From a virus: a stretch of DNA of 32,742 nucleotides. A model generated the notes under the pieces. That model searched no databases. It saw only the letters and a list, made by a program, of their open reading frames with translations, and was not told the origin of the DNA. A program made the translations under genes and the position numbers. Positions 1 to 32,742 of this stretch are shown in pieces. Where the stretch lies: positions 1 through 32,742 of the IMG/VR virus record IMGVR_UViG_3300045577_000036. One strand, written 5' to 3'. The first letter of the stretch is position 1. Each line of letters begins with the position of its first letter.

Positions 1-585
1 GGATAAGTACTACGGTGACCTTGCTATCAAGTACGAGAAGGACGCGAAGAAGAAACAAGAATTCGCGGAATTGCATAAGCTTGCGCAGGCGGCACTTGAT
101 GATAAATATAGAAAGATTGAGACCGACAAAGAGAACGAGAAGAAGGCTGAAGAACTAAAGAAGGAGCAGGAGCAAGCGGATGCACTCGCAGAGGTTCAAC
201 GCAACTATCGTCTTGGTGAGATGGACGAGAAGGCTCGCTCAAGAGCGGAAGAGATTGATGCACTTGTGAAGTACTATGAGGAGCAACAACTCGTCGTGAT
301 TGACAACGATGAAGAATATCAAAAACTCGCGCAACAACGCGATGAGAAACTCAAGGCACTTCGAAAAAAATACAACAAGGAAGACCTCGATGCCGAGAAA
401 GAGAAGAACGATAAGAAGCTTGCACTCGAAAAAGAACTCGCGACGAATCGAGTGGATATGGTTCGCTCGGGACTCGGTGCATTGAGTGACTTGAATGCTA
501 CGTTCGAAGGTCAAACGGAGGCACAACGTAAAGCAAGTTTCAATAGAAACAAGGCTCTTGGTATTGCGGACGCATTAATCGCAAC
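1..585. repeat. Imperfect terminal direct repeat, left copy
   Basis: Bases 1-585 align without gaps to 32158-32742. I counted about 48 substitutions in the first 481 positions, mostly at third codon positions, and none in the last 104 (482-585 = 32639-32742). The unit is exactly 195 codons, so both trimmed and untrimmed circular closure stay in frame. A circular or terminally redundant assembly with two tape-measure alleles is the simplest reading; a real tandem duplication inside the gene is the alternative. Confidence 0.95.
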
Positions 586-946
586 TTATCAGTCAGCGAC
601 GAAGGCATATGCATCACAACTCGTGGTCGGTGATGTGACCTCTCCAGTACGTGCATCGATCGCCGCAGGCATCGCAGTAGCGGCAGGTCTCGCACAAGTC
701 GCCAAGATTGCAAAAACTCAATATACTGGAAAACCATCGGGCGGCAGTGGTGGCGGTGGTGGTAGTGTTGGTGGTGGTATGCCGAGTGCAGGTGCGCCGA
801 ACGCAGGAGTTCCGCAGTTCAACCCAATTAACACAGACTTTTTAACCAATAGACCGAACCAAGTACAACCGTCCTATGTTCTCGCAGGTGATGTTGCGAA
901 TGCATCCGAAGCGAGAAGTCGTGTTCGTGATTTGGCTCGATTATAA
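2..946 (+). CDS. Tape measure protein, C-terminal part (5' end off the window)
   Basis: The frame is open from the first bases, so the start lies outside; the N-terminal part is the gene at 30953 at the other end of the window. The tape measure fills the tail tube before DNA release and sets tail length. Visible here are a long charged Lys/Glu-rich coiled coil, then a segment ending in ADALIATYQSATKAY and SPVRASIAAGIAVAAGLAQV, then a Gly-rich stretch; this resembles the C-terminal end of many phage tape measures. Joining 32742 to 586 keeps the frame and gives a protein of about 716 residues. At roughly 1.5 angstrom per residue that suggests a tail near 100 nm (inference). The protease gene follows after 10 bp, so tail and head genes are probably co-transcribed. 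Confidence 0.85.
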   Translation, partial: DKYYGDLAIKYEKDAKKKQEFAELHKLAQAALDDKYRKIETDKENEKKAEELKKEQEQADALAEVQRNYRLGEMDEKARSRAEEIDALVKYYEEQQLVVIDNDEEYQKLAQQRDEKLKALRKKYNKEDLDAEKEKNDKKLALEKELATNRVDMVRSGLGALSDLNATFEGQTEAQRKASFNRNKALGIADALIATYQSATKAYASQLVVGDVTSPVRASIAAGIAVAAGLAQVAKIAKTQYTGKPSGGSGGGGGSVGGGMPSAGAPNAGVPQFNPINTDFLTNRPNQVQPSYVLAGDVANASEARSRVRDLARL

Positions 947-956
947 CACTTAAAAT

Positions 957-1553
957 ATGGAAACAAGAAAGGTATACAAATGCGTTATTGATGACGAGAA
1001 TCGTCTTGGTGTGCAAGCGATAGGGTTAGTTGAAGAACCTGCTATCGAAGAGAATTGGGTTTACTTGAATGCAGTAAAATTATCTGCAGTCAACAACGAG
1101 AAACGAATGCTTTATGGAGCGGCTCTCGTACCCGACAAGCAAATACTGCGAATCGATAAGGATACGATGGAGGAGTACTACATCGTCTTTGATAAGGCCA
1201 CGATTTATAAGTGCGCACATCTCTATTTGAAGAAAAATCTTCAACACGCCGCAACGATTGAACACGAATTCGCGGTTACTGGTGTGACGATGGTTGAGTC
1301 GTGGATAATCGAGGATAGCGAGAAGGACAAATCAAGTGCGATGGGTATGTCGTTGCCGCAAGGCACGTGGATGATTGGTATGTTCGTCGAGGATGATTCG
1401 ATTTGGAACGGCGTAAAGGAAGAAAAAATCAAAGGCTTCAGCATCGAAGGTCTATTCAATAACGTGGCCGTGTCTCTATCGAAGAACTTCGAGGAAGATG
1501 CGTTCTTTCGCGACCTTAATTTGCTACTTGCAGACATAAAAAAGGGGTCATAA
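957..1553 (+). CDS. XkdF-like prohead serine protease (Peptidase_S78_2 type)
   Basis: Putative capsid maturation protease that would process scaffold and capsid proteins inside the prohead. The 198-residue protein has the XkdF signature: H103 in an IEHEF context, ESW at 114-116, a GTWMIG core at 136-141, and GFSIEG at 160-165 with S162 as likely nucleophile. H103 and S162 are inferred catalytic residues by analogy with S78-type proteases. The ATG at 957 follows an A-rich leader (taaaat) with no Shine-Dalgarno. It sits 10 bp after the tape measure and is the last rightward gene before a bidirectional terminator. The reverse gene 1583-2617 separates it from the scaffold and capsid genes, although protease, scaffold and capsid normally act together. 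Confidence 0.88.
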   Translation: METRKVYKCVIDDENRLGVQAIGLVEEPAIEENWVYLNAVKLSAVNNEKRMLYGAALVPDKQILRIDKDTMEEYYIVFDKATIYKCAHLYLKKNLQHAATIEHEFAVTGVTMVESWIIEDSEKDKSSAMGMSLPQGTWMIGMFVEDDSIWNGVKEEKIKGFSIEGLFNNVAVSLSKNFEEDAFFRDLNLLLADIKKGS

Positions 1554-1562
1554 GCGACCCCT
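1543..1562. terminator. Bidirectional intrinsic terminator between convergent genes
   Basis: Perfect 7-bp stem AGGGGTC / GACCCCT with a 6-nt loop that contains the stop codon of the protease. An A-run on the left (1538-1543) gives a U-tract for leftward transcripts; the right side reads CTTATTGTTT. It serves the rightward protease transcript and the leftward 1583-2617 gene. Confidence 0.85.
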
Positions 1563-1582
1563 CTTATTGTTTAAAGTTAGGA

Positions 1583-2617
1583 TTACCACGCTTTTTCAGT
1601 CATCGTCTCAAGGTTGTAGATTCGACCTGCATTCTCGTTCTTGCCTTGAGCAGGAAGGAACTCGGCGTATGCGAGAAGACTTGCGGAAGTCGGAAGATTC
1701 GCATCATATGTGAAGGTCTTTGTGGTCGTATCATAGCCATCGGCTGACCCACTCACACAAGTCACCACGTTCGATGCAGAAGCGGTGAACGACACGGTCT
1801 TCGTTGCTCCATACATATCAGTCGTGTTTGCTGAATTGTAAAGTCTCCACTGGAATACGTATGATGGGCAAAACTTCCCGTATGAAGTCAACATCGTAGA
1901 CAACGGTAGCGTGTTCGCAGGTACACCATTAACGTGAAACACTCCTTTGAATTGATTGTTTTCAAGATGCTCGATGTCCATTGCAATCGATGTGATGAAC
2001 TTGGTCGCATCAAGCTTCACGATAGGAAACTCGGTGCGTGAGTTGATTGCCGTTTCGAGATCGCTCCATCCACTCATCGACTTGAATAGACTTGCTTTTA
2101 TGCGCACTGCGGTGCGTGAACCCGTAGTCGTTCCCGACTGCGTGATTGTTTTGATTTGCTTTTGTACAAGTATCCAAGGGTCAGTCGCACTCGTTGGTGT
2201 TCCATCACTATTCGTGTAGATGAATGGCTCACTCAACACAATCATCTTTGACTCGCTCTTGCTCAACACGGCTTTTTGCCAAGGGAAGTGATAGGTCATT
2301 CCTGCGAATTGCCCTTGAGTTATCGTCTTATCGAATGCCTCTTTGAACAACGTGTACTCATCATTCGTATCGTCCCATCCAATCGGAGTACAAGAGTAAG
2401 CGTGGATGTAGTTACTGATGAGATTGAATGCGTATGCACCAAATGATTGTGTCGAACTCATCGTACCGAAGGCGTTCGTCGTTACTTTTTTTCCAGTGCG
2501 ATAGTCATTTGTTTCAACCCATAGGATTGAAAATGTAGTCTTCTTTTGTATTTGACCTTCGAAGACACTCACGTCGCTCGGAAGGTCGAGTAGTTGCATT
2601 GCTTTAGTTGGATTCAT
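1583..2617 (-). CDS. Unknown protein encoded in reverse inside the head module
   Basis: I do not recognise this 344-residue protein. It is rich in Ser, Thr and Asn, has no clear signal peptide or membrane helix, and looks beta-rich (for example TKTVSFTASASNVVTCVSGS), which would suit an Ig-like or structural fold, but that is inference. The ATG at 2617 is preferred because the leader AAACAAATACCA matches other genes; an in-frame TTG at 2635 would add six residues. It is the only leftward gene between protease and scaffold, has its own 3' terminator (1543-1562), and its start faces a palindrome-rich spacer. That arrangement is typical of an independently expressed cargo (moron) gene. Candidate roles are a decoration or fiber-like accessory, superinfection exclusion or anti-defence; the sequence does not decide between them. 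Confidence 0.75.
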   Translation of the reverse strand: MNPTKAMQLLDLPSDVSVFEGQIQKKTTFSILWVETNDYRTGKKVTTNAFGTMSSTQSFGAYAFNLISNYIHAYSCTPIGWDDTNDEYTLFKEAFDKTITQGQFAGMTYHFPWQKAVLSKSESKMIVLSEPFIYTNSDGTPTSATDPWILVQKQIKTITQSGTTTGSRTAVRIKASLFKSMSGWSDLETAINSRTEFPIVKLDATKFITSIAMDIEHLENNQFKGVFHVNGVPANTLPLSTMLTSYGKFCPSYVFQWRLYNSANTTDMYGATKTVSFTASASNVVTCVSGSADGYDTTTKTFTYDANLPTSASLLAYAEFLPAQGKNENAGRIYNLETMTEKAW

Positions 2618-2632
2618 TGGTATTTGTTTGGG

Positions 2633-2706
2633 CAAATATGCGTCTTAATTCAATGCCATGGGGGAATTGTTAGTCAATTCCGTATATACGGCAAACCCAA
2701 TAAACA
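2633..2706. promoter_or_regulatory. Divergent control region with two palindromes
   Basis: The spacer between the reverse gene and the scaffold gene holds an inverted repeat GGAATTG-5nt-CAATTCC (2663-2681) that abuts a perfect 12-bp palindrome CCGTATATACGG (2680-2691). A leftward octamer CATATTTG lies at 2633-2640, the same octamer as in the sigma-operon promoter, but no matching -33 box is present. Operator or promoter function is inferred from symmetry and position only. Confidence 0.45.
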
Positions 2707-3309
2707 ATGAATTTCAAAGAAAGATTATTGGCGACATTTCAAAAACATAACATCGACGCGAAGTCGGTCGGCATTGCCCTTGCTGAAGAGGTTAAACTCG
2801 AGGTAGAAGGCAAGTTGATGGATGGAACAAGTGTCTTCACCTCCGCGGAAACTTTCGCAGTAGGTTCAGATGTATACACTAAAGACGAGGCAGGCAATAA
2901 TGTTCCTGCAATGGCGGGTGAGTACGTGATGGAAGACGGTACTACTATCGTTGTTGGTGAGGATGGAATGGTCGCAGAAATTAAAGAGAAAGAGATGGAA
3001 ACAGAAATGAGTTCCGAAGATTTCTTCTCTGCAATCGACAAATTAAGTGAGCGTATTTCTGCACTCGAAGCAGATAAAGCCGCTTTGTCAACCGAACTCT
3101 CAAACGAGAAGGCTCGCGTTGCTGAATTATCGAAAGACCTTAACTCAACCAAAACCGAGTTGTCTGCAATGCGCCGCACTCCTGCCGCTTCGAGCGTAAA
3201 GGAGAAGCAAGTCGCTCTCGCGAAGACTGCTCCTGTGCAAGAAAAATCGTTTTCTCAAATGACCTTGAGCGAACGCATTATGTCAAACATTCAAAAAATT
3301 AAGAAATAA
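2707..3309 (+). CDS. Probable capsid scaffolding protein
   Basis: A 200-residue acidic protein directly upstream of the major capsid gene (3-bp gap). Residues about 35-90 form a beta-rich stretch with repeated GT/DG turns (LMDGTSVF, VMEDGTTIVV, EDGMVAEI), a layout I associate with Bacteroidota phage head scaffolds. Residues about 105-155 are a heptad-like coiled coil (SAIDKLSERISALEADKAAL and following), and the C-terminus is basic (NIQKIKK), as expected for a scaffold that binds capsid subunits. The role is inferred from position and coiled coil. The start follows the leader AATAAACA. It is the first gene of the block that includes the capsid protein, downstream of a palindrome-rich spacer. 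Confidence 0.6.
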   Translation: MNFKERLLATFQKHNIDAKSVGIALAEEVKLEVEGKLMDGTSVFTSAETFAVGSDVYTKDEAGNNVPAMAGEYVMEDGTTIVVGEDGMVAEIKEKEMETEMSSEDFFSAIDKLSERISALEADKAALSTELSNEKARVAELSKDLNSTKTELSAMRRTPAASSVKEKQVALAKTAPVQEKSFSQMTLSERIMSNIQKIKK

Positions 3310-3312
3310 AAA

Positions 3313-4218
3313 ATGGCAACTACTGTTAACGTAGATAGTACCTTCTCAGGTAAGTGGGCAGGTGACTACATCCGTTCAGCTTTTCAAGCGAACGATACCC
3401 TTCAAGGAATCACCGTGAAGGAAAACATTGAATTTAAAGCAATCGTTAAGCGTCTCGCTGACGAGATTGATTTTGGTGCGGCTAACTGTTCTTTTAACCC
3501 AACTGGAACGGTGGCTATCACTGAGCGTGTATTGGAGTTGAAGAAGTTCCAAGTTCAACGCCAAATCTGCGTGAACTCTTTCCTTCAAGATTGGAACGCG
3601 AAAGATGCGCAGAATGGCGAACTCGGTACTGCATTGACTGATGCTCTTATCGGTAACATCTTGGAAGGCGTGGCCGCGAAGAACGAAGAGTACGTGTGGA
3701 CGGGTGATGCAAGCAATGCTAACCAATATGATGGTTTGTTGACCTTAATTGGTCAAGATGCAGGTGGTGACATCAACTTCGTTACTTCTCCAGTAAACAT
3801 CGACTCAACCAACGTAGTAGCGAAAATCAATGCGGTGATTGCTGATATGCCTTCGGCTGTAAAAGGTGCGGCAGAGAAGCCAGTGTTATATGTTTCTACC
3901 GATGTTTGGGAAGCCTTTATGATCGCTTCTGCGGCAACTGGAAACGGATGGTACACATACGGCGGTGCAGAAGTTCCGAAGTCTTATCTCGGAATGTATC
4001 GTTTCCACGTATGTCCAGGTCTTCCCGATTCAACAATCGTGATGGCTCGTCCAACTAATTTGTGGTTCGGAACGAATTTGGTCAATGATTGGAACAACAT
4101 CACCGTTGCGGATATGCGTCAATTCGGTGAAGACAACGTTCGCTTCTCGTTGAAGTTCTTTGCAGGTGCGCAATATGGCATCGGTAGCGAAATCGTTGCG
4201 TACTCAACTTGGTTCTAA
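3313..4218 (+). CDS. Major capsid protein
   Basis: A 301-residue protein between the scaffold and the tail/portal genes, with the size and composition of an HK97-fold major capsid protein. It assembles the icosahedral shell. The N-terminus (MATTVNVDSTFSGKWAGDYI) and the C-terminal strand-rich region with GAQYGIGSEIVAYSTWF match what I know of Bacteroidota phage capsid proteins, though I rely on pattern and position rather than a motif with fixed residues. The ATG follows a run of A's. A 26-nt hairpin follows the stop, which would let this very highly expressed gene be partly insulated from the downstream genes. Confidence 0.82.
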   Translation: MATTVNVDSTFSGKWAGDYIRSAFQANDTLQGITVKENIEFKAIVKRLADEIDFGAANCSFNPTGTVAITERVLELKKFQVQRQICVNSFLQDWNAKDAQNGELGTALTDALIGNILEGVAAKNEEYVWTGDASNANQYDGLLTLIGQDAGGDINFVTSPVNIDSTNVVAKINAVIADMPSAVKGAAEKPVLYVSTDVWEAFMIASAATGNGWYTYGGAEVPKSYLGMYRFHVCPGLPDSTIVMARPTNLWFGTNLVNDWNNITVADMRQFGEDNVRFSLKFFAGAQYGIGSEIVAYSTWF

Positions 4219-4229
4219 TAACAATAAAC

Positions 4230-4255
4230 GCAGGGAGGTCTCACGGCCTCTCTGC
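4230..4255 (+). terminator. Hairpin after the capsid gene (possible attenuating terminator)
   Basis: A 10-bp stem GCAGGGAGGT / GCCTCTCTGC with two G-T wobbles and a 6-nt loop, followed by TTAATATAAT rather than a clean T-run. It could stop or attenuate transcription, or protect the capsid mRNA 3' end. Confidence 0.6.
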
Positions 4256-4272
4256 TTAATATAATAAACAAT

Positions 4273-4812
4273 ATGAGTTGTAACCTCACAAGAGGCTTTA
4301 GCCTCGATTGCAACGAAGGAGTCGGCGGTGTTAAGGCCATCTACATAGCGAATTGGTCTGCATTCGCAAGCGGCGTAACCTTCGATGTCGATGGATTCAT
4401 CGATGACCTACCTACGGCTACCGTTATGCCGTATCAACCAAACCGCAACACTGGTGCGGTGACTATTACTCCTCAATCAAACCTTGAAAATGGAACGCTT
4501 TACTACGATCAAGTAGTAGAGTTCTCTCTTGGTAAATTGGACAACGACAAGAAGAAAGAACTGGAACTCTTGTCAAAAGCGAAGGTGGCGGTATTCGTTC
4601 AGCTTTACGACGATAAGATTATGATGGTAGGTCGCACTGATGGTGCGTTCTTGACCGCAGGTACTTATCAGTCGGGTAAGGCTAAAGGTGATATGAATGG
4701 CTATATGGTTACGTTGACTGCACAAGAGCCGAATCAACCCGATTTCTTGCTTGCCTACACTACCGAGCCATTCGACAACTTTGCATCCATCACCGTAGGC
4801 CCGACTTCGTAG
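4273..4812 (+). CDS. Probable major tail tube or other virion structural protein
   Basis: A 179-residue protein between the capsid and portal genes. It has alternating short strands and glycines (DVDGFIDDLPTAT, GAVTITPQSNLENGTLYY, GRTDGAFLTAGTYQSG), consistent with a tail-tube beta-sandwich fold. No signature motif is decisive, so tail tube is inferred from size, position and composition; a head decoration protein is the alternative. It is flanked by hairpins on both sides (4230-4255 and 4839-4868), so it may be made from its own stable mRNA, fitting a protein needed in many copies. The start follows ATAATAAACAAT, the common leader type in this genome. Confidence 0.55.
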   Translation: MSCNLTRGFSLDCNEGVGGVKAIYIANWSAFASGVTFDVDGFIDDLPTATVMPYQPNRNTGAVTITPQSNLENGTLYYDQVVEFSLGKLDNDKKKELELLSKAKVAVFVQLYDDKIMMVGRTDGAFLTAGTYQSGKAKGDMNGYMVTLTAQEPNQPDFLLAYTTEPFDNFASITVGPTS

Positions 4813-4838
4813 TGGTTTGATAGTGGTTATGTGTATTG

Positions 4839-4868
4839 AAAAGGGCGAGGTTAATACTTCGCTCTTTT
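4839..4868 (+). terminator. Intrinsic terminator after the tail-tube-like gene
   Basis: A 10-bp stem AAAAGGGCGA / TCGCTCTTTT with one G-T wobble, a 10-nt loop and a T-rich 3' flank. This is the clearest rightward terminator in the structural region. Confidence 0.8.
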
Positions 4869-4881
4869 TATATTGAAAAAC

Positions 4882-5271
4882 ATGAATATAATAAACACCA
4901 ATACATCAAATCAGACCCTTCGATTGACGCTCGACGAAGGCCGTCAATACTTCTCGACTGCGTTCACTCATTATCTACTTGTGTTGACGCACGAAGAGAA
5001 TTCGACTACGGGTACTGACCTCGCACAAGTGCCGCAAATAGTCGCGGAGAATCAACGCATCACGACTTTGAACGTGACTACCGTAGGCTTAACTTTGGTG
5101 GGTCGCTATCGATACGAAGCATATGGTCAAAACTCGCCAAGTAATCTTAACCCATCCGATGATTCGGTTGTCGGTTTGGTCGAAATTGGTTGGCTCGACT
5201 TGGTTGATGCGACCGAATACTATGATGTTCCAACTATAACTATTCAAGATGATGTCATCTACCAAGGCTAA
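4882..5271 (+). CDS. Small virion-associated protein of unknown function
   Basis: A 129-residue protein that I do not recognise. The ATG at 4882 is chosen over an in-frame TTG nine bases upstream because it follows the leader TTGAAAAAC. It contains short beta-prone stretches (QTLRLTLDEG, LTLVGRYRYEAYGQN, TEYYDVPTITIQDDVIYQG) and an acidic C-terminus, and no membrane segment. It follows a terminator and its end overlaps the portal start by 23 bp, so it is translationally linked to the portal. A minor head or tail structural role is a guess from position. Confidence 0.7.
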   Translation: MNIINTNTSNQTLRLTLDEGRQYFSTAFTHYLLVLTHEENSTTGTDLAQVPQIVAENQRITTLNVTTVGLTLVGRYRYEAYGQNSPSNLNPSDDSVVGLVEIGWLDLVDATEYYDVPTITIQDDVIYQG

Positions 5272-7321
5272 TAACGCAGTGAGCATAATGCTCTCGGATT
5301 ACACTCCAGTAACGGCGGTTGAGAAAGTTGATCGCGAGAATTATGTTCGCTTCGGAGTCGACAATCTATTCCCTCAATACATTCGTGGCCTTGCAGAGAC
5401 CTCACCTATACACGGTTCTCTTTGCGTTTCGATTGGTGACATGATTGCCGGGAAAGGATTGAACGCAGGAGTCAATCAGGGACGTGTTGATGCACTCGGT
5501 GTTTACGATGTATACTATGCATGCTCACACGACCTCAAGAAATTTGGTGGTTTCTACGTCGAGGTCATCTACTCACGCGACTATCAAAGCATCGCGAAGC
5601 TTAACCACATACCATTCGAGGAATGTCGTATTGCAGTTGAAGGAGAGGATGAGGAAATCACTGGAGTATATCACTCAAATGATTGGGCGAATCCACGAAA
5701 GAAGAAGAACAAACCGACATTCATTCCCAAGTATCAACCACTTCGTGCGCAAGTTGAGCCACGCCAAATCTATTGGTGTTTCGACCACACAAGTGGGCAA
5801 GTATATCCAAGACCCGACTATTGGAGTTCGGTCAATTATATTGAATTGTCAAAGCAGATAGGCATCTATCACGTGAATCAAATCAGTAATGGACTGATGC
5901 CTTCATTCATCGTGTCTATGTTCCAAGGCGCACCCGAACCCGATACGCAGATGCAAATCAAAAGGGATTGGGAAGATAAGTTAAGCGGTGCAAAGAATGC
6001 AGGTAAGTTCATTATGACGTTTAACGAACGCGATACGCCGAAGCCTGACATCGTACCATTCCCACTATCCGACGCAGACAAGCAATATCAATTCTTGGCT
6101 GATTCCGCACGAAATGAAATCTTGATTGGTCACCGCATCACTACTCCACTCATCTTCGGCGTTCGTGGAGAAGGCACTGGATTCGGTTCAAATGTGGATG
6201 AAATGACAATCGGATTAAAGATTTTCAACAATCAAGTAATTGAGCCTCGTCAACGTAAACTCGCTACATCATTCGAAGAAATTTTATCGTTCGAAATGGA
6301 GTCGATTGAAATCACCGTGATTCCGAACACGCCTATTGATATGCCTACGGCTGAAGTCAAGTCTCAAGAAGGAGCGGTTACCGAGACCACTCAACCAACT
6401 ACGGGAGTTGCGGCGGTTGCTGATGTTAACGTTGCGGCTACAGCATTGAATGGTGCGCAGATTGCATCGCTTGTTGACATACTTATCCAAGCGGCTACTG
6501 GAGTACTTCCAGTGACATCAGCGAAAGGTGTAGTACAAGCTTCATTCCCGACATTATCGCAGTCACAAATCGATGCGATATTCACGGGCATCGTTGCAGG
6601 TAGCGTTGACCCGAATGCAGTAGCAATGGAGGCACTCAAAACAACGATGTTTGAGTTGAGTAAAAAAAAAAGTACTCGCCCCAATGTTGCTGAACTCGAT
6701 GCAGTAGTTGATGAATGCATCGCACTTGGTCACAATTGTCCCGAAGATTGGGTTTTGATTGATGAGTTTCCTGTCGAATACGATAGCGATGATGACCATA
6801 CCAATGAAGTTGAAGCATTGAATGCAGTTAATCTCGTGTCAACGGGAACGGCGCGACCTAATTCCGTTAGTAGTCAAGATAGACGCATTGATGGACGAGT
6901 GTTTTACACGCGATATAAGTATGATGGTAATGTTCATCCGAACACACGCGACTTCTGCCGTGCAATGCTCCGAGCAGACAAGCTTTATCGAAAGGAAGAT
7001 ATCGAGATGATGGGCAAGAAAGTCGTGAATAAAGGATGGGGGCCATATGGTGCGGACACATACTCGGTTTGGTTGTGGGTCGGCGGTGGAAATTGCACTC
7101 ACCGATGGCTCAAGCAGACCTATGCAAGTGCAAAAGGCTTCGGTCTCGACCTAACTAATACTGATGTAAAGACTGCATCGGATGCAATCGTAAAGAAGAG
7201 TGGTTATAAAGTTCGTAATCATCCGAACATTGGGAAGAAGCCGCAGGATATGAAGTATCACGGGTTCTTGCCCGACAATCCAGTATGGGGTAGAAATGGT
7301 TCAGCATACAAAAACGATTAA
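5249..7321 (+). CDS. Portal protein with a fused minor-head-like C-terminal domain
   Basis: The portal forms the dodecameric DNA channel at one capsid vertex. Residues 1-380 resemble phage portal proteins (VRFGVDNLFPQYIRGLAETSPIHGSL near the N-terminus; ITTPLIFGVRGEGTGFGSN in the crown/clip region). Residues 400-440 contain the LNGAQIASL...VLPVTSAKGVVQ pattern I know from portal C-termini. Residues about 550-690 form an extra domain with C570 in DFCRAM and a GGGNCTHRW motif (C616, H618), which resembles the C-terminal motif of Mu gpF / SPP1 gp7-like minor head proteins. At 690 residues it is longer than most portals. The ATG at 5249 overlaps the preceding gene; 5252 and 5288 are alternative starts. 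The adaptor gene follows after 2 bp. Confidence 0.85.
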   Translation: MMSSTKANNAVSIMLSDYTPVTAVEKVDRENYVRFGVDNLFPQYIRGLAETSPIHGSLCVSIGDMIAGKGLNAGVNQGRVDALGVYDVYYACSHDLKKFGGFYVEVIYSRDYQSIAKLNHIPFEECRIAVEGEDEEITGVYHSNDWANPRKKKNKPTFIPKYQPLRAQVEPRQIYWCFDHTSGQVYPRPDYWSSVNYIELSKQIGIYHVNQISNGLMPSFIVSMFQGAPEPDTQMQIKRDWEDKLSGAKNAGKFIMTFNERDTPKPDIVPFPLSDADKQYQFLADSARNEILIGHRITTPLIFGVRGEGTGFGSNVDEMTIGLKIFNNQVIEPRQRKLATSFEEILSFEMESIEITVIPNTPIDMPTAEVKSQEGAVTETTQPTTGVAAVADVNVAATALNGAQIASLVDILIQAATGVLPVTSAKGVVQASFPTLSQSQIDAIFTGIVAGSVDPNAVAMEALKTTMFELSKKKSTRPNVAELDAVVDECIALGHNCPEDWVLIDEFPVEYDSDDDHTNEVEALNAVNLVSTGTARPNSVSSQDRRIDGRVFYTRYKYDGNVHPNTRDFCRAMLRADKLYRKEDIEMMGKKVVNKGWGPYGADTYSVWLWVGGGNCTHRWLKQTYASAKGFGLDLTNTDVKTASDAIVKKSGYKVRNHPNIGKKPQDMKYHGFLPDNPVWGRNGSAYKND

Positions 7322-7323
7322 CT

Positions 7324-7893
7324 ATGGCAGAGGTACTATTCATTAACGACGTGTACATCAAAAAATACACGCAAATAAACGGAGCGGTTGACCCTAACTT
7401 GCTTTACCCGTCCATCTATTTGGCGCAGGATAAGTACCTACACGCCTATCTTGGAACGAATCTATACGATACGTTGAAAGATATGATTGCGAACGACACG
7501 TTGTCGGGTGACTATCAAACGCTCGTTGATGATTATTGTCGCAGAATGCTTATGTGGTGGGTAGTTGTTGAGGCTATGCCTTCGCTGATGTATAAGATAG
7601 ACAATGGATCGCTTGTTCAAAGGACAAGCGAAGATGTGCAAACCATCAGCGACACGGTTTTCAAGGATATGATGAATCGCGCAAAGGACAATGCCGAGTA
7701 TTACACTGGACTGCTGAATGATTACTTGTGTGCGAACTCAAATCTCTTTCCCGAATACAACGACAACGTGTGGCCGCAAAGGTGTCCGATTAGCATCAAG
7801 AAGCCATCGAGTAACTACATTTTTTCCGATGGCAACACGGCCTTGTCTCGTCGTTCATCCGACCGAATTCGATACAATCAAATCCCACTATGA
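7324..7893 (+). CDS. Head-tail connector/adaptor (DUF6712-like)
   Basis: A 189-residue protein directly after the portal. The N-terminal pattern (FINDVYIKKYTQINGAVDPN, then PSIYLAQDKYLHAYLGTNLY) matches the small helical adaptors that bind under the portal in Bacteroidota phages, which I recall as DUF6712. The body is mostly helical with a Trp-rich stretch (MLMWWVVVEAMPSL). It would bridge portal and tail. The stop overlaps the ATG of the next small gene by 4 bp (ATGA). Confidence 0.7.
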   Translation: MAEVLFINDVYIKKYTQINGAVDPNLLYPSIYLAQDKYLHAYLGTNLYDTLKDMIANDTLSGDYQTLVDDYCRRMLMWWVVVEAMPSLMYKIDNGSLVQRTSEDVQTISDTVFKDMMNRAKDNAEYYTGLLNDYLCANSNLFPEYNDNVWPQRCPISIKKPSSNYIFSDGNTALSRRSSDRIRYNQIPL

Positions 7894-7988
7894 GTAAACC
7901 ACAACCAACCAAACCGAAGCAACAAGTCTACTTGGAGAAGCTTCGTCAGTATGAACTCGAACAATTAAGAAAAGTACGCAAGAAATGA
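7890..7988 (+). CDS. Small basic protein, 32 residues
   Basis: Translation begins MSKPQPTKPKQQVYLEKLRQ and is highly basic, with a Pro/Lys-rich head and a helical tail. It is supported by ATGA overlaps on both sides (7890-7893 with the adaptor gene, 7985-7988 with the holin-like gene), which makes it part of the translational chain. Function is unknown. Confidence 0.6.
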   Translation: MSKPQPTKPKQQVYLEKLRQYELEQLRKVRKK

Positions 7989-8305
7989 GCGAATTCATTC
8001 ACGATACACTCGGCTTCCTCGGCAAGTTCTCAACGTGGATAGTATCGATTCTCGTCGGCATCACGGCGAAGATTTCTTATGAAGTCTATGTCAAAAGAAC
8101 ACTATCGATACTGCAATGGTTCGCAATCATCGGTATGTCGCTCATAAGCGGTTATATGATGAGCATCTATTGTCACTCCAATGGATGGAGTTCTCAAGGC
8201 CAATATCTCGTTCCAATCGCTACGTTAATGGGTGAGAAGATATTCATCTATCTCATCGAAAACTACAAGAGCATCATCGCAAAATTTCTAAACCTAAAAA
8301 AATGA
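7985..8305 (+). CDS. Putative holin (three membrane segments)
   Basis: A 106-residue protein with three predicted hydrophobic helices at about residues 16-33, 43-63 and 75-92 and a short basic C-terminus (KSIIAKFLNLKK). The size, topology and position just before an endolysin fit a class I holin, which forms the timed inner-membrane lesion; the ISYEVYVKRTLS stretch after helix 1 recalls LydA-like holins. Holin identity is inferred. It overlaps both neighbours by 4 bp (ATGA), forming a tight lysis cassette. Confidence 0.65.
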   Translation: MSEFIHDTLGFLGKFSTWIVSILVGITAKISYEVYVKRTLSILQWFAIIGMSLISGYMMSIYCHSNGWSSQGQYLVPIATLMGEKIFIYLIENYKSIIAKFLNLKK

Positions 8306-8865
8306 GTGATAAAAAGCCATTCGCCGAGACCAAGTTCGGCAAGTTTCTCAACGATAAACTCAAGCCAGTAGCAGGCGACATACTTGAAGTCGTTGGCGGC
8401 CTTACTGGAGTAGAAGCAATCGAACGAGTAGGTGAATTTTTGAATGATAAGAAGGATGAATCGAAGGCAATGAACGACCTCAATCTTGAATTCGAAAAAT
8501 ACAAGCTTGATATGCAGATGGAGATGCATCGACTCGAAGTTCAGTCCGAACTCGATGGCTACAAAGCGGAAGTTGAAGACCGAGTGAGTGCGCGAATTCG
8601 CGAAGCCGAATGGACGAAGGCAACGGGTAAACGTGATTGGATAATGGGCGCAGTAATTATTACTGGACTTGTTCTATTGGTTGGTAGTATCGCCACCATC
8701 GTGTTCGTGCAGATACCTGCCGAGAATCAACGCTTGGCTGATATGTGTTTCGGGGCGGTGATGTCTATCGGTGCGTCGATATTCAGCTACTATGTAGGTA
8801 GTTCTCGTTCATCAAGCATTAAAGACCAACACCTAAAAGAAATCTATGCCCAGTCGCAAAATTGA
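8302..8865 (+). CDS. Holin-like membrane protein with N-terminal coiled coil
   Basis: A 187-residue protein. Residues about 45-110 are charged and helical; two membrane helices follow at about 114-136 (MGAVIITGLVLLVGSIATIV) and 147-166, then the motif YYVGSSRSSSIKD. The GSSRxSxxKD tail after the last helix is like the 3TM holin family described for gene transfer agents (GTA_holin_3TM), so a second holin or antiholin is plausible; a spanin-like helper is less likely because there is no signal peptide or lipobox. It starts in an ATGA overlap with the previous holin-like gene and its end overlaps the endolysin start by 20 bp. Confidence 0.6.
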   Translation: MSDKKPFAETKFGKFLNDKLKPVAGDILEVVGGLTGVEAIERVGEFLNDKKDESKAMNDLNLEFEKYKLDMQMEMHRLEVQSELDGYKAEVEDRVSARIREAEWTKATGKRDWIMGAVIITGLVLLVGSIATIVFVQIPAENQRLADMCFGAVMSIGASIFSYYVGSSRSSSIKDQHLKEIYAQSQN

Positions 8866-9232
8866 AGACTGCGTTCAGCCATTACAAGAAGCGTGGCGCA
8901 TCGCATCAGCGGAGTACGCGAAGGCTTATCCTTCCGCTCCGCAAGTATTTTTAACCTGCACATATCGCTCGAATTTAGAGCAAGCGGAATTGTATGCAAA
9001 AGGCCGAACGAAAGCAGGGCCACGAGTCACTAACATCGCGAAGAATGGGAAGCATAACTCGTATCCATCCAAGGCTTTTGATATCGCATTCAAGAAGGCA
9101 GATGGCTCACTTGATTGGTCAGCAACTAACTTCAAGAATTTCGCCGCGATCGTGAAGAAAACCTCACCACTTGTCGAGTGGGGCGGTGATTGGAAGTCGT
9201 TCAAAGACTTGCCGCATTTCCAAGTTGCGTAA
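8846..9232 (+). CDS. Endolysin: M15-family L-Ala-D-Glu (VanY-like) peptidase
   Basis: A 128-residue single-domain zinc peptidase that cleaves peptidoglycan stem peptides at lysis. Motifs in order: TYRSNLEQAELYAKGRT (residues 39-55), KHNSYPSKAFDIAF with likely zinc ligands H70 and D79, and EWGGDW...LPHF with E111 and third ligand H124. The usual SxHxxGxAxD is here GKHNSYPSKAFD, a variant I associate with Peptidase_M15_4 lysins. There is no signal peptide, so export should depend on the adjacent holins. The ATG lies inside the end of the previous gene. Confidence 0.9.
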   Translation: MPSRKIEDCVQPLQEAWRIASAEYAKAYPSAPQVFLTCTYRSNLEQAELYAKGRTKAGPRVTNIAKNGKHNSYPSKAFDIAFKKADGSLDWSATNFKNFAAIVKKTSPLVEWGGDWKSFKDLPHFQVA

Positions 9233-10220
9233 CGAAAAATACATAGCCATCTATGAGTGGTTTTACGATAACCACTTCAAGAAGGCTGATATGCGCGAAT
9301 GGCATTCCGAGCAGGAGCAAATGAGTATGACATTCAAAGCGTTTTACGGTTGCTATCACAAGTGGAAAACGCGAATGGTCAATGGGCAGATGCGTAAGGC
9401 AATAAAAAAAGAAATGAATATGGCTAAAGCTACTAAACTGAAAAGCGAATTGAAGCCGTTAATCAAGCGAAAAACCGACCTCAACCTGCCTATAAGTAAG
9501 GCGCATAAGCCACACGATTTCTATCTCAATACGACCTATGACAACATACTTTTTCTCACCGACATACACGTACCATATCACGACATTGACGCTCTCAAAA
9601 GAGCCATCCAGTACGGTATTGACAATTCAGTCAACACGATTTGGCTCAATGGTGACATCGTCGACTTTTACGCGATATCCCGATACGACAAAGACCCAAG
9701 AAAGCGAGATTTCGGAGACGAGATAATGTCCGTAAGGATGCTTCTCGAATCACTTCGGAACATCTTTCCCGATGCGCAGATATACTATAAAGAAGGCAAT
9801 CACGAACAACGATGGCTCAAGTACATAATGAAGAACGCTCCCGACTTGCTTGCACTTGGTGAGTTCGATTTGCCTTCTATTCTCAAGTTAAACGAGTATA
9901 AGATTCACTTTATCGCTAACGAACGACTCGCTTGGGCAGGTGACTTGCTCTTGTTGCACGGAAACGAGATTCGATTGAGTGGCAATATTGCGCAGAAGTT
10001 GTATCAACGAACGTATAGCAAGGCGATTTGTGGACATCATCATCAAACGTGGGAATACTCCGAGCCGAATATCAAGAAAGAATTCGTACATACATATGCA
10101 GTCGGATGTCTATGTGAGTTGCATCCCGAATACATGATGTACAATCGACATAACCACGGCTTCGCGCATATCATAATTGATAAAGGAAAGGCAATCGTAA
10201 AAAATATACGCATCGAATGA
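9225..10220 (+). CDS. Calcineurin-like metallophosphoesterase
   Basis: All motifs of the family are present (numbering from the TTG at 9225, 331 residues): DIH (113-115), NGDIVDF with D144, GNHE (191-194), LLHGNE with H245 and GHHH (270-273), so a two-metal phosphoesterase is well supported. Substrate is unknown; phage members may act on nucleotides or nucleic acids. The first ~60 residues look helix-rich and HTH-like (KYIAIYEWFYDNHFKKADMREW), suggesting a nucleic-acid-binding head. The start is uncertain: TTG 9225 overlaps the endolysin stop, a TTG at 9171 would lengthen it, and the first ATG is 9291, which would cut into this domain. The stop overlaps the next gene (ATGA). Confidence 0.85.
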   Translation: MRNEKYIAIYEWFYDNHFKKADMREWHSEQEQMSMTFKAFYGCYHKWKTRMVNGQMRKAIKKEMNMAKATKLKSELKPLIKRKTDLNLPISKAHKPHDFYLNTTYDNILFLTDIHVPYHDIDALKRAIQYGIDNSVNTIWLNGDIVDFYAISRYDKDPRKRDFGDEIMSVRMLLESLRNIFPDAQIYYKEGNHEQRWLKYIMKNAPDLLALGEFDLPSILKLNEYKIHFIANERLAWAGDLLLLHGNEIRLSGNIAQKLYQRTYSKAICGHHHQTWEYSEPNIKKEFVHTYAVGCLCELHPEYMMYNRHNHGFAHIIIDKGKAIVKNIRIE

Positions 10221-10465
10221 ATCGAATCAAATACCCGAAAGTCCAAGAAAGGAAACTAATGCGCGAGAATGCGCGAGGTCTATACTGCGATGGCGTGATT
10301 GAGATAGACCCACGACTCGGTTCACGCGAGTATCTCATCGTTTTGATTCACGAATACCTGCATCACATATACCCTTGGATGACCGAAGAGCAGGTTGATG
10401 CAAGTGGTGAGTTGATTGGTGGCTTTTTGTGGAAGAATAACTATCGGAAAGTCCAATTAAAGTAA
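10217..10465 (+). CDS. Small HExxH putative metalloprotease-like protein
   Basis: An 82-residue protein carrying LIHEYLHHIYPWMTEEQVDA, that is HEYLH plus a downstream Glu, as in minimal gluzincin-like zinc proteins (ImmA/SprT-like cores). Active peptidase function is not certain because the domain is very short; a zinc-binding structural role is possible. It is the last rightward gene, coupled to the phosphoesterase by ATGA, and its 3' end overlaps the end of the convergent leftward gene by 9 bp. No terminator hairpin is visible between them. Confidence 0.65.
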   Translation: MNRIKYPKVQERKLMRENARGLYCDGVIEIDPRLGSREYLIVLIHEYLHHIYPWMTEEQVDASGELIGGFLWKNNYRKVQLK

Positions 10466-10672
10466 GTAAGCGTCGAGCCAGTACTCGTATAAGTCGCGCA
10501 TATATTCAACCGTGAACTCATCGGGGTCTTGACACTCCATAAACACAATGAATTGACGAGCGACATTTACGTGAATTCGCTTCACGATCGTGTGAAATCC
10601 TGCGTGAACCTCTTCGTCCAAATCGCATAGCAAGAATTCTTCTTTAGCGAATGAATAGTCCAGTCGTTTCAT
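10457..10672 (-). CDS. Small acidic protein of unknown function
   Basis: A 71-residue protein that I do not recognise. It is acidic with helical stretches (FAKEEFLLCDLDEEVHAGF; DEFTVEYMRDLYEYWLDAYLL) and no membrane helix. It is the last gene of the long leftward operon; its start overlaps the end of the upstream membrane protein gene by 29 bp. The leader before ATG 10672 is TTTTAATCA, in keeping with the A/T-rich leaders elsewhere. Confidence 0.6.
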   Translation of the reverse strand: MKRLDYSFAKEEFLLCDLDEEVHAGFHTIVKRIHVNVARQFIVFMECQDPDEFTVEYMRDLYEYWLDAYLL

Positions 10673-10895
10673 TGATTAAAAGCATTGAGAAGAGACCTCC
10701 GAACGTAGTTGCGAAGAAGTCACCGAATGAAAAATCGGAGTCGGTGTACGTGTCATAGAACTCCTTGAAGAAGGCCGCACTCATCACGAGAAAAATACAC
10801 GCAAGCGGCTCGAATACGAGAGCGAATAGAGCATAGATGAACGCTCCATAGATGAAGTGATTCGCTTTGTCTTGGGGTAGTTGTGGAAGCTTCAT
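10644..10895 (-). CDS. Small membrane protein (DKxxHF type)
   Basis: An 83-residue protein starting MKLPQLPQDKANHFIYGAF, followed by two or three hydrophobic helices and KEFYDTYTDSDFSFGDFFAT between them. The layout DKxxHF..G, hydrophobic helices, KExxD..., D...D, final helix matches a family of small phage/bacterial membrane proteins (YfiM/DUF2279-like, from memory). ATG 10895 is preferred because it overlaps the upstream stop in an ATGA, while a GTG farther up would invade that gene. The role is unknown; an effect on the envelope or on superinfection is speculation. Confidence 0.65.
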   Translation of the reverse strand: MKLPQLPQDKANHFIYGAFIYALFALVFEPLACIFLVMSAAFFKEFYDTYTDSDFSFGDFFATTFGGLFSMLLINETTGLFIR

Positions 10896-11374
10896 AGTTC
10901 TAAATAATAAAACGGAGTATATGACTCTTTCACCTTCCACTTCGAGACCATTCCATACGGAACTCGATAATAGTTCGCCTTATAATCACCTATCGGCTCA
11001 ATAAATATGTAATGAGTCACCTTCTTTTTATTGTGCGCCCTGCGATTGACCCGAAGTTCACGACTTGAGACATACTTGACATCGATAAAGTAGTCACCTT
11101 TCACGTGGAAATCGAAGTCGTCTCGGCCTTGGTCGAGTATGGTGGTGGTAAATTCAACGCCTTGGCAATTCAAGTAGTCTGCGAAAATCAATTCTGCAAG
11201 TGCGCCATTCACATCTACTTGGTAGTTGAGGTGACCGCGATCGTAGTCGGAATGCTTTGCTCTTAATTGTTCGCACTGGAGCGTCCGCATACGACCGATT
11301 CGCTCGGCCATCGAATGCAGGTGAGCAGGATAGTGGATGATGTCTCGCTTTATTTCGGAAGGAGGTCGCGACAT
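10892..11374 (-). CDS. Putative PD-(D/E)XK-type nuclease
   Basis: A 160-residue protein with a plausible restriction-endonuclease-like core: an N-terminal helix with Glu in GALAELIFADYL, then DQGRDDFDF, then YFIDVKYVS. These supply the E, D and D-x-K positions of the fold. The catalytic assignment is inferred from spacing and hydrophobicity. Specific role unknown: host DNA degradation, junction resolution or a partner of the C5 methyltransferase two genes upstream are all possible. ATG 11374 is preferred over longer versions because the extra upstream sequence overlaps a membrane protein gene in another frame. It joins the downstream membrane gene by ATGA. Confidence 0.6.
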   Translation of the reverse strand: MSRPPSEIKRDIIHYPAHLHSMAERIGRMRTLQCEQLRAKHSDYDRGHLNYQVDVNGALAELIFADYLNCQGVEFTTTILDQGRDDFDFHVKGDYFIDVKYVSSRELRVNRRAHNKKKVTHYIFIEPIGDYKANYYRVPYGMVSKWKVKESYTPFYYLEL

Positions 11375-11688
11375 ATGTATAGTACGTAATGGTAAGACAC
11401 GACAATATTCTCCTTCTCCAGTTTTTTTAGCATTCGTCGTATGCGCAATCCGATGATGAAGTGGTCGATTCCGCAGAGCCAAATAATTAAGATGAACGCG
11501 AAGAACCAAGCGGCAGGTAGCCATAGCGTAATTCCTCCAAGCGAAAGAATAAGAAACATCACCAGCGAGTAACTGAACCACGGCTTGAGCGTTCCAAGAT
11601 TTCTATAAGTCCATCGGTATATTCCGAGGTCGAAATAAGTATCCGTGAATACCTCACGGATGCGGTTATTAATGTCATTTTGTGTCAT
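11350..11688 (-). CDS. Two-helix membrane protein of unknown function
   Basis: A 112-residue protein with two hydrophobic helices at about residues 36-56 and 57-76 (SYSLVMFLILSLGG; WLPAAWFFAFILIIWLCGI), a charged N-terminal domain and a basic cytoplasmic-like stretch after them (LRIRRMLKKLEKEN). No family recognised. It overlaps the upstream gene by 4 bp (ATGA) and the downstream nuclease-like gene by 25 bp, so it is part of the coupled leftward chain. Confidence 0.6.
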   Translation of the reverse strand: MTQNDINNRIREVFTDTYFDLGIYRWTYRNLGTLKPWFSYSLVMFLILSLGGITLWLPAAWFFAFILIIWLCGIDHFIIGLRIRRMLKKLEKENIVVSYHYVLYICRDLLPK

Positions 11689-11846
11689 AAATAAATAGAA
11701 TTTTTTGTTAGTGTATAAAGGTCTCGATTGACTGACTTGAGTTTATAATGGAGAAGTCTTCTTATGTACCTATTTTTTGCGAATTCGCAGAGCGTGATGA
11801 GGTCGACTCTTCTCGCTTTTAATTCATCGATTGTAGGTTGTTTCAT
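11685..11846 (-). CDS. Small basic protein, 53 residues
   Basis: Translation begins MKQPTIDELKARRVDLITLC and is basic and helical (RRLLHYKLKSVNRDLYTLTKN). ATG 11846 follows the leader AATTCAACAAT. It overlaps the 3' end of the methyltransferase by 23 bp and the next gene by ATGA. Function unknown; the composition would suit a nucleic-acid or protein-binding helper. Confidence 0.55.
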   Translation of the reverse strand: MKQPTIDELKARRVDLITLCEFAKNRYIRRLLHYKLKSVNRDLYTLTKNSIYL

Positions 11847-12690
11847 ATTGTTGAATTGCTTTGAAAATTTCGAACGCCACGTTCGGAACAATTGCGTTTC
11901 CGTATGCCATTATGGATTCTTTTCTCCACTTTGAAAAGGTAATTCCGTCCAATTGGGTGGGAATCCCATCATCTCCGCGACAAATCGGGGATTGAGTTGG
12001 GAAGTCGATCCAGGAATCTTTCGCATTGAATTTTTCGAACCGCCCCATTCCGCTATGGAATGCTGCGAATTTTTGCTCCCACTTGTAGGTGTCGGTAGCA
12101 TTCCAAATTGCAGAGCGTTGTTCAGTGTTACTGAATGCATCGATCCCTCTTTTATTTGACTGCTCTTCATATTCATTGTGGCATTTGTCGCGTCCATTGC
12201 AGTCGGAGTAGGCAACAAACCAAATGCGTTCTCGGCGATGAGGCGCATTGGTCGCGCACGCAGGTATAAGAAAGGGCGCGACTTGATACCCAAGATTTTC
12301 CAAGTCAGTACACACCTCATCGAATACCAACCCTCCATTCCAGTTAGTAAGGCCGCGAACGTTTTCGCCCACGACGAAACGTGGGGCAATTTCTCTAATT
12401 GCTCGACACATCTGCGGCCATAGATGGCGTTCGTCATCTTTTCCGCGTCGCATTCCAGCGGATGAGTACGGTTGGCAAGGAAAGCCTCCCGAAATAACGT
12501 CAATTGTTCCATTGTGTTTGGTAAAATCAGTTTTATTAATATCCGTGTATTGAATAGCGTTCGGCCAATAATGTTTCAAAACTCGTTGTCCGAATGGATT
12601 CCATTCGCAGTGAAAAACGTTTTCCCATCCCATCCACTCGGCGGCGAGATCGAAGCCTCCTATTCCCGAAAATAGTGAACCGTGCGTCAT
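11824..12690 (-). CDS. DNA (cytosine-5) methyltransferase
   Basis: A 288-residue C5 methyltransferase using S-adenosylmethionine. Motifs in order: I SLFSGIGGFD (5-14), IV GGFPCQP with catalytic C72, VI ENV (109-111), VIII RRERIWF (152-158), and X YGNAIVP (263-269); the region between VIII and X (about 165-230) should carry target recognition but is short. All catalytic motifs are intact, so it is probably active. The likely role is to protect phage DNA from host restriction. It is coupled to the upstream small gene by ATGA. A 200-codon open frame lies wholly inside it in another frame on the same strand (11910-12512). Confidence 0.95.
   Translation of the reverse strand: MTHGSLFSGIGGFDLAAEWMGWENVFHCEWNPFGQRVLKHYWPNAIQYTDINKTDFTKHNGTIDVISGGFPCQPYSSAGMRRGKDDERHLWPQMCRAIREIAPRFVVGENVRGLTNWNGGLVFDEVCTDLENLGYQVAPFLIPACATNAPHRRERIWFVAYSDCNGRDKCHNEYEEQSNKRGIDAFSNTEQRSAIWNATDTYKWEQKFAAFHSGMGRFEKFNAKDSWIDFPTQSPICRGDDGIPTQLDGITFSKWRKESIMAYGNAIVPNVAFEIFKAIQQYETTYNR
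11910..12512 (-). CDS. Candidate overprinted ORF nested in the C5 methyltransferase
   Basis: A 200-codon ORF in a different frame of the same strand, fully inside the methyltransferase. It starts MEQLTLF after the leader CCAAACACA, which fits the initiation context used here, and contains two LLPTPT/MLPTPT motifs and LNPRFVAEMMGFPPNWTELPF-like sequence near its end. I recall methyltransferase-linked phage 'hypothetical proteins' with the same motifs. However, the motifs coincide with methyltransferase motif VIII (WFVAYSD read one base off gives GLLPTPT) and with the GDDGIPTQLD segment, so part of the conservation is forced. It could be a real overlapping gene or a persistent shadow. Confidence 0.35.
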   Translation of the reverse strand: MEQLTLFREAFLANRTHPLECDAEKMTNAIYGRRCVEQLEKLPHVSSWAKTFAALLTGMEGWYSMRCVLTWKILGIKSRPFLYLRARPMRLIAENAFGLLPTPTAMDATNATMNMKSSQIKEGSMHSVTLNNALQFGMLPTPTSGSKNSQHSIAEWGGSKNSMRKIPGSTSQLNPRFVAEMMGFPPNWTELPFQSGEKNP

Positions 12691-12923
12691 AGTGGTCTCC
12701 AGTTTACTTGTTCGCGTTCGATGTTCGCGAGGATAGTACCTGCGATTGCTTCTTGTTGGTCGGGAGTTGCATCGTGGACATCAATCGAGAACTTGATACT
12801 TCCGTTCGTGTGGCGCAGGAGGGTGAATTCCCATTCAATTTTTTCGCAGTGTGGGAAGGCGATGAAGATAGTACCTGAAAAGAATTCAGTTTTCTTGTGT
12901 GGCTTGTCGCTAATGGTTATCAT
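12687..12923 (-). CDS. Small protein of unknown function upstream of the methyltransferase
   Basis: A 78-residue protein, not recognised. The first part is beta-prone (KTEFFSGTIFIAFPHCEKIEWEF), followed by a helical, acidic stretch (DATPDQQEAIAGTILANIERE). It has no membrane segment. It is tied to the methyltransferase by an ATGA overlap and follows the NinG gene after 2 bp, so it is in the same transcript. Confidence 0.6.
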   Translation of the reverse strand: MITISDKPHKKTEFFSGTIFIAFPHCEKIEWEFTLLRHTNGSIKFSIDVHDATPDQQEAIAGTILANIEREQVNWRPL

Positions 12924-12925
12924 AA

Positions 12926-13453
12926 TTATGGTTTTAATTGTTTTATGAGTGTTTTATAGTGCGTTAATTTCTCTTTGATTTCGTCGATAGTAAGTCGGAG
13001 TTCAGTGTTGCGGAGCGTGTAGAGTTCATTGAATTGACTTGTGCCGATTCGGCTCGGTAAGTTGTGGGCGTATTCGATGAGATTTCCGTGGCGATGTTGG
13101 TTGCAGTGGGTGCATTGGCCGTGGCAATTTTGTTCGTGGTAGCGAAGATTTGGATAATTTCCAACGGAAAAAAAATGGCCAGCATCATACTTCCCTTGCA
13201 GAGATCGACCGCAAGAGATGCACGGCTTGCCTCGGTCACGCAATCGGATGTACGTATTGAATACTTGCTGAAGTTCTTTGCGCCACTGACTTGCAGGCTT
13301 GAGGTCTTCTCGTTTCTTTTTGATTTCATCTTTGTTCTTCTTGCTCTTTTTTTGATTAGCGTGTTCAATAATGCACAATGGATTGGTGCAAGTAACTTGA
13401 AGTGATGAGTATGTTGGCTCAAATAGTTGTCGGCAGATTTTACACTTTCTCAT
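12926..13453 (-). CDS. ninG: NinG-like recombination protein
   Basis: A 175-residue protein matching lambda NinG (Rap), a structure-specific recombination endonuclease acting on branched DNA. It has an N-terminal zinc knuckle (C4, C7, C22, C27), a Lys-rich helix, then the core CISCG (C78, C81), AGHFFSVG (H93), QCTHCN (C114, C117) and HGNLIEY. These are the conserved Cys/His positions of the family. It acts with the single-strand annealing protein and exonuclease encoded upstream. The start (13453) overlaps the end of the preceding small gene by 14 bp. Confidence 0.88.
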   Translation of the reverse strand: MRKCKICRQLFEPTYSSLQVTCTNPLCIIEHANQKKSKKNKDEIKKKREDLKPASQWRKELQQVFNTYIRLRDRGKPCISCGRSLQGKYDAGHFFSVGNYPNLRYHEQNCHGQCTHCNQHRHGNLIEYAHNLPSRIGTSQFNELYTLRNTELRLTIDEIKEKLTHYKTLIKQLKP

Positions 13454-13655
13454 AATAGTCGACTACTTGCTTTATGTAGTCGTTGTGAAGATACCAAGAA
13501 TACGGATATGCAACATAGCGTCGACCGATAGGTGACCACGATCGTTCGATGCTTCCGCAATAGATGCACGATGAGTCGTCGAACTTGAAGAGGTACTTGT
13601 TGTCTATGATGCATTCAAAGCCATCGTCTTCGGTGAGGTAGAATCGTGGATTCAT
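13440..13655 (-). CDS. Small Cys- and Tyr-rich protein, unknown
   Basis: A 71-residue protein with C15 and a CxxC pair (C30, C33) and a Tyr/Trp-rich C-terminal half (RRYVAYPYSWYLHNDYIKQVV). A partial zinc site is possible, but only three cysteines are present. It starts in a TAATG overlap with the DnaB stop and ends inside the NinG gene, so it is embedded in the replication-recombination operon. Confidence 0.55.
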   Translation of the reverse strand: MNPRFYLTEDDGFECIIDNKYLFKFDDSSCIYCGSIERSWSPIGRRYVAYPYSWYLHNDYIKQVVDYYEKV

Positions 13656-14989
13656 TAGAAATAATTTTGGGTATTAAGGTCAGTGTATTTCATTATCGAT
13701 GGATTGAATGATATCGGTACTGCTCCAGTGCCGCCATTGCGTTGCTTCGACACTATGTACTCGGCATAGCCTTGGATACCGCCTTCAACCTGCATTCCAT
13801 AGTACTCGGGTCGGAAGAGGAACGTGACAATATCTGCATCTTGCTCCAGCGAACCCGATTCACGCAGGTCACTTATCATCGGCTTCTTATCACTTCTTGA
13901 TTCGACCGCTCGTGATAGTTGAGCAAGGACAACCATAGGTATGTTGTTCTCTTTCGCAATCAATTTTAGATTTCGCGAGATGGTGGACAATTCCTGCTCT
14001 CGATTTGCATTACGATTACCATTCTTTCCGACCGACATCAACTGGATGTAGTCAACGAAAACGATTTCCACTCGATGCTTCGCGATGAGGTTCTTGACTT
14101 TATTGGACAAGTCGAAAACTGACAAGTCAGCCGAGTCGTCGATATAAATAGGCAAGCGATTAACTTGGTCGAGGTAGTGGTAATAAAGTCGAAGCGTGTC
14201 ATCATCAAGTTTGTACTTCATCAACTTCTCACTTGGGATACCCGTCATCATAGACATCAGTCGGTAGACAACTTGCACACTACTCATCTCAAGTGAAAAG
14301 AACGCCACTGGAGTGCCTTGCTTGGCGAGTTCTAATACTTCGGTCAAGGCCATCGCGGTCTTGCCCATTCCAGGACGACCTGCCATATACATCAAGTCAC
14401 TTTTTTGATGACCGCCAATAAGCGTGTCGATAGCCTTGATGCTTGTAGAGTAGCCACTGATAGTCTTATTTGATAGCGATCGCGCGACGATTGATTCGGT
14501 TGCTTCTGGAGTAATGACCGACACGTGTACTGCATCTCGCTTGTTTGCTCCTCCGAACGTATTGTTGAGTGTTGTAAGGACTTCACCGTATATATCAAAG
14601 ATGTCCACGCCAAGGTCAAAAGCTTTCGTTGATACTTCTGCAGACAATCGGATGAGCGTTCTGCGTATCCACAATTCGTTAAGCGTTAACGCCCATATTT
14701 CGAGGTTAGCGGATGAAGCAACTCGACTTGTCAAATTACTGATGTAAACTTGATATCCATCGAATTCCAATTTAAGCGATTTAAGGCACTTAATTGTGGT
14801 CAGTAGGTCTATCGGCTCACTTTTGCGAGATAGTTCAGCCATTGCCTTATAAATGCGTTTATTACGCTCGTCATAGAACTTCTCTTCAGTAAGTTGAGTT
14901 GCGACCTTGGTCATCGCGTCACGATCGAGCAGGATTGCTCCAAGAATTACGTTCTCTAATTCAAGGTCGTTGGGTAGTGATTGGTGCAT
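13655..14989 (-). CDS. dnaB: Replicative DNA helicase, DnaB family
   Basis: A 444-residue hexameric 5'-3' replicative helicase. The N-terminal domain begins HQSLPNDLELENVILGAILL, the standard DnaB start. The RecA-like domain has Walker A GRPGMGKT (204-211), SLEM (232-235), Walker B FVDYIQL with D313, and LAQLSRAVESR...DLRESGSLEQDAD (355-386). ATG 14989 is preferred: the DnaB-like sequence begins there and the leader ACGAATACAACCT is A-rich; an ATG at 15031 would add 14 residues. It overlaps the replication initiator gene by 29 bp, so initiator and helicase are co-expressed. Confidence 0.95.
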   Translation of the reverse strand: MHQSLPNDLELENVILGAILLDRDAMTKVATQLTEEKFYDERNKRIYKAMAELSRKSEPIDLLTTIKCLKSLKLEFDGYQVYISNLTSRVASSANLEIWALTLNELWIRRTLIRLSAEVSTKAFDLGVDIFDIYGEVLTTLNNTFGGANKRDAVHVSVITPEATESIVARSLSNKTISGYSTSIKAIDTLIGGHQKSDLMYMAGRPGMGKTAMALTEVLELAKQGTPVAFFSLEMSSVQVVYRLMSMMTGIPSEKLMKYKLDDDTLRLYYHYLDQVNRLPIYIDDSADLSVFDLSNKVKNLIAKHRVEIVFVDYIQLMSVGKNGNRNANREQELSTISRNLKLIAKENNIPMVVLAQLSRAVESRSDKKPMISDLRESGSLEQDADIVTFLFRPEYYGMQVEGGIQGYAEYIVSKQRNGGTGAVPISFNPSIMKYTDLNTQNYF

Positions 14990-15608
14990 AGGTTGTATTC
15001 GTAAGGGTTTTTTGGGTTTTGTATTTCTCATCGAACCACACACCACGCATTTTTTGCTTCCAATTTCGCACTGGCTGACCCTTCGCGTCCTTCCAGTTCG
15101 CATCGTTGTAGTAGTTGAATACGTGTGTCGCGTGTGTTGATGGGTAGCCATTCGCTTCAAAGTAGGCTATCACTTCACTTAATTCGGGAGCAATGAATTT
15201 CTCCTTCTCCTTTATTTTCTTATTTATATTTTTATTTACATCTTCATTTTCTAAAGGCAATGCCGTGGCATCTGCCGTGGTATATGCCGTGGCATCTTTC
15301 GTTTTACGTTTATTCCATCCATTGATTGCTCTATCACGTTGCTTTTCAGCGTGTAATCGTCGCTTCTCAATTTCAACCTCCAAACGCTGATTAAACAACA
15401 TACCATTTTCATCGGTTGCGAATTTTGCCATAACATCTGCCGTGGCATTGCCGTGGCATATCAAGTCAATCAACTTGCGTGTCAATCGGCCTTTCACGTG
15501 TTGCATACAAAGAAGCGTTATGTATTGACCTCTTTCTTCCATAGTGAGGTCTTGAACGCCCGACAAGAAGTCGGATGAATAGAATAAAAAAGCAGGGTCT
15601 TTAGCCAT
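14961..15608 (-). CDS. Replication initiator / helicase loader-like protein
   Basis: A 215-residue protein. Residues 1-95 (MAKDPAFLFYSSDFLSGVQD, then MEERGQYITLLCMQH) match the DUF1376 / phage replisome organizer N-terminal winged-helix type. Residues 105-140 are a low-complexity, charged linker, and residues 141-200 (VIAYFEANGYPS..., FNYYNDANWKDAKGQPVRNWK) match the C-terminal domain of phage initiators and helicase loaders. It probably recognises the origin and recruits DnaB encoded immediately downstream. Five iteron-like sites and an AT-rich tract lie inside its own coding sequence, as the lambda origin lies inside gene O. The gene is preceded by a 115-bp spacer with a candidate promoter and inverted repeats. 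Confidence 0.8.
   Translation of the reverse strand: MAKDPAFLFYSSDFLSGVQDLTMEERGQYITLLCMQHVKGRLTRKLIDLICHGNATADVMAKFATDENGMLFNQRLEVEIEKRRLHAEKQRDRAINGWNKRKTKDATAYTTADATALPLENEDVNKNINKKIKEKEKFIAPELSEVIAYFEANGYPSTHATHVFNYYNDANWKDAKGQPVRNWKQKMRGVWFDEKYKTQKTLTNTTYAPITTQRP
15211..15459. other. Candidate replication origin: iterons plus AT-rich tract in the initiator gene
   Basis: Five copies of TGCCGTGGCA-like sites lie at 15261-15271, 15273-15283, 15285-15295, 15438-15448 and 15449-15459. The first three are spaced 12 bp apart, the last two 11 bp. The core TGCC-GT-GGCA has dyad symmetry, as for a dimeric binding site. Next to the triple cluster is a 45-bp tract (15211-15255) with only about five G/C bases, suited to be an unwinding element. 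The triple cluster encodes the variable linker of the initiator. Origin function is inferred by analogy with lambda oriO. Confidence 0.6.
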
Positions 15609-15636
15609 AAATAAATACCCACCGACACACGCAAAG

Positions 15637-15709
15637 GCGTACCCTTGACCGATTGGTCTTCGGCAATGCGGTATCGATGGGATTTATAATGTTTTTCATT
15701 AGGGTACGC
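15637..15709. promoter_or_regulatory. Inverted repeats in the leader of the replication genes
   Basis: A perfect 9-bp inverted repeat GCGTACCCT (15637-15645) / AGGGTACGC (15701-15709) with a 55-nt spacer, enclosing a second small one GACC-4nt-GGTC (15647-15658). The right arm falls at the predicted transcription start of the promoter at 15714-15744. It could be a pair of operator sites or a long-range RNA stem in the initiator 5' leader. Confidence 0.45.
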
Positions 15710-15713
15710 GATG

Positions 15714-15744
15714 CAAATGTGAATCAAGAATTCGGTAAAGTCAA
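15714..15744 (-). promoter_or_regulatory. Candidate Bacteroidota-type promoter for initiator-helicase genes
   Basis: Reading leftward: TTG (15742-15744), 20-bp spacer, CACATTTG (15714-15721), close to the TTTG-N20-TAnnTTTG pattern with one mismatch in the -7 box. It lies at the 3' end of the exonuclease gene, 105 bp before the initiator ATG, in the only substantial spacer of the leftward operon. Confidence 0.45.
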
Positions 15745-16428
15745 CCACTGATTGACGATTCCCATTTTTATTTCTTGAGCCTTCTCAATGGACTGGAGTA
15801 AGTCCTCCGCATCTTGTATCGAGAAGAGTATCGGACACACGTGTACCATACGATGCTCGGGTTGACGAGGGTCAAACGAAGCAAAGAGCCACATAGGTAA
15901 CTTATTCACTATCATATTAAGAATAATCTGCCAATAATAATCGGGCGCAATATCCTTCAAGGAGTCGCTATCGGTGACCTTGCTATGCTCATAGTGATTG
16001 ACTGAATTGAATGGACACTTGACCTCGATACCAACCTGCATTCCTTCGTAATCAACGAAGGCATCGGGTGAGCATCCAGTGTAGTCGTTGAATAGCTTAA
16101 AGGCAGGCTTCAACACCAGCGTATCGCGATCGAGATTCATTTTCTTCACCACTTGCTCGATGGCGGTCTGCTCCCACTCATTTCCCCAATCGATTGCACG
16201 ACCATAGGCATCGTCGCTCGATTGATTGGTGATGACCTCCATCGCTTTTTTGGTGATGTAAGTCATAGCCGTTTGACTGAACAATCCTGCTTCACGTGCC
16301 TCTTTTGATTTCGGCTTCGTCATTAATGCCGAGATACCGCTTCCAGTAAAGCGACCGAGTCGTAGTCGTGACCACGCCTCCGATTGTTGAGCGGCGTGGA
16401 TTAATGCGTCTTGAATGTATGGGTTCAT
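15724..16428 (-). CDS. YqaJ/lambda-exonuclease-type recombinase nuclease
   Basis: A 234-residue 5'-3' dsDNA exonuclease of the YqaJ family. Motifs: RLGRFTGSG (24-31), GNEWE (82-86), GCSPDAFV with D122, GIEVKCPF with E135 and K137, and a DYYWQIILNM helix with Q167. These are the catalytic D, ExK and Gln of the PD-(D/E)XK fold. It makes 3' single-stranded tails for the annealing protein encoded just upstream, with which it shares an ATGA overlap. The pair is a lambda Red-like recombination system. Confidence 0.92.
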   Translation of the reverse strand: MNPYIQDALIHAAQQSEAWSRLRLGRFTGSGISALMTKPKSKEAREAGLFSQTAMTYITKKAMEVITNQSSDDAYGRAIDWGNEWEQTAIEQVVKKMNLDRDTLVLKPAFKLFNDYTGCSPDAFVDYEGMQVGIEVKCPFNSVNHYEHSKVTDSDSLKDIAPDYYWQIILNMIVNKLPMWLFASFDPRQPEHRMVHVCPILFSIQDAEDLLQSIEKAQEIKMGIVNQWLTLPNS

Positions 16429-17081
16429 CTTGCTTTCAGTAAAGTATTTAATGTTGCTTTCTGCGTTTCGGTCATCACCTCGGCGAGAGCCTCCATTGCC
16501 TCGCGAATCTCGAATTCATCACCGCCGTTCTTCGCGGCAAGGCAAAGCTTTTCAAACGTGGTCGGAGGTAGTTGCGCCATTCCACTATTCGATGGCGTTA
16601 TCTTGAATGGCTTATAGACATCAGCGTTCTTCCGATTAAGGTCTCTTCCGAATATCTTACCAAGCGATTGAGCGGCGTTCTTGAGACATTCCGCCTTGAG
16701 TTTAGGGAACGCGAGGTCAAGTGCATTCGGCTTCTTATTCATCGGGTTGATTGCCCATTGATTGCGTTCCTGCCCTTCGAAGCCTTGAGGTACTTTATCT
16801 ACCATTATGATGACCGATGCCGCACCGACACGTGTGATTCGTTGGCCGTTAACTGGATTGATTACCTCCAATACAAGAGAACCTTGCACTTCATTCGCGA
16901 TAGCTGACCACGTGAAGTCCTTTGTCGACCATTGGCCGAAGAAAAGTTCATCAAGTGTCATCTCGATATGTGATATTGTAATGGTCTTCGCACGGCCGTC
17001 GGGCGTGTATTCTACCGCTTCGTGGGCAGGCTCGGAATTGAGCCGCCCGATGAACTTTTGTAGTTGTTCCAATTGTTCCAT
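16425..17081 (-). CDS. Single-strand annealing protein, Rad52/Rad22 type
   Basis: A 218-residue protein with the Rad52-like core: THIEMTLDELFFGQWSTKDFTW-like N-terminal region (IEMTLDELFFGQW), a conserved GAASVIIMVDK strand, and PKLKAECLKNAAQSLGKIFGRDLNR, the helix typical of Rad52/22 annealing proteins. It anneals complementary strands exposed by the adjacent YqaJ exonuclease. The C-terminal tail (about 160-218) is probably a flexible or protein-binding extension. It follows a leader with AAAAAACCTTTCCCA before the ATG. Confidence 0.85.
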   Translation of the reverse strand: MEQLEQLQKFIGRLNSEPAHEAVEYTPDGRAKTITISHIEMTLDELFFGQWSTKDFTWSAIANEVQGSLVLEVINPVNGQRITRVGAASVIIMVDKVPQGFEGQERNQWAINPMNKKPNALDLAFPKLKAECLKNAAQSLGKIFGRDLNRKNADVYKPFKITPSNSGMAQLPPTTFEKLCLAAKNGGDEFEIREAMEALAEVMTETQKATLNTLLKAR

Positions 17082-17102
17082 TGGGAAAGGTTTTTTTTAG
17101 GG

Positions 17103-17261
17103 TTAATAAGGGTTGTTATAGTCTTCCAGTTCTTCGTCGTTCAGCAGAAGCCATCCATCTCCGTAACACTTCTCGCAACGATGGCCGCGATATGGAGGCT
17201 CGTGTTCGGTGAACATACCGTGTCCATCGCATTCCTTGCAACATACTTTGTGGGTTGTCAT
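17103..17261 (-). CDS. Small DnaJ-like zinc-ribbon protein, 52 residues
   Basis: Translation starts MTTHKVCCKECDGHGMF and contains two CxxCxGxG motifs (C8/C11 and C29/C32), the repeat of the DnaJ central zinc domain. It ends in an acidic helix (NDEELEDYNN). One Zn would be held by the four cysteines. Its ATG overlaps the upstream stop (ATGA, 17258-17261), which supports it as a real gene. It may be a partner of the recombination proteins or a protein-binding adaptor; no enzymatic domain is present. Confidence 0.7.
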   Translation of the reverse strand: MTTHKVCCKECDGHGMFTEHEPPYRGHRCEKCYGDGWLLLNDEELEDYNNPY

Positions 17262-17524
17262 AACTCGAATTTTTTAAGTGCAACTTGAAGTGCGGCATTA
17301 AATTCCTCTATGGGCATCGACTCGGAGCAGGTCTCGAATTGACGGCGCAGGTACTCCTCGGAGCGTATGTGATTGACAAGAGTCTCGTTGAGCAGGTAGA
17401 TAGCATCGTTTTCCGACTTGATGTACAGCATCTCATAGGGCAACGATGGGTTGCGAAATGCCGCAGGTGTCTCGATAGTGATTGTGGTAGTTGTTTCTAC
17501 CTTGGTTTTGAGGGTTAACTCCAT
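17258..17524 (-). CDS. Small acidic protein of unknown function
   Basis: An 88-residue protein, not recognised. It has a Thr-rich beta-prone head (KTKVETTTTITIETPAAF) and a helical acidic tail (EEYLRRQFETCSESMPIEEF, then ALQVALKKFEL). The leader before ATG 17524 is CTTAAAAAA, and the gene couples to the zinc-ribbon gene by ATGA. Confidence 0.6.
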   Translation of the reverse strand: MELTLKTKVETTTTITIETPAAFRNPSLPYEMLYIKSENDAIYLLNETLVNHIRSEEYLRRQFETCSESMPIEEFNAALQVALKKFEL

Positions 17525-17591
17525 TTTTTTAAGTTTTATTGATTAGAAAGTGATTACAAGTAGGATGAAGAACACGACCGCGATCGCGGCA

Positions 17592-17807
17592 TCAAGCAAA
17601 AAGTCCGTTGATTTCTCTTGTGGTAAGCAGGAGTTCGACTCGGACTTCCGTGTTTTGCGCAATGTATTCGCCGACCACGTTGTTTGTGGGTTCGATATGG
17701 AAACAATCACAGTACTCTTTGAGCCAGTTGAGACCTTGAGTTCGTGATTGGGAGATGGAAAAAGACTTTTCATAGGTTTTGAGATTTGTTACTATTAGTA
17801 TAGCCAT
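17592..17807 (-). CDS. Small protein of unknown function, 71 residues
   Basis: Starts MAILIVTNLKTYEKSFSISQ after the A-rich leader ATCAACACAAA and ends GLFA. A mixed alpha/beta composition with WLKEYCDCFHIEPTN in the middle; no motif recognised. It overlaps the upstream small gene by 13 bp. In the +1 frame, directly past its stop, the reading continues into an 18-residue purely hydrophobic stretch that ends at 17543. Confidence 0.5.
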   Translation of the reverse strand: MAILIVTNLKTYEKSFSISQSRTQGLNWLKEYCDCFHIEPTNNVVGEYIAQNTEVRVELLLTTREINGLFA

Positions 17808-17959
17808 TTTGTGTTGATATATATGTTGTATCCGTGGATTCGGTTGAGTGTCGCTATTGCCTTCAATAGGTCAGCATCAGTAAGTCGTTGAGTTTTGATA
17901 ATCACGAACGGGTCGAGTGCCTTACCATGTTGGGTAGCGACTACGTGAATGGTCTTCAT
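17795..17959 (-). CDS. Small protein of unknown function, 54 residues
   Basis: Translation starts MKTIHVVATQHGKALDPFVI and ends NIYINTKWLY, with a helix in between (DADLLKAIATLNRIHG). The ATG overlaps the upstream stop as ATGA (17956-17959), and the end overlaps the next gene by 13 bp. It has no recognisable domain. Confidence 0.55.
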   Translation of the reverse strand: MKTIHVVATQHGKALDPFVIIKTQRLTDADLLKAIATLNRIHGYNIYINTKWLY

Positions 17960-18153
17960 GCGAGTTCGATTCTAAAATCATAACCGCGACCGCCAGCTTC
18001 CCAAGAAACGATTGCGCCGTTCTCTACGATAGGCTCGTGGGTCATATCTGCCGCAACTACTCGCTCGATGAATGATTGCATAGCCGCTTTTTGTGTTGGG
18101 AATTCAAACGTGTCTACTTGTCCGCTGTTGTAGGTGATAGTGATGGTTGTCAT
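17956..18153 (-). CDS. First gene of the leftward early operon, unknown small protein
   Basis: A 65-residue protein starting MTTITITYNSGQVDTFEFPT. It has a beta-prone N-terminal half and a helix (AAMQSFIERVVAAD); no family recognised. ATG 18153 is chosen because it follows CTATTTTT in a leader immediately downstream of the predicted early promoter; a longer frame would place the start upstream of that transcription start. As the promoter-proximal early gene it could act early against the host, but this is inference. Confidence 0.6.
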   Translation of the reverse strand: MTTITITYNSGQVDTFEFPTQKAAMQSFIERVVAADMTHEPIVENGAIVSWEAGGRGYDFRIELA

Positions 18154-18190
18154 AAAAATAGATTTAAGGGGTTTGTTTTGTTTTGTGAGG

Positions 18191-18223
18191 CAAATGTATG
18201 TAACAAAAAAGTGACAAAGCAAA
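18191..18223 (-). promoter_or_regulatory. Strong candidate early leftward promoter
   Basis: Reading leftward: TTTG (18220-18223), 21-bp spacer, TACATTTG (18191-18198), an exact match to the Bacteroidota -7 box TAnnTTTG; a second TTTG at 18215-18218 gives a 16-bp spacer. Transcription would start near 18184, about 30 bp before the first ATG of the leftward operon, which runs without a visible terminator to 10457. Confidence 0.65.
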
Positions 18224-18249
18224 AGAAAAATGTTAAAATTTCACTTTTG

Positions 18250-18264
18250 CCCTTGCATCAAGGG
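18250..18264. promoter_or_regulatory. Operator-like inverted repeat upstream of the early promoter
   Basis: Perfect dyad CCCTTG-3nt-CAAGGG, 27 bp upstream of the -33 box of the early promoter. It might bind a regulator such as the HTH protein encoded at 20193-20381. The rest of 18154-18356 holds no gene that I can support. Confidence 0.35.
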
Positions 18265-18356
18265 TTTCAAGAGTGCATTTTCGCCCAAGTTAATGCCAAG
18301 GAGTGAACGAATTCCGAGGGTAAAGGTTAAGACTAATTAGGTTTAAGGGAACAAAG

Positions 18357-18374
18357 AAGAGGCTTCGGCCTCTT
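18357..18374. terminator. Terminator with cUUCGg tetraloop after terL
   Basis: A 7-bp stem AAGAGGC / GCCTCTT closed by TTCG between C and G, the extra-stable UUCG tetraloop on the rightward strand, followed by a T-run. Read leftward, the stem is preceded by an A-run and followed by CTTTG. It ends the terL transcript before the early promoter and would also work rightward. Confidence 0.85.
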
Positions 18375-18376
18375 TT

Positions 18377-19672
18377 TTATGCATAGGAGTATCGTCCGTA
18401 GTTCGGAAACAACTCAAAGAACATACGCATCATTATCATATCTGCGTAATCGGGCGAAAGGCCGTGGGTTTTTTGAATCTCATCTTTTCCCGTCACGCTT
18501 AACTTCCCATCTCCATCTATGTTCTTGCGTCGAATCATGTCGAGTTCCTTCGTGATGGTGTCTCGATGCTCCAGGGGGAAGAAGACCTCGTTCAATTCTA
18601 TCTTCTCTGCTAACTTGAAGTAACACTCGGCCTTGAGGTTAGTGAATCGCAGGGGTTGCGTGGCTCTTGCGCCATTGCGAAACTCGCGAATTTTGGATAC
18701 GTCGACAACTCCACTACCTAAACCATCAGCGTCACCTATACAATTCGAAAGCTTTATATGTCTCGTATACGCCAAGTCACCAATCACACGAGCGACTTCG
18801 TCAACCTTCTTTCTACGTAGTTCAATAATCTCGATAAGAGCCATTCCACGCCAAATACCTATCACGGTTCTATCCTTCCCCAATCGAGCAATGTCCGCAG
18901 TCAAGTACAACTCTCCTTGGTTCGGATGCTCTCTAAAGCATCGAAGTACGTCGTCAGTGGAGAACAAGTGGTCTTGAGTCTCGTCAAAGTTCCAGTCCCC
19001 TTCAAGCAATCGTTTGCGGTCAACTTCGGGGAGCAAGGAGAGCGTCTTATGATAGGATTCTGGAAGGTGAATGTTATCACCTGCCTTCGCTTGAATAAAG
19101 GCATATGTCGGTGGTAATTCACCTTTCGCCCAAGGTGCGTAGAATTCATTATATAACCAACCTTTCGTCGGATTGCAGGTCATCAGTCCCTTTGGTTTCA
19201 AGTCGTATTCCTTCAGTTTGAAACGGACACGCGAACGCAGTATGTCGATAGCCTTCTTGGATACTTGACTGACCTCATCAACCGCCCAATCAGTCAACTC
19301 ATAACCGCCGAGCGAGTCAAACGATGGGTCGGATGGCCGCAATTCAAGGTCTTTAAGTATCACCTCCGAGCCGTTCCAAAAGCGAATGATGGACGATTGC
19401 TGATTGTACTCATAATTCTTCCCGGCTTTGAGTCCATACATCGCACATACCTCGAAAAACGTCTTAAGAGTGGTCTTCTTGAGCGTATCGAGTTTTGACC
19501 TACCTATGAGGCCCCTCGTTCCTTTATACTTCAATCTCCTTTGAATCATCCACGCACAAAGGGTGAATGACTTCGAGCCACCTGCCGCACCACCAAAAAG
19601 AACAACCTCCGCTTCACTATCGTTGGCGAGTGAGCGGAGGCATTCAAGTTGCTTGGGTAAGAATTCAATCAT
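18377..19672 (-). CDS. terL: Terminase large subunit
   Basis: A 431-residue packaging motor ATPase/nuclease. Walker A GGAAGGSKS (27-35), Walker B WAVDEV with D132/E133, motif III-like MTCNPTKGW (164-172), then an RNase H-like nuclease domain with D260 in TADIARLGKDRT, D314/D316 in GDADGLG, and D408/D411 in SPDYADM. All catalytic residues are present. It is the last gene of the leftward operon starting at the HTH regulator, coupled by ATGA to a 49-residue gene and followed by a strong terminator. The small subunit is on the opposite strand 2.3 kb away, which is unusual. Confidence 0.97.
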   Translation of the reverse strand: MIEFLPKQLECLRSLANDSEAEVVLFGGAAGGSKSFTLCAWMIQRRLKYKGTRGLIGRSKLDTLKKTTLKTFFEVCAMYGLKAGKNYEYNQQSSIIRFWNGSEVILKDLELRPSDPSFDSLGGYELTDWAVDEVSQVSKKAIDILRSRVRFKLKEYDLKPKGLMTCNPTKGWLYNEFYAPWAKGELPPTYAFIQAKAGDNIHLPESYHKTLSLLPEVDRKRLLEGDWNFDETQDHLFSTDDVLRCFREHPNQGELYLTADIARLGKDRTVIGIWRGMALIEIIELRRKKVDEVARVIGDLAYTRHIKLSNCIGDADGLGSGVVDVSKIREFRNGARATQPLRFTNLKAECYFKLAEKIELNEVFFPLEHRDTITKELDMIRRKNIDGDGKLSVTGKDEIQKTHGLSPDYADMIMMRMFFELFPNYGRYSYA

Positions 19673-19818
19673 AGTAGGTACTTCGGGTTCTTCGTCAACT
19701 CGTAAGCTTCAGCCATGAGTCGACTCATTCGTCGCGAGTATTCAAGGTTCGGCTTCATGAGGCGCATCACGCCAAGCCATATGATTTCTTTCTCGATGGC
19801 CTCTTCTCTCGCCACCAT
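19669..19818 (-). CDS. Small helical protein upstream of terL, 49 residues
   Basis: Starts MVAREEAIEKEIIWLGVMRL and ends TKNPKYLL; it is helical with a mixed charge pattern. The stop overlaps the terL ATG (ATGA), which indicates translational coupling and supports it as a gene. It could be a terminase accessory; there is no recognisable domain. Confidence 0.6.
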   Translation of the reverse strand: MVAREEAIEKEIIWLGVMRLMKPNLEYSRRMSRLMAEAYELTKNPKYLL

Positions 19819-19982
19819 GGTAGGGTCTTGGTTTTGCATTCGTATTCAATATCACGATTAAACTTGTCAACTTCGAGATCAACGGCCTCTTGTAAACGAT
19901 GCAAGATGGCGGCTTCATTGTCTCCAGTCTCTTCTCGCAATTCGGAGAAGACACGATACAACCGGTCGATACTTCTCACCAT
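19767..19982 (-). CDS. Small charged helical protein, 71 residues
   Basis: Starts MVRSIDRLYRVFSELREETG and is mostly helical and coiled-coil-like (AAILHRLQEAVDLEVDKFNRDIEYE), with a basic tail (REKRPSRKKSYGLA). ATG 19982 is chosen because it overlaps the upstream stop by 7 bp; a longer frame from 20066 would run over most of that gene. Its 3' end overlaps the 49-residue gene by 52 bp. Not recognised. Confidence 0.5.
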   Translation of the reverse strand: MVRSIDRLYRVFSELREETGDNEAAILHRLQEAVDLEVDKFNRDIEYECKTKTLPWWREKRPSRKKSYGLA

Positions 19983-20188
19983 GGCGTATCGGTTTGAGTC
20001 GGCTTCGGTTTGACTTCGCTCAATGCGATGGATAAGAATTCGCCGCTCTTGCCTTGTTTCTTCCATGCAGAGATTCTCATCTCCTTATCACCGACCATAA
20101 TGGTACCGGTCATGTCCGGATGCGTTTCTTTCTCTTTGCGGTCATTTTTGAATAGTGACCCTTGGTTTGGTTTGTGTGTATATGACAT
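19976..20188 (-). CDS. Small conserved-looking phage protein, 70 residues
   Basis: Contains SLFKNDRKEKETHPDMTGTI, then VGDKEMRISAWKKQGKSGEFLSIALS. The order 'GSLFKN, KE, HPD, GxI, SAWKK, KSG, FLS' is one I know from many small phage and plasmid proteins of unknown function (DUF736-like). It appears to be a single small beta domain. It lies directly after the HTH regulator gene (4 bp) in the terL operon. Confidence 0.65.
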   Translation of the reverse strand: MSYTHKPNQGSLFKNDRKEKETHPDMTGTIMVGDKEMRISAWKKQGKSGEFLSIALSEVKPKPTQTDTPW

Positions 20189-20192
20189 GTGT

Positions 20193-20381
20193 TTATAGAT
20201 TACGTGTGATATCGGCTATAGATAAACCGGTGATATCTGCGAGTCGCTTCAAGTCGCTCAACTGCATCGCATTCGGGTTCTTCACCCATCGGTGCGCAGT
20301 CATACGAGTCACCTTCATCCGCTCCGCGAAAAGTGTTTTAGTACCGAAGTGGTCGAGAATTATTGTTTCGAGTTGACTCAT
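20193..20381 (-). CDS. HTH (Cro/CI-like) transcription regulator
   Basis: A 62-residue protein consisting of one helix-turn-helix domain: TKTLFAERMKVTRMTAHRWVKN (about 15-35, recognition helix MTAHRWVKN) followed by LSDLKRLADITGLSIADI, the typical C-terminal helices of XRE/Cro folds. There is no extra dimerisation domain. It is the first gene of the leftward terL operon and its promoter overlaps the opposed sigma-factor promoter, so it may control the choice between them. Confidence 0.8.
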   Translation of the reverse strand: MSQLETIILDHFGTKTLFAERMKVTRMTAHRWVKNPNAMQLSDLKRLADITGLSIADITRNL

Positions 20382-20403
20382 CGCTTTATGTGGCGCATAT
20401 TTG
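20373..20403 (+). promoter_or_regulatory. Candidate rightward promoter of the sigma-factor operon
   Basis: TTG (20373-20375), 20-bp spacer, CATATTTG (20396-20403), close to TTTG-N20-TAnnTTTG. Transcription would start near 20410, about 30 bp before the GTG start of the sigma gene. It lies over the start of the leftward HTH gene. Confidence 0.5.
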
Positions 20404-20404
20404 G

Positions 20405-20436
20405 CAAAGATATGTAACTAAATTGATGCAACGCAA
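20405..20436 (-). promoter_or_regulatory. Candidate leftward promoter of the HTH-terL operon
   Basis: Reading leftward: TTG (20434-20436), 21-bp spacer, TATCTTTG (20405-20412), a full match to TAnnTTTG. Its -7 box is one base from the -7 box of the rightward promoter, so only one polymerase can occupy the region at a time. Transcription would start near 20398, about 17 bp before the HTH ATG. Confidence 0.6.
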
Positions 20437-20439
20437 GGC

Positions 20440-20991
20440 GTGAATGCAAATAAACTTGATAGGTCACTCACCGAATTAATGCCAGTGTGGCGAAGGTTCG
20501 CTCGCGGCCTCGTCAAGAATACCGTCAACGGCGACGACTTGCTGCAGGAAACGCTACTCAAGTGCATGGAGAACCAAGGAGCCAAAATGCATGAACTCGC
20601 GCAATCAGGTCACCTATTCACATACGTCAACCGGTGCCTCTACACGATGGCTATTGACTCATCAAGTCGATACGGCATGAAGTACCGAAAGTTCGCGACT
20701 GGATGGGATACCTTTTCTACTCAACACGAGAAGGAACCGGAGCAACCATGGCTCGGAAGTCGAATCGACAATGAATACCTCGACGCATATATCTCCTTGA
20801 TGCCGGACATCGACGCCATCATGCTGCGTCTCTACATCATGGACGACTTCTCCTATCAAAAGGTGAGTGAACACACCGGCATTCCCATCAAGTACCTATA
20901 TAAACGGGTCGAAAAGGCCATAAAAAAGATAAGAACCAATGTCACTAAACGTCCCTCCTGCCATACGGATGAAGAGATACGACCTATGTAA
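20440..20991 (+). CDS. Phage sigma-70-family (ECF-like) sigma factor
   Basis: A 183-residue protein with the two-domain layout of small sigma factors. Region 2 is about residues 12-75 (PVWRRFARGLVKNTVNGDDLLQETLLK, then FTYVNRCLYTMAIDSSSRY), and region 4 about 120-168 (IDAIMLRLYIMDDFSYQKVSEHTGIPIKYLYKRVEKAIKKI), which contains the HTH that reads the -35-like element. It would direct host RNA polymerase to phage late promoters. The start is GTG 20440; the next in-frame ATG is 13 codons later. It is the first gene of the rightward operon. Confidence 0.85.
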   Translation: MNANKLDRSLTELMPVWRRFARGLVKNTVNGDDLLQETLLKCMENQGAKMHELAQSGHLFTYVNRCLYTMAIDSSSRYGMKYRKFATGWDTFSTQHEKEPEQPWLGSRIDNEYLDAYISLMPDIDAIMLRLYIMDDFSYQKVSEHTGIPIKYLYKRVEKAIKKIRTNVTKRPSCHTDEEIRPM

Positions 20992-21406
20992 GTCGTGCAA
21001 GTACTTCAAGGCAACCACGCGATCGTGCGGAACGCTCCGGATATTCAAGCCACTTGGCGAGAAGATAACCGTCCAAGAGCAACTCCATAACGAAGAGGCC
21101 GAAGAGAAGAACCAAGTCACCTACTATCGACGCAAGGTTACCCTCTGCGGATGCGTCATGCCTCTCAAGACATGGCTCAAAGGTGCAGAATGTCCCATAG
21201 GGAAGTGGTCAAGTGAACTATCGAGGGAAGATATCGAGGAACTCCGTTTATTCCTTGACTCACTCCCGTCAACTATAAGCGACACCGATATGCAGACGCA
21301 ACTACTCAAGTGGTACAATAAACTCGCCCCAAGCGGTCACAAACAGACATGTGCGTCCTGCAATGTTCCCACAATGGTCAAAGAACTACGTAAGCAAGTA
21401 CTATGA
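20939..21406 (+). CDS. Cys-rich probable zinc-binding protein
   Basis: A 155-residue protein with C17xxC20, C30, LCGC (C70, C72), C85 and C138xxC141, spaced like two zinc sites. The middle (LCGCVMPLKTWLKGAECPIGKW) resembles small Cys-rich Bacteroidota phage proteins that I know only as hypothetical. The start overlaps the end of the sigma gene by 53 bp; ATG 20969 is an alternative that lowers the overlap. Its position next to the sigma factor and its cysteines allow a transcription co-factor role, without proof. Confidence 0.65.
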   Translation: MSLNVPPAIRMKRYDLCKSCKYFKATTRSCGTLRIFKPLGEKITVQEQLHNEEAEEKNQVTYYRRKVTLCGCVMPLKTWLKGAECPIGKWSSELSREDIEELRLFLDSLPSTISDTDMQTQLLKWYNKLAPSGHKQTCASCNVPTMVKELRKQVL

Positions 21407-21744
21407 TGGCTAAAGTATTCCCATTCCATATCTTCCTCGCGGCCGTCTCATTCGACTATGATGGTGTCCTTTCAACCAAGAAGGGTAAAGACATGGCCAA
21501 GAATCACCTCACCCAAGGTGACAAGGTCTATATCATAACCGCCCGGCAGAAGGATGACTCCAGTGCAGTGTATAAGACCGCAGAAGAACTCGGCATACCA
21601 CGATCGCAGGTCGTCTTCACCGAAGGTCGAGACAAGTGGACCTACGTCAAACGTCGCAAGATGGATATCCACTACGATAACAACCCGGAGCAGATACAAA
21701 AGATAAACGACAAGACACTAACACGAGGCCGACTATTCAAATGA
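21403..21744 (+). CDS. HAD-like phosphatase (nucleotidase-like)
   Basis: A 113-residue minimal HAD domain: nucleophile motif VSFDYDGVLS with D18 and D20, motif II IITAR (44-48), Lys in GRDKW, and a final HYDNNPEQ acidic motif. It lacks a large cap domain, so a small phosphate ester or nucleotide is a plausible substrate (phage HAD proteins of this size resemble 5'(3')-nucleotidases or polynucleotide phosphatase domains). Starts MM at an ATGA overlap with the previous gene and ends in an ATGA with the next. Confidence 0.75.
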   Translation: MMAKVFPFHIFLAAVSFDYDGVLSTKKGKDMAKNHLTQGDKVYIITARQKDDSSAVYKTAEELGIPRSQVVFTEGRDKWTYVKRRKMDIHYDNNPEQIQKINDKTLTRGRLFK

Positions 21745-21836
21745 ACACCTACATCGCTATAGCAACCATCACCGCACTACTCGTATTCCTCGGATACGTG
21801 ATAGTCGATACAATCAACCAAGTAAAAGACAAGTAA
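21741..21836 (+). CDS. Small single-span membrane peptide, 31 residues
   Basis: Starts MNTYIAIATITALLVFLGYV, i.e. one hydrophobic helix from residue 4 to 24, then a polar tail (NQVKDK). ATGA overlap upstream and TAATG overlap downstream support it as a translated gene. Function unknown; the helix could act at the inner membrane. Confidence 0.6.
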   Translation: MNTYIAIATITALLVFLGYVIVDTINQVKDK

Positions 21837-21982
21837 TGCCAATTCCCGAACCAACTACCGACGAGCAACAAAGCGACTTCATAGGCCGATGCATGGCAGA
21901 TGACAAGATGCTCACCGAATACCCGGACTCGAAGCAGAGGTATTCGATATGTCAAATGAAGTGGGATAGTAAGAAACAATAA
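21836..21982 (+). CDS. Small conserved phage protein, 48 residues
   Basis: Translation starts MPIPEPTTDEQQSDFIGRCM, followed by EYPDSKQRYSICQMKW. This pattern (MPxPxP, E..DFIxRCM.D, EYPD..QR.A/SIC..W) is one I have met repeatedly as a small protein or domain in phage head/packaging regions. It is coupled by TAATG to the membrane peptide and lies 1 bp before terS. The two cysteines could be structural. Role unknown. Confidence 0.65.
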   Translation: MPIPEPTTDEQQSDFIGRCMADDKMLTEYPDSKQRYSICQMKWDSKKQ

Positions 21983-21983
21983 T

Positions 21984-22322
21984 ATGAACGGCAATTCCGA
22001 CAACAAAAAAGAGGCAATGTTGGCCGCACTGGAGAAGAGTCTCGGTGTAGTCACGACTGCGGCCGAGATGGTAGGTATTAACCGCGATACTCACTACGAA
22101 TGGATGAAGAAGGATGAAGCTTATGCGGCTAAAGTCGATGCACTCAAAGAGGTCGCACTCGACTTCGCGGTCACTGCACTGCATAAGTTGATTGCAAAAG
22201 GCGATACTGCGGCCACTATCTTCTACTGTAAGACCCAAGGCAAGAAACGTGGATTCATCGAACGTCAGGAAATCACGGGCGAAGAAGGTCAACCTATCAT
22301 CCAAATAGCGAAGAACCTATAA
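21984..22322 (+). CDS. terS: Terminase small subunit
   Basis: A 112-residue DNA-recognition subunit of the packaging motor. The N-terminal HTH (SLGVVTTAAEMVGINRDTHYEWMKKDEAYAAKV) and the sequence ALDFAVTALHKLIAKGDTAATIFYCKTQGKKRGFIER match the phage small terminase family (phBC6A51-like HTH). It binds the packaging start site and hands DNA to TerL. TerL is on the other strand at 18377-19672, so the two subunits are expressed from opposed promoters. Confidence 0.85.
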   Translation: MNGNSDNKKEAMLAALEKSLGVVTTAAEMVGINRDTHYEWMKKDEAYAAKVDALKEVALDFAVTALHKLIAKGDTAATIFYCKTQGKKRGFIERQEITGEEGQPIIQIAKNL

Positions 22323-22331
22323 CACATACAC

Positions 22332-22922
22332 ATGAAATTCAAACTACCCAAGGACTACGGTGACATTACGCTTCGGCAGATGGTCGCGTTCATGGAGGCC
22401 AAGACCCAAGTGCAACAACTGATGGCCATAACTGGATTCCCTCAACTACACGTGATGGACTTCAAGCAAAAAGAAGCCGACCTAATCATCGAGTCGTTCA
22501 CCACTGCATCGAATATCGGAACGCCACGACACGAGCAAACGTTTCTTGTCGAAGGAATGCGTCTCGGTTTCATCCCCGACCTTGATGCACTATCACTTCG
22601 TGAGTATATCGACCTCGATTCATACGCTAAAGAGATATGGAAGGGTGATGGTACTATCAATTACAAGTACTTCCCCGACTTGCTTTGCATCTTGTTCCGA
22701 CCCGTGAACTCGATGCTGGGTGAGTACTATGATATCGACCCATACAACGTGGATAGACTACCACGCTACAAGCGTTATGTCGAGTCGATGACGATGGATA
22801 GAGTCAATGGCGCAATGGTTTTTTTTTCGAGTTTTCTAAGCGACTTAATCGTCAGTTCACTGGATTATTTGGAGCAGGAGATGAGGACGAAGATGAAGAC
22901 TATTCAACACCGAGCGGTTTAG
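22332..22922 (+). CDS. Tail assembly chaperone, short form (gpG-like)
   Basis: A 196-residue zero-frame product. It begins MKFKLPKDYGDITLRQMVAF and is helical through most of its length. By position (before tail genes) and by the overlapping -1 frame it is the G part of a G/GT tail chaperone pair, which holds tape measure and tube proteins during assembly. Frame 0 continues past the T9 slippery run (22819-22827) to TAG at 22920-22922. Length and order fit, although no sequence motif is decisive. Confidence 0.75.
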   Translation: MKFKLPKDYGDITLRQMVAFMEAKTQVQQLMAITGFPQLHVMDFKQKEADLIIESFTTASNIGTPRHEQTFLVEGMRLGFIPDLDALSLREYIDLDSYAKEIWKGDGTINYKYFPDLLCILFRPVNSMLGEYYDIDPYNVDRLPRYKRYVESMTMDRVNGAMVFFSSFLSDLIVSSLDYLEQEMRTKMKTIQHRAV

Positions 22923-23095
22923 GCAGATGGAAATGGATGCACATAGTGGAATCACTTGCGAGTCGCGACATAACGAAGTTCGATATGGTACTCGACCGAG
23001 CCGTCAAGGAAGTGTTCACACATCTATCATATATGCGCGACTACACGCAAGAAGAGAGAAGACTAATGAATCAAGCAATGAAACGCAATGTTTAA
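22332..23095 (+). CDS. Tail assembly chaperone, long form by -1 frameshift (gpGT-like)
   Basis: At 22818-22827 the zero frame reads GTT TTT TTT TCG. Slipping back one base on T TTT TTT gives TTC GAG TTT and a second open frame from 22826 to TAA at 23093-23095. The fusion would be 165 zero-frame residues plus 89 from the -1 frame, 254 in all, ending LMNQAMKRNV. The -1 part has a coherent C-terminal domain (FSKRLNRQFTGLFG, then WMHIVESLASRDITKFDMVL) and no good start of its own. This is the conserved way siphoviruses make the two chaperones. Confidence 0.75.
22818..22828 (+). promoter_or_regulatory. Programmed -1 ribosomal frameshift site (T9)
   Basis: Nine T's in frame as GTT TTT TTT TCG match the X XXY YYZ slippery pattern as T TTT TTT. 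The base-paired stretch just downstream is GAGTTTTCTAAGCGACTTAATCG, where no strong hairpin is obvious, so stimulation may be by the slippery run alone. Confidence 0.7.
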
Positions 23096-25460
23096 TCAAG
23101 TAACCTACAACGTGGTTATCGAGCGACTCCGAGCGTTCGCAGATGGTCACTACTTAATCAACAAGTTCACTCACGGACAAATCAGTCAAACGGACTTGGA
23201 GCAGAATAGTGTATTCCCGTGGATGCACGTCGACCCGATACAAGTCACGCCAAGCGGTGGCTCACGATCGTACCAATTCGAGGTCACGTTTGCTGACTTA
23301 CCACGCGATAAGGAGACTGATGCCGACTATCAAAAGGAAGCCATCAGCGATTGCATTCGTCTATGTGAAGACCTGCTTGCTGAAATTAAGAACGGCCACG
23401 TTATCTTCCCCGATGCTGACCTCGACGATGGGTCGACCATCACTCCATTCATAGCCGAATACACACACACGTTAAGCGGTGCGACTCTCACGTTCTCGAT
23501 GACCTTTCCGTGGAACTGGAGTGCGTGTGAAATACCTGCGGATTGGTCGGTCGGTGGTTCCGGAAGCGGTGGCGGCGGTGGTGTACCATCGGCTCTCCTG
23601 CTGAAGGTGAATGCAGTCGACAATGTGGTGCAGAACCTACTCGACTTGACGGCAGGTGCAAACATGACTATCACCGATTTGGGTGATGGCCGTGTTCAAT
23701 TCTCCGCAACTGGAGACATCGCTACAACGTGGGGGTCGATAACGGGTGTACTATCCGAGCAAACTGACCTACAAGATGCACTCGACCTCAAAGCAGACAT
23801 CAGTTCTCTCGCGTCGGTGGCTACGAGTGGCGACTACAATGACCTCGACAATCTACCCACTATACCCACTCTTACGAGTCAACTGACCAACGATAGTGGA
23901 TTCATCACGATTGGTGACGTACCTGCGCAGGTGAATGCGGATTGGAATTCGACAAGTGGCGTGAGTGAGATTCTAAACAAGCCATCACTCGCGGCGGTAG
24001 CCACAAGCGGTGACTATAACGACTTATCGAATTTACCCACGATACCTGCGGCGCAGATTCAAAGTGATTGGACGCAGACGGATAACACGGCTCTTGACTA
24101 CATCAAGAACAAGCCGAGTGGATTGCCGCCAACGGGTAATGCAGGTGGTGACCTACAAGGCACATATCCAAACCCCGTTGTTCATCAAATACACGGCATT
24201 GAAATGCAATCGGGAACACCTACTACGGGTGATGTGTGGCTATATGAAGGTTCTCCTGCGAAGTGGCAACATCAACCGCTTCCTGCAGTTCATATCACTA
24301 ATGATAGTGGAGTAACGGGTTCAAGTGTGAAGGATGCATTGAATCATTTGAATACAACAAAGGTCGAATCGAATGCCTCAATCACCGGTGCGACCAAAAC
24401 GAAAATAACATACGACAGCAAAGGACTTGTCACAGCAGGTGCAGACTTGAGTGCATCGGACATTCCAAGCGGCATCGATGCATCGAAGATTGGAAGTGGT
24501 GTGGTATCGAACACCGAGTTCGGATATTTGGATGGCGTGACCTCTGCGATTCAAACGCAGCTGAATGGCACGCAGGATAAATTAGTCAGTGGCACTAACA
24601 TTAAGACTATTAACTCAACCACTATCTTGGGAGCAGGTAACTTCGACCTTCAAGATAGATTGATGTCGGGTAGCAATATCAAAACGATTGAAGGCCAATC
24701 CTTGCTTGGTGCAGGTAACATAGACCTCACTAAGTCGGATGTCGGACTCGGTAATGTTGATAATACAAGTGATGCGAACAAGCCAGTCTCAACGGCTACG
24801 CAGACGGCTCTCAATGCAAAGCAAGATACTCTCGTCAGCGGTACTAACATCAAGACGGTGAACTCGACCTCACTTCTTGGTAGTGGTGATGTCGCAGTAC
24901 AAGCAACTCTCGTTTCGGGTACGAACATCAAGACGGTCAATTCAACGAGTCTACTTGGAAGCGGCGACGTCGCAGTGCAAGCAACCCTCGTATCCGGAAC
25001 CAATATCAAGACCATCAACTCGACATCGATTCTCGGTTCGGGCAACATCACGACGGCGGCGCAGGATTCATTCATCTATGGTGGTATGTTCGCTTTGACT
25101 ATTCCTGCCGCAACTACTAACTTCCTTGCCCCGTGTGGACTTACCACGTTAAACGCAACTGAAACGAATCGATACTATGCGGTTCCGATTGCAGGGACTC
25201 TCAAAAACTTGGTGGTGAAGACAAGCGGTACTCAAACGGGTACGGGAACGCTCGTCATTACGATACGTAAGAATCAAGCAAACACATCATTGACCGTGAC
25301 TGTCTCCAGTGGTGATGGCGCAAGTCCATTGAAGCAAGATACAACGAATTCAGTATCGGTTGCGGTAGGTGACTTGATTGCCATACAATGCGTAAATAAC
25401 TCGGCAACCTCACCAAGTGCAAGTATCATATCAATAGCATTTCTATTAGAACGATCATAA
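23088..25460 (+). CDS. Tail-terminator-like domain fused to a tail fiber
   Basis: A 790-residue protein. Residues 1-153 (MFNQVTYNVVIERLRAFADGHYLINKF, later EVTFADLPRDKETDADYQKEAISDCIRL) look like a small tail completion/terminator domain. A Gly-rich linker (156-165) follows, then fiber repeats: two SGDYNDLxNLPTIP units, and five 26-residue GTNIKTxNSTxxLGxG units (499-659). A beta-rich head (about 665-790: TIPAATTNFLAPCG..., TLVITIRKNQANTS) has the look of a C1q/TNF-like receptor-binding knob. The terminator identity is weaker than the fiber identity. It overlaps the chaperone gene by 8 bp. Confidence 0.75.
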   Translation: MFNQVTYNVVIERLRAFADGHYLINKFTHGQISQTDLEQNSVFPWMHVDPIQVTPSGGSRSYQFEVTFADLPRDKETDADYQKEAISDCIRLCEDLLAEIKNGHVIFPDADLDDGSTITPFIAEYTHTLSGATLTFSMTFPWNWSACEIPADWSVGGSGSGGGGGVPSALLLKVNAVDNVVQNLLDLTAGANMTITDLGDGRVQFSATGDIATTWGSITGVLSEQTDLQDALDLKADISSLASVATSGDYNDLDNLPTIPTLTSQLTNDSGFITIGDVPAQVNADWNSTSGVSEILNKPSLAAVATSGDYNDLSNLPTIPAAQIQSDWTQTDNTALDYIKNKPSGLPPTGNAGGDLQGTYPNPVVHQIHGIEMQSGTPTTGDVWLYEGSPAKWQHQPLPAVHITNDSGVTGSSVKDALNHLNTTKVESNASITGATKTKITYDSKGLVTAGADLSASDIPSGIDASKIGSGVVSNTEFGYLDGVTSAIQTQLNGTQDKLVSGTNIKTINSTTILGAGNFDLQDRLMSGSNIKTIEGQSLLGAGNIDLTKSDVGLGNVDNTSDANKPVSTATQTALNAKQDTLVSGTNIKTVNSTSLLGSGDVAVQATLVSGTNIKTVNSTSLLGSGDVAVQATLVSGTNIKTINSTSILGSGNITTAAQDSFIYGGMFALTIPAATTNFLAPCGLTTLNATETNRYYAVPIAGTLKNLVVKTSGTQTGTGTLVITIRKNQANTSLTVTVSSGDGASPLKQDTTNSVSVAVGDLIAIQCVNNSATSPSASIISIAFLLERS
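24579..25061 (+). repeat. Five 26-residue fiber repeats (78 bp each)
   Basis: Units at 24579-24656, 24657-24734, 24828-24905, 24906-24983 and 24984-25061 encode LVSGTNIKTxNSTSxLGSGxx-type repeats. Units 3 and 4 are identical over all 26 residues but differ at about 18 of 78 bases, all synonymous, including serine codons that switch between AGY and TCN. Confidence 0.9.
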
Positions 25461-25720
25461 TGAAAAACATTCAACCAATCAACGTATGGGTAGATGGAGT
25501 CACCACGCAAGCGACTCAACTGACCCTCTTCATAACCTTCGATAATCTCGAAACCGAAGCCGTCTTCGAGTATCACTTGAGCGACGACAACGCTACATCA
25601 CTTGTCAAGGGTTCGTTCACAATCGCGGATGGCGATTACCAACTATGGGGTCAGTCACTCGACGCGAACACCGATGCCTACAACTATGCGGCGGCATTGC
25701 TTAACCTCACGTTTGCGTAA
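25460..25720 (+). CDS. Small structural-region protein, unknown
   Basis: An 86-residue protein, MKNIQPINVWVDGVTTQATQ, beta-prone with FDNLETEAVFEYHLSD in the middle. It is acidic and has no cysteine or membrane segment. It overlaps the fiber stop (TAATG) and the next gene (TAATG), so it is in a tightly coupled tail cluster. A fiber-associated or tail-completion role is likely from position only. Confidence 0.6.
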   Translation: MKNIQPINVWVDGVTTQATQLTLFITFDNLETEAVFEYHLSDDNATSLVKGSFTIADGDYQLWGQSLDANTDAYNYAAALLNLTFA

Positions 25721-26259
25721 TGGCTAAACTCTCCACATTTCGAGAGAAGCTTGATGCGATGGGTGCAGAGGTTATTGCTGAAGCGAAGAAGAATCTCCAA
25801 AAGCCTCGCAACATTCGCGGTCGCACCACGAATCGCGTGGCCACGGGTAAACTGCGCGACTCTTTGACATTCGGATACTGGAAGAGGGGCGATGTGATTG
25901 TGCAGTGGTATGGGCCGCAGGAGAAGAGCATTCGCGAATACGCTGATGTTATAGAGAAAGGCCGTCGAAAAGGTGCGACTCCACCGCCCATCGAGCCGAT
26001 TATGGCTTGGATGCGTGTGCGCAAGATTAAAGTGAGAGATAGCAAGGGTCGCTTCACCGAGAAGAACGATGCGAATATGCGTTTCGCCGCACGTAAGATA
26101 TCAAAAGCGATTGGTCGCAATGGTATCAAGGGAATCAATTATATGAGTCAAGCGTTCACCAAGGTCTTCAAGAAGCATAAAAAGGCACTTGGCCTCGCAA
26201 TGCAGATAGATTTTCTCAATGAATTCCGTTTAATGAGTGATAAATACTTAAACAAGTAA
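25720..26259 (+). CDS. Tail completion / HK97-gp10-like protein
   Basis: A 179-residue basic protein with VATGKLRDSLTFGYWKRGD, EYADVIEKGRRKGATPPPIEPIMAWM and DSKGRFTEKNDANMRFAARKISKAI. TGxLRxSL, IExGRxxxxxPPxxxIxxW and a downstream RxI-x-GI run are the hallmarks of HK97 gp10-like tail completion proteins. It would join head and tail late in assembly. TAATG overlaps on both sides. Confidence 0.75.
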   Translation: MAKLSTFREKLDAMGAEVIAEAKKNLQKPRNIRGRTTNRVATGKLRDSLTFGYWKRGDVIVQWYGPQEKSIREYADVIEKGRRKGATPPPIEPIMAWMRVRKIKVRDSKGRFTEKNDANMRFAARKISKAIGRNGIKGINYMSQAFTKVFKKHKKALGLAMQIDFLNEFRLMSDKYLNK

Positions 26260-27533
26260 TGGCTATTACAATTACCGACCAACCATATGCACTCACTCCA
26301 CGTGGGCAAAAGTTGATGGTCATCGCATCCAGTGATAACGTAACAAACGATGGCTTCAAATATGTTGTGAACGTAACTGACTCCGCGACGAGTAAGGTGT
26401 ACACGTTCCTTCTCGCGCCATATAACGACGACCTTTGTTATTATGATATGCAGAGCGTGGTCAACTTGAGCAATGAAGAAACGAGCATCGACCATACTGC
26501 GTTCACTCAACAAAATGAGCCACTCGGTAAAGGCATCAATGAGTATATCGTCGACATAAGTGAGGGGTGGATTGTCGCAGGTACATTCACGAACCAAGGC
26601 GGTAATGCATCGACCACTATCAAGTGCATCAATGCGTACTATCAAGCGACGAATGGCTACAAGCCGAACGTCGACAACTCAACTCAACCACTTGGATTCT
26701 CTTTGTCCTCTGCAAATGCAAGAGCGTGGACTGACCGATTCAATACCACTCACATCAATCGCAACAATACTCCGCTCAATATCGCGCCGAATGCGAACTA
26801 TGTCTACGTTCCTGCATATGATGGTGACTACGGCTTACTGTGTGGGTCGAGAACTGACCTATTGAGTACATCAACTGCGACTCGTGTTCGATTCGTGATG
26901 TATGACATCAACAATACACTACTCGCGCAATACACGCTCAACCTATCCACGAATGATATGTGTCACGTGGGTGTGTATCCGATGAACTTGGAAGATGGTG
27001 CGCCTGCTGTGAAGCCTTCACTCAACCCAACGTGGGCATATTACGCGGTCGTGTTCGCTGACTCATCAAACAATCCGAAGTCACAGACATACATCTTCTA
27101 TCGCGCATCTTTATACGGTAACAATGATTGCAAGTACACACCAGTGCGCCTTGCTTGGGTCGGCTCTCGAAGCGGATGGGAGTACTTCAACTTCATTAAG
27201 AAATCCACAAAGACATATCAAATCGATCGCAAGAGATATCGTCAAGTTCTATGGAATAAGACTACTTCGATATTCACTCCATCAAGTCGCGGTCTCACCG
27301 AATTCTCCAATATCACGAAACTTAATTACAAGTTGACAAGTGATTGGATTAGCGAAGGCGAGTTCACATACCTCAAAGGTCTTCTCATAAGCAAGCAAGT
27401 GATGATGTTCGTCGGCACTGACCTCGTTCCCGTAGTGGTTGAGGACTCGTCCTATGTTCAGCAGACGACAGAAGATGGAAAGCTTTATAACTTGGAATTG
27501 AACATACAACTCTCAAACGATTACTGGACATAA
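26259..27533 (+). CDS. Tail structural protein, 424 residues (distal-tail candidate)
   Basis: A beta-rich protein beginning MAITITDQPYALTPRGQKLM. The middle (YGLLCGSRTDLLSTST, then RVRFVMYDINNTLLAQYT) and the C-terminal PVRLAWVGSRSGWEYFNFIKKSTKTYQIDR fit tail-tip structural proteins of Bacteroidota phages as I know them. By position between the tail completion protein and the large tail protein it could be a distal tail protein. No decisive motif; annotated from context. Confidence 0.55.
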   Translation: MAITITDQPYALTPRGQKLMVIASSDNVTNDGFKYVVNVTDSATSKVYTFLLAPYNDDLCYYDMQSVVNLSNEETSIDHTAFTQQNEPLGKGINEYIVDISEGWIVAGTFTNQGGNASTTIKCINAYYQATNGYKPNVDNSTQPLGFSLSSANARAWTDRFNTTHINRNNTPLNIAPNANYVYVPAYDGDYGLLCGSRTDLLSTSTATRVRFVMYDINNTLLAQYTLNLSTNDMCHVGVYPMNLEDGAPAVKPSLNPTWAYYAVVFADSSNNPKSQTYIFYRASLYGNNDCKYTPVRLAWVGSRSGWEYFNFIKKSTKTYQIDRKRYRQVLWNKTTSIFTPSSRGLTEFSNITKLNYKLTSDWISEGEFTYLKGLLISKQVMMFVGTDLVPVVVEDSSYVQQTTEDGKLYNLELNIQLSNDYWT

Positions 27534-30500
27534 TGACGAACGATGTACAACTCATAGTGACTATCGGTGAGGTTATTACCGAACCAACGACCTTCCCATC
27601 TACAAGTACTTCCGTTGTTGATGGGCAAACCACTATCAACTTGGGATTGCTCAATCCTCCATTTAGTTGCGCGAATAGTCAAGTAGTTATTCAAGCAGGA
27701 GCGTCCGTGATTGTACCAGGTGCGAATGGAAATAGTACGGCTACGGTAGTATCATATGACCCGAATACCTGCACGATTGAAATCGATACTCCTATCTATT
27801 GGGTAGGTGGTATTCCAATTGATTGCACGGTATATATAGACATCACGACCGATACAACCCAAGACTATATACTTGACTTATATGAGAACGAGAGCATCAG
27901 TCAGAATTGGCAATTCACGGACATCAGTAGCTTCGCATCGATTGGTGCGTTCTCGCGTGAGTTCCGCATACCTGCAAACGAGAATAACATCACAATTCTT
28001 GGAGCATTACACGATGCTACGTACACGCCAACGACTAACTACTACACGACCAAACTACCCGCTCGTATCATGGTCGATTCATTGCCCATCAGTACGGGTC
28101 ACTTGCGAGTCATTAAAGCGTACCGACAACTCGATAAAATCTGCGACTTCGAAGTCTCGTTTTATGGTGACACGCCCGACATCATTCGAACGCTTGGTGC
28201 AAGCAAATTAAAAGACCTCGACTACTCCGATATCGCTTCGTTCTTTATCTATGAGGACGTAACCGAGAACAATATCGACCCGAACTTGCGGTATATACTT
28301 ACCGATCGCGGCCAACGATGGAGCGAAGAAGGTGAAGCAAACACACGACAAGTTCTTAACCCTGCGACTCCCGTTTATGCAGGTGATATGACTCCAGTGA
28401 TGAATGCAGGATACCTCCTTCGCAAGATATTCAACACGGCAGGCTTCGAGATTGACACGACCGCAGTCGATGGTTATATTGATGCCTATTGGATTCCGTG
28501 GATAATCAACAAGTACAACGATGGTACTGACCCGAATACGCAATACAAGTTCAATCTTGGCTTGACCAACAACATTACATCTACCACATCGGATGACGTA
28601 GTTTCACCGATGACCGCATTCATCGACTTGAATGGTGATATTACGGGTGCGTATTATCAAGTCCCATTTACTGGATATTACAAGTTCAAAGTATGGGCAA
28701 CGCTCCAAGATAATCCGCCCGTATTAGGGCCGAATGGCGTTATCGGAATTCAATTACGTTCGAATTCGGTTATGGCTGACGCAGGCTCTCAACCTATCGC
28801 AGTGCAGAATTTATTTTGGAATCGCACGCTCGTACCAACCACAAATGTTCAATATACAACCGAACCGATACTACTCACGCAAGGCACGTATGTCTATCAA
28901 AAAATCTTCACCGACCACGTTGGCCACGTGATTCTCGCAGACGCATTGAACAACCCTAACTTCGGTACCGGCTTTGAACTTCTTGAGTTCAGTGGCGCAC
29001 TATACGGAAACGCTTTCAATGCAAATGTCAACGCTCCTGATGTCAAGCAAGTCGACTACGTTCGCGATATCATCACGATGCATCAACTCGCATTCGTTCC
29101 CGACCCGAACATCCCGAAGAAAGCAATGGTCGTTCCTATGGTCGACTACATCGGAAGCGGAACGAGTGAAGACTGGACGAATAAACTCGATACGGAGAAG
29201 GACATCACAATCGCGCCCACGACCGACTATCAAAGTAGAGATATCATCTTCTCGTATAAGTCAGGCGGTGACATCGCAAATCAACTCTATCAAGCCAAGA
29301 ATCGTATCTATGGCGATTATAAAATCAATGGCTACACTACGGCTGAAGGTGAAGTCCCTAACGAGTTCGCGCAAGGTGAATTGAAGGTTGAGTTGACTGC
29401 GGAATCAACGCCTTGCAATTACATTAAAGGCACTGGCATCGTCGTACCGAAGTTCGTGAACGACAAGGGTGAATTCGTAGTGCCTAATCTTCGCTTCTTG
29501 TTTCTCGCAGGTACGGCTGAAATTCAACTTTACGATGAGCAGGCTGATGTCGTTGCGCCTACCGAGGTCTATTTGGGTAATCACTACTCGACCATCAACG
29601 CATCGGTGTCCGATTACGACCTCAACTTCGCTCCGGAGACTCCATTGCACTCCATCGTATCGAACCCATATAACAACTTGTTCAACTTGTTCTATAGGCC
29701 GTATATGAACGAACTCTATTCGCCCGAATGTAGGGTGATGACGGCCTTCTTCAACCTTGATTTAACCGATATACTGTCGTTCTCTTTCGCGAACAAGTAC
29801 TATATCAAGGACTCATACTGGAGGGTCTTATCAATAAACGACTACAAGGTCGGAATGGGTGAGACCACGCAGGTGACTCTCATCAAGTTGGTCAACCGAT
29901 ATGCGGATTGCGCCATGATACCTGCAGGTCAAGACTCGAATGGACTCATCCAATTCGTTGATTTCGATGGAAACCCAATGGAAGCGACTCAACCTTGTTG
30001 TGTTCGATATGGTTATTCTTGGTCAACTGAACTCAATGGATGTATTGAACTTCAAACGAGCGACGACAACCCATTCCCAACGGGCGAAGCGAAAGCAATG
30101 CTTCTTGCATCCAGTGCGCCAACAAACGCACTCACTCAACTCGCAGGTTCGAATATCGCGAAGAGCAATTCATTCAGTGTGTTCGCAGGTAGCAACATCA
30201 CGATTGAAGATGGTAATGAACGAATGATCGCGGTGGGTGATACGATGGATGCGATAGCGACGCTTGCATCACCTGCTATGTTTGGAAGAAATGTAATGAC
30301 TCGTTCGGGAGGTTTGCATATTGGTGGTGGATGGTTGGGTGATGACCGCACTATGTCGCTTGGTCAGTCGCAAATGGGTATTATTCCGCACGGAGCAGAT
30401 GGGTCATGGAGTTCAAGTGGAACAAGCATCGCACTCGTTCGCGACAATCTCAAGAACACGTTTCTCAATCTTGCAGACAATTCGTCAATGGCGTGCATTA

Positions 30501-30769
30501 TGGTCATCAATGTAAGTAAGGACAACATCGCAAATTGGGGTTATGGCGTGTTCTCATTTATGATTTGGAAGAGTGGAACTGCGCAAGCATCGGCGGTCAA
30601 TACTATCTACACGACCAACAACTTCATCACATTTATGCTCGGTTTGACGATTGATACAACAACGAATACCGCAGAACATCGATTCAACATAACCGCTACG
30701 GGTACTGGATTTCCTCACAACGATGTTCGCATCATAGGTCAACTAAACTATACACAATTCAACACGTGA
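27533..30769 (+). CDS. Large tail tip / hub protein with fiber-like C-terminus
   Basis: A 1078-residue protein, the largest here. The N-terminal half includes YENESISQNWQFTDISSFAS and SREFRIPANENN, which suits a tail hub that contacts the tube. The region around 850-880 has a Cys pair (QPCCVRYGYSW), and the C-terminal ~200 residues (GSNITIEDGNERMIAVGDTM..., GLHIGGGWLGDDRTMSLGQSQ) read like a fiber or receptor-binding domain. It would combine hub and adhesion functions. Overlaps the previous stop (TAATG) and the next gene (GTGA). Confidence 0.6.
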   Translation: MTNDVQLIVTIGEVITEPTTFPSTSTSVVDGQTTINLGLLNPPFSCANSQVVIQAGASVIVPGANGNSTATVVSYDPNTCTIEIDTPIYWVGGIPIDCTVYIDITTDTTQDYILDLYENESISQNWQFTDISSFASIGAFSREFRIPANENNITILGALHDATYTPTTNYYTTKLPARIMVDSLPISTGHLRVIKAYRQLDKICDFEVSFYGDTPDIIRTLGASKLKDLDYSDIASFFIYEDVTENNIDPNLRYILTDRGQRWSEEGEANTRQVLNPATPVYAGDMTPVMNAGYLLRKIFNTAGFEIDTTAVDGYIDAYWIPWIINKYNDGTDPNTQYKFNLGLTNNITSTTSDDVVSPMTAFIDLNGDITGAYYQVPFTGYYKFKVWATLQDNPPVLGPNGVIGIQLRSNSVMADAGSQPIAVQNLFWNRTLVPTTNVQYTTEPILLTQGTYVYQKIFTDHVGHVILADALNNPNFGTGFELLEFSGALYGNAFNANVNAPDVKQVDYVRDIITMHQLAFVPDPNIPKKAMVVPMVDYIGSGTSEDWTNKLDTEKDITIAPTTDYQSRDIIFSYKSGGDIANQLYQAKNRIYGDYKINGYTTAEGEVPNEFAQGELKVELTAESTPCNYIKGTGIVVPKFVNDKGEFVVPNLRFLFLAGTAEIQLYDEQADVVAPTEVYLGNHYSTINASVSDYDLNFAPETPLHSIVSNPYNNLFNLFYRPYMNELYSPECRVMTAFFNLDLTDILSFSFANKYYIKDSYWRVLSINDYKVGMGETTQVTLIKLVNRYADCAMIPAGQDSNGLIQFVDFDGNPMEATQPCCVRYGYSWSTELNGCIELQTSDDNPFPTGEAKAMLLASSAPTNALTQLAGSNIAKSNSFSVFAGSNITIEDGNERMIAVGDTMDAIATLASPAMFGRNVMTRSGGLHIGGGWLGDDRTMSLGQSQMGIIPHGADGSWSSSGTSIALVRDNLKNTFLNLADNSSMACIMVINVSKDNIANWGYGVFSFMIWKSGTAQASAVNTIYTTNNFITFMLGLTIDTTTNTAEHRFNITATGTGFPHNDVRIIGQLNYTQFNT

Positions 30770-30960
30770 TAAACGACAACACAATCTCACCAGTACTCGA
30801 CTTACTCAAGGCAGGAGTCGAACACAATCTCCACAACTATCAATTGCGCGGATGGCGTAAATGGACATTCCGTTCCGTTCGTTTTATGACACGAGCAATC
30901 AGCTATGTGTCGATTGCTTTGATTCTTACGTGGTTACTAAATAAGTTATTTAATGGCTGA
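30766..30960 (+). CDS. Small single-span membrane protein
   Basis: A 64-residue protein starting with GTG in a GTGA overlap with the tail hub stop. Basic middle (LRGWRKWTFRSVRFMTR) and one hydrophobic helix near the C-terminus (about 42-60: ISYVSIALILTWLLNKLF). Its stop overlaps the tape-measure start by 8 bp. A membrane-active helper of DNA entry or an assembly factor is possible, but unproven. Confidence 0.6.
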   Translation: MINDNTISPVLDLLKAGVEHNLHNYQLRGWRKWTFRSVRFMTRAISYVSIALILTWLLNKLFNG

Positions 30961-32742
30961 AACGAAACAAGTAGCTGAATTCGCGATTGACGCATCTGGC
31001 GCACTCGTCGCACTGGATGAGACGGGAAAGAAACTCTATGTCGTTGGTGAGAACGCCAAGAACGTAAAGGGTGAGATTCGTGCCTTGCAGGAGGCTATGG
31101 CTTCTGGAAAGTTGAGCGGTGATGCATTCGCACAAGCGGCATCGAAAGCGGGTGAGTTGAAAGACCAAGTAAAAGATGCAAGCGAGGCGGTAAACGCTAA
31201 TGCTGGCCCTGCATTCGAATCGTTCGGCAACAACGCGAGCAATCTCCAAGATAGATTGATGTCTCTCGATTTTGAAGGTGTTGGTCAGTCGGCAAAAGGA
31301 ATGGCTACAACCATCAAGAACTTCTCCTTCAAGTCGATTACTGATGGAATCAAAGGAGCGGTAACTGGATTCAAGGCATTGACTACTGCGATGATGAGTA
31401 ACCCGATTATTTTGATTTTAACGGGTATCGTAGCCGCAGTAGCCGCAGTAGCGGCGGCTTTCTCATTTATGCAGGACTCCGCACGTGAGGATGCAGACAA
31501 AGCAAATGCGGCAATCATCAAGGGAGCGGAAGACCGCCATCGCAGAGAAAAAAAGTTGATTGCGGAGGCAGGTAATGATGAGAAAAAGAAGTACGAGTTG
31601 AAGCGACAAGCGGCGCGTAATGATATGGCCGATACGCAACGACAAATTGCTGAACTTGAAAACGTAGAGAAGCGTGGCTTCACCTTAAGTGAGCAACAAG
31701 AGAAGGACTTGGATGCATTGCGTAAACAATACGCTGACCAACGAGTCGATTATGAAGTAATGGCGATTGACCGAATCAACGCTCTCAATGCGAGTCGTGT
31801 CGATGTCGAGCGGCAATACAATCAAATCGGAATGAACGATCGCGAGCGTCAACTTGACGACCTCAAAAATCAGATGGATGACCGATTGAAACAACTCCGC
31901 GACCAAGGAGCAGATGAGGTTATGATTGCGAAGCAAACTGCGGTCTTCGTAAATAAAGAGAATGAACTCAAGTCATCTTGGAACAAGCAAGATGCCGCCG
32001 AACACAAGGCGAATTCGGATGCAAGAAAAGCCAAGAACAAGGAAGTAGCGGATGCATCCAAGGCATACGAGGAAGACTACCAAAAAGAGGTCGAGAAGAT
32101 TCGCGAAGAACTTGCCGCGAATGGAATGACCGAGAAACAAAAAGAGCAAGCCGCACTGGATAAGTACTACGCAGACCTCGCCATCAAATACGAGAAGGAC
32201 GCGAAGAAGAAGGAGGAGTTCGCGGAATTGCAGAAGCTTGCGCAAGCCGCACTTGATGATAAATATAGAAAGATTGATGCCGATAAAGAGAACGAGAAGA
32301 AGGCCGAAGAACTAAAGAAGGAGCAGGAGCAAGCGGATGCATTGGCAGAGGTTCAGCGTAATTATCGTCTTGGTGAGATGGATGATAAGGCTCGTGCGAG
32401 AGCGGAAGAAATTGATGCACTTGTCAAGTATTATGAGGAGCAACAACTCGTCGTGATTAATAACGATGAAGAGTATCAAAAACTCGCGCAACAACGCGAT
32501 GAAAAATTAAAGGCACTTCGCGATCAATACAACAAAGAAGACCTTGATGCCGAGAAAGAGAAGAACGATAAGAAGCTTGCACTCGAAAAAGAACTCGCAA
32601 CTAATCGCGTTGATATGGTGCGGTCGGGACTCGGTGCGTTGAGTGACTTGAATGCTACGTTCGAAGGTCAAACGGAGGCACAACGTAAAGCAAGTTTCAA
32701 TAGAAACAAGGCTCTTGGTATTGCGGACGCATTAATCGCAAC
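30953..32742 (+). CDS. Tape measure protein, N-terminal part (runs off the window)
   Basis: Starts MAETKQVAEFAIDASGALVA, with helical repeats, then a hydrophobic segment (about 155-180: MMSNPIILILTGIVAAVAAVAAAF) and a long Lys/Glu/Gln-rich coiled coil to the end of the window at residue 596 plus two bases. These are standard tape-measure features. The last 195 codons repeat bases 1-585 of the window. Continuing at 586 gives the natural C-terminus (to 946) in frame. The gene follows the tail hub rather than preceding it and is next to the head genes, an uncommon order. Confidence 0.9.
   Translation, partial: MAETKQVAEFAIDASGALVALDETGKKLYVVGENAKNVKGEIRALQEAMASGKLSGDAFAQAASKAGELKDQVKDASEAVNANAGPAFESFGNNASNLQDRLMSLDFEGVGQSAKGMATTIKNFSFKSITDGIKGAVTGFKALTTAMMSNPIILILTGIVAAVAAVAAAFSFMQDSAREDADKANAAIIKGAEDRHRREKKLIAEAGNDEKKKYELKRQAARNDMADTQRQIAELENVEKRGFTLSEQQEKDLDALRKQYADQRVDYEVMAIDRINALNASRVDVERQYNQIGMNDRERQLDDLKNQMDDRLKQLRDQGADEVMIAKQTAVFVNKENELKSSWNKQDAAEHKANSDARKAKNKEVADASKAYEEDYQKEVEKIREELAANGMTEKQKEQAALDKYYADLAIKYEKDAKKKEEFAELQKLAQAALDDKYRKIDADKENEKKAEELKKEQEQADALAEVQRNYRLGEMDDKARARAEEIDALVKYYEEQQLVVINNDEEYQKLAQQRDEKLKALRDQYNKEDLDAEKEKNDKKLALEKELATNRVDMVRSGLGALSDLNATFEGQTEAQRKASFNRNKALGIADALIA
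32158..32742. repeat. Imperfect terminal direct repeat, right copy
   Basis: Colinear with 1-585. The last 104 bp (32639-32742) are identical to 482-585, while the preceding 481 bp differ at about one base in ten. The encoded coiled-coil segment is conserved in both copies (DKYYADLAIKYEKDAKKKEE versus DKYYGDLAIKYEKDAKKKQE). Confidence 0.95.

Follow-up and report, generated by a model that had tools for sequence, protein, structure and literature searches.

A C5-cytosine DNA methyltransferase (MTase) gene in the window, a 32,742-nt stretch of virus DNA, carries within it a second open reading frame in the +1 frame that is confirmed to be a real, conserved overlapping protein-coding gene and not an artefact. 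The product of this nested gene is very probably the beta subunit of an m5C methyltransferase made of two polypeptides, as in M.EcoHK31I, and would comprise the variable region and motif IX. With the outer frame denoted alpha and the nested frame beta, alpha would provide the site for the cofactor, the motif IV cysteine for catalysis and motifs VI, VIII and X. Beta would be started separately, at an internal ATG in the +1 frame, and would provide the variable region and motif IX, that is, the small domain contacting the target DNA; the two chains would assemble into one enzyme marking phage (or host) DNA. Translation of the nested gene, assembly of the heterodimer, the need for both chains and the target sequence belong to what we infer.

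The locus and its two reading frames

The alpha ORF (11824-12690, minus strand) encodes 288 aa related to C5-cytosine DNA methyltransferases based on profile matches to Pfam PF00145 (E 6e-45) and phrog_363 (E 2e-71), and contains motifs I to VIII and X but not motif IX. Beta is entirely contained in it, with an ATG at 12512 and a stop ending at 11910 on the same minus strand, in frame +1 relative to alpha; its 200 aa belong to phrog_1008 (‘DNA methyltransferase’, E 4e-18). Position, phase and length of the nested 200-codon ORF (11910-12512) are exactly those reported in the earlier note on this DNA.

Motif I of alpha (SLFSGIGG, 12655-12678) lies outside the overlap. The nested start codon (12510-12512, opening the reading MEQLTLF) recurs at MTase codon 58-59 in the family of the window and is followed by alpha motif IV with the catalytic Cys (SGGFPCQPYSSAG, 12454-12492), read in the nested frame as REAFLANR, which bears out the previous proposal that the nested N-terminus is a shifted reading of this motif. 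Downstream are motif VI (VVGENV, 12358-12375) and motif VIII (APHRRERIWFV, 12214-12246), just past which the homology to single-chain MTases stops. The LPTPT repeats and the LNPRFVAEMMGFPPNWT motif noticed before were also located: the variable region shows in the nested frame a first LPTP motif (LLPTPTAMD, 12192-12218) and a second one (MLPTPTSG, 12078-12101), and a motif IX-like end (LNPRFVAEMMGFPPNWTEL, 11940-11996) is recognized both by hhalign and by its codon-position mismatch pattern. Motif X (AYGNAIVPNV, 11878-11907) is found past the nested stop, in the outer frame. The coordinates of all these motifs refer to the minus strand. A reading of the nested N-terminal QLTLF as a clamp-binding motif was rejected, as this peptide coincides with the conserved TIDVI of the MTase and is absent in several relatives.

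The start context CCAAACACA had been considered similar to that of real genes; it holds no Shine-Dalgarno sequence, and in this respect it does resemble the other starts of the family. In the Bacteroidota-like family of the window, Shine-Dalgarno sequences were detected at none of 92 nested starts and at 4 of 88 MTase starts. SD-like sites, scored by a permissive count and given as raw numbers, precede 43 of 77 nested starts in family B and 67 of 76 in the streptococcal type. Judged from sequence, the nested starts are consistent with translation of beta from an internal ATG.

The genes near the MTase are related to replication and packaging (NinG, a DnaB-like helicase, a YqaJ recombinase and terminase). 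A neighbouring ORF (10892-11581, minus strand) contains FDFHVKGDYFIDVKY, which by eye resembles the core of PD-(D/E)XK nucleases; no Pfam or PHROGs match was obtained for it, and therefore its role as a restriction partner of the MTase is a guess only.

Openness of and constraint on the nested frame

For the comparison of phase 249 loci were used, one of which, stored in reverse, is the own locus of the window. The nested and MTase frames overlap in the same phase in 248 of 248 phased related loci (some redundant), 241 of them without a stop in either aligned stretch; the remaining stops affect the nested stretch in 4 loci and the MTase stretch in 3. Stops in the shifted frame of homologs, proposed previously as a check, are thus rare (4 of 249 loci; one broken lineage in the family of the window). 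Since many of the 248 loci were found with the nested protein as query, the set retrieved with the MTase only is a fairer sample, and in this set the +1 frame is open for 165-315 codons in 27 of 27 unique sequences. Among 95 unique MTases the observed open length was reached in only 450 of 190,000 synonymous codon shuffles, 365 of which came from a single sequence with a broken nested frame (L059), the sole one of these first 95 without a long nested frame; in an extended set of 181 unique MTases, 96% were significant at p<=0.01. The lineage to which L059 belongs (L059, L060, L123 and L125; four contigs from more than one metagenome) has a single nested stop, both frames being otherwise well conserved, for which natural loss, recoding or a very recent mutation are candidate explanations. 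The same +1 overlap was detected in 76 of 80 loci of bacterial genomes, from Bacteroidota, Bacillota, Proteobacteria, Desulforhopalus, Acidobacteria and Anaerolineales. At a Mucilaginibacter locus (L376) the alpha part ends before the ORF containing the variable region and motif IX, apparently with no overlap.

Synonymous constraint was evaluated as the agreement of MTase third bases at fourfold sites between pairs with 45-80% protein identity. In family A (93 sequences), with 0.27 expected, agreement was 0.35-0.38 before codon 40, 0.49 in the bin just before and at the nested start and 0.53-0.92 inside the overlap, and it dropped from 0.87 to 0.37 directly past the nested stop (p 3.8e-12). 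Family B, with 77 sequences and more diverse, displayed the same pattern, agreement decreasing from 0.82 inside the overlap to 0.31 past the nested stop (p 3.4e-10); the members of each family are related, and these p-values describe columns rather than independent evolutionary events. Because MTase third positions are nested second positions, such constraint is the signature expected of purifying selection on the nested protein. The strong synonymous constraint that had been named as a further check is therefore present, and host-frame constraint limited to the overlap together with conserved openness of the nested frame characterizes this locus as an overprinted gene, the first of the two outcomes considered in the earlier note.

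The mismatch at the three MTase codon positions shows which frame dominates in each stretch. A normal pattern was observed over motifs I-III (.17/.12/.48), motifs IV-VIII (.20/.11/.38) and motif X (.18/.15/.53). In the variable region the MTase frame has 27% identity and a mismatch of.57/.43/.44, whereas identity in the nested frame is 45%; mean nested identity amounts to 86% at the motif IX-like end, with a mismatch of.08/.09/.30 (0.86 vs 0.75 in the MTase frame). Read most simply, constraint acts on the MTase frame as far as motif VIII, where this frame is probably also the ancestral one, and on the nested frame across the variable region and motif IX. This switch in frame dominance looks as that of a frame-shifted, split methyltransferase would.

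MTases of streptococcal phages (loci L266-L345 and L351 1336-1761) were fetched as a negative control. These enzymes keep motif IX in the outer frame and yet carry a +1 ORF (approximately codons 48-190) over which synonymous constraint is strong and has sharp limits (p 1.3e-16); this ORF corresponds to phrog_16143 and is annotated in phage MM1 as ORF14. For this reason the set no longer serves as a control and neighbouring genes, frame +2 and two plasmid MTases were used instead. Frame +2 gave no openness signal by codon shuffling, with about nominal rates, and the 3.3% of 214 neighbouring genes at p<=0.01 was also about the nominal rate. In the two plasmid MTases the longest +1 frame spans 39 and 60 codons, with 27-28 stops. 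The NinG gene of the window (12926-13453, minus strand) has an open +1 frame of 161 codons (p=0.01 by codon shuffling), which is within chance among the 214 genes tested.

Motif IX and the identity of the nested product

The similarity of alpha to the M.HhaI and M.HaeIII chains ends at residue 162, that is, at motif VIII, and its profile alignment to the single-chain MTases of streptococcal phages also ends at motif VIII (column 169), with no motif IX alignable to single-chain MTases; alpha is therefore not an ordinary single-chain C5-MTase with all motifs in one frame. Conversely, the only alignment of the nested profile to single-chain MTases places the nested C-terminus, LNPRFVAEMMGFPPNW, on motif IX, RRLTPRECWRLQGFPDW. 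By hhalign the nested motif IX was matched to IRRLTPRECWRLQGFPDW of the streptococcal-phage MTases (E 0.0075, one target) over a short alignment of 23 columns with a probability of 5%. The distance between nested motif IX and motif X is 65 nt (21.7 codons), and 19-23 codons separate these motifs in five single-chain MTases. Altogether, the presence of motif IX on a separate polypeptide is supported with moderate strength, the motif being short. The earlier note had missed both that LNP..V..MMGFPxxW corresponds to motif IX and that this motif is absent from the MTase frame.

The profile of the nested protein matches the C-terminal half of the MTase of mycobacteriophage Babsiella in its own frame (E 6e-18), and thus the nested sequence also exists in a non-overlapping context. 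Searches of Pfam and NCBIfam with nested proteins produced no credible match and no model, a PDB search with the nested profile gave no matching sequence, and nothing informative was obtained from the PDB for the C-terminus of the Babsiella enzyme or for Obama12 gp79. The AlphaFold model of beta alone was poor and uninformative (pLDDT 56, pTM 0.24), a low quality to be expected if beta is an obligate partner. At locus L240 a motif IX sequence usually found in the nested frame, MNPEWVEWLMGYPIGWTEL, forms the end of the MTase frame instead, as if a switch between the two frames had taken place.

Among the alternatives, the possibility that the nested similarity is a mere shadow of MTase motifs, and the ORF a spurious and widespread false annotation, is already refuted. 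The MTase does indeed partly dictate which nested residues lie opposite motif IV (EAFLANR) and motif VI, and there is no Pfam or NCBIfam model for the nested protein; the caution expressed before that the similarity may be forced thus holds for the N-terminal half (motifs IV-VIII). It fails for the C-terminal half, in which the nested frame is the better conserved of the two (0.45 vs 0.27 in the variable region, 0.86 vs 0.75 at motif IX) and for which in-frame homologs without overlap exist. In addition, synonymous shuffling destroys the open frame and the synonymous constraint is confined to the overlap. Programmed frameshifting, in which ribosomes translating alpha would change to the +1 frame past motif VIII and thereby add the variable region and motif IX to a single long chain, would agree with the natural joining of the two frames at motif VIII and with phage Obama12, in which the variable region, IX and X follow in the +1 frame directly after a truncated alpha. 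This mechanism is nevertheless very improbable: the onset of constraint and openness is near MTase codon 58, where the nested frame starts, and not past motif VIII, ATG starts recur, with SD-like sites in the families that use them, and the slipped product would have no motif X, since this motif stays in the outer frame.

A real overlapping gene with another job, either as a regulator, an anti-restriction protein or a DNA-binding partner of the MTase, in which the likeness to motif IX reflects shared ancestry or coincidence, is unlikely, although less so than frameshifting. The motif IX similarity is short, and the streptococcal MTases have a constrained +1 ORF in spite of keeping motif IX in the outer frame; the nested gene therefore cannot exist only for motif IX, and its N-terminal part has a role beyond it. 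Against such a different function, the C-terminal half of beta has its homologs in single-chain MTases, whose variable region and motif IX are in frame, and the nested motif IX is at the right distance from motif X in an enzyme whose alpha chain is without it. The streptococcal nested element DILExxVDEKYFLS (also written DILExxVDxKYxLS) again points to an MTase piece: when three proteins were searched, it was matched in an E. coli plasmid MTase (E 2.4e-5), where it follows motif VIII in frame. A beta subunit of a split methyltransferase remains the preferred identity of the nested product.

The profile of the streptococcal nested protein aligns with that of the window type (E 3e-7), to which shared MTase constraint may contribute. 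The record of phage SpSL1 matches the streptococcal nested ORF (H212), and this phage has an m5C enzyme that is active in vivo and specific for RCGRC (PMC6755750). We lean towards a broader view in which a constrained +1 overlapping gene would be a general and ancient property of the C5 MTases of mobile elements, the nested chain acting as an integral subunit or specificity module of the whole branch; this would take in enzymes with every catalytic motif in the outer frame (MM1, SpSL1) and extend well beyond the rare oddity of M.EcoHK31I.

Significance and relation to known systems

What appeared to be an annotation artefact becomes a large, testable set of one-locus, two-frame enzymes, seen at 248 phage or viral loci (some redundant) and 76 bacterial loci. 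Many phage MTases annotated as single genes, oddly overlapping ‘methyltransferases’ or hypothetical proteins, are probably half enzymes; cloning of a recoded outer ORF would therefore fail, and predicting specificity from the outer ORF would mislead. The locus also represents an unusually clean natural system of overprinting, in which the outer frame, probably the older one, is constrained in one stretch and the nested frame in the next. The two-in-one layout, for which one or two characterised enzymes were the known examples, proves to be widespread among phages and prophages. What a specialist would find surprising is this breadth, together with the streptococcal form in which alpha retains motif IX.

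Annotation has recorded pieces of this arrangement. The profile phrog_1008 matches 60 of 60 nested proteins tested; both phrog_1008 and phrog_16143 are labelled just ‘DNA methyltransferase’, with no hint of overlapping subunits. LILY_63 (‘g62 internal gene’), MM1 ORF14 (‘putative methyltransferase’) and TADHANA_55 occupy the same position and phase inside an MTase gene, and their records have no mechanism or conservation analysis attached. In the literature library searched, no described phage case of such a nested methyltransferase subunit was found. In RefSeq, E. coli prophage MTases of this sort are called partial or internal-stop pseudogenes (L432 786-1955; L433 801-1562); given the two-frame layout, it may be worth re-examining some of them.

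Single-chain actinophage enzymes contain the same parts in one frame and one chain, unlike the window. In Babsiella gp54 the LPTP repeats, PEWMMGWPxGW (motif IX) and GNGVCPQQ (motif X) are homologous to the nested frame and to motif X of alpha, the repeats and PEWMMGWPAGW running directly into motif X, and Rabbitrun gp78 likewise has motifs IX and X. At the Babsiella locus (L259 1832-2335) the LPTP repeats begin in the +1 frame, in which gp55 is annotated, and continue in frame 0, which gives the appearance of a variable region that changes its reading frame halfway. Mycobacteriophage Obama12 (gp80/gp79), whose truncated alpha is followed in the +1 frame by the variable region and motifs IX and X, looks similar to M.AquI, in which both of these motifs and the distal variable region are located on the beta chain (PMC3404938). 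The enzyme of the window would share with M.AquI the distribution of a catalytic half and a variable-region half on separate polypeptides and differs from it in that motif X is in alpha and not on the small chain.

The closest parallel is M.EcoHK31I, an enzyme with the target YGGCCR whose beta gene lies in another frame inside the alpha gene, as the small gene does in the large one here. In its published motif layout, to which the comparison refers, the larger of the two polypeptides contains motifs I-VIII, X and a predicted TRD, and the smaller one motif IX only (PMC3404938). The enzyme of the window would likewise combine a larger chain with motifs I-VIII and X, without IX, and a separate smaller polypeptide with motif IX. 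The two differ in that the predicted TRD of M.EcoHK31I is in the large subunit, whereas the conserved part of the variable region, with the LPTP repeats, is here in the nested frame, and in that M.EcoHK31I belongs to a characterised restriction-modification system, whereas the genes described here reside in phages and prophages, among replication genes.
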